DNA of 64,000 nucleotides from Terriglobia bacterium (GTDB taxonomy: Bacteria; Acidobacteriota; Terriglobia; Terriglobales; Acidobacteriaceae). Below are positions 1 through 64,000 of this stretch, one piece after another. Location: assembly GCA_032252755.1 (NCBI GenBank), contig JAVUPY010000071.1:1-64000 (forward strand). The letters are read 5' to 3'. Every line of letters begins with the position of its first letter. The stretch's first letter is position 1. The position numbers were made by a program, and so were the translations under genes. Under the pieces are notes generated by a model, which was not told the DNA's origin, did not search any database, and worked only from the letters and a program-made list of their open reading frames with translations.

Positions 1-82
1 TCCAGGAAGTGCCGGTTCCCGCGCTATGCCGGAGAAGTGCCCATTCGCGCGGATGATTTGGAACTCTCGTATCTGATAGGAC

Positions 83-496
83 CTATTTTTTCTGCACTCG
101 GAAATTGATCGTTCCACTGTAGTTGGTCAACTGCACGATGATTGTCCAGCTCCCCGTCTGCCCGGTGGCGGTGTCAAAGGTCCCGTTGTTCTGCAGGCCA
201 GCGGAGTAGACCTGAACCCCTGCAGCATCCTTTATTGCAATGACCGCTTGCCCGGTTGTTACTGAGGTCGCCTGATCCACGGTCGCGGCGATACCGCTGT
301 TCGTCCATTTGTAAGTCAGTGTCTCAGTAACGTTCGTCACAGCTGTCGACTGAAACTGAAAATTGTCTGCCAGGTTGGCAACTTGCGGTTGGAACTTCGG
401 ATTAAGAGCACTTCCTCCGCCATTGCCGCACGCCGTCAAACTGAAGAGCACCGCCGTCAATACGAACAAAACCACTAATATCCGCGTAACTTTCAT
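83..496 (-). CDS. small secreted lipoprotein of unknown function
   Basis: The product is about 137 residues. The start at 496 was chosen over a longer reading frame (from 694) because the protein then begins MKVTRI, followed by a hydrophobic stretch and the lipobox-like SLTAC, and because AAAGGGA lies just upstream. This is a classical lipoprotein signal, so the mature protein should be anchored by an N-terminal Cys. The rest is rich in Thr, Asn, Gln and Val and looks like a small beta-sandwich; I recognise no family. The flanking plus-strand sequence holds a decayed permease gene, so it has no operon partner. The lipoprotein call is fairly sure; the function is unknown. Confidence 0.7.
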   Translation of the reverse strand: MKVTRILVVLFVLTAVLFSLTACGNGGGSALNPKFQPQVANLADNFQFQSTAVTNVTETLTYKWTNSGIAATVDQATSVTTGQAVIAIKDAAGVQVYSAGLQNNGTFDTATGQTGSWTIIVQLTNYSGTINFRVQKK

Positions 497-556
497 GCGG
501 TTATCCCTTTTCTCTTTTGAGGATTTGATCGAGGGCAATTGTGATGAGAGTACGGT

Positions 557-951
557 ATGGGCGGCGTTGCTGCAATGTTCGATAGGACATGGCTGAGCGT
601 ACAGGTGCGAATCGGGGGTTTCACCTTGCTCGCGCTCATCCTGACCGCAGTTGGTATTTACGGCGTAGGTCTCGCATCTCGTCGAACAGCGCACGCGGGA
701 GTTAGGAATCCGCAGCGCCGTCGGTGCTCAGCGGGCAGGACATCTTCCGTCTGGTACTGCGCGATGGAGCGACACAGGTTGTAATCAGTCCCCGGAACAT
801 CGGACCAGTCTGCGGCAAGGTCCTTTGCAATGAGTTCCTGGTCTTCCCCACGAAAGACCGTCTATGCATCCGCTTCGCGGCGCAGAATCTCTGTTGTGTG
901 CCGCATGACGGTAAGGACAATCGCGCAGGACGCGTCTGCAAATGCTTATAA
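557..951 (+). pseudogene. decayed C-terminal part of a MacB/FtsX-like (ADOP-type) ABC permease
   Basis: Three consecutive reading frames give pieces of one familiar C-terminal permease segment. A hydrophobic helix ending LTAVGIYGV and followed by SRRTA is read in one frame to about 698; ELGIRSAVGAQR follows in the next frame (699-734); an extra G at 735 then moves to the third frame, giving QDIFRLVLRDGATQVVI (736 on). Such permeases normally read 'AVGIYGVM...SRRTHEIGIRSAVGAQRQDIFRLVL' without a break. The remainder to about 950 is only weakly recognisable. No start, ATPase domain or N-terminal half is present, so this is a relic. Frames and insertions are seen directly; family assignment rests on recognition of the motif. 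Confidence 0.72.
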
Positions 952-1024
952 GTTGGACTGGTCAAGCAGATCAAAGCCAGTCTTGCTGCGCATTGAGTGA
1001 GCACCGAGGAGTTGAGCGGAGGAT

Positions 1025-1040
1025 TGTCCGCTAGCGGACA
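1025..1040. promoter_or_regulatory. perfect 16 bp palindrome, operator-like
   Basis: TGTCCGCTAGCGGACA is a perfect 16 bp palindrome without spacer. It lies in a gene-free stretch (952-1207) downstream of the permease relic and beyond the 3' end of the minus-strand gene at 1208-1975. Its size and symmetry suit a dimeric regulator site, perhaps left over from the decayed permease locus. No promoter or bound gene can be named. The rest of 952-1207 shows nothing else I can support. Confidence 0.35.
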
Positions 1041-1207
1041 TCGCGCCCCTGCATGTGAGTGTGGCCGCAGACGACGAGGGCGGCCTGTGCTCCAACTATC
1101 GAAGGAAGTGATGCCCGACCGACGCTGGTGGGAGATTCTGGTTATTTGCCATTGGTTCAAAAGGGTCATCGAATCTGCCGACTAGATGACCCGATCCGGC
1201 GATGGTT

Positions 1208-1975
1208 TTAGCCCTGCTTCTCCCAGACTTGCTTCGTAGCCTCTCCCTTCGCGTTCTTACCTTCAACCGTCATCGTTTTTCCGTCAGGCGAGACGGTATA
1301 CGTGCCGCTAAAGATAGTCTTCCCTTGCAGCTTCTCCGTCACATCCAGAGTACGAGGGTCCTTCTTCGTGATGGCCAGGGTGAGCGACTCAGGAACGGTG
1401 GGACCGCTTGGGTGAACGTCTTTCCCATTCAGCGGCGCCTTCAGCATTCCCTTAATCGCCGGAATCTCCCAATTTAGCTCGTCGCCGGACAGCTTCATCG
1501 TGAACCACTCCGGGGTGCCGATTCTCACTGAGGAAGTCTTCCACTCTCCGATCAGGCCATCGCTGCCGGACAGCCGATTGTAATCAGTGGTGTTATCAAA
1601 CTTTTCTCCGTTCGGGTTCGTTCCATATTCGTGAATGGTAAGATTCTTGCCGTCGTTCGAGAGCGTCCAATCCGACTGGCTGATCTCTTTTCCTTTCATC
1701 CAGTCGGTCTCGTGATAGCTGTCATCGCTCTTCTTTTGCATGGCCATAGTGGCCCCCGCCGGCGTTTGGGCTTTCGTCCCGTCCGTCTTCACCGTCGTGG
1801 TGAAATTCGGGCCGACGAATTTGATCGCTCCATTACCCGCGTCTTCGATCTTCATCGTATGACCGGTCATATCGCTTTTCTGCTGGTTAAGCTGCCACTT
1901 CCCGTCGAATGGGCTCTGCGCGAACATGCTTGCGGAGGCAAGCGCTAACAGCACTGCCATACATGCAGTTTTCAT
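1208..1975 (-). CDS. secreted protein with two lipocalin-like repeats
   Basis: The protein has 255 residues with a Sec signal peptide (MKTACMAVLLALASASMFA, cleavage before QSPFDG) and a good GGAGGTAG ribosome site. The mature part seems to be a twofold repeat: the first half starts DGKWQLN and ends with WTLSNDGKNLTIHE, the second starts IGEWKTS and ends with YTVSPDGKTMTVEGK. Each half has the G-x-W start and alternating strands typical of small lipocalin-like or META-like beta-barrels, which bind small hydrophobic ligands or act as envelope proteins. No catalytic residues are evident. It stands alone. Function unknown; secretion is well supported and the duplication is my reading of the sequence. 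Confidence 0.75.
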   Translation of the reverse strand: MKTACMAVLLALASASMFAQSPFDGKWQLNQQKSDMTGHTMKIEDAGNGAIKFVGPNFTTTVKTDGTKAQTPAGATMAMQKKSDDSYHETDWMKGKEISQSDWTLSNDGKNLTIHEYGTNPNGEKFDNTTDYNRLSGSDGLIGEWKTSSVRIGTPEWFTMKLSGDELNWEIPAIKGMLKAPLNGKDVHPSGPTVPESLTLAITKKDPRTLDVTEKLQGKTIFSGTYTVSPDGKTMTVEGKNAKGEATKQVWEKQG

Positions 1976-2307
1976 CGAACTACCTCCAGTGAACTTGGGA
2001 AGAACCGTCTCAGGGGGTGTGCATATCCGAACAGGGGCCGTGCTCTTCGGAGAGACAGTTCACACGAATTATCCGCAAAAGCTCTACCTTGTCAACGCCG
2101 TTGAAATGATTACTGTTGGGAACAGGCCCTTCCCATAATCTATCCAGCAACCCCGGATTGTTTACGATATACGTTACGTAGGCGACTAGTGCCGAGAACG
2201 TTGAACGGGTGCAAGGAACGCATGGCGAGCTTCGAGCAGTGCGCGGGCCCTGGAGTCGAACCCGAGCAGATCTGATTTGGAAGTACCGATCGTTATCGGC
2301 TGGGTAA
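1976..2307. other. intergenic stretch without recognisable gene
   Basis: About 330 bp between two minus-strand genes. It should hold the promoter of the gene starting at 1975. A stretch near 2250 resembles a tRNA T-loop (GGTTCGACTCC on the minus strand) but no cloverleaf can be drawn around it. Nothing else is supported. Confidence 0.4.
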
Positions 2308-2679
2308 CTATGGCTCCACGTCGATTGTGAAGTTCATTTTCTTATGTCCCACTCCACAGAATGTTCCGCAGTCGGCATGAAGCTCTTCTGTGAATGCGGG
2401 GGTAAGAATGACCTCTGTGTTTTTACCCGGTTCAATTGGATAGTTCATACCCAAGGTTGAGATACGAAAGCTATGTTCAACATCTGCGCTAGTCAGTTCA
2501 AGCTTGAGAGTCTGGCCCTTTCTGACGGTAACTCTATTCGGGACAAACCTGAACTTCATTGCTTTGACGTGTATCGCTCGCGTTCTGATGTTGCGTGACG
2601 GCCATGCTTCAGCGCCGAGAGTGATACCTAGGGCGATAATTGTAATTGCGACAAACGACGCAGTTCTGAATGTCTGCAT
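2308..2679 (-). CDS. stand-alone CuA-type cupredoxin (COX2-like domain), exported
   Basis: The start at 2679 gives 123 residues and follows a GGAGG site; a longer frame from 2742 lacks one. An N-terminal hydrophobic segment (about residues 8-22) serves as signal or membrane anchor. The rest is one cupredoxin domain with the full ligand set of the binuclear CuA centre of cytochrome c oxidase subunit II: His69, Cys104, Cys108, His112 and Met115 (C-x3-C-x3-H-x2-M). CuA domains pass electrons from cytochrome c to the oxidase or to nitrous oxide reductase. No oxidase subunit I or III, nor N2O reductase, is encoded nearby, so the partner is unknown; copper delivery or stand-alone electron transfer are possible. 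Confidence 0.8.
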   Translation of the reverse strand: MQTFRTASFVAITIIALGITLGAEAWPSRNIRTRAIHVKAMKFRFVPNRVTVRKGQTLKLELTSADVEHSFRISTLGMNYPIEPGKNTEVILTPAFTEELHADCGTFCGVGHKKMNFTIDVEP

Positions 2680-2886
2680 GTGAGACCTCCCAGGTGGAGA
2701 CCATAAAAAAAGCATCGGCAGCGCAATAGTGCCAATAGTCACGGAAGGCTCGCATGAGTTTCGAGAATACTGGGAAATGCGAGTTGCTCCAAAAGGAGAG
2801 GGCTGAGTCGCTTTATTTTCTCGATTAGATCGCCAGCTAAGAACGATTCACGTAAGAGTGCCTTAGTTTCTAAATGCCCTTGTGAC

Positions 2887-3525
2887 TCAAAGGTACCCTT
2901 CCTGGATCGCCTTCAGCACGGCGCGCGTCCGGTCGCGGACACCAAGTTTCGAGAGAATACTGGAAACGTAGTTCTTCACAGTTCCCTCCGAGATCGCCAG
3001 TGCATCGGCAATCTCTCGATTCGTGTAGCCTCCCGTCATTAGACGCAGGACTTCTTCTTCACGATCGGTAAGAAATTCGTCCGTGTGTTGGCTGGCCCGT
3101 TTCAAAGTCGGATTTAGTTCTCGAATTAGTCGAAGTGTGAGGGTTGGACTGAAAATAGTCTCGCCAGCCGCAACTCGACGGATTGCGTCCGTTAGTCGTT
3201 CAAGGGTCACATCCTTCAGCAGATACCCTTTTGCGCCAAGATTAATACCTTGTAAGACGACCTGATCGTCATCAAAAGTAGTTAGAAGGATGCAAGGCGG
3301 CATGTTGGTACCGCTCTGAAATGATTGCAGCACTTCTAAGCCACTAGCACGCGGCATTCGGACGTCGAGTAACACGACATCGGGTGAAGTCCGTAGAATG
3401 AGTTGCCGGGCTTGATCACCGTCGGCCGCTTCGCCAATAACTTCGATATCTGGCGCGAGGGAAAGTAGGCGGGCCAGACCCTCCCGAACCAAAGTCTGGT
3501 CTTCGACAATGCATACCCGAATCAT
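2887..3525 (-). CDS. NarL/FixJ-family response regulator
   Basis: The product has 212 residues: a receiver domain (acidic pair Glu8/Asp9, phospho-acceptor Asp54 in VVLLDVRMP, Lys in GYLLKD) and a C-terminal LuxR-type helix-turn-helix (LTDREEEVLRLM...NREIADALAISEGTVKNY). The start MIRVCIV at 3525 overlaps the stop of the upstream kinase gene in an ATGA, showing translational coupling; a 3558 start would lie inside the kinase. It should be phosphorylated by that kinase and bind DNA as a dimer. The divergent RND efflux genes are the obvious targets, which is an inference from position. Confidence 0.93.
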   Translation of the reverse strand: MIRVCIVEDQTLVREGLARLLSLAPDIEVIGEAADGDQARQLILRTSPDVVLLDVRMPRASGLEVLQSFQSGTNMPPCILLTTFDDDQVVLQGINLGAKGYLLKDVTLERLTDAIRRVAAGETIFSPTLTLRLIRELNPTLKRASQHTDEFLTDREEEVLRLMTGGYTNREIADALAISEGTVKNYVSSILSKLGVRDRTRAVLKAIQEGYL

Positions 3526-4688
3526 GCAATCCTGTCCTGACGCTGAAGCGGTAGCCACGCGGAAACGCTGAAACCGAGATCGGGCTGGTTGCGAAACTCG
3601 ACGCGCCCGCCGAAGGACTCGAATCGCTCGCGCATCCCAGTCAGTCCCGCACCGGCTCGCGGAGTTGATTGCGCAGTTCCGTCATCTTGAGCCGAAACTT
3701 CGATAACATCGTCTTTGAGGCGTATCGTGACCCACAAATTGTCGGCGCCGGAATGTTTGATGGTATTCGTAACGATTTCCTGCACGCAACGCAGAACTGC
3801 ATGAGCACGTGATCCGTCCTGGACTGAGAACTGTGGCGGTACGTCCAAATGCAACTGTGGGCGAACCATGCGCTGCTTCAGTGAGTTGAGTGCGGGCGCA
3901 AGGTCCAGCCCGGCCTCAGTTCTCATGTTCTCGACAATACCGCGTATATCGGACAGCATTTGGCGGGTAGATGTTTGAGCGCGTTCCACTTCCTGCCTCG
4001 CGTCACCCGCCGTGATATGAACCGCATGCTCGAGTTGAAGGCTGAGAGCGGTCAGGTGATGTCCGAGTACATCGTGCAGCTCACGAGCGATGTGCAATCT
4101 CTCACTTACCCGCGTGCTTTCTTTCAACAGCTCCCGGGTTGAACCCAGTTCTACACTCAGGAGCAGTAACTCATCTCGCGCAGCAGCTTCTTGTGCAAGC
4201 AGTTGGCCTGCCACAAATGCGAATATCTCGAGTCCGACCAAACAGCTGCTCATGGCCCAACGCCAACCCATGTGCCAATGCGGTTCGAGAGCGGCAATTA
4301 CAACAGTGGTCTGAATGATGGACCACACAATCGTAGTCCGTTCATCCACGTAAAGTGCCAACTGCCACACGACGAGAACGAGTAACAGACCGTTGAAGTA
4401 GTTCCTAAACAGAAGGGTCATTGCAACCACGCTCAGGCTCTGAATGCCAAGCGCGGCGAGTCGTGCCCAGGAAGGGAGTCTGCGATTCGTCGAGCCAAAG
4501 AAATAGGCGATGCCGAGACAAAGAAAGCAGAAGAGCCACCATATCCAGGAGATGGGGATCTCGTCACCTTTACGCGTGGACGGGTCGAGCGCGGGGAGCC
4601 CGAGAAAGAACCAGATGAGCATCCCTGACCAACGCATGGCTTGGTGTTTGCGCTGTGAAACTAAGTCATTAACCCACACGACCGGCAT
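3522..4688 (-). CDS. membrane sensor histidine kinase (HisKA_3/NarX-like)
   Basis: About 388 residues if translation starts at MPVVWVND (4688); no strong ribosome site settles this. The N-terminal half holds about five to six hydrophobic segments with hardly any periplasmic loop, suggesting it senses the membrane itself or small hydrophobic compounds. The dimerisation/phospho-acceptor region carries ARELHDVLGHHL, the HisKA_3 H-box, and the HATPase_c domain shows the N-box EIVTNTIKHS and the G-box GAGLTGMRERF. The gene is coupled to its response regulator (ATGA) and divergent from an RND adaptor gene, as in drug- or envelope-stress-responsive systems. Signal unknown. Confidence 0.9.
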   Translation of the reverse strand: MPVVWVNDLVSQRKHQAMRWSGMLIWFFLGLPALDPSTRKGDEIPISWIWWLFCFLCLGIAYFFGSTNRRLPSWARLAALGIQSLSVVAMTLLFRNYFNGLLLVLVVWQLALYVDERTTIVWSIIQTTVVIAALEPHWHMGWRWAMSSCLVGLEIFAFVAGQLLAQEAAARDELLLLSVELGSTRELLKESTRVSERLHIARELHDVLGHHLTALSLQLEHAVHITAGDARQEVERAQTSTRQMLSDIRGIVENMRTEAGLDLAPALNSLKQRMVRPQLHLDVPPQFSVQDGSRAHAVLRCVQEIVTNTIKHSGADNLWVTIRLKDDVIEVSAQDDGTAQSTPRAGAGLTGMRERFESFGGRVEFRNQPDLGFSVSAWLPLQRQDRIA

Positions 4689-4802
4689 TGTGACACAACT
4701 GCTCCGGCCATAGATATGCCGAAAGTCATACTTTCCGCGAAGCCCACAATACATGACTTCTGGCACTGGGCCCCACTACCTTCGAGTGGGCATTATTATC
4801 CA

Positions 4803-5954
4803 GTGTCAGGCCGATCCAGCCCATTCTCACTCATATTGTCGATATCCCTGATTCTCTTCTGCTGCGCCGACTCAGCTTGCTCTCGTCCTGATTCGCCTGG
4901 TGCCGCTCCTCCCCCTGTCCCCGTCGTGACTTCGGCCGCGATCCTGCGTGACCTCCCGGTTGAGATTCACGCGATCGGCAACGTTCAAGCCCGTGTCACA
5001 GTCGGAATCAAATCCCAGGTGTCTGCCCAGCTGAAAGAAGTGTTGTTCAAAGAAGGAGACGAAGTACGCCGAGGGCAACTGCTGTTTAGGTTGGACGACC
5101 GCCAGCTTCTAGCGAGTTTCGAGCAGATAAAAGCCTCGTTAAAGAAGGAGCAGGCCCAACTCACTCGCGCGCAAACAGTGGCCGCGAGATACACGGAACT
5201 TTACAAGAGCGGAATCATCTCGAAAGACGCTTATGACGAGGCGAAAGCACAAGCAGAGGCGCTGAAGGCAAGCACCGACGCGGCGAGAGCAGCGGTAGAA
5301 GAGCAACGCGTGCAACTCACTTATACCGACATATATTCTCCATGCGATGGAAAAACAGGAGTTCTCCTCGTTGCGCCCGGCAACCAGGTAAAAGCTAACG
5401 ACGACTCTCCGCTGGTCGTCATTAATCAAATCGAACCAATTTACGTTGAATTTTCTGTCCCTGAAGGTGAATTCCCCGAAGTAAAAAAGCACCTAGCCTC
5501 AGGTCCGCTGCCAGTGTTTGTATCCATGCCTCACCAAGGCCCTTCCCAGGAGAGCAGGGGATATGTGTCCTTTATTGACAACTCCATTGATCGCGGGACG
5601 GGAACCATACGACTGAGGGGAGTGTTTGCAAATCGCGATCGGCGATTGTGGCCGGGTGAGCAGTTAGATGTCCTGCTCCGGCTATCAATCCAAAAACAAG
5701 CACTGGTGGTTCCATCTCAAGCGGTCATGTCAGGACAGCAAGGCGAATACGTTTATGTCGTGAATCATGAGAAGAGGGCCGAGAACCGCACCATTCACGT
5801 GCAACGCACGCAAGGGGCGTACTCCGTCATCAGCACAGGGCTGCATCCTGGGGAACTCGTAGTGACGGATGGCCAAGTAAGTCTCGAGCCGAACCGCCTG
5901 GTTGAAGTCAAAAGAGCCCCCGACGCGACAGCCGACACAAATGTCGGCTATTGA
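4803..5954 (+). CDS. RND efflux periplasmic adaptor (membrane fusion protein)
   Basis: About 384 residues from the GTG at 4803. The frame is open from an ATG at 4716, but that start would leave only 27 bp for two divergent promoters and would put 40 residues before the signal sequence; I prefer 4803, while 4716 cannot be excluded. A hydrophobic export signal is followed by a Pro-rich linker, a biotinyl-lipoyl-like half (VTVGIKSQVSAQLKEV, FKEGDEVRRGQLLF), an alpha-helical hairpin (about residues 110-170), the second lipoyl half (SPCDGKTGVL) and beta-barrel domains. The family links an inner-membrane RND pump to an outer-membrane channel. The permease gene follows after 33 bp. Confidence 0.88.
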   Translation: MSGRSSPFSLILSISLILFCCADSACSRPDSPGAAPPPVPVVTSAAILRDLPVEIHAIGNVQARVTVGIKSQVSAQLKEVLFKEGDEVRRGQLLFRLDDRQLLASFEQIKASLKKEQAQLTRAQTVAARYTELYKSGIISKDAYDEAKAQAEALKASTDAARAAVEEQRVQLTYTDIYSPCDGKTGVLLVAPGNQVKANDDSPLVVINQIEPIYVEFSVPEGEFPEVKKHLASGPLPVFVSMPHQGPSQESRGYVSFIDNSIDRGTGTIRLRGVFANRDRRLWPGEQLDVLLRLSIQKQALVVPSQAVMSGQQGEYVYVVNHEKRAENRTIHVQRTQGAYSVISTGLHPGELVVTDGQVSLEPNRLVEVKRAPDATADTNVGY

Positions 5955-5987
5955 GGACCGATTTGTTCGAAATGGAGTAAGGGCGCG

Positions 5988-8900
5988 ATGAATATCCCGG
6001 AGTTGTTCTTGAAGCGGCCGATCACGACGACGCTACTTACTTCGTCACTCCTGGTGTTTGGAATTGCTGGGTATCGAAAGCTTCCGGTGAACGACCTTCC
6101 CAATATCGACTACCCGACAATTCAGGTCACCGCAACGCTTCCAGGTGCCAGTCCCGAGACGATGGCTTCGGCTGTGGCGACGCCATTGGAGAAACAGCTC
6201 TCAACGGTGCCGGGCATCGATTCGATGAATTCAACGAACTCCCTCGGCAGTACCAGTATCACCATCCAGCTTGATCTTAGTCGCAGCGTTGATGGCGCCG
6301 CTCAAGATGTGCAATCGGCTATTGCGAACGCAATCCCACAGCTTCCCGCTGAAATGCCAACTCCCCCGACCTATCAAAAGGTGAATCCTGCGGAGTCCCC
6401 GATCCTCTACCTCGCAGTTCATTCACCCACCCTCAGTATGTCCGACGTCGACGAAATTGCGGAGACGAGCATTGCGGAACGAATGTCGATGGTCAAAGGA
6501 GTCGCCGAGGCTCAGGTTTACGGTTCGCGCAAGTACGCCCTCCGTGTCCGGGCGGACCCGTATGCGCTCGCTTCCAGGCAAATCGGCATAGACGATCTCG
6601 CAAATGCCATCAAAACCGGCAACGTCAACCTTCCGATAGGTGCGCTGAACACTCCCGGAAAAGCTTACGCAATCACGGCCAACGGGCAGCTCTCAACTGC
6701 AAAGCAGTTTCGCCAGCTCATCGTCGCATATCGCAATGGCGGCCCCGTCCATCTCGGAGAAGTTGCGAACGTGGTTGACGGTGTCGAAAACGAAAAGCTC
6801 GCCAGCTGGTTCAATGGTGAACCCGCGATTGTCCTTACCATCATGCGGCAACCGGGCGCAAACACTGTCGAGATTACTGACAAGATCCGGGCGCTGTTGC
6901 CCGAAATTCAGCGGCAGCTTCCCCAGGCCGTGAAGGTGGATGTCCTCTATGACGAATCGAGTTCGATTCGTGAATCTCTCAGTGAAGTCAAATTCACACT
7001 TTTACTGACGATCGGATTGGTCATTCTTGTTATCCTCATCTTCCTGCGAAGGCTCGCTGCAACGTTCATTGCGGCAACATCGATTCCCGTTTCGATTGTG
7101 GGTACGTTCGGCGTCATGTGGCTGCTTGGCTTCAGCCTGGACAATCTCTCGCTAATGGCATTGACACTGTCGGTCGGGTTTGTGGTCGACGACGCCGTGG
7201 TCATGCTCGAAAACATTGTCCGCCACATCGAAGCAGGCATGCCGCTCATGCAGGCTGCACTGACAGGATCGCGCGAAATCACTTTTACGATCATCTCGAT
7301 GACACTCTCACTGGCGGCTGTTTTCATTCCGGTGCTGTTCATGGGAGGGGTCATCGGACGGCTTCTGCATGAGTTTGCAATTACTATCGCTTTTTCGATT
7401 CTCATGTCCGGGATAGTGTCTCTGACATTGACGCCGATGCTGTGCGGTCGGCTGCTGGGAACGGGCACGTTGTCAACAACCCTCGATAATGCCGACACCG
7501 TGTTCGAGCGCTCTTTACGAATCTACAGTCGCTCCCTGGGCTTTGTGATGCGGCACAAACTGAGCGCTCTATTTCTGTCAATCCTCTTGCTGGCGGTTAC
7601 TTTCTTGCTGGCATTCGGTATTCCTGGTGGCGTCGCCCGATTCATGCCGCATGGAATGCCTGACGTCCTTGTGAACGGCGTTCCGAAAGGATTCCTGCCG
7701 ACCGTCGATACTGGTCAGATGTTCGCGTTTACGCAAGCCGCCGAAGGGATTTCGTTCCAGGACATGATCATGCACCAGAAGGAGGTTGATAGCGTTATTG
7801 CCAACAGCGGGTATGCCCAGGGTCGCATGTCGACCGTAGGCGGTGGCGGAATCAACACCTCCAACAATTTGGGTCGAATATTCATGCACCTGCGGCCGCG
7901 CGGAGAGCGCCCTGGCGCAAATGCGATTATTCAAGAGCTCCGACCAAAGCTTACGCAGATTCCCGGGATCAAGACCTTCCTGCAAATCCTCCCCCCAATC
8001 CGCATCGGCGGCATGCTGACCAAAAGTGAATACCAATACACATTACAAAGCGTGGACCTGCACGCACTCTATTACTACGTGCCACTTCTGGAACGCGCCC
8101 TTCGGCGTATTCCTGAGCTCGAGGACGTAACCAGCGATCTTGCAATAAACAGTCCACAGTTGAACGTTCAGATCGACCGGAACAAAGCAGCGGCGCTCGG
8201 AGTGAGTCCGGAGCAAGCAGAGCAGTCGCTGTACAGCGCGTTTGGACCGCGGCAAGTCTCGACTATCTATGGGCCGAGCGATGAATACAAAGTACTGCTG
8301 GACATGGATCCCAGTCTTCAGACGAATCCTGACGCTCTGTCGACGCTCTACTTACATTCAGCATCCGGAGCCCTAGTTCCCATCCGATCAGTGGCGCAAA
8401 TACAGCTAACGCGTGGGCCCCTGACGATCATGCACTTTGGGCAATTACCGTCGGTCACTTTGAGTTTCAACCTCCGCCGCGGCAGTTCTCTTAGCAGTGC
8501 GACACGCGAGGTAGAAGAAGTAGCAAGTCAGATCCTGCCAGCAACCATTACACATGGTTTTCAAGGCACTGCGCAGGCGTTCACTTCATCGACATCGAGG
8601 CTGATGTGGCTGCTCATTGCTACCGTCGGTGTCATCTATGTGATTCTGGGAATTCTCTACGAAAGCGTCATTCATCCCATTACCATCCTCTCGGGTTTAC
8701 CCTCGGCTGGAATTGGTGCTCTCCTCGCATTGCTTCTTTTTCGACTGGAACTGAACCTGTATAGCTTTGTCGGAATCATCCTCCTCGTGGGAATCGTTAA
8801 AAAGAACGCGATCATGATGATCGATTGTGCGTTGCGCGAAGAGAGATACGCGGGGAAGTCCCCTGAAGAAGCCATTATGGATGGAGCACTCGTCAGGTTT

Positions 8901-9167
8901 CGTCCGATTATGATGACGACGGTTGCGGCGATATTTGGTGCTCTGCCCCTCGCCCTCGGCATCGGCGCAGGCTCGGAAGCGCGGCGTCCACTCGGAGTAG
9001 CGGTGGTTGGCGGCCTGTTGTGCTCGCAACTCCTGACCTTATATATGACCCCGATTTATTACGTTTACTTGGCTAAGGCTATTGCTCTGCTTCGACGTTC
9101 GAAAGATCCTGTTGAAGCCGAGCTCACCCTGGGTTCGTCACCGAACTTAGATATCTCCGCTGACTAA
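5988..9167 (+). CDS. RND efflux permease (AcrB/MdtB-like, HAE-1)
   Basis: The 1059-residue protein starts MNIPELFLKRPITTT after a GGAGTAAGGG site. It has the usual RND plan: TM1, large periplasmic loop, TM2-TM6, TM7, second loop, TM8-TM12. TM4 carries the proton-relay Asp pair in GFVVDDAVVMLEN, and GRLLHEFA and GIVKKNAIMMID mark the cytoplasmic-side motifs. It works as a trimer driven by proton motive force, exporting drugs or other amphiphiles. Near residues 545-563, just before VPKGFLPT, it has about 20 extra residues (GGVARFMPHGMPDV...) not found in the second RND permease at 28790. No outer-membrane factor gene lies nearby. Probably controlled by the divergent two-component system. Confidence 0.95.
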   Translation: MNIPELFLKRPITTTLLTSSLLVFGIAGYRKLPVNDLPNIDYPTIQVTATLPGASPETMASAVATPLEKQLSTVPGIDSMNSTNSLGSTSITIQLDLSRSVDGAAQDVQSAIANAIPQLPAEMPTPPTYQKVNPAESPILYLAVHSPTLSMSDVDEIAETSIAERMSMVKGVAEAQVYGSRKYALRVRADPYALASRQIGIDDLANAIKTGNVNLPIGALNTPGKAYAITANGQLSTAKQFRQLIVAYRNGGPVHLGEVANVVDGVENEKLASWFNGEPAIVLTIMRQPGANTVEITDKIRALLPEIQRQLPQAVKVDVLYDESSSIRESLSEVKFTLLLTIGLVILVILIFLRRLAATFIAATSIPVSIVGTFGVMWLLGFSLDNLSLMALTLSVGFVVDDAVVMLENIVRHIEAGMPLMQAALTGSREITFTIISMTLSLAAVFIPVLFMGGVIGRLLHEFAITIAFSILMSGIVSLTLTPMLCGRLLGTGTLSTTLDNADTVFERSLRIYSRSLGFVMRHKLSALFLSILLLAVTFLLAFGIPGGVARFMPHGMPDVLVNGVPKGFLPTVDTGQMFAFTQAAEGISFQDMIMHQKEVDSVIANSGYAQGRMSTVGGGGINTSNNLGRIFMHLRPRGERPGANAIIQELRPKLTQIPGIKTFLQILPPIRIGGMLTKSEYQYTLQSVDLHALYYYVPLLERALRRIPELEDVTSDLAINSPQLNVQIDRNKAAALGVSPEQAEQSLYSAFGPRQVSTIYGPSDEYKVLLDMDPSLQTNPDALSTLYLHSASGALVPIRSVAQIQLTRGPLTIMHFGQLPSVTLSFNLRRGSSLSSATREVEEVASQILPATITHGFQGTAQAFTSSTSRLMWLLIATVGVIYVILGILYESVIHPITILSGLPSAGIGALLALLLFRLELNLYSFVGIILLVGIVKKNAIMMIDCALREERYAGKSPEEAIMDGALVRFRPIMMTTVAAIFGALPLALGIGAGSEARRPLGVAVVGGLLCSQLLTLYMTPIYYVYLAKAIALLRRSKDPVEAELTLGSSPNLDISAD

Positions 9168-9181
9168 CGCACCCGACGACG

Positions 9182-9415
9182 ATGCATAGTGCGTTCCTAC
9201 ATGACGGACCATCAGTCCTCGTGGCACCAGTCGTGGAAGTCGTGGGGCATTTGTCGGCAGACATGGTCCGCCACTACACCCACATCCGCACTGCGGCCAA
9301 GCAGAAGGCTGTCGAAGCAATCGAGAAACAGCAAGCGGCAGTATTGGTGATGCTGACATCATCCAATGCTGCCGCTTGTGCCAAGTCGAGTGGCAAACCA
9401 CAAAGCCAACGTTAG
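9182..9415 (+). pseudogene. C-terminal remnant of a tyrosine recombinase (phage-type integrase)
   Basis: The short frame contains VVGHLSADMVRHYTHI followed by AAKQKAVEAIEK, which is the last segment of tyrosine recombinases: the conserved Gly-His, then the Tyr nucleophile in HYTH and the C-terminal helix. Everything upstream (the Arg and His-x-x-Arg motifs and the core-binding domain) is missing, since the RND permease gene ends only 15 bp earlier. It cannot be active. It is evidence that an integrated element was once here, and the next kilobase is poor in genes. The motif is clear; how the truncation occurred is unknown. Confidence 0.7.
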
Positions 9416-9433
9416 GCTTGGTGGCTATTCACG

Positions 9434-9479
9434 GTGGAGCCAGACCGGCAGGGAATAACCCCTTACGATCTGGCTCCAC
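9434..9479. repeat. 11 bp perfect inverted repeat with 24 bp spacer
   Basis: GTGGAGCCAGA (9434-9444) is repeated inverted as TCTGGCTCCAC (9469-9479). It sits 18 bp after the integrase remnant. No T-run follows, so it is a weak terminator candidate; it could equally be a leftover recombination or regulatory site of the lost element. Confidence 0.5.
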
Positions 9480-9583
9480 GCAAGCTGAAACGCCTCTTCA
9501 CGCACAACGGTGTTCGGCATCGTGTAGCTCGTCCAGCGCTTCGGAGATGATCGCGCGGGCCTTTGGGCACCGGATCAACTCAC

Positions 9584-9625
9584 GCGAACGACTCCCAATC
9601 CTAAGCAAACGACTCCCAATCATAA
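9584..9625. repeat. tandem duplication of a 21 bp unit
   Basis: Two adjacent 21 bp copies (9584-9604 and 9605-9625) share the core AACGACTCCCAATC and differ at only two positions. With just two copies and no spacers it is not a CRISPR. It lies in the gene-poor stretch behind the integrase remnant. Confidence 0.7.
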
Positions 9626-10052
9626 ATTGGCGCCGAAGAAGGGACTCGAGTTCAGATATTCAGGCAAGTTCTTCACGTACAGGAAGTTAGATGTATTTAA
9701 CGAGTTTCTCTGAAGTCTATTTGTTCCCTCAATTCTGAACGGAGCTCTCTGCCATATTCACCCAATGGACACCAAGCCGCGCTAGTACAACAGGTTCATG
9801 GCAAACTCCCGCTTCTTTGGGGCCGGACCTTAGCGCCTACAGGATAGTAGGTGCGATTGTCTTTGCTATTTCTGCAGAAGAGAATGCAGGGAAGGCACAA
9901 CAGCGGACAAATCACTCACACCTTGTGATTGTCGACGATTATCTCTTCATACCTTGCGGTGGGCTTCGGCGAACTAACGTCTCGCAAAAACAATGACGTT
10001 TCTTGCAGTCTTTCTGCAAAACAAGCATGCAGATTGTCCGAACGCGACATTC
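9626..10052. other. gene-free stretch
   Basis: I see no supportable gene, RNA or repeat in these roughly 430 bp. Open frames are short and lack ribosome sites and familiar motifs. Base composition looks slightly more AT-rich than the genes around it, in keeping with decayed or foreign sequence. Confidence 0.4.
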
Positions 10053-10385
10053 CTAACCTGGGTCCCGGTCGGTTCTATAGGTGGAGTTGGGATTTCTGCT
10101 GTGAACGCCGCGCGTGATTCTAATGACTTCACATTCGCAATCGTGATCAATTGAAGAAGTGTCGACAACCTCCGGCGTCACGCAAGAATGAGAGTCGAAC
10201 TCTGTCGATATGTATCTTGGTATTTCAAGGGATCTTGCGTCATCCAGGGAAAGGAAGAACATTCTGGGACACTGGTCACATCTCCACACAATCGCGTTGC
10301 CGAAGAAGAGATATGCCGGCGAGAGCGTTCGCCTCCTGCCTATAGAGTAATATCCTCGGTGCACTCGAGCGACACTCTCACGCAC
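10053..10385 (-). CDS. possible small CxxC...HxC protein
   Basis: The minus-strand frame encodes WRCDQCPRMFFLSLDD, then about 20 residues later FDSHSC, so a C-x2-C-x26-H-x-C pattern that could hold one zinc ion. The start is uncertain: an ATG at 10421 lies inside the next gene, and a GTG at 10385 is used here as a compromise; an AGGAGG further in is not followed by a start codon. I list it because two other small proteins in this window share the same pattern. It may be real, a fragment, or chance. Confidence 0.4.
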   Translation of the reverse strand: MRESVARVHRGYYSIGRRRTLSPAYLFFGNAIVWRCDQCPRMFFLSLDDARSLEIPRYISTEFDSHSCVTPEVVDTSSIDHDCECEVIRITRGVHSRNPNSTYRTDRDPG

Positions 10386-10593
10386 CTCGTTTGGCATTGT
10401 AGGCTCGCATGGCATAGTCATCCTCCATTTCTTCTTTCATTGCGGCGCAGTTGTGAAATTTCTCGACGGCTAGCAAAGTCGCCTCGTTCTTTCCGCTTCC
10501 AATCACTTCATGGCAACTTCTGCAGATCGTGTATGTGATTCCCCGGTAAGTAACACGGGTGGGCAGTTTCTTCTGTTCTTCGATTTGCGGCAT
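10378..10593 (-). CDS. small putative zinc-binding protein (CxxC...HxC)
   Basis: Seventy-one residues from the ATG at 10593 (MPQIEEQKKL), which follows AGAGAGG at good spacing; a longer frame from 10713 has no such site. The central part reads ICRSCHEVIGSGKNEATLL and then KFHNC: C24-x2-C27 and H47-x-C49 would make a single zinc-ribbon-like site. The C-terminal tail is charged (MKEEMEDDYAMRAY). No signal peptide, so cytoplasmic. It is the clearest of three small proteins of this pattern in the window. It diverges from the response regulator at 10837, with which it shares an upstream region. Function unknown. Confidence 0.65.
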   Translation of the reverse strand: MPQIEEQKKLPTRVTYRGITYTICRSCHEVIGSGKNEATLLAVEKFHNCAAMKEEMEDDYAMRAYNAKRGA

Positions 10594-10836
10594 CTTTGGA
10601 GCCTCTCTGCAAGAGAATTGATGGTTGCTCTCGCTGGCCGTCGAATCCCACATTCCTAGACACTGGATTTTGCCCCAAGAGGGGACGCTGTGGCTGTACA
10701 GAATTGACCACAATGAGATATCTCCAATTCCAGGTTATTTGCTTGAGTGTTCAATCTTGACCATACGTGAGTTCCCGAAAATGATATCGTTCTGCCTAAC
10801 TTTCGCGTTCGATACCTTTCGAGGAGGATTCCAGTC

Positions 10837-11499
10837 ATGAGCGAATCATCCAAAGGCCGAATCCTTGTCGTTGACGACGAACTCAGTGTTCGCGAAAGCT
10901 TGAGGATGTTATTGACCGGCGTTGGATACGAGGTCAGCACTGCGATTGACGGCTTTGACGCCCTGTTGCAACTCAAGTCGTTTGTCCCCGATGTGATCAT
11001 TTCCGACCTGAACATGCCGCACATGTCGGGCTTCGAGTTACTATCCGTCCTGCGCCGGCGTTTTCCTGAAATCTCGGTTGCCGCTATGAGTGGTGCATAC
11101 GATTCTGGCGACCTTGTCCCGGGAGGGGTAATTGCCGATGCTTTCTACGCCAAGGGTCTCCACCATCCAAAAGAACTCCTGCGGATGATTGCTGAATTGA
11201 TTCAAACTTCGGCGCAGCGTGCGGCAACGCATCAACAACAATCGGCGCCCGTGTGGATCCCACGGAACGGGCATGATTCGAATGGTGTGCCCTTTATAGT
11301 GTTGACTTGCACGGAATGCTTGCGGTCGTTTCCCTTGAGCGTACTACGCGAAGATGTCGGGGATATCCAGATTACTCCCTGCTTGTTCTGCGCAAACCCA
11401 GTCCGATACATCATCGATTTCTCGCTCACGGTTCGTTCGCCCAACAAGCCTCAGCCGGCACAAGCGAGCAACCAACAGGCGCGAGCTGAGAGAGCCTGA
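10837..11499 (+). CDS. response regulator receiver protein with C-terminal zinc ribbon
   Basis: The 220-residue protein starts after GAGGAGG. Residues 8-125 form a receiver domain with Asp13/Asp14, phospho-acceptor Asp57 (VIISDLNMP), Ser85 and Lys106. A linker rich in Gln and Ala follows, then a segment with two Cys pairs, C158-x2-C161 and C182-x2-C185, set in short strands, which looks like a zinc ribbon rather than a usual output domain such as helix-turn-helix or GGDEF. The tail is Gln/Ala-rich. No kinase is adjacent. The output is unknown; binding of protein or nucleic acid through the ribbon is conceivable. Confidence 0.88.
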   Translation: MSESSKGRILVVDDELSVRESLRMLLTGVGYEVSTAIDGFDALLQLKSFVPDVIISDLNMPHMSGFELLSVLRRRFPEISVAAMSGAYDSGDLVPGGVIADAFYAKGLHHPKELLRMIAELIQTSAQRAATHQQQSAPVWIPRNGHDSNGVPFIVLTCTECLRSFPLSVLREDVGDIQITPCLFCANPVRYIIDFSLTVRSPNKPQPAQASNQQARAERA

Positions 11500-11740
11500 C
11501 AAAAGGAACGGGCTTTTCCTGGCGTTATGCTGTGTTCGCCGGAGCCTGTCCTGTGAACCTGATGACTGCCTCTAAGTAAGCAGTAGGAACTGTTACCAAC
11601 TTGCCGAGCGTTCTCTATTGGCCATGCGCGAGTTGCTGGATTTGTCATTATTCTGCCTAATCTTTGCGTGCTTCATCTTCGATGAAGGAGCCGGCGGGCG
11701 AATCCTGCCACTGTGCTGTGATCACGCTCGAAAGGGGCAC

Positions 11741-12742
11741 ATGATCCACAAGGAACAGTCGTCCCCCTCAGTGCGGCCGTGCTTTGCAGTTCCCACGCTC
11801 ATATTGCTGGGGCTTCTGCCTCTTCTCGTGCTGCTGCCTGGCTGCGGGAGTAGCATGTCGGGGCCCGCACCTCCTCCGACTCCGCCAACTCAATCTGTCT
11901 TCCGTTTTGTCGCATGGGCAGATACGCGAGGCGGCAACACTACGCTGGCCGCCCTATCCGCACAAGTGTTGACACTCAATCCGGCGTTCACGCTGTATGC
12001 CGGGGACGGAGAATCGGAGGGCTTTACCATCGCTGGAACGAACAGCTTCCTGGCCGCAATCGACGGCAACTCAAGTAATGGCGTCTCGGCCAGGACCTTT
12101 TTTGTTCGCGGCAACCACGATGCATTGGACACCTCGGGATGGCAGCAATACTACGAACTAGCGAGTGTCGCCGGGGCTGTCGGAGCGACGCATTATAGTG
12201 CGTTCACGCCGGACTTAACGTACTCGTTCGATTATAAGAACTCGCATTTTGTCGCAATCGATGTGCCCGGAGATGCAGACGTAATCACGCCCGCGCAGAT
12301 TTCCTGGCTCGATGGTGACCTCGCGGCAGCCGAGGTACGTGGTCTCACTCACGCGTTCATATATTTTCACGGCCCGATTTTCTGCGTAGAGAGTGTGCAT
12401 TGCGAGTTCACCGGGGCGTCAGGCAGTTACGCGCCGCAGAAACTGATCGAAGTGCTGAACAAGCATCCCCTCGTGTCCGCCAGCTTCCATGGTCACGAAC
12501 ACGTGCTGGCCTACACGCACATGGACACGACGCGGTTGCCGAGCCTGACTCATGACTTCGAGGAGATTGTGGCGGGCACTGCTGGAGCCCCTGGTTATCC
12601 CTGCGATTCGCCGGCACGTACCGAGTGGTGCGATTCGGTAAATGGTTTCGCCACTGTTGACGTCTCGGGACGGGCAGTCAAAGTTAGTTTCTACCAGCAG
12701 GGAATATCGGCCCCCATCAAGACTATCGACTTCTCGAAATAG
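11741..12742 (+). CDS. lipoprotein metallophosphoesterase
   Basis: The ATG at 11741 follows AAAGGGG and gives 333 residues beginning with a signal peptide ending in LLPGC (lipidated Cys35). A Pro-rich linker (GPAPPPTPPT) precedes a calcineurin-like phosphoesterase domain with the ordered motifs AWADTRGG, YAGDGE, RGNHD, FHGP and FHGHEH. In the first motif the usual D-x-H reads D-x-R, a variant found in some members. The enzyme should hydrolyse phosphoesters using a dimetal centre, outside the cytoplasm and tethered to a membrane. Substrate unknown; phosphate scavenging fits, given the phosphoesterase encoded at 13559. Confidence 0.88.
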   Translation: MIHKEQSSPSVRPCFAVPTLILLGLLPLLVLLPGCGSSMSGPAPPPTPPTQSVFRFVAWADTRGGNTTLAALSAQVLTLNPAFTLYAGDGESEGFTIAGTNSFLAAIDGNSSNGVSARTFFVRGNHDALDTSGWQQYYELASVAGAVGATHYSAFTPDLTYSFDYKNSHFVAIDVPGDADVITPAQISWLDGDLAAAEVRGLTHAFIYFHGPIFCVESVHCEFTGASGSYAPQKLIEVLNKHPLVSASFHGHEHVLAYTHMDTTRLPSLTHDFEEIVAGTAGAPGYPCDSPARTEWCDSVNGFATVDVSGRAVKVSFYQQGISAPIKTIDFSK

Positions 12743-12875
12743 CACAAGTGAACTTGGATTAGCAGGAGAGATGTTGGTAACAGGATGGTCGTGACTCCAC
12801 CCTCTGATCCAATGGCCCATTGAGTCACGTGCGTCCCCAGGTTTCAGCCGGATAGTTAAATTAATAATGGTTTGC

Positions 12876-13286
12876 TTACGCTGCTATAGCGCTCGCCTTA
12901 CGCCATTGGTTGGGACTTGGTGCGAACCAGGGCTGGCGAACCTTTTGTTCGAGCACCCGAAACAGCCCATCCGGGAGTTCACTTTTCAACACGTACTCAT
13001 CAACCAGCCACATGATCCGCTCTGGCATCTCGGAGTACGCTGAAAGGAGTATGATCGGCAACTTCGGAAAGAGTTGCTTGATTTGGTAGGCCACCGCTTC
13101 CGCGTCCATTCCTTCAGACTTGTACTCAAGAAGAACCGCAGCAACCGGCGTTTCTTCCAATACCTTCAGAGCCGTATAGCCGCTCGATGCGACTTTGACG
13201 GAATAATTGTGGGCTTCAAGAGTCGATCTGCGAAGCTCTAACATTTGCGTGCGGTCGTCGATGCACAACAAGGTGGGGATAGCCAC
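12876..13286 (-). CDS. single-domain response regulator with Glu at the phosphorylation site
   Basis: Translation most likely starts at the GTG at 13286, seven bases after GAGGAG; the ATG at 13301 would place that site inside the gene. The 136-residue protein is a receiver domain (Asp10/Asp11, Ser82, Lys101) with no effector domain. The residue at the phosphorylation position is Glu54 (VLLEYKSEGMD) instead of Asp. Glu often mimics the phosphorylated state, so the protein may be permanently active or serve only as an interaction module. It is divergent from the phosphoesterase gene at 13559. Confidence 0.85.
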   Translation of the reverse strand: MAIPTLLCIDDRTQMLELRRSTLEAHNYSVKVASSGYTALKVLEETPVAAVLLEYKSEGMDAEAVAYQIKQLFPKLPIILLSAYSEMPERIMWLVDEYVLKSELPDGLFRVLEQKVRQPWFAPSPNQWRKASAIAA

Positions 13287-13558
13287 AGCGAGTCTCCTCA
13301 TCGAACCAAAATGGTAGGGAGTGGTGAAGAGACCTGTCTGTTCAAAATTGCTCACTAAACTGCATTCATTCCCGGTCAGCCGCAGGCACCCACTCCCGAT
13401 GTCTTCACCCGGAGCGCCGAAAGAACTTCGATTCCGCGCTGATATGTTCTTTCCTGTTCCGAAGATAAGACCCCTTCGAGTTATCACGTTGACCAGTGAT
13501 GGAGCGCACCAACTCCGTTCAGGAACCAGGAATCTGACTCGCACAGTAGCAGGTGGCT

Positions 13559-15736
13559 ATGAATGGACTAATGCGATTCCGCGCTTTGGCAATTCTCATA
13601 CTGGCAGCTTTTGGTTTCAGTGGTTGCGGAACAAACACTACCAGTTCCCCTCCGGCCGACAAGAATCAGATCACAGTGGCATTTTCTGTAGCGCCGACTT
13701 CGCTTACCAATGGGCAATACACGACTTTGACCTGGAAGACGACGAATGCCACATCGGTGAGTATTACGCCAAACATCAATGACGACGATGACGGCGTTGA
13801 ATTACCGACCTCCGGTTCGCGCACAGTCGTGCCAACGCAAACCACCATGTACACCCTGACGGCAACAGCGCCGAATGCTGTCTCAAAGACTCAGTCTGTC
13901 AACGTTACGGTCACGATGGGGAAGCCGACAATCTCGCTGTCCGCCTCACCCGAGACAGTGATGGCAGGGCAGAGTTCGACCTTACAGTGGAATGCAACAG
14001 ATTCGACATCCGTCGAAATTAATGAAGGCGTCGGAACGTTCACTTCGGCGAGTGGTACGGCCCAGGTCAGCCCCGTGGCTACCACTACCTATACTGCAAC
14101 CGCCAAAGGCGCCGGAGGGACGGCGACCGCAAATGCCACGGTTACGCTCACCCCTAGTTCCCAACTTGCGATCAGTTTAACGGCCGTGCCCGCCACGATT
14201 TCAGCCGGTGGTAAGAGCGTGCTTACCTGGAATTCCCAGAACGCCGTGTCAGTACAGATTGCTCCGGAGATTGGGGCGGTGAACACGAGCGGCACGCTGC
14301 AAGTGTCGCCGACAGGTTCAACCACGTACGTTGCAACGGCTACCGACATTGCGGGTGCGACCAAGACGGCTACCGCGACTGTGACCCTGCTGGGCGGCAA
14401 TGCCACTGGCCTGGCAAATATCAAGCACATCATTTTCTTCGTCCAGGAAAATCGCACCTTTGACAACTACTTCGGAATGCTCGGCGAGTACCAACAGTCG
14501 AAGGGACTCTCCAGCGACTTAGATGGGTTAAATCCCAACATCGTGATGTACGACTACTACGGCGATGCGGTGCACCCCTATCATCAACGTTCCGTCCGTA
14601 CTGACAACCTGAGTCCGGCCTGGAACGAGAGCCATTTCTACGCCAACTATCAGAACAGCAAGTTCAAGATGGATGCGTGGATGAAGCAACCCACGCCTTC
14701 GGTTCCTTCCCAGATCGACCCGCACTCTACACGGACTATGGGTTACTACGATTGCAGCGATATTCCGTTCTACTGCGAAGTTGCCACCCGTTTCGCGACG
14801 AGCGATCACTTTCACTCTTCGGTGATGTCGGGAACGATCGTGAACCGAGCCTACCTGCTGTCGGCAACGTCGGGCGGGATGATCCGTCCCTCCAATCCTT
14901 TCCCAGCGGAGGTCCCGACGATTTTTCGTCGTTTGAGCGAAGCCGGCATAACCTGGCGCTACTACTACCAGGATGGAAGCGTCTTTCTTGCTAATTACAC
15001 AAAAGTCGGCGGCTGCGCCGATTGCGATTGGGACCGGTTCATGACGAACGCCTGGCAAATCAAGAACTACTACGACATTCTGTCGCGGCCAACGGCCGAT
15101 CGCGACCTGCCGCAGGTCATCTTCATAGAACATTCTTCGGGAGAAGATGGTGACACGACCGCGCTTGATGAACATCCAGGCCACGACGTGCAGCGGGGCG
15201 TCGCGAGTGCGGAGAAGATCATCCGCGCCCTGATGAACAGCCCTGCATGGCCTTCTTCAGTTTTTATCCTGTCTCACGACGAAGGCGGAGGTCTGTACGA
15301 CCACGTTGCTCCGTACTCTGTTCCGGCTCCTGATGCCACCCTACCACTGCGCGTCAGCACCGACGGCGGAAAGTACGACAACTTCACCTACAGCGGTTTT
15401 CGTGTGCCTCTGCTTGTCATTTCGCCATGGGTCAAGCCGCACTTTGTTTCGCACACCGATCGCGAATTCACCTCGATCTTGAAATTGATCGAGACCCGTT
15501 TCAATTTGCAACCACTCACGGATCGCGATGCTGGGGCCGATGATATGACCGAGTTCTTTGACTTTTCCACGCCGCACCTGCTCGTCCCGCCCGAACTGCC
15601 GGTGCAACCAGTCGCGTGTCCGCTTCCGATCACTTCGTATGGCGATAAGAACGGTAATGGCGTCATAGATGGCAATGAAATCGCCCTACCGGATGCATGC
15701 AACAAGAAATTTGAAGCGTCGCCAACTCATCAGTAA
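13559..15736 (+). CDS. lipoprotein phosphoesterase (phospholipase C / acid phosphatase family) with Ig-like repeats
   Basis: About 725 residues from the ATG at 13559 (AGCAGG upstream). A lipoprotein signal ends in GFSGC (Cys23). Three Ig-like beta-sandwich repeats follow (about residues 35-120, 122-205, 207-285), each with a 'LTW/LQW/LTW...S/V' core and a closing 'TYTATA' strand. From about residue 290 comes a phosphoesterase domain (PF04185 type): FVQENRTFDNYFG, SVMSGTIVNRAYL, LSHDEGGGLYDHV and SHTDREFTSI. The far C-terminus has an EF-hand-like calcium loop, DKNGNGVIDGNE. Such enzymes cleave phospholipids or phosphomonoesters outside the cell; which one cannot be told. Confidence 0.9.
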   Translation: MNGLMRFRALAILILAAFGFSGCGTNTTSSPPADKNQITVAFSVAPTSLTNGQYTTLTWKTTNATSVSITPNINDDDDGVELPTSGSRTVVPTQTTMYTLTATAPNAVSKTQSVNVTVTMGKPTISLSASPETVMAGQSSTLQWNATDSTSVEINEGVGTFTSASGTAQVSPVATTTYTATAKGAGGTATANATVTLTPSSQLAISLTAVPATISAGGKSVLTWNSQNAVSVQIAPEIGAVNTSGTLQVSPTGSTTYVATATDIAGATKTATATVTLLGGNATGLANIKHIIFFVQENRTFDNYFGMLGEYQQSKGLSSDLDGLNPNIVMYDYYGDAVHPYHQRSVRTDNLSPAWNESHFYANYQNSKFKMDAWMKQPTPSVPSQIDPHSTRTMGYYDCSDIPFYCEVATRFATSDHFHSSVMSGTIVNRAYLLSATSGGMIRPSNPFPAEVPTIFRRLSEAGITWRYYYQDGSVFLANYTKVGGCADCDWDRFMTNAWQIKNYYDILSRPTADRDLPQVIFIEHSSGEDGDTTALDEHPGHDVQRGVASAEKIIRALMNSPAWPSSVFILSHDEGGGLYDHVAPYSVPAPDATLPLRVSTDGGKYDNFTYSGFRVPLLVISPWVKPHFVSHTDREFTSILKLIETRFNLQPLTDRDAGADDMTEFFDFSTPHLLVPPELPVQPVACPLPITSYGDKNGNGVIDGNEIALPDACNKKFEASPTHQ

Positions 15737-15875
15737 TTCACGAGAGGGCGAAATGACCCTATGGGTAGACTCAAAGCGCTTGCAATCCTGTCTGCTGATT
15801 GGAAGCATGAATGAGCCCATCCCGCCCTGCGTTCGAGCGATTACATCGCTGCCAGGGGACCGAGTAGGTGGAAAT

Positions 15876-16076
15876 ATGGAAACAAGCGCATTCACGATGA
15901 AACCAGACGATGACAGTGCAAAGCACGAAAGCGTCTGCACAAAATGTTCCATGGTGCTTACCGCGTACACACTTGAGTCACTGGCCAAGAAACAAGTTAG
16001 CCATATATGCCGCGACAGGCCACCTATGCATCATCCACGCCGGCCAGCCAACGTTCCCAGACAGAAGCTGTACTGA
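15876..16076 (+). CDS. small putative zinc-binding protein (CxxC...HxC)
   Basis: Sixty-six residues from the ATG at 15876, preceded by GGTGG at suitable distance. The sequence contains C21-x2-C24 (VCTKCSMVLTAY) and H43-x-C45 (VSHICRD), the same arrangement as in the protein at 10378-10593 with nearly equal spacing (18 versus 19 residues). The tail is basic with His and Pro. No signal peptide. Function unknown. It lies between the phosphoesterase gene and the convergent hemerythrin-like gene and may be monocistronic. Confidence 0.55.
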   Translation: METSAFTMKPDDDSAKHESVCTKCSMVLTAYTLESLAKKQVSHICRDRPPMHHPRRPANVPRQKLY

Positions 16077-16185
16077 GTTCCTCCTGGAGTGTAGGTTCCG
16101 CTGCAACCGGGCTCCAGACGTTTTCGGAAACGCTGGCTCCTCTTCCGAATAGCCGGCAATTGCGACCGTAGTTGTTTTGCGAGGT

Positions 16186-16665
16186 CTATGCAGCGTCGCG
16201 GCTTTCTTGCAGGTCTTCTGGCGACTCCTTTTCCAACTCAGTCTTGCGGGCCTCCAATCGAGTACCCAACGCCTCGAGCTCTGTTGGATCGAACAGCTGT
16301 CGGGCCTTCTTGAACATCTCACCTTCCTCTTCTTCGATGTGATGCTCGACAGTTTCCTTCATCACGCTCAGTTTTGCGCCCCACTGTTCCTCTTCGGGAG
16401 ACACACCGGTCAACTCGCCCATAACTAGATCGACCACATGATGCTCCTGGTATCCTTCAAGCACGATGTCTTTCAGCTTGGCCTGTTCTTGAAAGGCTGG
16501 ATACAGGATCTCCTCTTCGATCGTTTCGTGGATTGTTAGCTCTCTTTTAACCGTCTCAAAGAGTGTCGTGCGTGTTTTGACAGCTTTCTCTGTAGTGTCG
16601 TCGAGTTGCGACAAGATCTTTTTAACCTTGTCGTGGCCTTGTTTCAAAAGCTTGAGTGCGTCCAT
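16186..16665 (-). CDS. hemerythrin-like HHE-domain protein
   Basis: The start at 16665 (MDALKLLKQG) follows GGGAG; a longer frame begins at 16707. The 159-residue protein is all-helical with the His/Glu pattern of hemerythrin HHE proteins: His11, His46, Glu50/51, His75/76, His108/109 and Glu113 (QGHDKVKK, IHETIEEEILYP, YQEHHVVDL, VEHHIEEEE). These ligate a di-iron centre that can bind oxygen or react with nitric oxide or peroxide. The C-terminal 40 residues are a charged helix. It is cytoplasmic and stands alone. Whether it senses, stores or detoxifies is open. Confidence 0.88.
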   Translation of the reverse strand: MDALKLLKQGHDKVKKILSQLDDTTEKAVKTRTTLFETVKRELTIHETIEEEILYPAFQEQAKLKDIVLEGYQEHHVVDLVMGELTGVSPEEEQWGAKLSVMKETVEHHIEEEEGEMFKKARQLFDPTELEALGTRLEARKTELEKESPEDLQESRDAA

Positions 16666-17262
16666 GGTGGATCTCCCTGGCGCAGTAGGATGGGGACTCA
16701 GGGTCACGGGTTGTGATAGACCTGATTGGGGAGACGCAAGGGAGTCGCGATGAATCGGTTCCTACCGGATCTGCGTCGTTGAATCGAGGTTTCTGCCACC
16801 AGGGCGTGGTGCAACTGGTCCGACCAAAACTCGAAGCAAGCATTGAGTGTGCAACTAATGAGATTTGGACATCTAAAACGCGGGCGGGATTGGGGAACCG
16901 TCCCTTGGATCCTCACCCGCGGGAACGGAATCGCATGTTCTCCTGAATCGTCCAACTAAGAGGGAGCGGTCCGAGACCGCTCCCATCTCGCAAGGATCGC
17001 GCCGAATCTTACTCAGCCTGCCTTGGGTTCAGAACCAGTCCTGAGATACCACCATGAACGCTTTGTAATGCTGCCCGAATCCCTGGGGGGCAGCCAAAGT
17101 TTTCAAGCACTTAGAATTTCCGCTTCGCTCGAAAAATCCAACTCCCACATGAGTATCTCGCGTCATGCTCCGTTTTTAAAAGTTGATAGTAGAGGCCCAA
17201 GCAAGAGTCGCTCGAACTGGTCGAGCGACCATTGCCAAGTCGCGACAACTGCATCCGTGGGC
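16666..17262. other. gene-free stretch with one hairpin
   Basis: About 600 bp between two minus-strand genes. It should carry the promoter of the hemerythrin-like gene at its left end. The only structure I see is the hairpin at 16962-16984. Short frames here lack start signals and recognisable motifs. Confidence 0.45.
16962..16984. terminator. GC-rich hairpin, possible terminator
   Basis: GGGAGCGGTC (16962-16971), loop CGA, GACCGCTCCC (16975-16984): a perfect 10 bp stem. No run of T follows on either strand, so it is only a moderate intrinsic-terminator candidate, probably for the minus-strand gene ending at 17263. Confidence 0.5.
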
Positions 17263-17739
17263 CTAGTCACTATCCTCGGCCGTGATCTTGGCTGTGTTCA
17301 CGTAGTTGACGATATATCCCGGAACCAAGCTTATCGCTCGCAGTTCTTTCCGGTTGTTGACAATGACGCCTTTGTAGTGCGGGCCTGGAAGCCCAAGCTC
17401 GGCCCAGGCTGTGATCGTGAATGTCACGACACAGTCATTGGAGACCGTATATGTGCTGGGATACTGAGTATCGGGCGAAGTGAACAGATTATCGACTCGC
17501 CCAGTGTCGACGATGAGGAGGTTTCCTTTGCCGTCGAAGGTGAGCGTCCCGGTCGAGGAGTATGATCCTGCCGGAGCGCCGAACGGGTTGGTCGCCAGTA
17601 CGGTTCCAAAACCCACGTAACCGTAGGTTCCCTTAACGGTAGCTATCGTACAGCTATTCTGGTCGGCGAATGTGGTTCCTACAAACAAGGGGCAGACCAG
17701 AATGGCCAGGGTAAGCATCATTGCGATTCGACTACGCAT
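17263..17739 (-). CDS. small secreted protein of unknown function
   Basis: The start at 17739 (MRSRIAMMLTLAILV) follows AGGAG and gives 158 residues with a clear Sec signal ending in TTFADQ. The mature part begins SCTIATVKGTYGYVGFGT and continues with GTLTFDGKGNLLIVDTG, a pattern of short beta strands seen in many small secreted acidobacterial proteins. Two Cys residues (in NSCTIA and NDCVVTF) could form a disulfide. It lies 35 bp downstream of the secreted hydrolase gene on the same strand and may be cotranscribed with it. Function unknown. Confidence 0.72.
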   Translation of the reverse strand: MRSRIAMMLTLAILVCPLFVGTTFADQNSCTIATVKGTYGYVGFGTVLATNPFGAPAGSYSSTGTLTFDGKGNLLIVDTGRVDNLFTSPDTQYPSTYTVSNDCVVTFTITAWAELGLPGPHYKGVIVNNRKELRAISLVPGYIVNYVNTAKITAEDSD

Positions 17740-17774
17740 AACCAATCTCCTTTCTAGCTGCATGGACATGCCGA

Positions 17775-19007
17775 CTACCAGGCCCATGGCTCAGGAACAA
17801 ATTCCTCTAGAAAACCTGGGGCACTAAAAAAGGACGCATCGGGCCGGTTGCCGCTGTCCAGCCAATGCATCATGGCATCTACCGCAGCAATGTCCTGTTC
17901 GGAAGTGAAATAACAGTGCGCCACGCCGTCTGTGAACTGCTGTACCAGCAGGTTGCCGTTCCCCTGTTGCTCCACCGCCACACGGTACGCGCTTTCGTGA
18001 CCAGGAATAGCAAGCGAGTCGCCCTTGGTATGTAAGGTAATAACCGGTCGAGTGATTCGCCCGGTGGGATTCACGTAATGCTCGGCATAATTACGGGCAT
18101 TGGGGTCGGGGGCGTAAATAGTCTGCGCATTCATTTGCGCCAGCAACGGTTCGACATCCAAGCCGTATTGGTTCATCAGATACAACTTGTCGTCACTGCT
18201 GAGCGTGTACACACGGTTTATGTTTGTGGCTACCGCGCCGCCGGCGCGGTGCTCCAACTCGGCCCGAACTGCCATGGCGAAGTTCATGTTGCTAATCCTG
18301 AAGTTCAGGGGAGCGTAATAGCTGTCTATCGGCATTTTGTTGACGAGACGGATGAACTCCCATCTCCCAATCTGATCATTCGTAGTTGCGGGCGAGAGGT
18401 ACGGTAGTACCTCGACAGAAAAGTTGAGGTCATCACGAATGTCGCCCGGCGTGCCCCATTGCTGGTTCCATTCGAAGGCAACCGCATAGGCCAGTGCAAT
18501 ATCGAGTCCCAGATCGAAACGGCGCGGCGTACCTGCAGCGGGAGGGCACAATGCGATGGCGCCGTCGTACAGACCGGGAAATTTCTCAATCATCCCAAGC
18601 GTCATTAAACCGCCCATCGAGCCACCCCACATGATCGTGCGTTGGGGACGGCCCACCATGTCACGAAAAGCAGCGGTCAGGTTTGCGGTATTCTGCATGC
18701 CCTCCTTCATATTCCATCCAGTACCTCCGAACCTTGACGCGGCCAGCGCGAAGCCCCGGGCAAGCAACACAGTCTCATCTTGGGGCAGTAGCGTCAGTTT
18801 GGGCGGTATCGGGCCTGAACTGTATCCGTGAGCGTAAACGAGGAGCGTGCCATTCCAATTTGCCGGAACTCTAATTTGGTAAGGCACGCCATTCAGTTCA
18901 CCCGTTAGAGTGGCCGGCAGCGGCACCAGGCTTGGCGCCTGTCCGGCGCTCATGCCTACCAGTACCGCGATTAGAACTGTAATCATCGCGATGTAGCGAA
19001 GCTTCAT
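17775..19007 (-). CDS. secreted alpha/beta hydrolase
   Basis: The ATG at 19007 follows GAGGAGG and gives 410 residues with a signal peptide (MKLRYIAMITVLIAVLVGMSAG). The chain then shows an alpha/beta-hydrolase fold: LLVYAHGYSSG (oxyanion region), WGGSMGGLMTLG with the nucleophile Ser in G-G-S-M-G, and near the C-terminus TLHTKGDSLAIPGHE (likely acid Asp) and DGVAHCYF (likely catalytic His). It should hydrolyse an ester or amide in the periplasm or outside. It is divergent from the regulator/TonB-receptor/hydrolase genes, which suggests the locus takes up and cleaves one substrate class; that is inferred from position only. Confidence 0.88.
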   Translation of the reverse strand: MKLRYIAMITVLIAVLVGMSAGQAPSLVPLPATLTGELNGVPYQIRVPANWNGTLLVYAHGYSSGPIPPKLTLLPQDETVLLARGFALAASRFGGTGWNMKEGMQNTANLTAAFRDMVGRPQRTIMWGGSMGGLMTLGMIEKFPGLYDGAIALCPPAAGTPRRFDLGLDIALAYAVAFEWNQQWGTPGDIRDDLNFSVEVLPYLSPATTNDQIGRWEFIRLVNKMPIDSYYAPLNFRISNMNFAMAVRAELEHRAGGAVATNINRVYTLSSDDKLYLMNQYGLDVEPLLAQMNAQTIYAPDPNARNYAEHYVNPTGRITRPVITLHTKGDSLAIPGHESAYRVAVEQQGNGNLLVQQFTDGVAHCYFTSEQDIAAVDAMMHWLDSGNRPDASFFSAPGFLEEFVPEPWAW

Positions 19008-19191
19008 TTTGCACCTCCTCATACGCGGTTGGCATTCTGCTCCGCCCGGCTGCAGAGTTGAATAGACGGCGGCTTTGTTGAGCCTTGATTTTTCCTTGCG
19101 TCCTATTTGGCTGATAGAAAGCCGGTTAGCCATTGACCAGCACCTAGGATGGGGGTAATCTCAGATTGGCCACTACCGCAGGGGCTGGACA

Positions 19192-20925
19192 GTGCCCAAC
19201 CTTGTCCGCTTCGATGGCTTTGAACTTGATTTCGACGCCCGCCGGTTGCGAAAACGGGGAATTCCGATCAAGTTGCCGTACCAATGTTTTCAGGTGCTCG
19301 CCTGCCTTCTCGAACACCCCGGTTGCGCGGTCACTCGGGAAGATTTGCGTCGTCGTCTCTGGTGTGACGACGTCTTCGTCGACTTCGACAATAATCTGAA
19401 CATCCTTGTGGCTCGCCTGCGCGAACTGCTTTGCGACTCGGCCGAGCATCCGCGTTTCATCGAGACGTCGCGAAAGTTCGGCTACCGCTTCATTGGCAAT
19501 GTCCAACGAGTCCAACCAGCGGCAGAGCCAGGACCACCGAAGAGGGCCAGATTGCTGGTCCTCCCGTTCATCAATCTCAGTGGAGATGCCGCGCAGGAGT
19601 ATTTCAGCGACGTGATCACGGACGAGCTGATCACCGCCCTCGCGCGCATAGCGCCGGACGCGCTGGCGGTTATCGCCCGCACCACGGCGATGTACTACAA
19701 GGGCCGCCACCAAGATATCGCCCGCATCGGACACGAGTTGAACGTCGACTTCGTGGTGGAAGGTGGCGTTCGGCGCGAAGGCGATCAGGTTGGGATCAAT
19801 GTGCAGTTGATCCAGACGAGCGATCAGGCGCACGTATTCGCGCAGAAGTACGATGCCGACATGCGCGACATTTTCACCGTCTATGGCTCCATTGCGCAGG
19901 CGCTCGCCACACATGTCCCGGTCGCCGCCGACCGCGTACGTTTCGCAGCAGGAGTCTCGGCCAAGCGAAAGCCGACCGAAGATGTGGTGGCTTATAACCT
20001 TTATCTCCAGGGCCGTTACCGCATCTACGCGGACGTCACAAGCGCCAAAGATTTTTTCGAGAAGGCTATCGCACGCGATCCGCAGTTTGCGCTGGCTTAC
20101 GACGGGCTCGGCGAATCCTACTGGTGGATTGGTTTCGTGGGGTTGACCTCGCCGCGAGAAGCATTTTCGGAGGGACTGTGGGCAGCCCTCCGGGCCGTCG
20201 AGATCGATAATACCTTGGCCGAAACCCACTCCCTGCTCGGTCAGTTTCGCAAAGTACCCGATTACAACTGGGCGGAAGTCCAACGCGAAATGGACGTGGC
20301 GCTGGCGCTGAACCCCTTATCCTCGGTAGTCCGATTCCGCCGGGCGCTGAGCTGGCTCATGCCCATGGGCCGGCTCGACGAAGCCGTGGCCGAAGTCGAA
20401 ACCGCTCTCGAGTTGAACCCAATGGACCTCAATTTGCGCTCCTGGCTTGCGGTTGTGCTCTGGTTGTCGCGCAAGTACGACCGTGCGGAGGAAGTCGTTC
20501 TCCAGGTGCTCGAAATGGACCCGAATTTCGCGTTCGCTTACGCCCTACTCGGCCAGATTCGCTGCATGCAGCACAGACTCGATGAGGCCGTTGAGGCGCT
20601 CCGGAGAAGTTTCGCCGTCTTCCCCGTTTCAAGCACCTTGACGTGGCTCGGCTGGGCGTTAGCGCAAAGCGGCAACGTCGGTGAAGCCCGTGCTCTACTC
20701 AGCCGGCGGCATGTCACGGTGGAGCACGCCTACGTACCCGCTTCGTGCTTCGCCTGGACGCACCTCGGGCTGGGTGAAATTGACGACGCCTTCGCCTGGA
20801 TGGAGCGCGCCATCGAGCAGTTCGACCCGATGATGACACCGATCAAGAGCTATCCCCACCTCGACCCGATTCGCTCCGACCCGCGCTTCGCGGCGTTGCT
20901 GAGGAAGATGAACTTGCAAGACTAG
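19192..20925 (+). CDS. winged-helix transcriptional regulator with TolB-like and TPR domains
   Basis: The 577-residue protein starts at a GTG (19192). Residues 1-100 form an OmpR/CadC-type winged helix (VRFDGFELDFDARRL ... LNILVARLRELL, FIETSRKFGYRFIG). Residues about 110-235 resemble the TolB N-terminal-like domain often fused to such regulators (LLVLPFINLSGD, YFSDVITDELITALA, DFVVEGGVRREGD). The rest, from about 270, consists of TPR helices (for example ALAYDGLGESYWW, FAYALLGQIRCMQHRLDEAVEAL). No membrane segment is visible, unlike CadC or ToxR. It probably controls the TonB receptor gene that follows after 41 bp. Effector unknown. Confidence 0.9.
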   Translation: MPNLVRFDGFELDFDARRLRKRGIPIKLPYQCFQVLACLLEHPGCAVTREDLRRRLWCDDVFVDFDNNLNILVARLRELLCDSAEHPRFIETSRKFGYRFIGNVQRVQPAAEPGPPKRARLLVLPFINLSGDAAQEYFSDVITDELITALARIAPDALAVIARTTAMYYKGRHQDIARIGHELNVDFVVEGGVRREGDQVGINVQLIQTSDQAHVFAQKYDADMRDIFTVYGSIAQALATHVPVAADRVRFAAGVSAKRKPTEDVVAYNLYLQGRYRIYADVTSAKDFFEKAIARDPQFALAYDGLGESYWWIGFVGLTSPREAFSEGLWAALRAVEIDNTLAETHSLLGQFRKVPDYNWAEVQREMDVALALNPLSSVVRFRRALSWLMPMGRLDEAVAEVETALELNPMDLNLRSWLAVVLWLSRKYDRAEEVVLQVLEMDPNFAFAYALLGQIRCMQHRLDEAVEALRRSFAVFPVSSTLTWLGWALAQSGNVGEARALLSRRHVTVEHAYVPASCFAWTHLGLGEIDDAFAWMERAIEQFDPMMTPIKSYPHLDPIRSDPRFAALLRKMNLQD

Positions 20926-20966
20926 CTGTGCCTTTTCGACCCACAACTTCCCCCGAGGAGGTGGGT

Positions 20967-23900
20967 ATGTGCAGGACAAGGTTCATATTGGCAGTTCTGG
21001 TATTCGCGTTTGCCGGAGCCACCTCTGTCCTCGCTCAGGTTGATTATTCGACGGCGACTTTGAAGGGGACCGTTCTCGATCCGCAGGGTCTGGTGGTAAC
21101 GAGTGCGCGCGTCACTATCAGCAGCCCAGACACAGGTTGGTCCAGGATTATTCAGACCGGTGTGGATGGCACCTATCGCTTTGCATCGCTTATGCCCGGC
21201 ACCTATCGGTTGCAAGTGGAGGCGCCCGGCTTTGCGACTGCCCTGGTTATGGTGGTGGTGTCGGTAGGTGAGAGTGCCAATCATGACGTGCGCCTGCAAC
21301 TCGGAGCCGCACGCGACGCCGTTGATGTCCCCGAGATGGTTCCGCTGGTTCAGATGGAGCGAACGCAGCAGGCCAATACGATCGACCGACGACAGCTCGC
21401 GGACTTACCGAACCTCACCCGTCTGTTCACGGATACCGTCTTCACACTTCCCGGGGTCTCCAGTTCGGAGGCGCCGCGCGCTCAGGCTCCCGGTTTTTGT
21501 GGGTTTCAGAGCACCGGGCTCTCCATCGGCGGCAGCAACGGCCGTAGCAACCTGGTCACTATAGATGGGGGCGAAAACGATCTTGGGTCTGGCCAACTGC
21601 GTACACCAAACGTGCCCGTGGAGTCGGTGCAGGAATTCCAAGTTAACAGGAGTTCCTTTGCGGCGGAGTTTGGCTTCACGGCCGGAACTGCGGTCAACGT
21701 CGTGACCCGCAGCGGCACCAACAGGTGGCGCGGCGCCGCACACGCGTACTTCGGCAACGAGCATATCAGCGCGACAAACTACTTTGCTCCACGGACCGAT
21801 AAGAAAGCGTTCCAGCAGGATTTTGTCACGGGATTCACGCTCGGCGGTCCATTGGTCAGGAACAAGCTCTTCATGTTTACGGCCTACGAGTTCACCAAGA
21901 GCGACAAGCCGCAGTTCCGAAATTACGCCAATACAGACGCTGCCAAGGGAATTCGTGCGAATGTTGCGCAGCAGGAATACGTGAGTCAACTTGCGGCTTC
22001 CGGCGATCCGCTCCTGCAGGCCACAGCAGGGCAGCTGCAATTCTTGCTGGATCCTGCCAATTTTCCCAACACGATGCTCATGCTGGGGTCCAACACGGGC
22101 GCATTCAACGACTGGAAAAAGTTTAACAATGGGGTGACACGTCTCGACCATCAACCAACAGCTGACGATAGCATCACAGCCCGGTTTTCCTGGCAGCACG
22201 ATGATTCCAGCCGGATGTTCATGCTGGATCCCTCCAACGCACCCGACGATGCCATCCTCGGCTTTTGGCGGGATTACACGCTGCTGGGCGCCTGGAGCCA
22301 TTCGTTCACTCCGAAGGTCCTAAATCAGCTCCGGGTGCAAGTCGTACCGATGAGCAGCCTGGAATCGCCGCCAGTTTCGCCGCACACGGCCTATGTCAAG
22401 ATCGTGGGCCTGGGGCAGTTCGGCGGTGAAGTTGGGGAGCCGTTCATACTCCACCAACGCCGCTTCCAGTTTGAAGACAGCTTGTCTGCTATCTGGGGTA
22501 AGCACACGCTCAAATTCGGAGCGTCCTATCGGCCATTCACCTATGTGATCCGTAATGAATTGTATTTCGGAGGGAGTTTCTATTTTGTCGGCAGCGCCAT
22601 TCCCATTGTAGGCGGTGTGATTCAGCCGTCTTCGCCCGCTTTCCTTCCCCTGGTTGGTTTTAATCTGGCGCACGGTCTGCCTGCGACCGGAGTTTCCGCC
22701 ACCAATTTGACGGCTCTCCAGACGTTCAATCTCGGCTTGCCGCTACTCTACATGCAAGGCTTTGGCAATCCTGAGACCACGGGTTGGGAACACTATTTCG
22801 GGAGCTACGTGCAGGACTCGTGGAAGATCACGCGCAACTTGACACTGGATCTCGGCGGCCGGGTGGACGTAGACGCGCCGAGCCAACCGATGCCGCGGAA
22901 CATCTATTTCTCACCTCGTGTGGGGTTTGCCTGGAATCCTGGTGGCGATCAGAAGACAGTCATACGCGGTGGGAGCGGGATTTTCGTGGCACCTATTCCT
23001 TTGTTCATTGGTTACGTTTCTAACCTGCTTTCCGAAAAGGGCGACCACATCAATTGGGTCGCGGGCACCTTGTCCGCTGCTGACACTCGAATCCTGACGC
23101 TTTGGGCAATGTTGTCAGGCTGTACTCCGCAGGAACCTGAACGCTGTGCGCAGCAGCCGCCTTTCCCCCGGCTAAGCGCCTCGCAGGTCGAGGCCGCCGG
23201 TTTTCAAATAGGACCCGGCCAGCCCGGCAGAGTCATATACGACATAATGCAGCCATACAAGAACCCCTACTCCGTTCAGGCGAGCCTCAGCGTGCAACGG
23301 GAACTGGGCAGCAACATGGCTATAGAGGTCGGTTATCAGATGTACCATGGCGTCCATTTGAGCGTTCCGCTCGACACAAACATGAGAGAAACAGGAATCG
23401 TCGATCCTTTCATCGGCCCGATCTACACCCCAATCGATCCAACGTTGATGGAGCGATTGACTTCGGAATCCATCGGCAGCTCGATTTATCATGGCATGCT
23501 GGCTTCGCTGAACCGGCGCTTTGCTCGTGGGCTGCAGTTCCAAGTTAACTACACCTTCAGCAAGGCTATGGACGACAATACTGATTTCAACGGTGATTTC
23601 AGGCCTTTCAGACCCACCCGCGTGGGCAGGGAGTGGGGTCTTTCGACTTTTGACATCAGGCACAATTTCGTTGCCAATGCCGTCTATGAAGCACCATTCA
23701 AGGCCGGTGGCAACTTTGTTTCGCATGTGCTGGCCGACAGCACCTTTTCACCAATCCTGTTCCTGCGGAGCGGCATTCCATTCACGGTCCGAGTGCCCGG
23801 CCTGCAAAACGGCGCTGGAAGTACGCCCTTGTGGGCACGGCCCTGGATCGCCGCGCGCAACACTGGCATTGGTCCGAACTTCTATTCATTGGACCTGCGG

Positions 23901-24230
23901 ATAACGAAGTCGTTTTACTTTGATCGCGATTTGGGGCGACGGCTAGATTTCCTGGTACAGGGCACGAACATCCTCAATCGTACCAACTTCAGCGCGCTGA
24001 ACGACACTTTCCCCGGCGGTTGCATGTTGCCGCAGGCTATCCCGCAGCCGTTGCCAACCGGAGGCGTTTGCGATCCGCAGCCGTTCAATGTCGGCCCTTA
24101 TTCCATCAACTATCTGACTGGTCCATTCAACGTCCGCGGCGTAAAGGGCCTTGATTCATCCACGCCATTGGGTTTCAAAGCGGCGTTTGACCCACGGCAG
24201 GTGCAGTTTGGACTGAGGTTGGTTTTCTAG
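20967..24230 (+). CDS. Oar-like TonB-dependent receptor with N-terminal carboxypeptidase-regulatory-like domain
   Basis: The start at 20967 follows GAGGAGGT and gives 1087 residues; a start at 20928 would precede this site. A signal peptide (to about VLAQVDYS) is followed by a carboxypeptidase-regulatory-like beta domain (residues about 22-100: ATLKGTVLDPQG, DGTYRFASLMPGTY), a plug region (about 115-230: SIGGSNGRSNLVTIDGGEN, SVQEFQVNRS) and a large beta-barrel ending in FGLRLVF with terminal Phe, as for BAM-inserted proteins. This architecture is expanded in acidobacteria and is thought to take up oligomers or bind surfaces. Substrate unknown; the neighbours encode hydrolases. Confidence 0.92.
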   Translation: MCRTRFILAVLVFAFAGATSVLAQVDYSTATLKGTVLDPQGLVVTSARVTISSPDTGWSRIIQTGVDGTYRFASLMPGTYRLQVEAPGFATALVMVVVSVGESANHDVRLQLGAARDAVDVPEMVPLVQMERTQQANTIDRRQLADLPNLTRLFTDTVFTLPGVSSSEAPRAQAPGFCGFQSTGLSIGGSNGRSNLVTIDGGENDLGSGQLRTPNVPVESVQEFQVNRSSFAAEFGFTAGTAVNVVTRSGTNRWRGAAHAYFGNEHISATNYFAPRTDKKAFQQDFVTGFTLGGPLVRNKLFMFTAYEFTKSDKPQFRNYANTDAAKGIRANVAQQEYVSQLAASGDPLLQATAGQLQFLLDPANFPNTMLMLGSNTGAFNDWKKFNNGVTRLDHQPTADDSITARFSWQHDDSSRMFMLDPSNAPDDAILGFWRDYTLLGAWSHSFTPKVLNQLRVQVVPMSSLESPPVSPHTAYVKIVGLGQFGGEVGEPFILHQRRFQFEDSLSAIWGKHTLKFGASYRPFTYVIRNELYFGGSFYFVGSAIPIVGGVIQPSSPAFLPLVGFNLAHGLPATGVSATNLTALQTFNLGLPLLYMQGFGNPETTGWEHYFGSYVQDSWKITRNLTLDLGGRVDVDAPSQPMPRNIYFSPRVGFAWNPGGDQKTVIRGGSGIFVAPIPLFIGYVSNLLSEKGDHINWVAGTLSAADTRILTLWAMLSGCTPQEPERCAQQPPFPRLSASQVEAAGFQIGPGQPGRVIYDIMQPYKNPYSVQASLSVQRELGSNMAIEVGYQMYHGVHLSVPLDTNMRETGIVDPFIGPIYTPIDPTLMERLTSESIGSSIYHGMLASLNRRFARGLQFQVNYTFSKAMDDNTDFNGDFRPFRPTRVGREWGLSTFDIRHNFVANAVYEAPFKAGGNFVSHVLADSTFSPILFLRSGIPFTVRVPGLQNGAGSTPLWARPWIAARNTGIGPNFYSLDLRITKSFYFDRDLGRRLDFLVQGTNILNRTNFSALNDTFPGGCMLPQAIPQPLPTGGVCDPQPFNVGPYSINYLTGPFNVRGVKGLDSSTPLGFKAAFDPRQVQFGLRLVF

Positions 24231-24263
24231 GCCGGTAGTTCACATTCCGACAGGGGGTGCTCT

Positions 24264-25223
24264 ATGGCAGCACAGGCTCCGGCGCGTGTCGTCCGACCGA
24301 AACGGTTATTCACCATTTGTTACTACACATTTGTCGCAGCCTTGCTGATGGCCGCGTGGTTTCTATATCGTCCAACAACATTTTTAAGAGCGTACGCGAG
24401 GGCGCGCTTTGCCATGGCGGGCGCGCACAGCGGCATCGCGCAGGCTGGCTCTTATCGTATTCACTACTACGCGGCGGGTTCCGGCCGACCAATTGTGTTA
24501 TTGCACGGCATGGGAGGCGACGCGTTGTTCTGGGCCGATTACTTGCCCACCTTAACCGCACATGGCCGGGTGTATGCGATCGACTTGCTGGGCCACGGGA
24601 GTTCCGACCACCCGGACGTGGATTACCGCGCCGCTCTTCAGGCAAAAGTTGTGCATGATTTCCTTGACAGCCAGAACATTCAACAAGCGGATCTGGTCGG
24701 TGTATCAATGGGAGCATTCGTTGCGCTGCATGTTGCCCGGCTCTGGCCGGATCGTGTGCGACGACTTGTCGTAGCAGATTCCGGTGGCATCATCTTTGAC
24801 CCGAGTGTGCCGCAGCCAGCTTTTCCCCAAGATGTGGAAGCGTTCCGCGAGCTAATGACTCCCAAGCGCTCCTGGATTGGACCATTTCTGGTGCGAGACA
24901 CATTGCGGCGCATGCAAGCCCAACGCGACGTCATGCAGCGTATCCTGCAGGTCAGAAATAGTGGTACCGACTTTGTTAATGGAAAGCTGCAATCGGTGAA
25001 CATGCCGACGCTAATCATATGGGGGGAGCAGGATTTGCTAACTCCCTTGTCTTGGGGAAAAGCATTACATCAGCAGGTTCCCCAGAGCACGCTGGTGATC
25101 CTGAAAGGGTGCGGCCACATCGCGCTATACGATTGCCGAACGCAGGCGCTACCGCAGATGCAAAGCTTCCTTTCAAGCGTGAGACCGGAATCAGGAGGGC
25201 TCCGCACAATCTCTGCCGAATGA
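24264..25223 (+). CDS. membrane-anchored alpha/beta hydrolase
   Basis: The protein has 319 residues. An N-terminal hydrophobic helix (about 17-36, YYTFVAALLMAAWFLY) without a cleavage site probably anchors it in the inner membrane. The fold is a typical alpha/beta hydrolase: VLLHGMGG (oxyanion), AIDLLGHGSS, GVSMGAFVAL with nucleophile Ser, WGEQDLLTP with the acid Asp and GCGHIALYD with the catalytic His. It follows the TonB receptor gene after 33 bp and looks like the last gene of a regulator, receptor, hydrolase operon. Esterase or lipase activity is likely; the substrate cannot be read from the sequence. Confidence 0.9.
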   Translation: MAAQAPARVVRPKRLFTICYYTFVAALLMAAWFLYRPTTFLRAYARARFAMAGAHSGIAQAGSYRIHYYAAGSGRPIVLLHGMGGDALFWADYLPTLTAHGRVYAIDLLGHGSSDHPDVDYRAALQAKVVHDFLDSQNIQQADLVGVSMGAFVALHVARLWPDRVRRLVVADSGGIIFDPSVPQPAFPQDVEAFRELMTPKRSWIGPFLVRDTLRRMQAQRDVMQRILQVRNSGTDFVNGKLQSVNMPTLIIWGEQDLLTPLSWGKALHQQVPQSTLVILKGCGHIALYDCRTQALPQMQSFLSSVRPESGGLRTISAE

Positions 25224-25261
25224 CCGGCACACCGGGAGTTACACTCGGTGGTCTCTAGACC

Positions 25262-25323
25262 CGGAGTCTTGGGCACTAGCTCAGGCGGAGATTTCTTCCC
25301 GCTTGAGCTAGTGCCCAACTCCG
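25262..25323. terminator. long imperfect hairpin between convergent genes, bidirectional terminator or palindromic element
   Basis: GGGCACTAGCTCAGGCGG (25271-25288) pairs with CCGCTTGAGCTAGTGCCC (25299-25316) with one G-T type mismatch and a 10 nt loop; the pairing extends outward through CGGAGT/ACTCCG with one bulged base. The stem of over 20 bp is longer than needed for termination. It lies between the plus-strand hydrolase and the minus-strand NDH-2 gene. Such long intergenic palindromes can be repeated elements. Confidence 0.65.
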
Positions 25324-25377
25324 AGTTTAGGGCACCGAAAAAACGCATACTACGCCCGCAGCCTCCGCACGAGGGCG

Positions 25378-26712
25378 CTAGGAAACCTTCCGCGTTTCGT
25401 GCGCTACTGCCTGATCTTCCCGTACGATGTAGTCGCTGTTTCCGGTAATCAGCCGAGCCCCGCGCTGGAAGGTGATATACGACCACGCCCACTCCAGCAG
25501 TACCAAGACCCGGTTCTTGAACCCGATCAGGAAGAATACGTGAACGAAGAGCCAGGACAGCCACGCAAGGAATCCTGAGAGATGGATTTTTCCGAGATCC
25601 GCAACCGCGGCAGCACGTCCAATCGTTGCAAGGCTACCTTTATCCCAGTATTCAAAAGCTTTGCGGGGCTTACCGTGGACGTCGCTCAGAATCGTCTTTC
25701 CCGCAAATTTTCCCATTTGAATTGCCGCGGGGGCGACTCCCGGCACCGGCTTTCCGTTCTTTTCCTTCACAGATGCCAAATCGCCGATGACGAATACGTT
25801 GGAGTAGCCCGGGATCGTGAGGTCCGGGTCGACGAGGACGCGTCCGGCGCGGTCGGTGGGAACTCCTAGTCTCCGCCCCAAGGACGACGCTGCAACTCCA
25901 GCGCTCCACAGTGTTACCGCAGAAGGAATTCTCTCGGTTCCGATCTCGACGTGATCACGTGTGATATTCGTCACCATGGCGTTGACTCTGACTTCGACGC
26001 CAAGATGACGCAACTGGCGCTCTGCGCTGTGAGAAAGGTCTTCCGGATACGCCGACAGCACCCGAGGGCCAGCCTCAACCAGGATGACGCGCGCTCGTTT
26101 CGGGTCAATGTGCCGGAAATCGGACGCAAGCACCCGACGAGCGATTTCGACGAGCGTTCCTGCAAGTTCAACGCCGGTGGGACCGCCACCGACGATCACA
26201 AAATTGATGGGGTTCTGCTGGCGCTCCATTCGCGCGTAACGTTCCGCGAGTTCGAAGGCCAGCAAGACGCGACGCCGGATCTCCGTCGCGTCCTCGATCG
26301 TTTTCAATCCGGGGGCTAAGCCTTGCCATTCCGTATGCCCGAAATAGTTGTGAGAAGCGCCTGTCGCGAGAATCAGGTAATCAAAAGCGATTTCGCCGCG
26401 CTCCCCGGGATCGCCGGCTAATTCATTCGGAGGCAGGTGAAGTATTTTGTTCTTCAGGTCGACATCTTTTACTTCGCCGAGAAGGACCTCGATATTGCGA
26501 TACTTAGACAAGATGCCGCGAATCGGCATCGCAATCTCTCCGGGCGACAGACCCGCGGTAGCCACCTGGTACAAAAGAGGTTGGAATGTGTGATGATTCT
26601 TCCGGTCGATGAGAGAAACGCGAACAGGCTTGTTGCCGAGGGTTTTGGCAGCATAAAGTCCGCCAAATCCTCCGCCTACGATGACCACATGCGGCCTGGA
26701 TGGAGCGTCCAC
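25378..26712 (-). CDS. ndh: type II NADH:quinone oxidoreductase (NDH-2)
   Basis: The 444-residue flavoprotein has two Rossmann motifs: VVIVGGGFGGLYAA (residues 9-22, FAD) and FVIVGGGPTGVELAG (171-185, NADH), plus the quinone-site-like stretch FQPLLYQVATAGLSPGEIA typical of NDH-2, and VFVIGDLA near the flavin. A hydrophobic C-terminal helix pair (FLAWLSWLFVHVFFLIGF) anchors it in the membrane. It oxidises NADH and reduces quinone without pumping protons, a bypass of the complex I encoded at 44.8 kb. It is divergent from the tetR gene with about 270 bp between. Confidence 0.94.
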   Translation of the reverse strand: MDAPSRPHVVIVGGGFGGLYAAKTLGNKPVRVSLIDRKNHHTFQPLLYQVATAGLSPGEIAMPIRGILSKYRNIEVLLGEVKDVDLKNKILHLPPNELAGDPGERGEIAFDYLILATGASHNYFGHTEWQGLAPGLKTIEDATEIRRRVLLAFELAERYARMERQQNPINFVIVGGGPTGVELAGTLVEIARRVLASDFRHIDPKRARVILVEAGPRVLSAYPEDLSHSAERQLRHLGVEVRVNAMVTNITRDHVEIGTERIPSAVTLWSAGVAASSLGRRLGVPTDRAGRVLVDPDLTIPGYSNVFVIGDLASVKEKNGKPVPGVAPAAIQMGKFAGKTILSDVHGKPRKAFEYWDKGSLATIGRAAAVADLGKIHLSGFLAWLSWLFVHVFFLIGFKNRVLVLLEWAWSYITFQRGARLITGNSDYIVREDQAVAHETRKVS

Positions 26713-26950
26713 ATTTATCTGATTGCCGGCCCAGGGTATGGGTTCACAATTTAAATCTGTTCGCCAAGTTCAGGGTGACTCCGCGTACCGCCTAACGCTG
26801 GTCAGCAAGTTCTTTCCGCCGACATCGGTATGACATGCCATTTCGTGACCAGTCGGCGTGATTGGTTTTACGATTTTTCGATCATATTTCTTTACAAAAT
26901 TTTCAGTTACGCTCCCCTATTCAGGTCGTCCAATCCTTTGACACGGGCAG

Positions 26951-26983
26951 CGTGTAAGTCTAGAGTAAGTAGATACTTACACG
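26951..26983. promoter_or_regulatory. nested palindromic operator, probably for the TetR-family regulator
   Basis: GTAAGTAGATACTTAC (26965-26980) has 7 bp arms around GA. A second half-site upstream makes a wider inverted repeat, CGTGTAAGT (26951-26959) with ACTTACACG (26975-26983). The site ends three bases before the tetR start codon at 26987, so a bound repressor would block the leader or promoter of its own gene and, by read-through, the efflux genes behind it. Size and symmetry match known TetR-type operators; binding is inferred. Confidence 0.7.
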
Positions 26984-26986
26984 ATT

Positions 26987-27616
26987 ATGCCCGCAATCAC
27001 ACAGCAGCGTTTTTCCGCCGAAGATCGAAGAAACCAGATTCTGCAGGTAGCGACAGAATTGTTCGCCAGCAAGGGATACGAGGGAGCTACAACGCGAGAG
27101 ATTGCACGCCGTGCACGCGTCAATGAGGCCATCATCTTTCGCCATTTTCCGACGAAAGAAGAGCTGTACTGGGCGGTTATTGAAGCGAAAGTCCAGAGCG
27201 CAGGGACCAAGGAATTCATGCGAGATATCCTGAATGCGGGCAAGCCTCTTCGCGAGACCTTTTCCGATCTCGCTGAAACAATTCTGCGTCGCCGCGAAAA
27301 AGACCAGACGCTCTCGCGGTTGTTGTTCTTCAGCGCGCTGGAAAACCACAGGCTGTCGCAGCGCTTTTTCCAGAGCTATGTGGCCGATTACTACGAGTTG
27401 TTGGGCGACTTTATCCAGCAGAGGATCGATGGAGGCCAGTTCAGGCACGTGGATGCGCAACTTGCCGCCCGCGGTTTCCTCGGCATGGTGGTCTATCACT
27501 CTCTGATTCAGGATTTGTTCGGAGGCAGCAAGTTCCATCCGTTCGATCTGCATGCAGCCGCCGAAAGCATGACCGACATTTGGCTCGAAGGGATGTTAAG
27601 CAAAACTACGTCATAA
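26987..27616 (+). CDS. TetR-family transcriptional repressor
   Basis: The protein has 209 residues. The N-terminal helix-turn-helix is typical: ILQVATELFASKGYEGATT, then REIARRARVNEAIIFRHFPTKEELYWAVI. The larger C-terminal part is helical and would bind a ligand and dimerise. The start codon lies directly behind a nested palindrome, with hardly a leader and no clear ribosome site. The adaptor gene follows after 22 bp and the RND permease overlaps that, so the three form one operon and the product most likely represses it until a pump substrate binds. Confidence 0.93.
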   Translation: MPAITQQRFSAEDRRNQILQVATELFASKGYEGATTREIARRARVNEAIIFRHFPTKEELYWAVIEAKVQSAGTKEFMRDILNAGKPLRETFSDLAETILRRREKDQTLSRLLFFSALENHRLSQRFFQSYVADYYELLGDFIQQRIDGGQFRHVDAQLAARGFLGMVVYHSLIQDLFGGSKFHPFDLHAAAESMTDIWLEGMLSKTTS

Positions 27617-27638
27617 GTAGGGAATCAGGATTTCATAT

Positions 27639-28793
27639 ATGAATTTTCGTGCTCGGAGCTTTGCTGGCCTGCTAGGCGCGGCAGTGCTCATCTCACTGTT
27701 CTTCCTCTCGTCGTGTTCCACTCAGAAGACCGAGGCTGCCGGCAATAATGTGTCCCGTGCAGTGCCGGTAACCGTAGCCAAGGCCATTCGCCGCGACATG
27801 CCAGTCGTCATCACCGCTATCGGAAATGTCTCGCCTGTCCAAACCGTGCAGGTCAAGTCGATGGTCACGGCGGAAGTCATGCAGGTTCACTTCTCGGTTG
27901 GCCAGGATGTAAAAAAAGGGCAACTCCTTTTCACGCTGGATCCGCGGAGTTTTCAAGCAGATCTCGCCAAGGCCGAAGGCCAGCTTGCGAAAGATGAGGC
28001 CGCAGCGGCGAACGCGCGCATGGATCAGAAGCGCTATCACAGCTTGCTCAAAGAGGGTGTGGTCGCGCAGCAGCAGTATGATGCGATGGACTCCTCAGCC
28101 GCTCAGTACGACGCGGCGGTCCAGGCCGATAAAGCAGCAGTCCAATCCGCGCGGGTGAACCTCCAGTACACCAGGATCTATTCGCCAATTACGGGCCGCG
28201 CCGGCGATATTCTCGTTCATGCAGGTAACCTCATCAAGGCGAATGACCTTGCGATGGTTATCCTCAACCAGATCTCGCCCATTTACGCCGATTTCACAGT
28301 CCCGGAAAAGAATCTCGAAGAGGTCAGGAAGTACATGGCGCAAGGCTCGCTCAAGGTTGTAGCGACGTTGCCCGAAACGTCCGTTCCGCTCGCAGAAGGA
28401 CGAGTCGCATTTATCGACAACACCGTCGATCGCGCCACGGGAACGATCGCGCTGAAAGCAGAATTCGGGAATGAGCGCCGCACCCTCTGGCCCGGCCAGT
28501 TCGTCAACATCAACCTGCAACTCACCACCGAGAAGAATGCAACGGTGGTGCCGACGCAGGCCGTTCAGAACGGCCAGAAGGGTCCCTACGTTTTCGTTGT
28601 GAAGGCCGATAAGTCCGTCGAGGCGCGAAACGTCGATCTTGGCCCCAGCGACAATACCGAGATCGTCATTCGTAAAGGGGTCGACGCCGGAGAGACGGTC
28701 GTAACCGATGGCCAGGTTCGTATCGTGCCCGGGTCGAAGGTGGAGTGGAACTCCTCAACATCTCTTGTGGAACCCCAGGGTAAGCAGTCATGA
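27639..28793 (+). CDS. RND efflux periplasmic adaptor, lipoprotein (second system)
   Basis: The 384-residue protein starts with a signal ending in FFLSSCST (lipidated Cys). It has the usual adaptor plan: lipoyl half (VQVKSMVTAEVMQVHFSVGQ), helical hairpin (about residues 108-165: AKAEGQLAKDEAAAANARM), second lipoyl half (SPITGRAGDI), beta-barrel and membrane-proximal domains. It joins the RND permease to an outer-membrane channel. Its stop codon overlaps the permease start (ATGA). It is clearly paralogous to the adaptor at 4803-5954 (shared EFSVPE/DFTVPE, RGTGTIRL/RATGTIAL and WPGEQLDV/WPGQFVNI segments). Confidence 0.93.
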   Translation: MNFRARSFAGLLGAAVLISLFFLSSCSTQKTEAAGNNVSRAVPVTVAKAIRRDMPVVITAIGNVSPVQTVQVKSMVTAEVMQVHFSVGQDVKKGQLLFTLDPRSFQADLAKAEGQLAKDEAAAANARMDQKRYHSLLKEGVVAQQQYDAMDSSAAQYDAAVQADKAAVQSARVNLQYTRIYSPITGRAGDILVHAGNLIKANDLAMVILNQISPIYADFTVPEKNLEEVRKYMAQGSLKVVATLPETSVPLAEGRVAFIDNTVDRATGTIALKAEFGNERRTLWPGQFVNINLQLTTEKNATVVPTQAVQNGQKGPYVFVVKADKSVEARNVDLGPSDNTEIVIRKGVDAGETVVTDGQVRIVPGSKVEWNSSTSLVEPQGKQS

Positions 28794-31700
28794 GTATTGC
28801 CGAGATCTTCATTAAGCGTCCGGTCATGACCACCCTGGTCATGGCGGCCATCTTGTTATTCGGAATTGTCGGTTACCGGGCACTTCCGGTCAGCGATCTT
28901 CCTGTCGTCGATTTTCCGACTATCCAGGTCTCGGCGTCATTGCCGGGCGCCAGTCCGGACACGATGTCGAGCGCGGTCGCAATGCCGCTCGAGAAGCAGT
29001 TCTCGACGATCGCGGGTCTCGACTCGATGACCTCATCGAACTCGCTCGGTTCCACGCAGATTACCCTGCAGTTCACGCTGGACCGCAATATCGACGCTGC
29101 CGCGCAGGATGTCCAGTCGATGATCTCGAAGGCCCAGCATGACCTGCCGCAGAACATGCCCTCGCCGCCGAGTTACCGCAAGGTAAACCCGGCAGATTTC
29201 TCGATTCTGCTGCTGACACTCAGTTCGCCAACGATGCGGCTTTCCGACATCGACGAGTATGCCGAGACGGTGATGGCACAGCGCATCTCGATGGTGAGCG
29301 GCGTCTCGCAGGTGAATGTATTCGGCGCGCAGAAGTACGCAATACACGCGAAACTCGATCCGGCGAAGCTGGCCAGCCGCCAGATCGGCATCGAAGACGT
29401 GGTTAATGCCATCCAGCACGGCAACGTGAACCAGGCAACCGGTACTCTTTGGGGGCATTACCAGGCATTCACCATACAGTCGAACGGTCAGCTCACAAAA
29501 GCTTCCGATTATGCCCCGCTGATTGTTGCGTACAAGGATGGCAAACCCATTCGTCTGGGCGACCTCGGACAGATTGTAGACAGTGTTGAGGACGAGCGTG
29601 TCGATAACTGGGTGTATCACGGGCGCGACGGCCAGCATTCGGTCATTCTCGGAATCCAGAAGCAGCCTGGAACCAATACCATCGAGGTTATCGACAACGT
29701 CAAGGCACTTCTGCCGGGCTTCCGCCAAAGAATCCCGGCGGCGATTAACATGGACATCCTGATCGATCGCTCGCAGTCCATTCGCGACTCGGTCAATGAC
29801 GTGAAGTTCACACTGATGCTCACCATCTGCCTGGTCATCATGGTGATCTTCATCTTCCTGCGCAATGTCTCGGCAACGATCATTCCGAGCCTGGCCTTGC
29901 CAATGTCCATCGTCGGAACCTTCGCCGTGATGTACCTGGCGGGCTTCAGCGTCGACAATCTTTCTCTCATGGCTCTCACGCTCTCGGTTGGCTTCGTCGT
30001 CGACGACGCCATCGTTATGCTGGAAAACATCGTCCGACACATGGAGAACGGAGAAGCGCCGATGGAGGCGGCGCTGAATGGTTCGCGCGAGATTGGTTTC
30101 ACCATTCTGTCCATGACCATTTCGCTCGCGGCTGTATTCATCCCGGTCTTCTTTATGGGCGGAGTTATCGGTCGCTTGCTGCACGAGTTCGCAGCCGTGA
30201 TCATGTCAGCCATTCTCGTCTCTGGTGTTGTTTCACTGACGCTGACACCGATGCTGGCGAGTCGATTCCTCAAACCACCGAAGGAATCGCATCATGGGGC
30301 ACTCTTCAATTGGACGGAACGGGTGTTCCAGGGTTTGGTACGGTTCTATGACGTCACTCTGCGTTACGTCATCCGCCACAGTTTTGCCACCCTGATGTTC
30401 TCGTTTGCAATTCTCGGTGTTACGGCTTACATGTTCGTCGTTGTTCCTAAAGGCTTCCTGCCCACCGAGGACATCGGCCAGATCCGGGTCTCCACCGAGG
30501 CAGCTCAGGGAATCTCCTTCGAAGATATGGTGCGGCACCAGCGTGCGGCAGCGAAAGTCATCAGTGAAAACCCGAGTGTAAGGGCATTCATGTCCTTTAC
30601 AGGTGACGACAATACCGGCCGCATGTTCCTGCAATTGAAGGATCGACACGAACGGCCTCACGCGTCGGTCATCGTGCAGCAGCTTCGCCAGAAACTGGCG
30701 AAGATTCCGGGCATTACCTCCTACGCCGTCATGCCCGACATCATCCCCATCGGTGGACGCTTCTCGAAGAGCCAATACCAGTTCACGTTGCAAAGCCCGG
30801 ATACGGCTCAACTGTACGAATCGGCGCAGAAGCTCGAAACGAAGATGCGCGACGTTCAGCAGATACAGGACGTCACGAGCGACTTGCAGTTGAAAAATCC
30901 GCAGATCAATGTCGACATCGATCGTGACAAGGCATCCGCATTGGGCATCACCGCGGAGCAGATCGAGAACACGTTGGGTTATGCGTATGCCCAGTCACAA
31001 GTTTCGACGATTTACAGGCCCAACGACACCTATCGAGTCATCGTCGAGTTGATGCCCCAGTATCAACTGGATCCGCAGGCGCTCTCGCTGCTGTATGTTC
31101 GTTCGAACACCGGACAACTGGTGCCGCTCAGCACGGTTGCGAAGCTAACTCGTACCGTGGGGCCGCTTACCATCAATCACCAGGGCCAGTTACCGGCCGT
31201 GACCATCTCGTTCAACTTGAAGCCAGGAGCCGCGCTCGGTGATGCCGTCAATCAGATCGACCGTTTGGCACGGGAAAATCTGCCGGATACGGTCTCTTAT
31301 GGGTTCCAAGGCACCGCACAAGTCTTCCAGCAATCCATTAAGGGTCTCGGTGGGCTGCTAATCCTTGCCATTCTCGTCATCTACATCGTGCTGGGGATTT
31401 TGTACGAGAGCTTCATCCATCCCATCACGATTCTCTCCGGCTTGCCTTCCGCCGGACTGGGAGCGCTGCTTACGCTGATGTTGTTCGGGATGGATCTGAA
31501 CCTCTATGCGTTCGTCGGCGTAATCATGCTGATCGGCATCGTGAAGAAGAACGCCATCATGATGATCGACTTCGCGCTGGAAGCGGAACGCAAGGAAGGG
31601 AAGGATGCCGCCTCGGCGATTTACGAGGGCTGCCTCATCCGATTCCGTCCGATCATGATGACGACCATGTCGGCGCTGATGGGAACATTGCCAATCGCGC

Positions 31701-31909
31701 TCGGTCTCGGCGCTGGAGCTGAATCACGGCGTCCGCTGGGATTAGCTGTAGTTGGTGGCTTGATGATCTCGCAGTTGATCACGCTCTATATCACGCCCGT
31801 GATCTACGTCTACCTCGACCGCCTGCAGCACTGGCGCAAAGCCAAGCCGACGTCGGAAGCTGGGCGGGGACGCGAACTGCAGGAACCCGAAGCGGTGTGG
31901 TCGAAGTAA
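28790..31909 (+). CDS. RND efflux permease (AcrB/MdtB-like, second system)
   Basis: The 1039-residue protein starts MSIAEIFIKRPVMTTLVMA and has the 12-helix RND plan with two large periplasmic loops. The proton-relay Asp pair lies in GFVVDDAIVMLEN, and GRLLHEFAA and GIVKKNAIMMID are conserved. It lacks the 20-residue insertion found before VPKGFLPT in the paralogue at 5988. It is coupled to its adaptor (ATGA overlap) under the tetR gene. Export of antibiotics, detergents or secondary metabolites is likely; substrates cannot be named. No outer-membrane factor gene is adjacent. Confidence 0.95.
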   Translation: MSIAEIFIKRPVMTTLVMAAILLFGIVGYRALPVSDLPVVDFPTIQVSASLPGASPDTMSSAVAMPLEKQFSTIAGLDSMTSSNSLGSTQITLQFTLDRNIDAAAQDVQSMISKAQHDLPQNMPSPPSYRKVNPADFSILLLTLSSPTMRLSDIDEYAETVMAQRISMVSGVSQVNVFGAQKYAIHAKLDPAKLASRQIGIEDVVNAIQHGNVNQATGTLWGHYQAFTIQSNGQLTKASDYAPLIVAYKDGKPIRLGDLGQIVDSVEDERVDNWVYHGRDGQHSVILGIQKQPGTNTIEVIDNVKALLPGFRQRIPAAINMDILIDRSQSIRDSVNDVKFTLMLTICLVIMVIFIFLRNVSATIIPSLALPMSIVGTFAVMYLAGFSVDNLSLMALTLSVGFVVDDAIVMLENIVRHMENGEAPMEAALNGSREIGFTILSMTISLAAVFIPVFFMGGVIGRLLHEFAAVIMSAILVSGVVSLTLTPMLASRFLKPPKESHHGALFNWTERVFQGLVRFYDVTLRYVIRHSFATLMFSFAILGVTAYMFVVVPKGFLPTEDIGQIRVSTEAAQGISFEDMVRHQRAAAKVISENPSVRAFMSFTGDDNTGRMFLQLKDRHERPHASVIVQQLRQKLAKIPGITSYAVMPDIIPIGGRFSKSQYQFTLQSPDTAQLYESAQKLETKMRDVQQIQDVTSDLQLKNPQINVDIDRDKASALGITAEQIENTLGYAYAQSQVSTIYRPNDTYRVIVELMPQYQLDPQALSLLYVRSNTGQLVPLSTVAKLTRTVGPLTINHQGQLPAVTISFNLKPGAALGDAVNQIDRLARENLPDTVSYGFQGTAQVFQQSIKGLGGLLILAILVIYIVLGILYESFIHPITILSGLPSAGLGALLTLMLFGMDLNLYAFVGVIMLIGIVKKNAIMMIDFALEAERKEGKDAASAIYEGCLIRFRPIMMTTMSALMGTLPIALGLGAGAESRRPLGLAVVGGLMISQLITLYITPVIYVYLDRLQHWRKAKPTSEAGRGRELQEPEAVWSK

Positions 31910-31953
31910 TCTGGATAGAGCACGCATGTGTTCAATCGTGAATACGTGTGGGC

Positions 31954-33018
31954 TTAGTTTTTTGCCCTGACGTACTGCACCGGCCATTCCGCTTCTACTC
32001 CCAGTTCTTTTGCCGCATGTAGTGACACGTAGGGATCGCGCAGGAACTGGCGGGCCATCAGGATCAGGTCGGCGCTGCCCTCGGCGAGGATCGCTTCCGC
32101 TTGTTTCGCTTCGGTGATCAGTCCAACTGCGCCTGTCGGAACGCCGCCCTCTCTCCGAACCTTACGGGCGAATGGTACCTGGTATCCCGGTCCCAGCGGG
32201 ATCTTCGCGCCGGGTGCAATACCACCGCTCGAGCAATCGATCAGGTCGATTCCCAGAGGCTTTACCATCCGTGCGAGTGCGACCGAATCCTCGGGACTCC
32301 AGCCGCCCTCAACCCAATCGGTCGAGGAAATCCGCAGGAATAACGGCAGTCGCTCCGGCCAAACCTTGCGAACGGCTCCAATGATCTCCCGGAGAAAGCG
32401 CGTGCGGTTCTCGAACGCGCCGCCATACTGGTCAGTGCGCTTGTTTGTAATGGGCGAAAGAAACTCGTGAATTAAATAGCCGTGGGCTCCGTGCAGTTCG
32501 ATGACACGAAATCCCGCTTCGTGTGCCCGGTTGGCCGCATCCGCGAACGCTTTCACCACGCGCTGAATCCTCGCGTGATCCAGTGCCTCGGGCACAATGC
32601 TTTTTTCGCTGAATGGCACCGCGCTGGGTGCGTAGACCGGCCTCCATCCTCCATCTGTCACCTCGACGCTCCCGCCCTCCAGCCATGGCGGCGAAGTCGA
32701 GGCCTTGAATCCCGCATGAGCTAGTTGCATCGCCACCACCGAGCCCTGGGCGTCGATGAACCGCACAATCCGCGCCAGCATCTCGATGTGTTCGTCCTTC
32801 CAAATCCCCAGATCTTGAGGGCTGATCCGCCCCTCGGGTAGCACCGCCGAAGCTTCTGTGAAGATCAGGCCGGCGCGCCCGACCGCGCGTGACCCAAGGT
32901 GTACAAGATGCCAGTCATTGGCGAATCCGTCTTCGCTGGAATACTGGCACATCGGAGAAACTACAAGTCGGTTAGGGAGATGAAGGTCTCGGAGGACAAG
33001 TGGTTCGAAAAGACGCAT
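31954..33018 (-). CDS. Old Yellow Enzyme homologue (YqjM-type NADH:flavin oxidoreductase)
   Basis: The start MRLFEPLVLRD at 33018 gives 354 residues; the frame continues upstream but those residues do not fit the family. A TIM barrel binding FMN is indicated by VVSPMCQYSSEDG (with the regulatory Cys of YqjM-type enzymes), AMQLAHAG, ELHGAHGYLIHEFLSP, NKRTDQYGG and the phosphate site near GLI and ILMARQFLRDP. These enzymes reduce activated C=C bonds of enals, enones or nitro compounds with NAD(P)H. The usual HAGRK motif reads HAGFK here. Convergent with the RND operon, divergent from dapF. Confidence 0.92.
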   Translation of the reverse strand: MRLFEPLVLRDLHLPNRLVVSPMCQYSSEDGFANDWHLVHLGSRAVGRAGLIFTEASAVLPEGRISPQDLGIWKDEHIEMLARIVRFIDAQGSVVAMQLAHAGFKASTSPPWLEGGSVEVTDGGWRPVYAPSAVPFSEKSIVPEALDHARIQRVVKAFADAANRAHEAGFRVIELHGAHGYLIHEFLSPITNKRTDQYGGAFENRTRFLREIIGAVRKVWPERLPLFLRISSTDWVEGGWSPEDSVALARMVKPLGIDLIDCSSGGIAPGAKIPLGPGYQVPFARKVRREGGVPTGAVGLITEAKQAEAILAEGSADLILMARQFLRDPYVSLHAAKELGVEAEWPVQYVRAKN

Positions 33019-33252
33019 AAAAAGAATATAGATGATTGGCCGACGGGCATGCGCGTAGGCGCGCCGTGGACGGAACAGACGCCGGTCGACTCTTGTTTGG
33101 CTGCTTCCCTCAGGTACATGACTCGCCAACCCTCAAAACCGTAAGTCGTTCGGTCTGTATACGCTAGAATCTCGCCAATAAGTTTTGGAGAATGCGGTAA
33201 TTGCTGCGAACCGAACACAACACTCCCAGCAGGTGAAGAGGGCCAAAGCCGA

Positions 33253-34056
33253 GTGAAGAAGAGCTCCATCGTACCTTTTGTCAAAGCCACCGCGTGTGGA
33301 AACGACTTTCTTTTAATTTCCAGCGAACATGCTCCGGGGGACGCCGCTGCGTTCACGCGAGCTATTTGTGACCGGCACAACGGCATTGGCGCTGACGGCG
33401 TCGAGTGGTTATATGAATCAGACCAGCCGATGACCTCAGATCTCCGGATCAGCCTGATTAATGCCGACGGCTCTCCGGCTGAACTCTCCGGCAACGGAAC
33501 ACGCTGTGTCGCGGCATGGCTGGTATCCGAGCGGGGATTAACGGCGCCGAGAATCGCAACCGACGCCGGAATCAAGATCGCGACCCTCATTCGTCGCGAG
33601 AGAAACGAATTTGAGTTTCAAACTGCCATGGGAAGACCCGTTCTTGGAGAAGAGATCACCCTCAAGCTTCCGAGTGGCGAAGTGCGCGGCCGGGAACTCT
33701 CGATGGGGAACCCGCAGTTCGTGATCTTCGTTGACTGGTTCGAGGACAGCTGGCAAACCATGGCTTCGGCAGCGGGGCGGAACGCGCATTTCCCGCAGGG
33801 AACCAACGTCGAACTCGTGAACCTGGTTGGCCCCCAGGAAATCGAGATCCGGATCTTCGAACGTGGTGCTGGCGAGACGATGTCGTCCGGAACCGGATCC
33901 TGCGCTTCCGCCGTAGCGGCGATAGCCGCCGGAAAGGTGCAGTCGCCCGTACGCGTCGTGGCTCCCGGGGGAATGCAAACCGTGATGTGGGAGAATGGCG
34001 AAGTGACACTTACAGGCCCGGCGAAAATTCTCTGCAAGGGCGAATTCTACTTATGA
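33253..34056 (+). CDS. dapF: diaminopimelate epimerase
   Basis: The 267-residue protein starts at a GTG. It has the two mirror-image halves of DapF, each with a catalytic Cys: Cys85 in ELSGNGTRC and Cys217 in SSGTGSCASA. MGNPQFVIF and RHNGIGADGV are further family motifs. It converts LL- to meso-diaminopimelate for lysine and for peptidoglycan. The N-terminal motif reads ATACGNDF where most have 'GLGNDF'. The stop overlaps the start of the next gene (ATGA), so it leads an operon with an S66 peptidase, mpl and plsC. Confidence 0.94.
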   Translation: MKKSSIVPFVKATACGNDFLLISSEHAPGDAAAFTRAICDRHNGIGADGVEWLYESDQPMTSDLRISLINADGSPAELSGNGTRCVAAWLVSERGLTAPRIATDAGIKIATLIRRERNEFEFQTAMGRPVLGEEITLKLPSGEVRGRELSMGNPQFVIFVDWFEDSWQTMASAAGRNAHFPQGTNVELVNLVGPQEIEIRIFERGAGETMSSGTGSCASAVAAIAAGKVQSPVRVVAPGGMQTVMWENGEVTLTGPAKILCKGEFYL

Positions 34057-35006
34057 CAGCCCGTGCTACGAGAAAAACCAAAATCCTCCGTCCGGCGGCG
34101 CTCCGGCCCGGAGATACGGTCGGAATTGTCGCGCCCGCCAGCAACATCGACGAGAAGGCGCTGAAGTCGGGAACGCGCAATCTTCAACATCTTGGCTACG
34201 AACCGGTATTCCTGAACTCAATTCTCTCGCGTGACATATTCTTCGCTGGTTCCGCGGAACGACGCGCCGGCGAACTCGAAGCGATGTTCGACAACGACGA
34301 CCTTCGGGCCGTACTCTGCGCTCGCGGCGGATACGGCAGCAATCACCTGCTGCCACTGCTCGATATTCGCAAATTCAAGAGGAACCCGAAGATTTTCGTT
34401 GGTTACAGTGACATCACGTCGCTGCTGACGTGGTTCGTTGATAACGGCATGGTCGCATTTCACGGCCCCATGGTGACCAAGGACTTCGCGCACGTCGGCG
34501 GCTGGGATGAAGACGTTTGGGAAGCAGTAATGGAAGGGCAGGGCTGCGTAATGGAGTTCGGGCCGGGCAGTGCCGTGGAAAGCCTGCGAATTGGGGAGGC
34601 AAAAGGAATCCTATATGGCGGCTGCCTGTCTATTCTCGTCGCGTCTCTGGGAACGCCGTATGAAATTCAGACGGACGGCAAGCTGCTCTTCCTGGAAGAT
34701 ATTGGCGCGAAGCCATACCAGGTCGACCGCATGCTGATGCAGTTACGACTTGCCGGCAAGCTGCGAAGAGTGAAGGGGATCATCTTCGGAGAAATGCTGG
34801 ACTGTGTCCAACCCGGGGGCCAGGATTATTCGCTGAAAGAAATCATCCTCAGGGTGCTGGACGGTCTCAATATCCCCATTGCGTACGGATTTCCCAGCGG
34901 GCACGTGCGGTCTGGCAACGTCGTGCTCCCATTCGGAGTAGCGGCAGCGCTCGAAGTGAGCAGGAAACGCATTCGATTTAGTATGGAAGCGGCGACCATC
35001 GCCTAG
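34053..35006 (+). CDS. LD-carboxypeptidase (peptidase S66 family)
   Basis: The start at 34053 overlaps the dapF stop and gives 317 residues; an upstream start at 33987 would lie within dapF. The family's catalytic triad can be placed: Ser96 in RGGYGSNHLLP, Glu in FLEDIGAKPYQVDR (about 218) and His in FPSGHVRSG (about 290). S66 enzymes such as LdcA remove the terminal D-Ala from murein tetrapeptides in the cytoplasm, producing the tripeptide that Mpl reattaches. Mpl is encoded next, so the pathway fits. No signal peptide, consistent with a cytoplasmic recycling role. Confidence 0.92.
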   Translation: MTARATRKTKILRPAALRPGDTVGIVAPASNIDEKALKSGTRNLQHLGYEPVFLNSILSRDIFFAGSAERRAGELEAMFDNDDLRAVLCARGGYGSNHLLPLLDIRKFKRNPKIFVGYSDITSLLTWFVDNGMVAFHGPMVTKDFAHVGGWDEDVWEAVMEGQGCVMEFGPGSAVESLRIGEAKGILYGGCLSILVASLGTPYEIQTDGKLLFLEDIGAKPYQVDRMLMQLRLAGKLRRVKGIIFGEMLDCVQPGGQDYSLKEIILRVLDGLNIPIAYGFPSGHVRSGNVVLPFGVAAALEVSRKRIRFSMEAATIA

Positions 35007-35019
35007 GCTCAACTTGTTC

Positions 35020-36435
35020 ATGTCATCTCGTCATATTCATCTCATCGGAATCTGCGGCACCGCAATGGCATCACTGGCCGGGATGCTCAAACATCGCGGA
35101 TACAGAGTCACCGGCTCCGACGCAGCAGCGTATCCGCCTATGTCGGAGTTCCTCGGCTCAATCGGTATTCCAGTCGCGCAACCCTACGGCGAAAAGAATG
35201 TCGAACCCGTCCCAGACCTAGTCATCGTGGGCAACGCGATTTCGCGCGGTAATCCCGAACTGGAGTACGTGCTGGACCGCCGTATTCCCATGCAGTCGAT
35301 GGCGCAACTGGTCCACGAAGAATTCCTTCGCGGAAAGCAGTCGCTGGTTGTGGCGGGTACGCATGGCAAGACCACGACCACGTCGATGCTGGCGTGGATC
35401 TTTGCGAATGCTGGGAAAGCTCCATCGTTCCTCATCGGGGGCATCGCTGAAAATTTCGGCTCCAGCTTTGCCGTGACTGACGGGCCGGAGTTCATCATCG
35501 AAGGCGATGAGTACGACACCGCATTCTTCGACAAGGGGCCGAAGTTTCTACACTACTTTCCGGACGCAGTGATTCTCACCTCCGTCGAATTCGACCACGC
35601 GGATATCTACAAGAGCCTCGACGAGGTCAAGACGGCGTTCAAGCGCCTGGTTAACCTGGTCCCGAAGCGCGGGCGCATCATCGCATGGGATGGCACAGCA
35701 AACGTTACGGAATGTGTAGCGCGCGCGTTTTGCCCGGTAGAGAGGTATGGTTTCTTCGCTGAATCCTTCTGGCGGATCGAGGACGTGCGCTACGAGCCAG
35801 AGCTGACTTCATGGCGGGTGCTTTGCGAGGGGCAACCGTGGGGCGAGTTCAGTTTCGCGCTTGCCGGTCAGCATAACGTCTTGAACGCAACGGCGGCGGC
35901 AGCCCTGGCTTCGGCGTATGGCATTACGACCGAACGGATAGCCGCGGGCCTGGCCTCTTTCCGCAGCGTAAAGCGTCGACTGGAGGTCAAGGCCGAACTA
36001 AACGGCATAACCATCATCGACGATTTTGCGCATCATCCGACAGCCATCGCCGAGACACTGAAAGCCTTGCGCGGGCGATATTCCGGCCGACGTCTGTGGG
36101 CAATTTTGGAGCCGCGCTCCAACACGCTTCGCCGCAATGTTTTTCACCAGGAACTGGCCAACAGCCTGTCTCTCGCGGATGAAGTTGTCGTCGCCGGTGT
36201 CTTCAAGTCCGACGCCATTCCGGAACGCGAGCGCCTGGACATTCGCGACGTAGTAGCCCTGGTAAACAAACAGGACCGTCGGGCACAGTTCTTCGAGACG
36301 GCGGATCAAATCGTGGACGCCATCGCGCCAGAGTTGCGGGCGGGAGACGTCATAGCCATCCTGAGCAATGGCGGCTTCGGCAACATCTACGAAAAGCTGC
36401 CAGAGCGCATTCGGGCGATGGCCGCGGGGCGATAG
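35020..36435 (+). CDS. mpl: UDP-N-acetylmuramate:L-alanyl-gamma-D-glutamyl-meso-diaminopimelate ligase
   Basis: The protein has 471 residues from the ATG at 35020; a TTG at 35014 is the alternative. It has the Mur ligase plan: N-terminal UDP-binding domain (HLIGICGTAMASLAGMLK), central ATPase domain with GTHGKTTTTSML (113-124) and EGDEYDTAFFDKGPKF, and a C-terminal domain (DDFAHHPTAIAETL, EPRSNTLRRNVF). EGDEYDTAF and the SNT motif point to Mpl rather than MurC. It joins the recycled tripeptide to UDP-MurNAc. Its place behind dapF and the S66 peptidase makes a murein-recycling operon. Confidence 0.94.
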   Translation: MSSRHIHLIGICGTAMASLAGMLKHRGYRVTGSDAAAYPPMSEFLGSIGIPVAQPYGEKNVEPVPDLVIVGNAISRGNPELEYVLDRRIPMQSMAQLVHEEFLRGKQSLVVAGTHGKTTTTSMLAWIFANAGKAPSFLIGGIAENFGSSFAVTDGPEFIIEGDEYDTAFFDKGPKFLHYFPDAVILTSVEFDHADIYKSLDEVKTAFKRLVNLVPKRGRIIAWDGTANVTECVARAFCPVERYGFFAESFWRIEDVRYEPELTSWRVLCEGQPWGEFSFALAGQHNVLNATAAAALASAYGITTERIAAGLASFRSVKRRLEVKAELNGITIIDDFAHHPTAIAETLKALRGRYSGRRLWAILEPRSNTLRRNVFHQELANSLSLADEVVVAGVFKSDAIPERERLDIRDVVALVNKQDRRAQFFETADQIVDAIAPELRAGDVIAILSNGGFGNIYEKLPERIRAMAAGR

Positions 36436-36438
36436 CGG

Positions 36439-37167
36439 ATGCTTCGCGCGGCGCTTCTACTCGTCTACTTCGGACTCTACACGGTCGTCGCGGGTCTCGT
36501 TGGCTTTTCCGCGATGTTCATCACCGGCAGCGTTGATTTCCTCTACAAGATCGCCGTTGGTGGCGCGTTGTTCGGCACACGACTGGTGGGCATCCGCTCG
36601 GAAGTTATCGGTCGCGAGCAACTGGATCCGAAGCAGACCTACATCTTCATGGCCAACCACGTGTCGAATATCGATCCACCCGTGTTCGTGCCGCTGATCG
36701 GCCGTCGCGTATTCATCCTGGTCAAGAAGGAATTGTTTCGAATCCCCGTGCTCGGTCACGCCATGCAGAAGGCGCAATTCATTGCTGTGGACAGGGAGAA
36801 CAGGGATGCGGCGGTCGAAAGTGTAAAGCAGGCCATCGAAGTACTGCGTACCGGATTGAGCATGATGGCCTATCCCGAGGGCACCCGCTCCCGGGACGGC
36901 AAGTTGCTGCCGTTCAAAAAAGGCCCGTTTCACCTGGCCATGGATTCCGGCATTCCGGTCGTGCCCGTGACCATCGTCGGAGCGCACGAGATCTGGCCGA
37001 AGGGGTATTTCCGTATCACACCCGGGAAGATCACGATTGTTTTCCACGCGCCGATAGATCCGCATGCCCTGGCGTCCCGCGAAGAATTGATGGAGCTCGT
37101 GCGTGCGAATATCGAAAGCGCTCTGCCGGAGAAGTATCGCTCTACTATGGAGTCGCGGCCGCAGTGA
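36439..37167 (+). CDS. plsC: 1-acyl-sn-glycerol-3-phosphate acyltransferase
   Basis: The 242-residue protein has two N-terminal hydrophobic helices and the acyltransferase motifs NHVSNIDP (H74-x4-D79), FIAVDRENRDAA, AYPEGTRSRDG and IPVVPVTI. It transfers a fatty acyl group to lysophosphatidic acid at the inner membrane, making phosphatidic acid. It follows mpl by three bases and is the end of the dapF operon. Its last 23 bp overlap the 3' end of the convergent lipoprotein gene. Confidence 0.93.
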   Translation: MLRAALLLVYFGLYTVVAGLVGFSAMFITGSVDFLYKIAVGGALFGTRLVGIRSEVIGREQLDPKQTYIFMANHVSNIDPPVFVPLIGRRVFILVKKELFRIPVLGHAMQKAQFIAVDRENRDAAVESVKQAIEVLRTGLSMMAYPEGTRSRDGKLLPFKKGPFHLAMDSGIPVVPVTIVGAHEIWPKGYFRITPGKITIVFHAPIDPHALASREELMELVRANIESALPEKYRSTMESRPQ

Positions 37168-37498
37168 CATTCATCGCCGAATCCACCGTAAGCGTAATGC
37201 CCGGTGGACACGAACCCTTGGAGATGTCGATTGGCTTCGGTGAATACTGCTTCCCCGTGCCATCGACGAACCGCAAGTGATAGGTGCAGGGCCCGCTGAC
37301 GAAGACCCACTTGTGGTTAGACGAGCCTGCTGGCAGGGCTTCTATCCCGTAAGTCCCACCCGGGTAGTCCACCTCAATCGAATGCAGGGGGACGCCACTC
37401 TTGTTGATCACGATCGTATGAAACTGTTGCTTATGACTCCAGCAACCGAAAGAGAAGACCGCGGCGAGAAGGGCGGCAACAATGAGCAAGCGTTGCAT
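37145..37498 (-). CDS. small lipoprotein of unknown function
   Basis: The 117-residue product has a lipoprotein signal (MQRLLIVAALLAAVFSFGC, Cys19 lipidated). The mature part reads HTIVINKSGVPLHSIEVDYPGGTYG, then WVFVSGPCTYHLRFVDGTG, suggesting a small beta-sandwich; two further Cys residues may form a disulfide. I recognise no family. Its 3' end overlaps that of plsC on the other strand, so it is not part of that operon. Confidence 0.75.
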   Translation of the reverse strand: MQRLLIVAALLAAVFSFGCWSHKQQFHTIVINKSGVPLHSIEVDYPGGTYGIEALPAGSSNHKWVFVSGPCTYHLRFVDGTGKQYSPKPIDISKGSCPPGITLTVDSAMNVTAAATP

Positions 37499-37569
37499 CA
37501 GTCAAGTGTAATCGGGAAATCTGGTAATCGAAAAATGCACATCCAATAAAAACGCACTTCAATAACAGG

Positions 37570-38367
37570 TTATTTTCGTTGGATCAGCCTTGCCGTTAAC
37601 ACTACGCCGTCTCTGCCGTCGTGCAGTTTGATCGGGAAGACGAGGACATTCCAGTCCCAGTGAGTCGATTGCACCGGCAAGTGTGGCGTCCCGCCACGCC
37701 CCCTCCGATCGATATAGGTCTCGTGGGTGTCGGCCACGGTACGCAGGATATCCCGCCACTCGTCCTCCACTTCCCGGGGTAGTTCGCCGAGATCGTTGAA
37801 TAGGTTCTTGCCCGGGAACCACACGTTCTTCTTCTTGTGAAGTGCCGCGTAGTACGGGTTCACAAACTGCCAGTTGCCCTGGCGGTCAAGAACCTCAAGT
37901 ACTACATCATCTCCCATTGCTAAGCTGATCTTGGAGTAATAGAAATTACGTGAGTCAACTACGACAGGCTGGCCGCGCTTCTTGGCCTCGAAACTCCGCA
38001 GCGCGGCAACCAGGTCGTCAACCGAACTGTAGCCCTTAAGGAGATGCATGTCCGCAATCCCGCCGAACTGCCGTTCCAGGGTCGCCGATAAAATGATGAT
38101 GGGAACCTGCGGACGTTTCTGACGAAGCGTCTCAGCCACATCGGTGCCGAACTTACCCGCTCCGAGATGGTAGTCCAGTACGGCGATGTCGATCTGGTGC
38201 AACTTCCGTTCCGCTTCTTCAATCGAGGCCGAGGTCACGACCTCGTAACCCTTCTGCCGAAGGATGGCAGAGCGCAGCAACAGGTTCTCCTGCAGATCGT
38301 CGAGCAGGAGAACTCGAATCGGATGCTTATCATGACTGCGCGAGTCAAACGACCGCACTTCACCCAT
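37570..38367 (-). CDS. response regulator with PAS-like C-terminal domain
   Basis: The 265-residue protein has a receiver domain (about 17-125) with Asp23/Asp24, phospho-acceptor Asp65 (IAVLDYHLGAGKFG), Ser94 and Lys111. The segment from about 145 to the end (DVVLEVLDRQGNWQFVNPYY, LFNDLGEL, VFPIKLHDGRDGVVLTAR) resembles a PAS domain. No helix-turn-helix, kinase or cyclase domain follows, so the output is probably a protein contact or ligand-sensing step. It lies 47 bp downstream of lpxD on the same strand. Function unknown. Confidence 0.85.
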   Translation of the reverse strand: MGEVRSFDSRSHDKHPIRVLLLDDLQENLLLRSAILRQKGYEVVTSASIEEAERKLHQIDIAVLDYHLGAGKFGTDVAETLRQKRPQVPIIILSATLERQFGGIADMHLLKGYSSVDDLVAALRSFEAKKRGQPVVVDSRNFYYSKISLAMGDDVVLEVLDRQGNWQFVNPYYAALHKKKNVWFPGKNLFNDLGELPREVEDEWRDILRTVADTHETYIDRRGRGGTPHLPVQSTHWDWNVLVFPIKLHDGRDGVVLTARLIQRK

Positions 38368-38414
38368 GGGTTCTTTCCCGGAACGTTGGATGCACTAAAA
38401 CCCCACTCAACAGA

Positions 38415-39425
38415 TTATTCTTCGCCCAGCTTCTTTGCCAGCTTTCTGATAGTTTTCGCCAACTCTGGAAGCTTATTGAACACGGCTACGGCTCGCAGCC
38501 AGTCACGGTTGGCGATTGCCGGGTAGCCGCTGACCATGGCACCCGCATCGACATCGCTGGGAATGCCGGATTGCGCGGTGGCGATAGCGCCGTCGCCGAC
38601 AATGCAGTGTCCCGCAACGCCGACCTGGCCCGCGAGAACCACGTTTGTCCCTACTTCGGTGGACCCGGCAAGACCAACCTGCGAGCACAGCATGCTGTGT
38701 TCGCCAACGCGAGAGCCGTGCCCAACCTGCACAAGGTTATCGATCTTGGCATCGCGCATGATTCGCGTCTCCCCTACAGAGGCGCGATCGATACACGCAT
38801 TGGACTGCACCTCAACATTATCTTCGATTACGACCACGCCGGATTGCACGATCTTGTGCCAGCCTTCCCCGTCACGTGCAAACCCAAATCCGTCTCCGCC
38901 GATCACTACCCCATTCTGCAGGACAACGTTGTTGCCCACCCGGCAGAACTCACGCACAACCGAATGCGCGTGTGCGAAGAAGTTGTCGCCGATCTGGGCA
39001 CCCCGATAGATGACTACATGTGCAAGGAGTACGGCGTTGGTACCAATAGCGACTTCGTCGTCGATGACGCAATAGGGCCCGATGTGGGCGTTTGAGCCAA
39101 TCTTGGCCCCCTTGTGAACGACGGCGGTGGGGTGAATCCCGGGCCCATACTTTGGCGGCTGATAAAACAGTTCCAGGGCATGTGCAAAGGCGAGATACGG
39201 GTTCGCGCTGCGCAACACCGGTCGTCCCCCGATGGCAAAGTCTTCGGAGACTATGATCGCCGCAGCCTGAGTTTTCTGTGCGAGGCTGGCATACTTCACA
39301 TTCGAGATAAAGGTCAGGTGTTCCGGCCCCGCATCTTCAATGCCGGACAGACCCGAGATATCCAGGTCGTCAGGAGCATTCTCGACACGCGCGCCAATGG
39401 CGGTGGCGATAGTGGAGAGCTTCAT
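38415..39425 (-). CDS. lpxD: UDP-3-O-acylglucosamine N-acyltransferase
   Basis: The 336-residue protein has an N-terminal uridine-binding domain (ISGLSGIEDAGPEHLTFISN) and a left-handed beta-helix built of hexapeptide repeats from about residue 100 (IGSNAHIGPYCVIDDE ... VGEHSMLCSQVGLAGSTEVG). The likely catalytic His is in VQVGHGSRVG, aligned with the E. coli enzyme. A C-terminal helix (ELAKTIRKLAKKLGEE) closes the trimer. It adds the N-linked hydroxyacyl chain to UDP-glucosamine in lipid A synthesis, which shows the organism has an outer membrane with LPS. No other lpx gene lies nearby. No ribosome site precedes the start. Confidence 0.94.
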   Translation of the reverse strand: MKLSTIATAIGARVENAPDDLDISGLSGIEDAGPEHLTFISNVKYASLAQKTQAAAIIVSEDFAIGGRPVLRSANPYLAFAHALELFYQPPKYGPGIHPTAVVHKGAKIGSNAHIGPYCVIDDEVAIGTNAVLLAHVVIYRGAQIGDNFFAHAHSVVREFCRVGNNVVLQNGVVIGGDGFGFARDGEGWHKIVQSGVVVIEDNVEVQSNACIDRASVGETRIMRDAKIDNLVQVGHGSRVGEHSMLCSQVGLAGSTEVGTNVVLAGQVGVAGHCIVGDGAIATAQSGIPSDVDAGAMVSGYPAIANRDWLRAVAVFNKLPELAKTIRKLAKKLGEE

Positions 39426-39613
39426 AAAAAGAGGGTACTAGGTGCTGAGTGCCGGGTAAAGCGCAGATCGCCTGCCAGGGAGAAGCGGGAAATCGTAGAG
39501 TCTCGGGAACAAATGCGGAGATCAGCTGCTACCGCTTTCCTTTAAGATTCTGTAACTTTTGATGAGGTTTTTTGTCAGATGACCTGAGTTGATTCCTCGA
39601 ACAAGGACAAACG

Positions 39614-40291
39614 ATGAAAGGGAAGATTGTACTCATCACCGGCGCAAACGGCGGACTTGGAATGGCTGTCACCAACGCGTTTCTGGATGCCGGGGCGACC
39701 GTCGTCGGCGTATCGCGCAGCATTCGCCACGGCGATTTTGCCAGCCCAAACTTTGCCGCTTACCCAGCCGATATAACGCAGTCGCAGGCCGCCCGCGATC
39801 TGATTGCACAGGTTGTGGGGAAGTACAGGCGTATTGATGTTCTGGTGCACGTGACGGGCGGTTTCGCGGCTGCGAGAATTGACGAAACCGACGACGTCAC
39901 ATGGACAAAGATGCGCGATCTGAACCTCTCGTCAGCGTTCTACATTGCGCGGGAAGTGATCAAAGCCATGCGAAAGTCCGGTGGCGGGCGCTTGATCGCG
40001 ATCGGCAGCCTTGCCGCCGTGGAGCCGCATGCTTCGCTCGGCGCCTACGCGACTTTCAAATCGGCCCTGACCATGTTGTATCGGACGATCGCGCTGGAAA
40101 ATCAGGACAAGAACATAAGCGCCAACGTGATACTGCCAGGAACCATGGACACCCAGGCGAACCGGACCGCGATGCCCGACGCGGATCCGTCGAAGTGGGT
40201 GCAACCTGCCGACGTCGCAAAAGTCGCGCTATTGCTGGCTGGCGTTGAAGGCTCCCGGATCAATGGAGCGTTAATACCGGTGTCTCGATGA
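39614..40291 (+). CDS. short-chain dehydrogenase/reductase (SDR)
   Basis: The 225-residue protein is a classical SDR: cofactor motif TGANGGLG (9-16), catalytic Ser132 (IAIGSLAAV), Tyr145 and Lys149 (YATFK), and PGTMDT in the region after the active site. The usual NNAG motif reads HVTGG, a variant found in some members. It should oxidise or reduce an alcohol or carbonyl with NAD(P). The start follows AAGGAC. It is divergent from lpxD and convergent with the YbjQ-family gene. Substrate unknown. Confidence 0.9.
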   Translation: MKGKIVLITGANGGLGMAVTNAFLDAGATVVGVSRSIRHGDFASPNFAAYPADITQSQAARDLIAQVVGKYRRIDVLVHVTGGFAAARIDETDDVTWTKMRDLNLSSAFYIAREVIKAMRKSGGGRLIAIGSLAAVEPHASLGAYATFKSALTMLYRTIALENQDKNISANVILPGTMDTQANRTAMPDADPSKWVQPADVAKVALLLAGVEGSRINGALIPVSR

Positions 40292-40297
40292 GGGGAA

Positions 40298-40328
40298 GCC
40301 CACATCTGGCGAAAGCGCAGATGTGGGC
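40298..40328. terminator. hairpin between convergent genes
   Basis: GCCCACATCTG (40298-40308) pairs perfectly with CAGATGTGGGC (40318-40328), with GCGAAAGCG in the loop. It lies between the convergent SDR and YbjQ-family genes and can serve both directions. Its CACATCTG/CAGATGTG core recurs at 53767-53792. Confidence 0.75.
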
Positions 40329-40343
40329 AGCGTTGGTGCGAGC

Positions 40344-40709
40344 TCATTGCGCTTTCTGCTTTATTACCACTGCTGTCCCGTACGCCAAAACTTCCGTTAC
40401 TCCATTCATTATCTCAGTAGCATCGTAGCGCGCGCCGATAATCGCATTCGCGCCGATTTCGCTCGCATGCCGAATCATCAACTCAAAGGCCTCTAGTCGC
40501 GTCTTCTCGCACAGTTCTGAAAGGATCGTGATGTTCCCGCCCGCAAGCGTCTGCAAGCCTGCGCCAATGGTGCCGAAGATGGAGCGTGAGCGCACGGTGA
40601 TTCCGCGTACGACACCAAGGTTCTTCACAATGTCATAACCGTCGATGTCGAATGCCGTGGTAACAAAATTAGGATGCACGCCGGATGCCGGCACCTGCGA
40701 TGTGGCCAT
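40344..40709 (-). CDS. YbjQ family (UPF0145) protein
   Basis: The 121-residue protein starts after GGGAGGG and has the family hallmarks: VTTAFDIDGYDIVKNLGVVRGITVRS, then IGANAIIGARYDA and AYGTAVVI. YbjQ proteins form small pentameric beta-rich rings; their role is not established, with metal or ligand binding suggested. It stands alone between two terminators or promoters and gives no context clue. Confidence 0.9.
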   Translation of the reverse strand: MATSQVPASGVHPNFVTTAFDIDGYDIVKNLGVVRGITVRSRSIFGTIGAGLQTLAGGNITILSELCEKTRLEAFELMIRHASEIGANAIIGARYDATEIMNGVTEVLAYGTAVVIKQKAQ

Positions 40710-40846
40710 GGTATCCCTCCCAGGGTACAGAAAGGATACGGGAGCGGGCCCGGAAAGGACGCAACAATTAAGGGCGGCCCTGAAGGCGGTGCCTCAGGTT
40801 CAGGCCATCTTTGCGCGTTGCCCTGGTCTCGGGAGCCGCAAGAGGC

Positions 40847-42337
40847 CTACTTCAGTGAAGGCTGGCTGTTGAGTGCTGACTGTGCAACCTTCGCAGCCGC
40901 CCGTGTCAGGGCCTCCTGCAGCAACTTCAGATTATGCTCATCGGTAAAGTAGCTGATGATCATCATCCGGCAAACGCTCCGACCCGCGACATTGGTATGA
41001 CTGATCCAGAGCTTGCCATCTCGCGTGACCTCGTCGATAAGGGCCTTATGGGCCGCTGCGAGTTCCTGCTCCGGCAAATCCAGCTTCAGGCGGAAGTTCA
41101 GGATCGTTAATTTTGGCGGGACCGCCAACTCGAAATTACTACTCTTGCGGAACCACTCGGCCATCTGTCCGGCGAGCCGCATCTGTCGATCGATCAGTTC
41201 TTCGTAAGCTTGGCGACCATGAACGCGAAGAGTCAGCCAGAGCTTCAGCGAGTTCATGCGTCGCGACCACTGCGCGCTGACCTTAAAATTGTCGATCAGA
41301 TTGGGATCATCTACGCGCGGCATATAGGGCGTGACCACGGCAAACGCCCGTTCTAGCATCTCGGGCCGTGAAGTCAGCACGACACCCGCTGCGAATGGCA
41401 TTGAAAGCCACTTGTGCGGATCGATGGTGATCGAGTCAGCCAGTTCGATGCCACGCACAAGGTCGCGATGCTTGTCACTGAAGATCGCGGCCGCACCGTA
41501 CGCCCCGTCCACGTGCAGCCAAAGATCGTGTTTCCTGGCGATCCTCGAGAGTGCAACGATGTCGTCCACGGCGCCGGAGTTGGTGGTGCCGGCAGTCGCG
41601 ACGATGCAGAAAGGTTCTTTTCCGGCGGCGCGGTCTTCGAGAATAGCCCGCTCGAGTTGGTCCACGTCGAACATGGCGCGCTTATCCACTGCAATGCGGC
41701 GCAGTGCCTTGCGGCCGAGACCGAGCAGGCCGGCGGACTTGTCCAGCGAGTGGTGCGACTCGGAAGAGGCATAGATAATCGGCTGCGCGCCGATACTGGC
41801 AATCCCGTTCTCTACGGAGTTCGGGAAATACGCAGCTAGTGCGAGCGCCAGGGCTGTAAAATTCGCTTCATTGCCCCCGCTGGTGAAGGTTCCATCGCAG
41901 CAACGCTGGCCGTTCGCGGGATTTTCACCGGCCCCAACCTTCTTCCAGCCGACTCGCTCGGCGATCCAGCGAACCGTCTCGGCTTCGATCTTCGACGCCA
42001 GTTGTGAGCGCGCGAGCGTCGCCAGCTGCGGGTTCAATGCGGCAACCAAAGCTTCGGCGAGCACCGCGATGTAAGTCGGCGCCGGGTTCATCAGCCCGAA
42101 GTAGTTGGCGCTGGGAACGTGAAAGCCTTTATCAATGAGTTCGCTCGTGGCTTCACGCAGTACTGCCTCGGCGCTCTCACCCAATTCCGGCATCTTGTCC
42201 GTGAGCGCCCCGAAGGTCCGCTCATCCAGCGGAAGCTGCACGTTGCGATTGGGCAGGGAAGAGAAATAATCGTTGAGGGCGTCTATAAGCTGGTATCCCA
42301 GCTTGCGACGGGTCCCCGGGTCAAATTGGAAAGACAT
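40847..42337 (-). CDS. PLP-dependent group II amino acid decarboxylase (aromatic-L-amino-acid decarboxylase-like)
   Basis: The start MSFQFDPG at 42337 gives 496 residues. The aspartate-aminotransferase-type fold is shown by FTSGGNEANFTAL, SSESHHSLDKSA (His stacking on PLP, about 195), ATAGTTNSGAVDD, HVDGAYG (Asp277) and the Schiff-base lysine Lys309 in DPHKWLSMP. Members decarboxylate aromatic amino acids, glutamate or related substrates; specificity cannot be read here. The leader has GGAACTGAGAAC ending six bases before the start, a 12-mer also found before nuoL and nuoM. lysS lies upstream on the same strand, 125 bp away. Confidence 0.9.
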   Translation of the reverse strand: MSFQFDPGTRRKLGYQLIDALNDYFSSLPNRNVQLPLDERTFGALTDKMPELGESAEAVLREATSELIDKGFHVPSANYFGLMNPAPTYIAVLAEALVAALNPQLATLARSQLASKIEAETVRWIAERVGWKKVGAGENPANGQRCCDGTFTSGGNEANFTALALALAAYFPNSVENGIASIGAQPIIYASSESHHSLDKSAGLLGLGRKALRRIAVDKRAMFDVDQLERAILEDRAAGKEPFCIVATAGTTNSGAVDDIVALSRIARKHDLWLHVDGAYGAAAIFSDKHRDLVRGIELADSITIDPHKWLSMPFAAGVVLTSRPEMLERAFAVVTPYMPRVDDPNLIDNFKVSAQWSRRMNSLKLWLTLRVHGRQAYEELIDRQMRLAGQMAEWFRKSSNFELAVPPKLTILNFRLKLDLPEQELAAAHKALIDEVTRDGKLWISHTNVAGRSVCRMMIISYFTDEHNLKLLQEALTRAAAKVAQSALNSQPSLK

Positions 42338-42343
42338 GAAGCA

Positions 42344-42355
42344 GTTCTCAGTTCC
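42344..42355 (-). repeat. leader copy of the 12-mer GGAACTGAGAAC
   Basis: On the minus strand GGAACTGAGAAC ends six bases before the decarboxylase start codon at 42337. Identical copies precede nuoL (49778-49789) and nuoM (52196-52207). It contains a Shine-Dalgarno-like GGAA and GAGAA and may act as ribosome site. Confidence 0.6.
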
Positions 42356-42462
42356 GGATCTCCGTTCTTCTGGTGCGGCCAAGAATCGAAGTCCATGGTT
42401 GTGGTCGCGTGGTCGCGACGGTCAATTGTTAGAGTCCCTGTGGAGCGCCTTGGACGCAAAAG

Positions 42463-44025
42463 CTACGCGCCGCTCTCGGATTTCAACACTTCTTCCTCTT
42501 CTTCTCCGGCCTTCCGCGGCTTCATCAGCGGGAAAAGAATGACGTCGCGAATCGAGTTCGATCCCGTCAGCAGCATCGTGATCCGATCGATCCCGATCCC
42601 TTCGCCGCCGGTTGGTGGCATTCCGAAGCTCAGGGCGCGGATGTAATCCTCGTCCATCTGGTGAGCCTCTTCGTCGCCACGCGCTCGCTCCGAGAGTTGC
42701 TGTTCGAAGCGCCTGCGCTGCTCCTCCGGATCGTTCAACTCGCTGAATGCGTTGGCGATTTCCATTCCGCCGGCGTAAAGCTCGAACCGTTCCACCCACT
42801 CTTCCGGTTCGTCGCGCTTGTTCTTGGAAAGTGGCGAGATGGCGAGCGGGAAGTCGTAAATGAACGTCGGCTGGAACAAGTGCTCCTCGGCGACGGCCTC
42901 GAAGATGTCGGCGATGACGCGGCCGTCGGGTGCGGAGACGTCGAGCGGGAAATTGATATGAGCTTGCTGAAGCGCACGACCAAAGTTCACGAGTTTGTCG
43001 TGACTCGCGAAATCGTCCATGGAGGGCTTAGGGCCGGCGCTTTCCGGCCAGAATTCGCGGATGGCTTCGCGCATGCTCAGGCGGCGGAACTTGCTCCAAT
43101 CGACCTCCTGTCCCTGGAAACTCGCGACGGGCATACCGTTAACCTCGATCGCGACAGTCTTCAGCAGCTCTTCGGTGAAATCCATCAGGTCGTGATAGTC
43201 GGCGTACGCCCAGTAGAACTCGAGCATAGTGAACTCGGGGTTGTGCTGAGTCGAGATGCCTTCGTTGCGGAAGTTGCGATTGATCTCGTAAACGCGGTCA
43301 AGGCCCCCGACGGTAAGTCGCTTGAGGTAAAGTTCGGGCGCGATGCGAAGGTAGAGATCGATGTCCAGCGTGTTGTGATGCGTCACAAACGGCCGCGCTG
43401 CGGCGCCACCATATAGGGGCTGCATCATCGGCGTTTCGACTTCGATGAAACCGCGGGTGTCGAAGAAGTTGCGGATCGCACGAACGATCCTGGCGCGTTT
43501 CTCGAAGACTGCGCGCACCTCCGGGTTCATGATCAGATCGACATAACGCTGGCGATACCGCAGTTCGACATCCTGCAGGCCGTGCCACTTTTCCGGCAGC
43601 GGCAGTAGATCCTTGGCAAGGAACGTGATCTCTTTAACATGAACCGTAAGTTCGCCTGTTCGCGTACGAAAGAGGTACCCTTCGACGCCGATGTGGTCGC
43701 CGTTGTCGAGTAGTTGCTTGAACAGTTCGAATCCCTTTTCACCAACATCGTCTTTCCTGACGTAGATCTGCAAGCGCTCGCCGCCCTGCTGCAAATGGGC
43801 AAACCCAGCCTTTCCCATTAGACGTGGGGTCATCATCCGGCCCGCAACGCGCACGTTTACCCGGTCGGCCTCGAGTTGCTCTCCGTTGCTGGCGGAGTAC
43901 TTCTCGACGATCTCGGGGACGGTGTGCGTATAGGTGAACTTGTAGGGGTAGGCCGGCTGGCCCAGCGCTTCAATCTTCTTCAGCTTCTCTTTGCGTATGG
44001 CGTAAATATCGTCGGCTAAGGACAA
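42463..44025 (-). CDS. lysS: lysyl-tRNA synthetase, class II
   Basis: The 520-residue protein has the OB-fold anticodon-binding domain ([20 protein letters not shown], about residues 60-150) and the class II catalytic core: [20 protein letters not shown] (motif 1 region), [16 protein letters not shown] (motif 2, with the ATP-binding Arg) and [12 protein letters not shown] (motif 3). It charges tRNA-Lys in the cytoplasm. The last 20 residues are Glu/Lys-rich. Its start is 42 bp from the left inverted repeat of the GxxExxY unit, which separates it from nuoA. Confidence 0.96.
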
Positions 44026-44066
44026 GAGGGACCTCGTATGGGGAACGGTCGATTATAAAGGACGGG

Positions 44067-44102
44067 AAAACCTACTCACCACAGAGACACTGAGGCGCAG
44101 AG
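44067..44102 (+). repeat. left terminal inverted repeat of the GxxExxY unit
   Basis: Starts AAAACCTACTCACCACAGAG and ends GGCGCAGAG. It mirrors 44611-44646 with five mismatches in 36 positions, three of them in the outer part. Confidence 0.75.
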
Positions 44103-44211
44103 AATTTCAGGCGAAAACCAAAATGGGAAGATACGCAGCAGCGATGTTGAAAAGCTGTGCAGTGCGGTCGCCAGACGAATGAGAATAGGTGCATGTCTTG
44201 GGCTGGTCTGA

Positions 44212-44585
44212 ATGTCGTGGGACGAGAGAGATCCTCTCACCTATGAGGTAATTGGGGCTGCGATTTGAGGTTCATAGGGCACTGGGCCCGGGGTTGATGG
44301 AATCCGCCTACGAGGAATGCCTCTGTCATGAATTGTTCTTGCGGTCACTGTCATTCAAGCGTCAGGTTCCGATTCCTTTAGTCTACAAAGAAATTCATCT
44401 CGAGTGCGCGTACTACGCTGACATTGTTGTGGCTGAAAGTCTTGTGCCAACTGAAGGCTGTGGAAAGCATTGCCAAAATTCACGAGGCACAACTGCTGAC
44501 CTACATGAAACTGCTCGGTCTCAAGAAAGGTTTACTCGTAAACTTCCACTCCCCGGTACTCAAGGACGGCATAGTACCCGGGTAA
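44212..44585 (+). pseudogene. GxxExxY family protein, two frameshifts
   Basis: Three frames rebuild one full-length GxxExxY protein. From the ATG at 44212 the frame reads MSWDERDPLTYEVIGAAI and hits a stop at an extra T near 44266; the next frame carries EVHRALGPGLMESAYEEC with the name-giving G-L-M-E-S-A-Y; a second +1 shift near 44445 leads to LKAVESIAKIHEAQLLTYM and SPVLKDGIVPG before TAA at 44583. The second shift falls on the Glu of the expected VELK, the catalytic E-x-K of the PD-(D/E)xK nuclease-like fold this family (PF13366) belongs to. The gene is therefore doubly dead, or the sequence has two errors. Confidence 0.82.
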
Positions 44586-44610
44586 CTTTAGGCTTTTAAG
44601 AATCCAGTCC

Positions 44611-44646
44611 CTCTGTGCCTCTGTGTCTCTGTGGTGCATGGGTTTT
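44611..44646 (-). repeat. right terminal inverted repeat of the GxxExxY unit
   Basis: Reads CTCTGTGCCTCTGTGTCTCT then GTGGTG and GGTTTT on the plus strand, the inverted copy of 44067-44102. It ends about 145 bp before the nuoA start. Confidence 0.75.
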
Positions 44647-44791
44647 AGTGACCTAAATCACAGACCCCCCGTTCACTCTCTTTGTATCGTTGAACTCGGC
44701 CGGTTTGGGGCGTAGTATGCCCCTTTCTGGCGGAAGGCAGCTGTCTTTCTCGGCAGTTAGACCGCTTCTGCAGTTGGGAGAAACGAGGGTC

Positions 44792-45148
44792 ATGCCCCAG
44801 AATTATGTCCCCATCTTCATATTTGCCCTGGTCGCGTTCCTGGTGGGCGCCGGGACCGTCGCGCTTTTTGCGCTGGTTCGGCCGCGCCAGCCCGACAAGA
44901 TCAAGTTAATGCCGTACGAATGCGGCATTGACCCATTCGACCAGGCGCGCAAGCGCTACACCATTCGCTTCTACATCGTCGCCATCCTGTTTGTTGTGTT
45001 CGACGTGGAAACGATTTTCCTGTTCCCTTGGGCCGTCCAGTACAAGGCGCTCGGCGTCTTCGGCTTTGTCGAAATGCTGATCTTCCTGGGAATCCTGATC
45101 GTCGGGTACGTGTGGATCTGGAAGAAGGGCGCTCTGGAATGGGTCTAG
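44792..45148 (+). CDS. nuoA: complex I subunit A (NuoA)
   Basis: The ATG at 44792 follows GAGGG and gives 118 residues, the usual NuoA length; the frame is open further upstream. Three membrane helices are evident (FIFALVAFLVGAGTVALFAL, FYIVAILFVVFDVETIFLFP, MLIFLGILIVGYVWIW), with the conserved PYECGIDP loop and FDVETIF. It belongs to the membrane arm of NADH:quinone oxidoreductase, near the quinone channel. It opens the nuo operon; notably nuoB does not follow, and the next gene is nuoC 127 bp on. Confidence 0.95.
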   Translation: MPQNYVPIFIFALVAFLVGAGTVALFALVRPRQPDKIKLMPYECGIDPFDQARKRYTIRFYIVAILFVVFDVETIFLFPWAVQYKALGVFGFVEMLIFLGILIVGYVWIWKKGALEWV

Positions 45149-45275
45149 CCGCTGCCCATCGCAGTGTGATCAAGATCACTAAGCAATGTGAGTGGCGACC
45201 GTCACTGCAGGCCCTTGTGGCTGCTATAACTTAGCGTTCGGGATGATCGCTCTAACCACCCAGGAATAAGCCAGA

Positions 45276-45992
45276 ATGGCAGACGAAACTAAACCCAGTA
45301 CTCCGCCTGAAGGAACTCCCCAGGAGCCGGCAAAACCAGCTGAAGCGAAGCCTGCCGCAGAGGAAGCCAAGCCAGAGGGGGCCGCTCCCGCTGTCGCGCC
45401 GCCAAAGCCTGGCCCAGCGGCACCAAAACCCGCTGCTTCCGTCGCCGCTGCTCCGAAACCACCCGCCGCTCCACCAAAGCCCCCGGTTCCGACGCCCCAG
45501 TCACTCGATACCGAGCTAACGCGCCGCCTGAAGCAGACCTATGGCTCCGGTGTTGAGGCGTTCAGTTATGTTGGGCAGAACTATCTCGTCCTGGGCAGCG
45601 ACATCGTCCACGATGTCCTGCACGTTTTGGCGCACGACGAGGGGTTCGATTACTGCGTCGATCTCACTGCGGTTCATTACCCGAAGAACGAGAGGCCGTT
45701 CGAGATCGTTTACATCCTTTATTCGTTCTCAAAGAACGAGCGCCTGCGAGTTAAGACCACGGTCGCCGAAGGCGAAGAGGTTCCGACGGTCACGGATATA
45801 TGGCCTACCGCCGACTGGCTTGAGCGCGAAGTGTTCGACATGTTCGGCGTCGTCTTCGCCGGACACCCGAACCTCAAGCGCATCCTGCTTCCGGATGGCT
45901 GGAAGGGCTACCCGCTGCGCAAGGACTACTCGATCCTGCTCCAGGACAAGGAGTGGGTGCAGATCAACCTGGGAATTGAGAGCGGCCAATGA
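45276..45992 (+). CDS. nuoC: complex I subunit C (NuoC) with Ala/Pro/Lys-rich N-terminal extension
   Basis: The protein has 238 residues. The first 75 or so are low-complexity ([26 protein letters not shown]) and probably unfolded. The rest is an ordinary NuoC domain (30 kDa subunit): [60 protein letters not shown] and [15 protein letters not shown]. It sits in the peripheral arm near the quinone site. Its stop overlaps the nuoD start (ATGA). The extension is unusual for NuoC. Confidence 0.94.
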
Positions 45993-47137
45993 GCGATTTC
46001 TACGAAGATATTGATACCGTCGGACCGGATACCAAGACCTATCTCGATTCCGACGAACTCGTGCTCAACATGGGGCCGCAGCACCCGTCCACCCACGGCG
46101 TGCTTCGCGTCATCCTGAAGTTGGACGGCGAGAAGGTCCTCGGTACCGAGTCCATCATCGGCTACCTGCATCGCGGTGTCGAAAAGATCGCCGAGAACCG
46201 CACCTACGCGCAGTTCAATCCCTACGTCGACCGCATGGATTACGTCGCAGCCGTTTCGAACGGGCTAGGCTACTGCCTCGCAGTCGAAAAGCTGCTGAAC
46301 ACCGAAGCGCCGCCCCGCGCGCAGTACATTCGCGTGATCCTCACGGAATTGAATCGAATCGCCAGTCACCAGCTCTGGCTCGGCACTCACGCGCTCGACA
46401 TCGGGGCGATCACTCCGTTGTTCTATACGTTCCGCGATCGGGAAGAGATCCTGAAGATCTTCGAGAAGTACTGTGGCGCGCGCCTCACGACGCACGCCTT
46501 CCGCATCGGCGGCACGCAATACGAAACGTACGAAGGTTTCGAAAAAGATTGCCTTGCGTTCTGCGACTTCGTTCTGCCGAAGATCGACGAGTACGAAACG
46601 CTGCTCTCCACCAACCGCATCTGGGTGGAGCGCACAAGGAACGTCGGCCTCATCAGCGGGAAGGACGCGATCGCTCTCGGCGTGACCGGACCAGTGCTTC
46701 GGGCGTCGGGCGTTCGCTGGGACCTTCGTAAAGCCCAGCCGTACTCGAGCTACGACAAATTCGATTTCGAGATTCCCATCGGCCTGAATGGTGACACGTA
46801 CGACCGGTACATCGTGCGCATCCAGGAGATGCGGCAGTCGGTACGCATCATCCGCCAGGCCGTCGAGAACCTTCCGACCGGCCCGATCATGGCGAAGATT
46901 CCGAAGGTTTTGAAGCCTCCGGTCGGCGAGATTTACCACTCTATCGAGGCGCCTAAGGGCGAACTCGGTTACTTCATCGTCAGTGACGGCTCCACGCAGC
47001 CTTATCGAATTCGCGTGCGGCCGCCATCCTTCGTCAATCTCCAGGCGCTCGACCTGATGGTGCGCGGCATGTTGGTTGCCGACGTCGTCGCCGTCATCGG
47101 AACGCTCGACATCGTCCTGGGAGAGGTGGACCGGTAA
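45989..47137 (+). CDS. nuoD: complex I subunit D (NuoD, 49 kDa)
   Basis: The 382-residue protein has the NuoD hallmarks: [15 protein letters not shown] with the quinone-contacting His, [31 protein letters not shown] and the C-terminal [10 protein letters not shown]. It forms the quinone-binding pocket with NuoB. The start is coupled to nuoC and the stop overlaps the nuoH start (TAATG), so the subunits are made together. Standard length, no fusion with NuoC. Confidence 0.96.
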
Positions 47138-48417
47138 TGGGCGCCTTTCTGAACTATCTGCACTCTAACGTGACCCCCGGCGAAGCAGGGAACTACATCT
47201 GGGCCACCATCTACATCCTGGTGATCTTCCTTGCCGTTTCCATCGCCGTCATCGCGATGAACTGGCTGGAGCGGAAGATCCTTGCGCATATGCAGATCCG
47301 CCTCGGGCCCATGCGAGTCGGACCGCACGGCCTTCTGCAGCCCTTCGCCGATGCCCTGAAGCTCCTGATTAAGGAAGACATCATCCCCGATGAGGCCGAC
47401 AAGGTAGTCTTCTGGTTCGCGCCAGTTGCGGTGATGATGACGGCATTCACAACCTATCTCGTCATTCCGTTCGGCCGCACCCACGCCGTCACCGACATGA
47501 ATATCGGCGTGCTGTTCATGCTGGGCGTTTCGTCCCTCGGCGTCCTCGGCATCATCATGGCCGGATGGTCTTCGAACTCGCACTATCCCCTGATGGGCTC
47601 GCTGCGCAGTTCGGCGCAGATGGTGAGTTACGAAGTGGCGATGGGTCTGGCGATCATCTCGGCGGTCATGATGACGAGTTTCAACGCAACCGGCGTCGGC
47701 ACGTTGAGCATGCTCGGCATCGTCGAGGCGCAGCAGGCCCAGCACACCTGGTTCATCTTCAGCATGTTCCCGTTGGGGTTCGTCGCGTTCGCGGTCTTCG
47801 CCATTGCCATGGTTGCCGAGACCAACCGTGCACCGTTCGATCTGCCGGAAGCCGAATCGGAACTCGTCGCCGGGTTCCACACTGAGTACTCGGGCTTTCG
47901 CTGGTCTCTCTTCTTCCTGGCGGAATACGCGGCGATGATCGCCGTCAGCTCGATCGCTGTTACGCTCTGGCTCGGCGGATGGCTGCGGCCTTTCCCCAAC
48001 TGGCTGCCCGGCCGTTCGTGGGACATCGCCTTCGGCCTCTTTCCGGCACTGACTTTCCTGATCCTCGCGGGCATGTGTTTTCTCGGCACCATTCGCATGC
48101 CGCGGATTCCACAGTTCAAAATTCAAACGCTCGGCCTCGCGGCTTTCGGCGCCCTGCTCGGTTTGATAGGGATCGTACTGCTCATCCCGGGCGTTCGCGA
48201 CCGCGTGCTCGACATGTACTGGTTCTCGATCAAGGTCGCGTTCTTCATGTACCTCTACATCTGGTATCGCGGAACATTCCCGCGGTACCGCTTCGACCAG
48301 CTTATGAAGGTCGGCTGGAAGGTTCTGCTGCCGATCTCGCTGGCCGTGGTGATTCTGGTTGCGCTGGTGGGTCTGTTTACGCCGGCGACCCAAAGCGTTC
48401 TGGGGGTGTTGCGGTGA
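47137..48417 (+). CDS. nuoH: complex I subunit H (NuoH)
   Basis: The 426-residue protein is larger than the usual 320-350. Conserved features are ERKILAHMQIRLGPMRVGPHG, FAPVAVMM, YEVAMGLAIISAVM, ETNRAPFDLPEAESELVAGF and IWYRGTFPRYRFDQLM. The extra length lies mostly between GGWLRPFPNW and the final FPRYRFDQ segment and would add two helices (FPALTFLILAGMCFLGTI and LAAFGALLGLIGIVLLI). NuoH joins the membrane and peripheral arms at the quinone cavity. Overlaps the nuoI start in a GTGA. Confidence 0.95.
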   Translation: MGAFLNYLHSNVTPGEAGNYIWATIYILVIFLAVSIAVIAMNWLERKILAHMQIRLGPMRVGPHGLLQPFADALKLLIKEDIIPDEADKVVFWFAPVAVMMTAFTTYLVIPFGRTHAVTDMNIGVLFMLGVSSLGVLGIIMAGWSSNSHYPLMGSLRSSAQMVSYEVAMGLAIISAVMMTSFNATGVGTLSMLGIVEAQQAQHTWFIFSMFPLGFVAFAVFAIAMVAETNRAPFDLPEAESELVAGFHTEYSGFRWSLFFLAEYAAMIAVSSIAVTLWLGGWLRPFPNWLPGRSWDIAFGLFPALTFLILAGMCFLGTIRMPRIPQFKIQTLGLAAFGALLGLIGIVLLIPGVRDRVLDMYWFSIKVAFFMYLYIWYRGTFPRYRFDQLMKVGWKVLLPISLAVVILVALVGLFTPATQSVLGVLR

Positions 48418-48875
48418 GTATCGCTCCTCTGCTTCGCAAGGTTTTTCTCGTCGACCTCATTAAGGGACTCTCGGTGACATTCCGTTACCAGCATCCGGAC
48501 GAGGTCATCACCGAGCAGTATCCGCTGGAGCGTCCTGAGATTGCCGAACGCTATCGTGGCCAGCCGCGCATGAACGTCAATCCGGACACCGGCGAGACGC
48601 TGTGCATTGCCTGCGAGCTTTGCGCGCTGGCTTGCCCGGAAAAGCTGATCAAGATCACCAGCGAACGCAACCCGGTCACGAAGAAAAAAGAGCTGCGGAC
48701 GTTCGCGTACGACACGAGCCGTTGCATGTTCTGCGGCTTGTGCGAAGAGGCTTGCCCGAGCGACGCGCTCGAGCTGAGCCAGGATTACGAGGCGGCGCTG
48801 TACAGCCGCGAAGGTTTCATTCTTGACCGCGAGCGCCTGGAGAAAGGCCCCTCGCCGACGGTGTACTCGCGATGA
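48414..48875 (+). CDS. nuoI: complex I subunit I (NuoI, 2x 4Fe-4S)
   Basis: Translation starts at the GTG at 48414, overlapping the nuoH stop, with GGGGGTG just upstream; the longer open frame upstream lies within nuoH. The 153-residue protein carries two 4Fe-4S motifs: Cys64, 67, 70, 74 (CIACELCALACP) and Cys104, 107, 110, 114 (CMFCGLCEEACP). These pass electrons towards NuoB and the quinone. The stop overlaps the nuoJ start (ATGA). Confidence 0.95.
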   Translation: MSIAPLLRKVFLVDLIKGLSVTFRYQHPDEVITEQYPLERPEIAERYRGQPRMNVNPDTGETLCIACELCALACPEKLIKITSERNPVTKKKELRTFAYDTSRCMFCGLCEEACPSDALELSQDYEAALYSREGFILDRERLEKGPSPTVYSR

Positions 48876-49390
48876 CACCTGTAGCTACAACTTTTTTCTT
48901 CTACTTCCTTTCGATTGTCGCAGTAGCCGGTGCGCTCGTTACGATCACGCGGCGCAACCCGGTTCACTCGGCGCTGGCACTGATTTTCACGCTTCTTGCG
49001 TTGGCTGGGCTCTACCTCATGCTCTACGCCCCATTCGTCGCTGGCGTCCAGATCGTCCTCTATGCCGGCGGCATCATGGTGCTCTTCTTGTTCGTGATCA
49101 TGCTGGTGAACATCGAGAAGGCCGAACTGGAAGAGCGCTTCAACAAGCAATGGTTTGTGGCACTGCTGGCGGCCGTGGCGTTAGGTGCGCTGTTGGTCTA
49201 TGTGCTGCATCACGGGCAGAGCATCTTCCCGACTACAGTCGAGTTTGCCAGGAATCTTCCCGAAGCCCCGAACACCCAGCGCATCGGGATCGAGCTTTAC
49301 CGGAATTACATGATGCCCTTTGAAATCGCGTCCCTGCTGCTGCTGGTCGCGATCGTCGGCGCCGTGGTCATGGCGAAGAAGAGAGTTTAG
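48872..49390 (+). CDS. nuoJ: complex I subunit J (NuoJ)
   Basis: The 172-residue protein has five hydrophobic helices and the family signature [20 protein letters not shown], then [16 protein letters not shown] (TM3, whose pi-bulge takes part in coupling) and a final helix ([21 protein letters not shown]). It is a membrane-arm subunit between NuoH/A and NuoK. Overlaps nuoI and is followed after two bases by nuoK. Confidence 0.95.
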
Positions 49391-49392
49391 TT

Positions 49393-49698
49393 ATGGGCGA
49401 GATCACAACACTGCACTACCTGGTTGTCGCTGCGGCGCTGTTCATCATCGGCGTCATTGGCGTGCTGACCCGCCGCAACGTGGTCATCATCCTGATGTCG
49501 ATTGAGCTGATTTTGAACGCGGTCAACCTGAACCTGGTGGCATTTTCGCGGCTCTGGAACCTGCAAGGCCAGATCTTCTCCATCTTCGTCGTGGCAGATG
49601 CGGCCGCCGAAGCCGCCGTCGGGCTCGGCATTCTCATCGCCTTCTTCCGCAACAAGGAAACGGTGAACATGGACGAAGTGGATCTGCTGAAGTGGTGA
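49393..49698 (+). CDS. nuoK: complex I subunit K (NuoK)
   Basis: The 101-residue protein has three helices with the conserved charged residues of Nuo[17 protein letters not shown] (Glu in TM2) and [18 protein letters not shown] (TM3). It belongs to the Mrp-antiporter-like core of the proton path. Length and position are standard. Behind it is a 110 bp spacer with repeated words before nuoL. Confidence 0.95.
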
Positions 49699-49777
49699 GA
49701 GGGTACGAGGTACGAGGTTCTGGGTACGAGAAGAAGCATTTAAGAACGAGGAACGAAGAACCCAGTGAGACGGACTG

Positions 49778-49801
49778 GGAACTGAGAACCGGGAACTGAG
49801 A
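49778..49801 (+). repeat. leader copies of GGAACTGAGAAC before nuoL
   Basis: GGAACTGAGAAC at 49778-49789 and a second, partial copy GGAACTGAGA at 49792-49801 lie directly before the nuoL start at 49809. The preceding spacer (49699-49760) is also repetitive (GGTACGAGGTACGAGGTTC). Confidence 0.65.
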
Positions 49802-49808
49802 TAAAACG

Positions 49809-52190
49809 ATGTTTCTCGAACACATCTGGATCATCCCCCTGCTGCCGATGCTCGGCGCGGCCTCGATGTTCTTTTTCGGGCGGCGCATCAGCAAGCAAGC
49901 GGTGAACGCGATTTGCGTCGGCGTGGTGGTGCTGGCGTTTCTGTGGGCCTGCGGTTCGGTCTGGCAGTTCACGCATAGCGGCCAGCCTCATTTCGAAAAA
50001 GTGGTTTACACCTGGCTCGGCGATAATACCGGCAGCGTCCCGTTCACGGCAGTTGGCGGCCATCTCGCGAATTTCACCGCCGACGCCGGCTTCCTCCTCG
50101 ATCCTCTTTCGTGCATCTGGCTGCTCTTTGTAACCGGCATCGGGATGCTGATCCACATCTACTCGGTCGGCTACATGGCACATGAAGGCGGGTACTACCG
50201 GTTCTTCGGGTACCTGAACCTGTTCATGTTCGCCATGCTCACGCTCGTGCTCGGTAACAACTACCTGATGATGTTCGTCGGGTGGGAAGGCGTGGGCCTG
50301 TGCTCGTACCTGCTGATCGGCTTCTATTTCCAGAAACACTCCGCCTCGACCGCCGCCAACAAGGCCTTCATAGTCAACCGCATCGGTGATGCTGGTGTCC
50401 TGATCGGCACCCTCACCCTCATGTGGTACTTCGGTACAGCGAAGTTCACCGAGATCAACCACGCCATTGCGGTCGGCAATTACCAGATCGGCGATCACTG
50501 GATCACATTGGCAACCATAGCGCTCTTTGTGGGCGCCTGCGGTAAATCGGCGCAACTGCCACTGTACGTCTGGCTGCCCGACGCAATGGAAGGTCCGACG
50601 CCGGTTTCAGCACTGATCCACGCCGCGACGATGGTCACCGCCGGCGTGTACATGGTGGCGCGTTCGAATGCCCTTTATCAGCTTGCTCCGCTCTCGATGG
50701 AGATCGTCGCAGTAGTGGGAGCGGTGACGGCCATCTTCGCCGCCTCCATCGGCCTCGTCCAGAACGACATAAAACGCGTGCTCGCCTACTCCACCGTTTC
50801 ACAGCTCGGCTACATGTTCCTGGCGCTGGGTGTCGGGGCGTTCGCTGCCGGTGTCTTCCACGTCTTCACGCATGCGTTCTTCAAGGCCCTGCTGTTCCTC
50901 GGCTCCGGCTCAGTCATCCACGCCATGAGCGGCGAACAGGACATGCGGTTCATGGGCGATCTCGGAAAGAAGATCCCGACAACCTTCCGGACCATGTTCA
51001 TCGGAACTTTGGCAATCGCGGGAATTCCTGGTCTGGCAGGCTTCTTCTCCAAGGACGAGATCCTCTGGCAGACATGGAGCAGCCCGCATGGCAGTCGAGT
51101 CCTCTGGGCGATCGGCTTCATCACAGCACTGATGACTGCGTTCTACATGTTCCGGCTCATCTACCTGACCTTCTACGGCAAGCCGCGCATGAGCCACGAG
51201 GTTGAGCACCACATCCACGAGTCCCCTAAGACAATGACCGTGCCGCTCATGATCCTCGCGGTGGGCGCGATCTTCGCCGGGTATCTCGGAGTACCGGCTT
51301 CGCTCGGCGGAAGCAATCGGTTCGAGAAGTTCCTGGAACCGGTGTTCGCCGTCGAAGCTCACGGTGCGACTACAACCGCTGAGGCCCTCGGAGCGAATCC
51401 GGAAGGGAGACTGGTTGAAGGTGCAAATCCCTCGAAGTTGACCGAAGGTGAGCAGGCCGCGAATCAGGCTGCTGCGGTGAACCAAGCTGCGAAAGAGGGC
51501 GAAGCTGCTGCGGGTGCTCCGCACAATGCGCATGAGATTGAGCCGTTTGAGTACATCCTGATGGGCGCATCGATCGCGGCTGCGCTGCTCGGCTGGTACT
51601 TCGGCCGCCGCTTCTACAAAGACGCTGACAAGGACTACAAGGAGCCGATCAACGAGGTGGCTCCGCCGGTGTATCGCACGCTGTTCAATAAGTATTGGGT
51701 CGACGAACTCTACGACTACCTCTTCACTGGCCGGCGCAAACTCGGCCCCGTTCGCCTCGGCGCGCAGGGACTCGGCGATGCGCTCTGGGTGTTCGACGCG
51801 AATGTCATTGATGGCGGAGTAAATGGCGCGGGCTGGCTGACGAAGTTCAGCGGTACGCTTTCGAACGCATGGGACAAGTGGATCATCGACGGGCTGTTCG
51901 TCAACGGCTCGGCTTACGCGACGCGTGGGCTCGGTTACCTGGCCCGACTCACCCAGTGGGGACTGGTGCAATGGTACGCGCTGGTCATGATCTTCGGACT
52001 GGTCGGTCTATCGTCGTACTACTTCGTTCCGGGAACAACCTGGCAGTGGCTCAGCGTGCATTGGTTTCTTTCTATCGTACTGTTCGTCCTGGCGCTGGTT
52101 GTAGGGGCGCTCGTGATCTGGATTGTCGGTCGCATTCAAACGCAGCAAGCCTTTAATGGGCCAAAGCTCGACGCTCAGTCTGGTGACTGA
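49809..52190 (+). CDS. nuoL: complex I subunit L (NuoL), first copy, extended
   Basis: The protein has 793 residues against the usual 610-660. The antiporter-like core is normal: FVGWEGVGLCSYLLIGF, NRIGDAGVLIGT, LPDAMEGPTPVSALIHAATMVTAGVY, KRVLAYSTVSQLGYM and HAFFKALLFLGSGSVIH. About 100 residues after the core (about 510-590) form an Ala/Glu/Asn-rich soluble loop (TTAEALGANPEGR, NQAAAVNQAAKEGEAAA), after which two or three helices including the lateral helix follow. It is the distal proton-pumping subunit. A second NuoL is encoded at 62287-64000. Confidence 0.95.
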   Translation: MFLEHIWIIPLLPMLGAASMFFFGRRISKQAVNAICVGVVVLAFLWACGSVWQFTHSGQPHFEKVVYTWLGDNTGSVPFTAVGGHLANFTADAGFLLDPLSCIWLLFVTGIGMLIHIYSVGYMAHEGGYYRFFGYLNLFMFAMLTLVLGNNYLMMFVGWEGVGLCSYLLIGFYFQKHSASTAANKAFIVNRIGDAGVLIGTLTLMWYFGTAKFTEINHAIAVGNYQIGDHWITLATIALFVGACGKSAQLPLYVWLPDAMEGPTPVSALIHAATMVTAGVYMVARSNALYQLAPLSMEIVAVVGAVTAIFAASIGLVQNDIKRVLAYSTVSQLGYMFLALGVGAFAAGVFHVFTHAFFKALLFLGSGSVIHAMSGEQDMRFMGDLGKKIPTTFRTMFIGTLAIAGIPGLAGFFSKDEILWQTWSSPHGSRVLWAIGFITALMTAFYMFRLIYLTFYGKPRMSHEVEHHIHESPKTMTVPLMILAVGAIFAGYLGVPASLGGSNRFEKFLEPVFAVEAHGATTTAEALGANPEGRLVEGANPSKLTEGEQAANQAAAVNQAAKEGEAAAGAPHNAHEIEPFEYILMGASIAAALLGWYFGRRFYKDADKDYKEPINEVAPPVYRTLFNKYWVDELYDYLFTGRRKLGPVRLGAQGLGDALWVFDANVIDGGVNGAGWLTKFSGTLSNAWDKWIIDGLFVNGSAYATRGLGYLARLTQWGLVQWYALVMIFGLVGLSSYYFVPGTTWQWLSVHWFLSIVLFVLALVVGALVIWIVGRIQTQQAFNGPKLDAQSGD

Positions 52191-52195
52191 GAACA

Positions 52196-52207
52196 GGAAC
52201 TGAGAAC
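52196..52207 (+). repeat. leader copy of the 12-mer GGAACTGAGAAC before nuoM
   Basis: GGAACTGAGAAC ends four bases before the nuoM start at 52212; a partial copy GACTGAGAAC lies at 52185-52194, over the nuoL stop. Identical to copies at 49778 and (inverted) 42344. Confidence 0.65.
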
Positions 52208-52211
52208 TTTT

Positions 52212-53846
52212 ATGTATCAACATATTCTCTCGATCATTTTGTTCACACCCCTTGTGGGGGCGCTGATTCTCCTCTTCGTTCCGAAGGAGAACAAGAACGC
52301 GATCCGTTGGCTGGCGAACATCTTCGCCATGGCAGGATTCGCCGTGTCCCTGCCGCTGATTCCGTGGTTCTGGGCGGTGAAGAGCGAGCCCGGCTTCAAG
52401 TTCATCGAAGGCGCCGCGAACAACTGGATCCCGACTATCGGCGCGGGCTATCACCTCGGAATTGACGGCATCTCGTTCCTGCTCATCATACTGACGACGC
52501 TACTCGGGGCGATCTCGATCCTGTCGTCATGGGAAGCGATCCAGGACCGCACCAAGGAATATTACGTCTGGTTTCTCGTGCTGCAGACTGGCATGCTCGG
52601 CGTATTCATGTCGCTCGACTTCTTCCTGTTCTTCGTCTTCTGGGAAGCAATGCTGGTCCCAATGTATCTGCTGATCGGCATCTGGGGCGGCCCCCGCAAA
52701 CTCTACGCCGCCATCAAGTTCTTCTTGTACACGCTGTTCGGCTCCGTGTTCATGCTGCTGAGCGTGCTGTTCCTGTACTTCTTCAATCACGCGCAGACCG
52801 GCATCTACACCTTCGATATTCCGAGCCTCTACCAGACCGCCTGGAAGATTCCGCAGGTTTACGGTCCGACCGCGGGCATCCTGCTCTTCGTAGGCTTCTT
52901 CCTCGGATTTGCCATCAAGGTCCCGATGTTCCCGTTCCACACGTGGCTTCCGGACGCGCACGTCGAAGCCCCCACGGCCGGTTCGGTCATCCTCGCAGGC
53001 GTCCTGCTGAAGATGGGAACGTATGGACTGATCCGCTTCTCGCTGCCGTTCTTCCCGGCCGTGGTTCAGTACCCGGCAGTACGCAACTGGATGATCGCTC
53101 TGTCGATCATCGGCATCATCTACGGCGCGCTGGTCTCTCTGATGCAGAAGGACATGAAGAAACTGGTGGCCTACTCCTCGGTCAGCCACCTCGGCTTCTG
53201 TACTCTCGGCATCTTTGCACTCAACTGGACCGGTATCTCGGGTTCGGTGATCCAGCAGATCAATCACGGCATTTCTACTGGCGCACTGTTCTTGATTGTC
53301 GGCATCCTGTATGAGCGGCGACATACGCGCGAAATCGCAGAATACGGCGGCATCGGCAACGTGATGCCTGTGTACGCGACCATCACGCTGATCGTCTTCC
53401 TGTCCTCGATGGGCCTTCCGCTGCTGAACGGCTTCGTCGGCGAGTTCACGATTCTGCAGGGCGCCTTCATGGCGAACAAGGCGTGGGCCATCTGGGCCGT
53501 CCCCGGCGTAGTTCTCGCCGCGGCCTACCTGCTCTGGCTCTATCAGCGAGTCTACTTCGGCAAGGTTACCAACCCGAAAAACGAGAAATTGGCGGATCTC
53601 ACGCCTCGCGAGCTTGCGACCTTCGTTCCGCTCGTTGTGCTGGCATTCGCTATCGGAATCTACCCGAAGCCGCTCTTCCAAATTCTGGAGCAGCCTGTGA
53701 ACGAGATCGTCATGCGCGTCCAGGCGCCAAATGGAATTCAAAACGCGACTGCGCCAGTTGGTGCCCCACATCTGCCGCAGTCAGCAGATGTGAGTCGAAA
53801 TTCGCAAACCGCACCGCAGCCGAAGCTTGCCGCGGGCGTGCAGTAA
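52212..53846 (+). CDS. nuoM: complex I subunit M (NuoM), first copy
   Basis: The 544-residue protein has about 14 helices and the NuoM motifs YHLGIDGISFLLIILTTLL, FWEAMLVPMYLLIGIWGG, FPFHTWLPDAHVEAPTAGSV, KMGTYGLIRF, KKLVAYSSVSHLGF and QINHGISTGALFLIVG. It is a proton-pumping antiporter-like subunit. The C-terminal 45 residues (from about 500) are Pro/Gln/Ala-rich and partly encoded by a palindrome (53767-53792). It pairs with nuoN 18 bp on. A paralogue lies at 60707-62290. Confidence 0.95.
   Translation: MYQHILSIILFTPLVGALILLFVPKENKNAIRWLANIFAMAGFAVSLPLIPWFWAVKSEPGFKFIEGAANNWIPTIGAGYHLGIDGISFLLIILTTLLGAISILSSWEAIQDRTKEYYVWFLVLQTGMLGVFMSLDFFLFFVFWEAMLVPMYLLIGIWGGPRKLYAAIKFFLYTLFGSVFMLLSVLFLYFFNHAQTGIYTFDIPSLYQTAWKIPQVYGPTAGILLFVGFFLGFAIKVPMFPFHTWLPDAHVEAPTAGSVILAGVLLKMGTYGLIRFSLPFFPAVVQYPAVRNWMIALSIIGIIYGALVSLMQKDMKKLVAYSSVSHLGFCTLGIFALNWTGISGSVIQQINHGISTGALFLIVGILYERRHTREIAEYGGIGNVMPVYATITLIVFLSSMGLPLLNGFVGEFTILQGAFMANKAWAIWAVPGVVLAAAYLLWLYQRVYFGKVTNPKNEKLADLTPRELATFVPLVVLAFAIGIYPKPLFQILEQPVNEIVMRVQAPNGIQNATAPVGAPHLPQSADVSRNSQTAPQPKLAAGVQ
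53767..53792. repeat. palindrome inside the nuoM 3' end
   Basis: CACATCTGC (53767-53775) and GCAGATGTG (53784-53792) form a perfect 9 bp stem with an 8 nt loop, inside the coding sequence of the NuoM tail. The core matches the intergenic hairpin at 40298-40328. Confidence 0.6.
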
Positions 53847-53864
53847 GTCGGAAGGGAAACGATC

Positions 53865-55442
53865 GTGACCGGATGGTTGAGTTCGATTCTGGCGCACAAC
53901 AGTGAGTACGCGGTGAACTATGCGTTATCGCTCCCGATGATCATGCTGACGCTGTTTGCGCTCGGCATCCTCATCATCGATCTCGTGCTCCCTAAACAAT
54001 GGAAGCGTATCAATGCCCTCACGGCGCTCGGTGGTGTGGCCTTCGCGTTCGCCGCCACGGTAAAGCTACACCTGCAATTCCTGCGCGCTGAGAAGGCCGA
54101 CGTTGTCATCAATATGTTCCCGGGCTTCATCGACAGTCTCGGCCACCCGGCAATGGCGCTCGACCGTTTCGCGATCTACTTCTACTACCTCTTCCTGCTC
54201 GGTACCGCGGTCGCCATCTTGATCTCCGTCCGTTACCTGGAAATCGAGCGCGAGGACCACGGCGAGTTCTACGCCCTCATGCTGTTCTCCGTCGTCGGCA
54301 TGATGTGCATGGCCAGCGGCTACGACATCGTTCTTCTCTTCATCGGCCTGGAACTCATGGCTATCTCGACTTATGTGCTCGTCGGGTTCCTGCGGCGCGA
54401 TCAGCGTTCGAATGAAGCCGCCCTGAAGTACCTGCTGCTGGGAGCATTCTCGTCTGGCATTTTTGCCTACGGACTGTCACTGCTCTACGGGCTCTCCGGT
54501 TCGACAAACTTGGGCGTGATCGCCGAAAAACTGCAGGATCGTTTCGCCCAGAATCCGCACGATCCCATCATCATCGTCGCCCTGCTGACGACCGCAACCG
54601 GACTGCTTTTCAAGATCGCCGCCGTTCCGTTCCACCAGTGGGCGCCGGATGCCTACGAAGGCGCGCCGACCAGCATCACTGGGTTTATGTCTGTGGCCGT
54701 GAAGGCCGCCGGATGGGCGCTGCTGCTCCGTGTTTTCTTGTTCGGCTTCTACCCCATCCGCAGCCTCTACATGCCGCTGCTCGTTTTCGTCTCGCTTGCC
54801 ACCCTCACCGGCGGAAACCTTGCGGCGATTACGCAGACCAACCTCAAGCGCCTCCTGGCGTACTCATCCATCGCGCACGTTGGCTACATGCTGCTCGGCC
54901 TCGTTGCCAGCGACAATATTCGTAACCAGACGGGCATTCGCGGCATTCTCTTCTACCTGCTCGTATACGCCTTTATGAACCTCGGCGCGTTTGCGGTCAT
55001 CACCTCGCTCCGGCGGCGCAACATAATTGGCGACGAGATCGACGACATCGCGGGCCTCTACTTCAAGCGTCCGGTCGAAGCCGTCCTCATGCTCTTCTTC
55101 CTGCTGTCGCTGGCCGGCATTCCGCCGCTGGCGGGCTTCTGGGGCAAGTACTTCATCTTCCTCAGCCTCATGGAGACCGGGCATTACGTGCTGGCTTCCG
55201 TTGGCGTCCTCTACGCGGTGGTCGCGCTCTACTACTACATGCGCGTTGCCAACGCCATGTTCATGAAGCAGGCGGCCGATGCCGAACCCATCCACCTCAC
55301 GCCTGGCATGACCACGGCCCTGGCAGTAACGGCCTTGGGGACGATCGGAATCGGTGTCTTCCCGAACGCCTTCATGCAGTTCGTCAACTGGTCTCTGAGC
55401 GCGGCCGGAAACGTAACCAGCATCGCGCAGGCGGTCAGATAG
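53865..55442 (+). CDS. nuoN: complex I subunit N (NuoN), first copy
   Basis: The protein has 525 residues from a GTG at 53865 that follows GGAAGGG. The antiporter-like core shows LMAISTYVLVGFLRRDQRSNEAALKY (split by residues), FKIAAVPFHQWAPDAYEGAP, KRLLAYSSIAHVGYMLLGL and PPLAGFWGKYFIF. It is the third proton-pumping antiporter-like subunit and the last gene of the operon, which ends in the terminator at 55456. Confidence 0.95.
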   Translation: MTGWLSSILAHNSEYAVNYALSLPMIMLTLFALGILIIDLVLPKQWKRINALTALGGVAFAFAATVKLHLQFLRAEKADVVINMFPGFIDSLGHPAMALDRFAIYFYYLFLLGTAVAILISVRYLEIEREDHGEFYALMLFSVVGMMCMASGYDIVLLFIGLELMAISTYVLVGFLRRDQRSNEAALKYLLLGAFSSGIFAYGLSLLYGLSGSTNLGVIAEKLQDRFAQNPHDPIIIVALLTTATGLLFKIAAVPFHQWAPDAYEGAPTSITGFMSVAVKAAGWALLLRVFLFGFYPIRSLYMPLLVFVSLATLTGGNLAAITQTNLKRLLAYSSIAHVGYMLLGLVASDNIRNQTGIRGILFYLLVYAFMNLGAFAVITSLRRRNIIGDEIDDIAGLYFKRPVEAVLMLFFLLSLAGIPPLAGFWGKYFIFLSLMETGHYVLASVGVLYAVVALYYYMRVANAMFMKQAADAEPIHLTPGMTTALAVTALGTIGIGVFPNAFMQFVNWSLSAAGNVTSIAQAVR

Positions 55443-55455
55443 CAGAACCCAAGCT

Positions 55456-55503
55456 AAGGCGCAGGAAGTCTCCGGGAAAGACTCCTTGCGCCTTGTTCTA
55501 TTT
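55456..55503 (+). terminator. intrinsic terminator of the nuo operon
   Basis: AAGGCGCAGGAAGTCT (55456-55471) pairs with AGACTCCTTGCGCCTT (55479-55494) apart from two central mismatches; a T-rich tail (GTTCTATTT) follows. It lies 14 bp behind the nuoN stop. Confidence 0.8.
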
Positions 55504-55559
55504 CGGCCACTCTACACCTGAATGGTGACTGCTGAGTCTGACTGCGGTAATCTCTCCCC

Positions 55560-55781
55560 ATGGCCCAAGAAAAACAGAACCCGCTGGTCACGCTCGTTCG
55601 ATACTCCGAGATTGGGTTCATTCTCCCGGCCGCGGTCCTGCTCGGATACCTGGTCGGCACCGGCCTCGACTACTGGCTGCACACGAAATGGATCGTTGTC
55701 GCCGGGGTCATCTTCGGTGTGATCTCCGGGTTCGTCTCGATGATTCGTATGGCCCTGCGAAGCGATGACGAACAAGACTGA
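55560..55781 (+). CDS. AtpZ/AtpI-like membrane protein
   Basis: The 73-residue protein has two hydrophobic helices (IGFILPAAVLLGYLVGTGLDYWL and WIVVAGVIFGVISGFVSMIRMAL), the first with the G-x3-G-x2-L-D pattern of AtpZ-type proteins (PF09527). These small proteins accompany F-type ATP synthase genes and have been linked to Mg/Ca transport or c-ring assembly. The 3' end overlaps the next gene by 17 bp and leads the atp membrane-part operon. Confidence 0.85.
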   Translation: MAQEKQNPLVTLVRYSEIGFILPAAVLLGYLVGTGLDYWLHTKWIVVAGVIFGVISGFVSMIRMALRSDDEQD

Positions 55782-56241
55782 AGCCGGCCCAGATTTCGCG
55801 CCAGACGACACCCCGGGGCCACCGCCAGATCCCGACTCACCCGCCGAACGGTTCTACGGTGCTGCGATCCAACGGATAACGCGCGGAACTCTCGTTCTTG
55901 GGATAGCAGGCACCTTCGCCTGCTTCGCCGTGTATGGGTTTCATTCCGGGTTAGCCTTCTTCGTGGGCGCTGCGCTCGCTTACTGGAATTTTCACTCCCT
56001 GGTATCGGCCGTAAACGCTCTCGGCGAGCGCATCGTCGTGGGTCACTCGCGAGAGAAGGGAACAGCCATCGTCTTCCGCTTCATCTCCCGTATCTTATTG
56101 GTAGGATTGGCCGGGTATGCTATATTTCTAAGTTGGCCGGGGAGTCTACCGGGCTTCCTGGTGGGTCTGTGCATGCCCGTTCCGGCCATGATGTTCGAGG
56201 CCGGATACGAAGGTTTCACCGCCCTCCGACGCGGACTCTAA
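55765..56241 (+). CDS. ATP synthase protein I-like membrane protein
   Basis: The 158-residue protein has a Pro/Asp-rich N-terminal 30 residues and four helices: TLVLGIAGTFACFAVYGF, GLAFFVGAALAYWNFHSLV, FRFISRILLVGLAGYAIFL and LPGFLVGLCMPVPAMMFEA. This pattern and its position before atpB fit the AtpI family (PF03899), an assembly helper of the c-ring. Sequence conservation in this family is weak, so the name rests largely on context. Confidence 0.75.
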   Translation: MTNKTEAGPDFAPDDTPGPPPDPDSPAERFYGAAIQRITRGTLVLGIAGTFACFAVYGFHSGLAFFVGAALAYWNFHSLVSAVNALGERIVVGHSREKGTAIVFRFISRILLVGLAGYAIFLSWPGSLPGFLVGLCMPVPAMMFEAGYEGFTALRRGL

Positions 56242-56265
56242 TTTACCGTTTACCTGAAGATTTAA

Positions 56266-56994
56266 ATGCATCAGCTTCCTTTCACAGCTCTGCTCAATCA
56301 GCTGCTCGCTGGCCCTGTAAACAGCATGCTTGCGGCGCTAGGCATTCACGTGGCGCATCCGCAGGCACCCATCGCTAACTTCGTTGCGATGCAGATTTTT
56401 GTCTTTCTCTTCGCGCTCCTGCTCTTTGTCCTGCTGCGAGTCACCTTGTCGGTCGACAAACCGAACTTCATCCAGCATCTCTTTGAGGGGATTCACAGCT
56501 TCATTGCCGACCAGGGACGCGAGATCATCGGACATCACCACAAGAAGTACGACTCCTATCTCGCAGCGCTCGGAATCTTCATTCTGTTCTCGAATCTGAT
56601 AGGACTTGTACCCGCCTTTGAGTCGCCCACCAGCTTTCCCTACGTTCCGTTTGGTTGCGCTCTCGTAAGCTGGGTCTACTACCACGTCGTTGGCCTGAAG
56701 ATGAACGGGTTCCGCTACTTCCTGCACTTCTTCGGCCCCGTATGGTGGCTCGCATTCCTCATTTTCCCAATTGAAATTTTCAGTCACCTGGCACGCGTAA
56801 TGTCGCTCACCATCCGTCTTTTCGCCAACATGTTCGCCGGCGAAATGGTGACGATGGCGTTCTTCTCGCTCATTCCGCTCGGTCTGCCTATCGCGTTCAT
56901 CGGTCTGCACGCGATGGTAGCGTTCGTCCAGGCCTATATTTTTGTCCTCCTGCCGATGGTTTACATCGCGGAGGCAACGGCCCACGAGCACTAA
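56266..56994 (+). CDS. atpB: ATP synthase F0 subunit a
   Basis: The 242-residue protein has five or six helices and the essential stator Arg in MSLTIRLFANMFAGEMV, plus FSNLIGLVPAFESPT. It forms the two ion half-channels next to the c-ring. The start lacks a clear ribosome site. The c subunit gene follows after 100 bp. The F1 genes and atpF/atpH are absent here. Confidence 0.95.
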   Translation: MHQLPFTALLNQLLAGPVNSMLAALGIHVAHPQAPIANFVAMQIFVFLFALLLFVLLRVTLSVDKPNFIQHLFEGIHSFIADQGREIIGHHHKKYDSYLAALGIFILFSNLIGLVPAFESPTSFPYVPFGCALVSWVYYHVVGLKMNGFRYFLHFFGPVWWLAFLIFPIEIFSHLARVMSLTIRLFANMFAGEMVTMAFFSLIPLGLPIAFIGLHAMVAFVQAYIFVLLPMVYIAEATAHEH

Positions 56995-57094
56995 GAAGCA
57001 GTACAGTTTTCCGCCGTTACAGCGTGAGGGCATCCGTCCCCCAGGATGGAACGTCAACCACCAACTGGCGGCGATTTATAGGAGAGAAATACCA

Positions 57095-57412
57095 ATGCGT
57101 AAACTCGTTCTAGTCGTCATGGCATTCGCGTTTGCCGCCATGCCTGCATTTGCACAAGGTGCCGCCGCTACGACCAACGCCGGTAACACCGGAGTCGGAA
57201 GCTGGGCACTCGCCGCGATCGGTCTCGGCATTGCTGTGGCCTGCGCCGCCATCGGCCAGGGAATGGTCGCCTCATCGGCCTGCGAAGGCCTCGCCCGCAA
57301 CCCTGCTGCCCGCCCCGGCATTCAGCTCGCGCTCATTCTCGGTCTCGCATTCGTCGAGTCGCTCGTGCTGTTCATCTGGGTCATGATCTTCCTCAAGGTC
57401 CCAGCTGTCTAA
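57095..57412 (+). CDS. atpE: ATP synthase F0 subunit c with signal-like N-terminus
   Basis: The start at 57095 follows AGGAGAG and gives 105 residues. The first 21 or so (MRKLVLVVMAFAFAAMPAFA) look like a cleavable signal, an extension known in some c subunits. The hairpin has TM1 with GQG (Gln55), the polar loop LARNP, and TM2 with the ion-binding Glu88 followed by Ser89 (LGLAFVESLVLF). Gln plus Glu-Ser are two of the residues that bind Na+ in known sodium c-rings; the Thr and Tyr of that site are Leu and Phe here, so H+ is at least as likely. Confidence 0.94.
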   Translation: MRKLVLVVMAFAFAAMPAFAQGAAATTNAGNTGVGSWALAAIGLGIAVACAAIGQGMVASSACEGLARNPAARPGIQLALILGLAFVESLVLFIWVMIFLKVPAV

Positions 57413-57427
57413 ATACTCGTTTGCAAG

Positions 57428-57463
57428 AAGAGCCCCGGAGAACATCCGGGGCTCTATTGTTTT
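57428..57463 (+). terminator. intrinsic terminator after atpE
   Basis: AGAGCCCCGGA (57429-57439) and TCCGGGGCTCT (57445-57455) make a perfect 11 bp stem with a 5 nt loop, followed by ATTGTTTT. It ends the atpZ-atpI-atpB-atpE unit and explains why no further atp genes follow. Confidence 0.9.
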
Positions 57464-57591
57464 CTGTAGGTTGCTTTAAAATGCTTAAGTATTGCTTAAA
57501 TAAATCAGTTATCTGCGTTCCGGGCTCTCACAACACACTAGTGGCGCCCTCAGCCGCTTCTGACATCTAATAGGTATCCCCCTATTCTCGA

Positions 57592-58500
57592 ATGACTGAG
57601 CCGGTGTTGCTGTATCAACACGTGACGAAGGATTACCGTGTGGGTTTTCGTCGCCGGCGTCTTCGTGCGCTCCACGACTTCTCCCTCGCCGTCCAGCCGG
57701 GTGAGATATTCGGCTTTCTCGGGCCCAACGGCGCCGGCAAAACGACAGCCATTCATCTCGCCATGGGCTTCATGCATCCCACCGCCGGTCGAGGCCGAAT
57801 GCTCGGGCAGGAATTCGGAGACGCACCCACGCGCAGCCGCGTTGGCTTCCTGGCGGAAAATCTTGCGCTTCACAATCGTAGAGTTGTGGAACTGATCGAC
57901 TTTTATGCGCGTCTGAACAAGGTTCCCCAGCCACGCCGCGCCGCACGAATCGCTATCGACCGCCTCGGACTATCGGACGCCAGCAACCGCATCACCATGA
58001 AACTCTCGCGCGGTATGCAACAGAGAGTCGGCCTCGCGCAGGCCATCGTCAATAACCCCGATCTGCTGATTCTCGACGAACCGACTTCGGCGCTCGACCC
58101 TGTCGCGCGCGTAATGGTCCGCGAACTTCTACTGGAGTTGAAACGCGCCGGCAAGACGGTTTTCGTGAGCTCTCATTTGCTTTCCGAGGTCGAAGCCGTC
58201 TGTGACCGTATAGGTATTCTGCGCAAGGGAGAGTTGGTGCGGGTCGGCACAATCTCCGAACTGCTGGAGAATGCCGACCGATGCTCTGTCGTCGCGCGGG
58301 GAGTTGGAGAAGAGATGTTTTCCGGTGCGACGTCGCAAAACGGTTTTCTCGTGCTCGAGGTCGAGCGCGCACGTCAGCGCGAAATTATCGAGCGCATATG
58401 GTCCGCGGGCGGGGAAGTGGTCAGCATCAATCCGGTGCGCGAAAGCCTTGAGGAGATGTTTCTGCGCCTGGCCGCGTCCGGGCCGGAGTCGAAACAATGA
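57592..58500 (+). CDS. ABC transporter ATP-binding protein
   Basis: The 302-residue protein has the full nucleotide-binding set: Walker A GPNGAGKTT (44-52), signature LSRGMQQRVG, Walker B LLILDEPTSALDP and the switch His in SSHLLSE. About 85 extra C-terminal residues form the regulatory tail common in exporters of the CcmA/NatA type. The permease gene follows with an ATGA overlap. Substrate unknown; the location between the atp and second nuo genes gives no obvious hint. No ribosome site precedes the ATG. Confidence 0.92.
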   Translation: MTEPVLLYQHVTKDYRVGFRRRRLRALHDFSLAVQPGEIFGFLGPNGAGKTTAIHLAMGFMHPTAGRGRMLGQEFGDAPTRSRVGFLAENLALHNRRVVELIDFYARLNKVPQPRRAARIAIDRLGLSDASNRITMKLSRGMQQRVGLAQAIVNNPDLLILDEPTSALDPVARVMVRELLLELKRAGKTVFVSSHLLSEVEAVCDRIGILRKGELVRVGTISELLENADRCSVVARGVGEEMFSGATSQNGFLVLEVERARQREIIERIWSAGGEVVSINPVRESLEEMFLRLAASGPESKQ

Positions 58501-59207
58501 GGAACGTGCTCCTCATTGCCGGCAACCACCTTCGCGACCAGCGCTGGATCCTGTTGACCATGTTCGGCTACGTGCTCTTCATGAGTTCCATGATGGCCGC
58601 CGTCGTCCACCGCTCGAACTACGAAGATGCGCGCTTCTTCGTCGAGCAGCAGATGTGGTTTGCCGTGCTGTTCGGAATGTTTCTCTCGACCTCGGCCGTG
58701 AATACCGACATGCGTACACGACGCCTTCCTTCCATTCTTTCCAAGGCGGTCGAACGTTGGCATTATCTGCTGGGAGTGTTGGTCGGAATCACATCAGCGA
58801 TCGCCGTCTATTGCGCGGCGGTCTCGGTTCTGGGTGTGGTATTGTCAACCCGGGCCGGATACCCGATCCATGGCATTGCGCACTTTGCAGTAAACGTACT
58901 CGTCGCGACCGTGGCAGTGGAGACCGTGGGACTATTTTTCGGTTTGCTTGTGCCGCCGATTTTCGCAACAACGGCGACGATTGGCCTGCTTACGGCGATT
59001 CCCCTGATCGCCATTCAGTTTGCGCCCAAGCTCATTTATTTGGCGCCCGTGGCTCTGCTTGTGACAAAAACCGTGAGAGACTTCGAGGGTTCCGCGGCCC
59101 CCGGGTTGCGAACCTCAAGTGCGGCAACGATCGTCTACGCGATTATCGTTTTCTTCGTCGCACTGGCCGTATTTCTACGACGGGACCTGGCGCGCGCAAC
59201 AGAGTGA
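58497..59207 (+). CDS. ABC transporter permease
   Basis: The 236-residue protein has about six hydrophobic helices (for example WILLTMFGYVLFMSSMMAA, YLLGVLVGITSAIAVYCAAV, VAVETVGLFFGLLVPPIFA, ATIVYAIIVFFVALAVFL), the plan of ABC-2-type permeases. MRTRRLPSILSKAV resembles the cytoplasmic coupling segment of that group. It is coupled to the ATPase gene and forms one exporter with it. Convergent with nuoN2, 51 bp away. Substrate unknown. Confidence 0.85.
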   Translation: MRNVLLIAGNHLRDQRWILLTMFGYVLFMSSMMAAVVHRSNYEDARFFVEQQMWFAVLFGMFLSTSAVNTDMRTRRLPSILSKAVERWHYLLGVLVGITSAIAVYCAAVSVLGVVLSTRAGYPIHGIAHFAVNVLVATVAVETVGLFFGLLVPPIFATTATIGLLTAIPLIAIQFAPKLIYLAPVALLVTKTVRDFEGSAAPGLRTSSAATIVYAIIVFFVALAVFLRRDLARATE

Positions 59208-59258
59208 AAAGCACGCGCTCCCGTTGACGCCAGTCGCTGTCAGTCAATAACCAGCCAG

Positions 59259-60710
59259 TCAGTGAAGCAGGTCCCTGGCCGACTGCAATGCGTATCCCAA
59301 CACGCGGTTCGGCAGAACGCCGAGGTAGATCGTAAACGCGAGGCTGATCGTAAGCGCAGCTCCAAGTCCGAACGGGATCCCCGGGACGGGCGCATCCGTC
59401 TTCGGTTCGCGCATGTACATCATGACGATCACGCGAAGGTAGTAGTAAGCCCCTATCGCGCTGTTCACAACCCCGATGATCGTCAGCCAGACCAGGCTGG
59501 ACTTCAATGCCGCGCTGAACACATAGAATTTCGCGAAGAACCCGCCCGTGACTGGAATTCCAATCAGCGATAGCAGGAAGACCGTCAAGATCGCCGCCAG
59601 CACGGGCGCGCGACGCCCCAGTCCCGCGTAGTCGTCGACCTGGACGTACTTTTCTCCGGCGCTGGCAAAATGGCTGATCACGGCGAATGCCCCAACGTTC
59701 ATCGCAGCGTACGACGCCGCGTAGAACATCGCCGCAGAGATGCCGTTTTCCATATCTTTCACCGCCGCAAAAGCGACGAGCAGATACCCGGCATGGGCGA
59801 TGGATGAATAAGCCAGCAGACGCTTCACATTCGACTGAACCAGTGCGCCCAGGTTACCAATCGTCATTGAAAGGGCCGCTGCCACCCAGATGAACCAGAA
59901 CCACCCCGGCGCTCCGGTTCCGAATAGAACTCGCAGAAGCACCGCAAAGGCAGCCGCCTTCGGTGCCGTGGACATGAATCCGACCACCGGGGCAGGCGCG
60001 CCTTCGTACACGTCGGGCGTCCACGTCTGGAACGGCACGGCGGCAACCTTGAATCCCAGTCCCACGAACATCAGCGCCATTGCGACATATGCCAGCGCCG
60101 GCGTGTTCTGCTTAAGCGCGGCTGCGATGGTATCGATTTGCGTGGAACCTGTAGCGCCGAACATCAGCGCCACACCGTATAGGAAGAACCCGGTCGCGAA
60201 CGATCCCAGCAGGAAATATTTAATAGACGATTCGGTACTCTCTGCGTGCTTCCGCCGAAACCCGGCGAGGATGTAGGTTGAAATCGACGAGATCTCCAAA
60301 GCGATGAAGATCAGGACCAGTTCAATAGCCGACGACATCAGGCCCATACCGACGGCGCCGAAGAGGATCAGGCCGTAATATTCGCCGTGCTTCAGATGCT
60401 GTACTGAAAGGTACTCGAACGACATCAGGATAGCGGCCAGCGCGACTATCAGCACAACCATGTGGAAGAAGATGCTGAAGGCATCGACGCGGACCATCTG
60501 GAAGAAACCATCGCCATGGTATTGCGGCTGTGCCTGGAATAGCGTTGCCCCGATCGCGCAAAGCACGCCGATCGCCGATACGATTCCCAGCGACTTGCGA
60601 TCGTTGTGGTCGTCCAGCAGAGGATCAATCATCATGACGATTGTGCCGAACACGGTCAGTACAATCTCAGGCAGTATACGGATGTAATCGACGGAAGGAA
60701 TCGGATTCAT
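59259..60710 (-). CDS. nuoN: complex I subunit N, second copy
   Basis: The start MNPIPSVDYIRILPE at 60710 overlaps the nuoM2 stop (ATGA) and follows AGGTGA; it gives 483 residues. Motifs are EISSISTYILAGFRRKHAESTE (split by residues), FKVAAVPFQTWTPDVYEGAP, KRLLAYSSIAHAGYLLVAF and IPVTGGFFAKFYVF. It is shorter by 42 residues than the copy at 53865 and clearly divergent from it, so not a recent duplicate. Last gene of a minus-strand L-M-N series. Confidence 0.94.
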   Translation of the reverse strand: MNPIPSVDYIRILPEIVLTVFGTIVMMIDPLLDDHNDRKSLGIVSAIGVLCAIGATLFQAQPQYHGDGFFQMVRVDAFSIFFHMVVLIVALAAILMSFEYLSVQHLKHGEYYGLILFGAVGMGLMSSAIELVLIFIALEISSISTYILAGFRRKHAESTESSIKYFLLGSFATGFFLYGVALMFGATGSTQIDTIAAALKQNTPALAYVAMALMFVGLGFKVAAVPFQTWTPDVYEGAPAPVVGFMSTAPKAAAFAVLLRVLFGTGAPGWFWFIWVAAALSMTIGNLGALVQSNVKRLLAYSSIAHAGYLLVAFAAVKDMENGISAAMFYAASYAAMNVGAFAVISHFASAGEKYVQVDDYAGLGRRAPVLAAILTVFLLSLIGIPVTGGFFAKFYVFSAALKSSLVWLTIIGVVNSAIGAYYYLRVIVMMYMREPKTDAPVPGIPFGLGAALTISLAFTIYLGVLPNRVLGYALQSARDLLH

Positions 60711-62290
60711 CGTCCATTCACCTCCGCGACAGTTTTCACCGCGCCACTCCCGGCGGCGCCGATTGCCACGGGTCCATTCCTTGCTTGCACCGGTGCTCCT
60801 ATCACCTGCTGTACGCTTCTGGTTACGGCCGCGTCGATGGAGTTCATCCATGCAGCCGGCCAGATGCCCATAACGAGGGCCAGCAGTGCGAGTGGCCACA
60901 ACGTCGTCCGTTCGCGGTTATCAAGATCGGGAAGGGAATTATTCACCGGGACCGTAACATTTCCGTAGAAGACTCTCTGATACATCCACAACATGTAGCA
61001 GGCTGACCAGATCACTCCGCTCGCCGCCAGGATTCCGAAAATCGCCTTCGCCTGGAATGCACCGCTCAGAACCAGGAACTCGCCGACGAATCCGTTCATA
61101 AGCGGCAGACCGATCGACGACAGCGTAATGATGAGGAAGAACGTCGCGTACACCGGCATTGGCGTCGCCAGTCCGCCGTACTGCTTCAGATCGTAAGTGT
61201 GGCGGCGCTCGTAGATGATGCCAGCGAGGATGAACAATGCGCCGGTCGAGATGCCGTGGTTCAGCATCTGGTACACCGCGCCATCGATCCCCAACTGGGT
61301 GAAGCTGAAGATGCCGAGTACGACAAAGCCCAGGTGGCTGACCGACGAATACGCGATCAGTTTCTTCATGTTCGGCTGAACCATCGCGACGAGCGCGCCG
61401 TAGATAATACCCACAATAGCTAGCGCGATGATCCAACCCTGGTTTTGCCGCGACTGCTCGGGGAATAGTCCGAGGTTGAATCGCAACAGGCCGTACGTAC
61501 CCATCTTCAGTAGAACGCCGGCGAGCAGGACGGAACCGGCGGTTGGCGCTTCCACGTGCGCGTCCGGCAACCACGTGTGCAGGGGGAAGAGCGGAACTTT
61601 GACGGCAAAGGCGATGAAGAAGCCGAGGAAGAGAAGCGTCGCCGCCCCAGCGAATCCTGGAACCTGTCCAGCCTGGATCATCTGCTGCAATTTAGTGAAC
61701 TCGAATGTCCCAGTCTTCGCGTACAGCCACAAGATCGCGGCCAGCATGAAGACCGAGGCAATCATCGTGTACAGGAAGAACTTTACCGCCGCATAAATCC
61801 GCCGCTCGTGGCCGTACATTCCGATGAGTAGGGCCATCGGTATCAGCGTCGCTTCCCAGAAGAAGTAGAACAGGAAGAGGTCCAGCGCCATGAAGACGCC
61901 GATCATGGCCGACTCAAGCAGCAGCAGCAGAATGAAGAATTCCTTCACCCGCTCGTGAATCGAGTGCCACGAAATCATGACACAGAAGGGCACCAGAAGA
62001 GTGGTCAGTACCACCAGCCACATGGAGATACCGTCGATGCCCAGGTGGTAGTGAATATTCGGTGTGCTGATCCATTGCACGTTCTGCTCGAACTGGAAGC
62101 CAGGCTGATGCGCAACAAACCGCGCCGGCAAGTGCAGAGAAACAAAGAATGTGATGATCGAGATGCCAAGGGCGAACCACCGAATGTCGCGATCGCGCCG
62201 CGGGAAGAACAATAGCAATACCGCGCCCGCAGCGGGCAAGAACGTCACGAGCGTGAGGATGATATGGTTCAAATTCTCTAGGCTGCTCAT
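60707..62290 (-). CDS. nuoM: complex I subunit M, second copy
   Basis: The 527-residue protein starts at 62290, overlapping the nuoL2 stop (ATGA). Motifs are YHLGIDGISMWLVVLTTLL, FWEATLIPMALLIGMYGH, FPLHTWLPDAHVEAPTAGSV, KKLIAYSSVSHLGF and MLNHGISTGALFILAG. It parallels the copy at 52212 in full length but differs at many positions. It belongs to a second antiporter-like subunit set, presumably of another complex I cluster that continues outside the window. Confidence 0.95.
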   Translation of the reverse strand: MSSLENLNHIILTLVTFLPAAGAVLLLFFPRRDRDIRWFALGISIITFFVSLHLPARFVAHQPGFQFEQNVQWISTPNIHYHLGIDGISMWLVVLTTLLVPFCVMISWHSIHERVKEFFILLLLLESAMIGVFMALDLFLFYFFWEATLIPMALLIGMYGHERRIYAAVKFFLYTMIASVFMLAAILWLYAKTGTFEFTKLQQMIQAGQVPGFAGAATLLFLGFFIAFAVKVPLFPLHTWLPDAHVEAPTAGSVLLAGVLLKMGTYGLLRFNLGLFPEQSRQNQGWIIALAIVGIIYGALVAMVQPNMKKLIAYSSVSHLGFVVLGIFSFTQLGIDGAVYQMLNHGISTGALFILAGIIYERRHTYDLKQYGGLATPMPVYATFFLIITLSSIGLPLMNGFVGEFLVLSGAFQAKAIFGILAASGVIWSACYMLWMYQRVFYGNVTVPVNNSLPDLDNRERTTLWPLALLALVMGIWPAAWMNSIDAAVTRSVQQVIGAPVQARNGPVAIGAAGSGAVKTVAEVNGR

Positions 62291-64000
62291 CGCGTTCCCA
62301 TCCAGATCATGTAGAGAAGTATCGCCGCCGCTCCCGTGGCGACCCATCCGGCATACGAGCGAATGTTGCCGGATTGCATGTGGCGGACATTATCGGAAGC
62401 GTGTTGCGCGCCGATAGCGGCGTTGTTCACGCTCCCATCGATCAGTCCGGCATCCACTCCGCGCCACAGGACTTTCGTCGAGCCCTGCACCAGCGGGTGG
62501 ATGATGACGTTGTAATACAGTTCGTCTACGTAATACTTATTCAATACCGCCGCGTACACGCCGCCGAGCTTGTCAGAAATCTTCGTGGGCAGATCGCGCC
62601 GCTTGACATACAGGAGCCACGCTAGGCCCGCGCCCGCAAACGCCAGGAAAATAGACGTCCACATCAGTGCAGATTCCGTTGTCTTTTCGCTTTCATTTTC
62701 CGCCGCTGATTCGTGGCCGGTTGCCGCTTCAACGCCTGCTGCTGGTGTCGCTAAGCCGGCCTGCGCTTGCCCGACAACCGGCGTCAGGAAGTTCTCAAAT
62801 CTGTTTCCAATGCCGATCCACCCGCCCACAATAGAGAGAACGGCAAGAACAACCAGCGGCGCAAGCATCACCCACGGACTCTCGTGCGGCGTTCCGTGAT
62901 GCGCCGATTCATCCGTGCTGGGCGCATGTGCAACCGTCTGCTGTCCGCCTATTGGAACTTGATGCGTATGCTGCGCGTGTTCGGTGGAACCGTGAGTTCC
63001 GTGCGGCTGAGTTTCATGCGTGAGGTGTGCCGCTCCAAGCGGTCCGCGGTACTCACCCCAGAAGGTCATGAAGAGCAGGCGGAACATGTAGAAGCTGGTA
63101 ATGAACGCCGTGATCACGCCGACCAGCCACAGCGCCCAACTGCCGTGCGGACTGCTGTATGCCTGCCAAAGGATTTCGTCCTTCGAAAAGAATCCGGCAA
63201 AGCCCGGGATTCCTGAAATCGCGCACGTTGCGACAAACATCACGCCGAAAGTCCAAGGCATGTACTTTCTGAGCCCGCCCATGTTCCGCATATCTTGCTC
63301 GCCGCCGACGCCATGTATCACCGAACCGGCGCCGAGGAAGAGCAGTCCTTTGAAGAACGCATGCGTCATAAGGTGGAAAATGCCGGCCGAGTACGCGGCC
63401 ACTCCGCACGCCAGGAACATATAGCCGAGTTGCGAGATCGTTGAATACGCCAGCACACGCTTTATGTCCGTTTGCGCAATGCCGATCGTTGCCGCGAACA
63501 GTGCCGTCACCGCGCCGATCACTGCCACTACCGCCAACGCCTCTGGTGACCGGCTGAAGATCGGATTCGAACGCGCAACCATGTAGACGCCGGCCGTTAC
63601 CATCGTCGCCGCATGGATCAGTGCAGAGACTGGGGTCGGACCTTCCATGGCATCCGGCAGCCAGACATACAGCGGAATCTGCGCCGATTTTCCGGCAGCA
63701 CCCACCATCATCAGGATCGCGATCGCCGTCAGCAATCCGGGTGCGGCTTCCGCTCCGGGGAACCTCTGCGCCACCTGCTGGAAAACATCTCCGTACTGCA
63801 GAGTTCCAAAGTGTTTGATCAGCAGGAAGAGGGCGATCAGGAATCCGAAATCGCCAACCCGGTTCGTGATGAACGCCTTCTTGCCCGCATTCGCCGCCGA
63901 CTGCCGCAGGAAATAGAACCCGATCAGCAGGTAGGACGCCAGGCCCACGCCCTCCCAGCCGACGAACATAAGCAGGTAATTGTCCGCCAGCACCAGCGTG
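62287..64000 (-). CDS. nuoL: complex I subunit L, second copy, cut by the window edge
   Basis: The frame is open to the right edge, so the N-terminal part (probably about 100 residues) is missing; the visible part begins TLVLADNYLLMFVGWEGVGL. Core motifs are NRVGDFGFLIALF, LPDAMEGPTPVSALIHAATM, KRVLAYSTISQLGYM and HAFFKGLLFLGAGSVIH. After the core comes a His-rich soluble loop of about 60 residues (THETQPHGTHGSTEHAQHTH and HAPSTDESAHHGTPHES). The first NuoL has an Ala/Glu-rich loop at the same place. Coupled to nuoM2. Confidence 0.94.
   Translation of the reverse strand, partial: TLVLADNYLLMFVGWEGVGLASYLLIGFYFLRQSAANAGKKAFITNRVGDFGFLIALFLLIKHFGTLQYGDVFQQVAQRFPGAEAAPGLLTAIAILMMVGAAGKSAQIPLYVWLPDAMEGPTPVSALIHAATMVTAGVYMVARSNPIFSRSPEALAVVAVIGAVTALFAATIGIAQTDIKRVLAYSTISQLGYMFLACGVAAYSAGIFHLMTHAFFKGLLFLGAGSVIHGVGGEQDMRNMGGLRKYMPWTFGVMFVATCAISGIPGFAGFFSKDEILWQAYSSPHGSWALWLVGVITAFITSFYMFRLLFMTFWGEYRGPLGAAHLTHETQPHGTHGSTEHAQHTHQVPIGGQQTVAHAPSTDESAHHGTPHESPWVMLAPLVVLAVLSIVGGWIGIGNRFENFLTPVVGQAQAGLATPAAGVEAATGHESAAENESEKTTESALMWTSIFLAFAGAGLAWLLYVKRRDLPTKISDKLGGVYAAVLNKYYVDELYYNVIIHPLVQGSTKVLWRGVDAGLIDGSVNNAAIGAQHASDNVRHMQSGNIRSYAGWVATGAAAILLYMIWMGTR

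Follow-up and report, generated by a model that had tools for sequence, protein, structure and literature searches.

The question raised by this locus is whether a small gene of the GxxExxY type, lying between its own inverted ends, can form a minimal mobile unit, and if so which enzyme would move it. The locus occupies positions 44067-44646 of the window, by which we mean the whole stretch of 64,000 nucleotides analysed here. The original prediction placed a single GxxExxY gene between two inverted repeats at this point and held that the unit interrupts the interval between lysS and nuoA. The features to which the text refers are the following.

44067-44646, plus strand: whole unit, consisting of left arm, non-coding core, broken GxxExxY gene, core and right arm; delimited by the inverted arms and by relatives without the unit
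44067-44102, plus strand: left arm, with words CACAGAG (44080-44086), CACTGAG (44088-44094) and CGCAGAG (44096-44102); spacers 1,1
44255-44446, plus strand: N-terminal part of GxxExxY, TIGR04256 positions 8-71, first frame
44436-44564, plus strand: C-terminal part of GxxExxY, TIGR04256 positions 69-111, other frame; the ExK glutamate is gone
44577-44610, plus strand: inner right core (GGCTTTTAAGAATC...), similar by eye to the core beside the right arm of some gene-less copies (L072, L082)
44611-44646, minus strand: right arm, with CACAGAG at 44627-44633, at 44619-44625 and at 44611-44617, each on the minus strand; spacers 1,1
42463-44025, minus strand: lysS, left neighbour outside the unit, from the list of open reading frames; name from the original prediction
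44792-45148, plus strand: nuoA, right neighbour outside the unit, with full-length relatives 67-86% identical; name from the original prediction

The unit in the window

A direct count confirms the inverted match of the arms as originally predicted: 31 of 36 positions pair, and 24 of 26 in the inner part. In a repeat search of positions 43500-45200 the arm pair was the sole inverted repeat, with an extended form of 56 nt at 75%. When all 19,087,614 pairs of 36-nt stretches with starts 400-700 nt apart were compared over the whole window, exactly one reached 31 of 36, and this was the pair of window arms; the ten best listed pairs were the same arms in shifted registers. The low complexity of the words, and nothing further, speaks for chance or an assembly artefact, and this has to be set against the one pair in about 19 million in the window and the recurrence of such arms at loci from 18 phyla. 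We therefore reject a chance origin for the window arms and regard the explanation as a whole as negligible.

The ends go beyond what the original prediction described, in that they are three-word arrays and are present at many further gene-free places in the genome. Each arm consists of an outer stretch (AAAACCTACTCAC on the left, GTGCATGGGTTTT on the right) followed by three 7-nt words with 1-nt spacers. The left arm has the order CACAGAG-A-CACTGAG-G-CGCAGAG, and the right arm, read inward from the other side, CACAGAG-A-CACAGAG-G-CACAGAG. The outer part of the left arm (AAAACCTACT) resembles the outer part of the gene-less copies in the same genome.

Between the arms there is one recognisable gene. 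It is of the GxxExxY type (TIGR04256; PF13366), as predicted, and it is frameshifted: the two pieces score 69.3 and 49.0 bits against TIGR04256 (cut-off 35) and 66.7 and 46.5 bits against PF13366 (cut-off 22), and a direct reading of the second frame finds Q in place of the ExK glutamate. Being split into two frames, the window copy is a pseudogene. Elsewhere in this genome GxxExxY is matched only once, over model positions 2-67 of 116. Inverted flanks, of the CGCAGAGG type, are present there as well, with an arm score of 15.5 against 12 for the top cross control; arm scores come from aligning the upstream flank locally to the reverse-complemented downstream flank, and 15 or more is taken as the threshold. 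Since both matches are broken or partial, the system looks extinct in the window genome.

Insertion between lysS and nuoA

A nuoA match is present in 116 of the 120 genomes searched in the family, and for the 29 best nuoA relatives from that family the surroundings were read. In 22 of these lysS adjoins nuoA. Whereas 766 bp separate the two genes in the window, 21 of these 22 relatives have a gap of 92-350 bp; the remaining one has a gap of 1159 bp with a different sequence, and with the N-terminal GxxExxY piece as query only the window's own locus matched. The predicted interruption of the lysS-nuoA interval thus holds, and the gene and its inverted ends form one unit that was inserted there. 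At the left edge, the motif GATTATAAAGGA immediately before the unit is present in five relatives. At the right edge a single relative shows the common stretch (CTAAATCACA) clearly, so this edge is less certain.

Other small inverted arrays, with octamer-like words (e.g. GGCTCTTGG / CCAAGAGCC), were seen by eye in the lysS-nuoA intervals of L124, L138, L141, L142 and L149. Because relatives hold such arrays, the interval between the two genes gives the impression of a recurrent landing site. Outside the window, on the same contig, lies a second NuoA homologue (G000:C71:73292-73633), 47% identical.

Gene-less copies in the window genome

Used as a query in its own genome, the window unit gave 46 matches at E <= 0.001, three of them being the unit itself. 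The pattern CACAGAGNCACNGAG occurs in 50 exact rows, and with up to 2 mismatches 225 times, a modest excess over the 153 of a reversed control. The window and 38 stretches around such repeats together contain 21 convergent arm pairs with a CACCACAGAG edge. Twenty of these hold no gene and measure 70-135 nt, and the remaining one is the 560-nt window unit. An outer AAAACCGAYT-like stretch is common by eye to most pairs and the window unit, while many of the genome's repeats are single arms or have diverged beyond pairing. No signal of a target-site duplication was found in the 21 pairs, the best candidate being no better than shuffles; the copies look old and their edges are uncertain.

One way to account for such ends would be as operators or terminators of the GxxExxY gene, with the dispersed copies as unrelated by-products, and the closeness of the arms to the gene's start and stop would suit that role. 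It would leave unaccounted for both the sites of relatives with and without the unit and the more than 200 word triplets in another genome, G246, many of them in convergent gene-less pairs, and we consider it highly improbable.

Word arrays at GxxExxY genes in many phyla

GxxExxY genes are present, often in several copies, in 143 of the 396 genomes of the phylum sample, in which each species is represented once. Inverted arms scoring at least 15 flank 27 of 28 GxxExxY loci from this sample, chosen as the best-scoring hits; none of 140 shifted controls taken from these loci and none of 30 nuoA loci gave such a score. Arms paired across different phylum loci reach 15 in 71 of 280 cases, because the words are common to the loci. 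A second set consisted of 80 loci from named genomes of 18 phyla (79 bacteria and one archaeon), the best 80 of 575 matches. Among the 75 that were scored, five with short flanks being left out, 48 reached the threshold and 27 fell under it. The counts that reach it are 1 of 375 for shifted controls and 92 of 750 for cross-pairs.

Inward-facing doublets of the word C[AG]CN[AG]AG give a similar view of the same 75 loci, being found upstream in 60, downstream in 60, on both sides in 50 and on at least one side in 70. Outward doublets are found in 16 and 22 of these loci, and of 514 control windows 13 hold word doublets. In a further 41 GxxExxY gene places, 24 are without C[AG]CN[AG]AG triplets on both sides, though several of these have other words; beyond CACAGAG, the word types extend to CACGAAT, CACAGAT and ACAGGAT. 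GxxExxY genes in many phyla thus sit between inverted word-array arms.

Genes of an unrelated family, the four-helix-bundle genes (TIGR02436; L048, L049 and L150-L179), also lie between inverted arrays of tandem 7-9 nt words, which are specific to the locus (AATCGTCA, CTAGCTCC, GAGTGAGG, AGTCTAGGA and others). Arms scoring at least 15 were found at 25 of 28 of these loci and in 0 of 140 shifted controls. The scoring of phylum and four-helix loci left out L090, L105 and four-helix loci shorter than 3.2 kb.

Spacing as a property of the element

Word triplets could be read at both ends of 66 of 109 loci, a set that includes orthologous loci of one genus and leaves out L105, which lies on a cut contig. 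The same two spacer lengths are found at both ends in 61 of the 66, whereas shuffled pairing gives a mean of 15.7 and a maximum of 26. The classes seen are 1,1; 1,2; 2,2; 2,3; 3,4; and 3,5. In the second set of 41 gene places both triplets are present in 17, and the spacer lengths agree in 14 of these. The arm finder searches for C[AG]CN[AG]AG, so that the conservation of word letters is partly by construction, which is not the case for spacer lengths.

Spacing also fits the GxxExxY protein tree. The spacing class changes 21 times on a tree of 59 rows (shuffles: mean 31.8, minimum 26), and 21 times again when congeneric copies are removed (52 rows; mean 28.3, minimum 23); the tree was made by a quick method, with one of 56 inner branches starred and two of 61 rows without a protein left out. 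The letter at word position 5 leans with the tree too (5 changes, 3 of 500 shuffles as low), and that at position 2 does not. Spacing is therefore a property of the element, being equal at both ends and in keeping with the protein tree.

Within multi-copy genomes the arms belong with the individual gene copy. A copy's own two arms have a median score of 23.5 and reach 15 in 33 of 41 cases. When a left arm is instead paired with the right arm of a different copy in that genome, the median is 8.0 and 15 is reached in 5 of 106 cases. The pairs of G249, for example, are of types CACGGAG 1,1, CACAAAG/CACGAAG 2,3 and CGCAAAG 2,2. In the same genome, two GxxExxY genes at locus L355 (G249:C4:150900-153800) are separated by about 1.1 kb, and both have near-perfect CACGGAG arms.

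The spacers also bear on the possibility that the arms act as RNA, forming a long hairpin around the transcript in the style of the 23S rRNA intervening sequences, which the small gene's product would process or by which the gene would be protected. Inverted arms could pair, four-helix-bundle genes, which belong to the intervening-sequence protein family, are also found between inverted arrays, and the Coxiella intervening sequence holds an open reading frame for a protein of the four-helix-bundle type (PMC4990558). However, the spacer letters of the two arms agree at 52%, where shuffling leads one to expect 37%, so that pairing is kept weakly if at all while spacer lengths are kept, and an Rfam scan of four loci returned only miRNA-like hairpins under the gathering scores. 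An RNA role for the arms is in our estimate highly improbable.

One intergenic site in a single genus

A single intergenic site could be followed by eye through 17 species of genus g47. The full element is present in five (G141, G384, G348, G037, G275) and gene-less arms in three, with CACAGAG words in G165 and other words in G108 and G354. One-arm remnants were found in G243, G291 and, faintly, G181. Two species are free of arms (G173 with 72 nt, G099 with 48 nt), and G133, G149, G219 and G337 have other sequence at the site. The gene-less pairs cannot all be deletions of one element: the words of G108 and G354 differ from those of G141, and CACAGAG words spaced by 2 nt are found in G165 alone, where the left side has two and the right side four. 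The pairs of G108 and G354 are better read as separate insertions.

Synonymous sites have reached saturation among the five complete copies, with pS at 0.78-1.0 and pN at 0.16-0.21. Between orthologous arms, differences were counted in 8 of 360 comparisons for the words, 32 of 80 for the spacers and 27 of 60 for the free word position 4, with the reservation that the finder favours matching words. Selection appears to have kept both gene and words over a long stay, and for that reason a REPIN-like way of life fits better than that of a fast transposon. With one intact GxxExxY relative as query, the gene was found at E <= 1e-5 in 8 of 72,556 plasmid records and in 0 of 50,697 phage records.

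Triplets and GxxExxY genes across genomes

A genome was called triplet-rich if it held at least three exact matches to CACAGAG-N(1-3)-CRCNGAG-N(1-3)-CRCNGAG, which was the case in 66 of the 396 genomes. GxxExxY is present in 63 of these 66 (Fisher p about 4e-29, with relatedness ignored) and, counted by genus, in 44 of 45 triplet-rich genera, so that triplets and GxxExxY co-occur over genomes. The exceptions, with triplets and no GxxExxY match, are G112, G290 and G393, the first two of which have a genus-mate with the gene. In the other direction, 80 of the 143 GxxExxY genomes hold fewer than three triplets. Ends placed at random relative to GxxExxY genes were named in the original prediction as an argument against a mobile unit; they do look so placed within the window genome, but not across the 396 genomes, where the triplet-rich ones nearly all carry the gene.

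The same counts bear on an alternative in which the arms are moved in trans by another enzyme, either a RAYT/Y1 transposase or one of a kind not yet recognised, and GxxExxY is a passenger. RAYTs are linked to REPINs of a similar dyad layout (PMC3116915). Of the 66 triplet-rich genomes, 55 have Y1_Tnp genes. So does the window genome, where three of six have inverted flanks scoring at least 15, of other sequence and with palindromic repeats of their own. An unlinked enzyme could move the arms, and it need not be a RAYT. When genomes are divided by gene content, however, the triplet-rich fraction is 53/103 with GxxExxY and Y1, 10/40 with GxxExxY only, 2/164 with Y1 only and 1/89 with neither. 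Moreover, word doublets were found within 200 nt of the matched domain in 0 of 20 Y1 genes of triplet-rich genomes, and no CACCACAGAG-type arm (up to 3 mismatches) lies within 1.5 kb of the six Y1 genes in the window genome. Gene content and Y1 flanks thus disfavour a RAYT as the mover of the word-array arms, and copy-tied arms with a spacing that follows the GxxExxY tree are not readily explained if GxxExxY is a passenger. We consider movement of the arms by another enzyme unlikely, though less so than the RNA or operator readings. The six Y1/RAYT genes of the window genome (L042-L047) lie in several cases near classical palindromic repeats (e.g. CCCCGCACTTACGTGCGGGG), which by eye are unlike the word arrays.

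A similar division was made for the four-helix-bundle gene among handles G000-G297 (297 genomes searched). Triplet-rich genomes make up 43/75 with both genes, 8/30 with GxxExxY only, 2/68 with the four-helix-bundle gene only and 0/125 with neither. A dependence of the triplets on the four-helix-bundle gene is disfavoured by the 2/68.

Whether dispersed triplets share the arm spacing of the resident gene was assessed in two ways. With one gene picked per genome for its CACAGAG-type arms (CGCAGAG in G173), they do so in 11 of 12 genomes; this test scored 11 of the 27 listed triplet genomes and G000, kept only three hand-picked arms in G000, and left out arms near GxxExxY genes (including three rows of G384:C23) and overlapping matches of longer arrays (G259). 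With every arm read counted, adding G165, G275, G246 and G378 and dropping G133 as a tie, the spacing agrees in 14 of 16, where shuffles average 7.7 and 6 of 20,000 were as high. Outside genus g47 the agreement is 5 of 7 (855 of 20,000 shuffles as high), and within g47 there is no signal. That dispersed triplets copy the spacing of the resident GxxExxY gene is thus only suggested.

Many of the 230 triplets in the 6.4-Mb genome of G246 (L260-L289, L320) form convergent pairs whose loops measure about 4-14 nt. A single GxxExxY gene was read in this genome, and only one of its sides bears a triplet of that spacing, of the CACAAAG type.

The GxxExxY protein and a possible mode of movement

The family protein has about 120 codons and forms one compact PD-(D/E)xK-type domain, with no separate DNA-binding domain. 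D69, E79 and K81, the D...ExK triad of PD-(D/E)xK nucleases, are invariant in 62 of 62 family proteins. For the intact relative L182, which comes from an alphaproteobacterial metagenome genome, a structure was predicted with a mean pLDDT of 94.7. Its best solved folds in Foldseek are lambda exonuclease, the Cas4-type Sso0001 and MGME1, all of them weak matches (E 0.007-0.016, none at or below 0.001). PADLOC gave weak matches to Cas4 and Cas4b (E 0.0035 and 0.023), and a PDB sequence search with GxxExxY gave no match. As there is no second domain, reading of the words would need oligomers or the nuclease core itself.

As regards the predicted minimal mobile unit, the gene with its own ends stands as an inserted unit, given the matching arms elsewhere, the copy-tied arms, the unit-free sites and the gene-less pairs. 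Movement of this unit by itself was not observed; the window copy is broken, the other match is partial (2-67 of 116) and 20 of 21 arm pairs are gene-less. On balance, the window unit probably belongs, as a dead copy, to a widespread class of minimal mobile elements, REPIN- or MITE-like, whose predicted nuclease would read the word array and move whatever lies between the arms. A full element would consist of a GxxExxY gene flanked by inverted arms, with about three 7-nt words per arm (CACAGAG, CACGGAG, CGCAGAG, CACGAAG, CACGAAT, ACAGGAT and similar) and spacers set by the element. The nuclease would most likely read the array at both ends, as a spacing-sensitive oligomer, and its cleavage would start the copying or movement of the DNA between them, acting in cis on its own gene and in trans on pairs without a gene. 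Such gene-less pairs, 70-135 nt in the window genome and about 70 nt in G246, would be non-autonomous copies sustained in trans, as REPINs are by RAYTs.

A broader proposal is one that we put forward tentatively and regard as somewhat doubtful. GxxExxY might be a stand-alone mobility nuclease, a minimal relative in kind of Cas4 and lambda exonuclease, which reads spacing-coded arrays of three words and copies the DNA that they bracket, with word and spacing codes specific to the lineage. Together with the four-helix-bundle genes and their parallel arms, such elements might form a new superfamily of word-array elements that would explain many of the small repeats in environmental bacteria.

Comparison with known systems

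The window gene is a member of the PDDEXK_3 / GxxExxY family (PF13366, TIGR04256), whose genes are frequent, yet the available literature on the family mentions neither their ends nor a role. Searches on GxxExxY/PDDEXK_3, the repeat words and the four-helix-bundle names found no description of an association between gene and arms in the literature covered; most subscription papers and bioRxiv preprints fall outside that coverage, and the result is hence no proof of novelty. If GxxExxY does drive a spacing-coded mobile element, a layer of intergenic repeats gains an origin and a nuclease gains a new job that can be tested in vitro, with natural substrates of varied words and spacings at hand for working out the recognition code.

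Miniature inverted-repeat elements (MITEs) of DDE transposons have terminal inverted repeats, gene-less versions, and sites with and without the unit. The elements described here share all of these traits, including occupied and empty sites. They differ in that their ends are spaced word arrays common to many phyla. No target-site duplication signal was seen in the 21 pairs, whose copies look old and whose edges are uncertain.

The intervening sequences of 23S rRNA have inverted arms. Those with an S23/IVP four-helix-bundle gene likewise place a small gene in an inserted, selfish-looking stretch (PMC4990558), and a figure legend of PMC10910872 names the intervening-sequence protein. In contrast, the window unit lies between protein genes and not in rRNA, and it has another gene and other arms.

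REPIN-RAYT systems (Bertels and Rainey 2011, PMC3116915) offer a further comparison. The arms described here are non-palindromic word arrays, whereas REPINs are made of REP hairpins, and they enclose a gene of the PD-(D/E)xK type, whereas a RAYT is a Y1 transposase. The Y1 genes themselves are without the same repeat (0 of 20 in triplet-rich genomes, 0 of 6 in the window genome at up to 3 mismatches). The likeness lies in short inverted doublets, present in many copies per genome, whose spread is apparently tied to a chromosomal gene.
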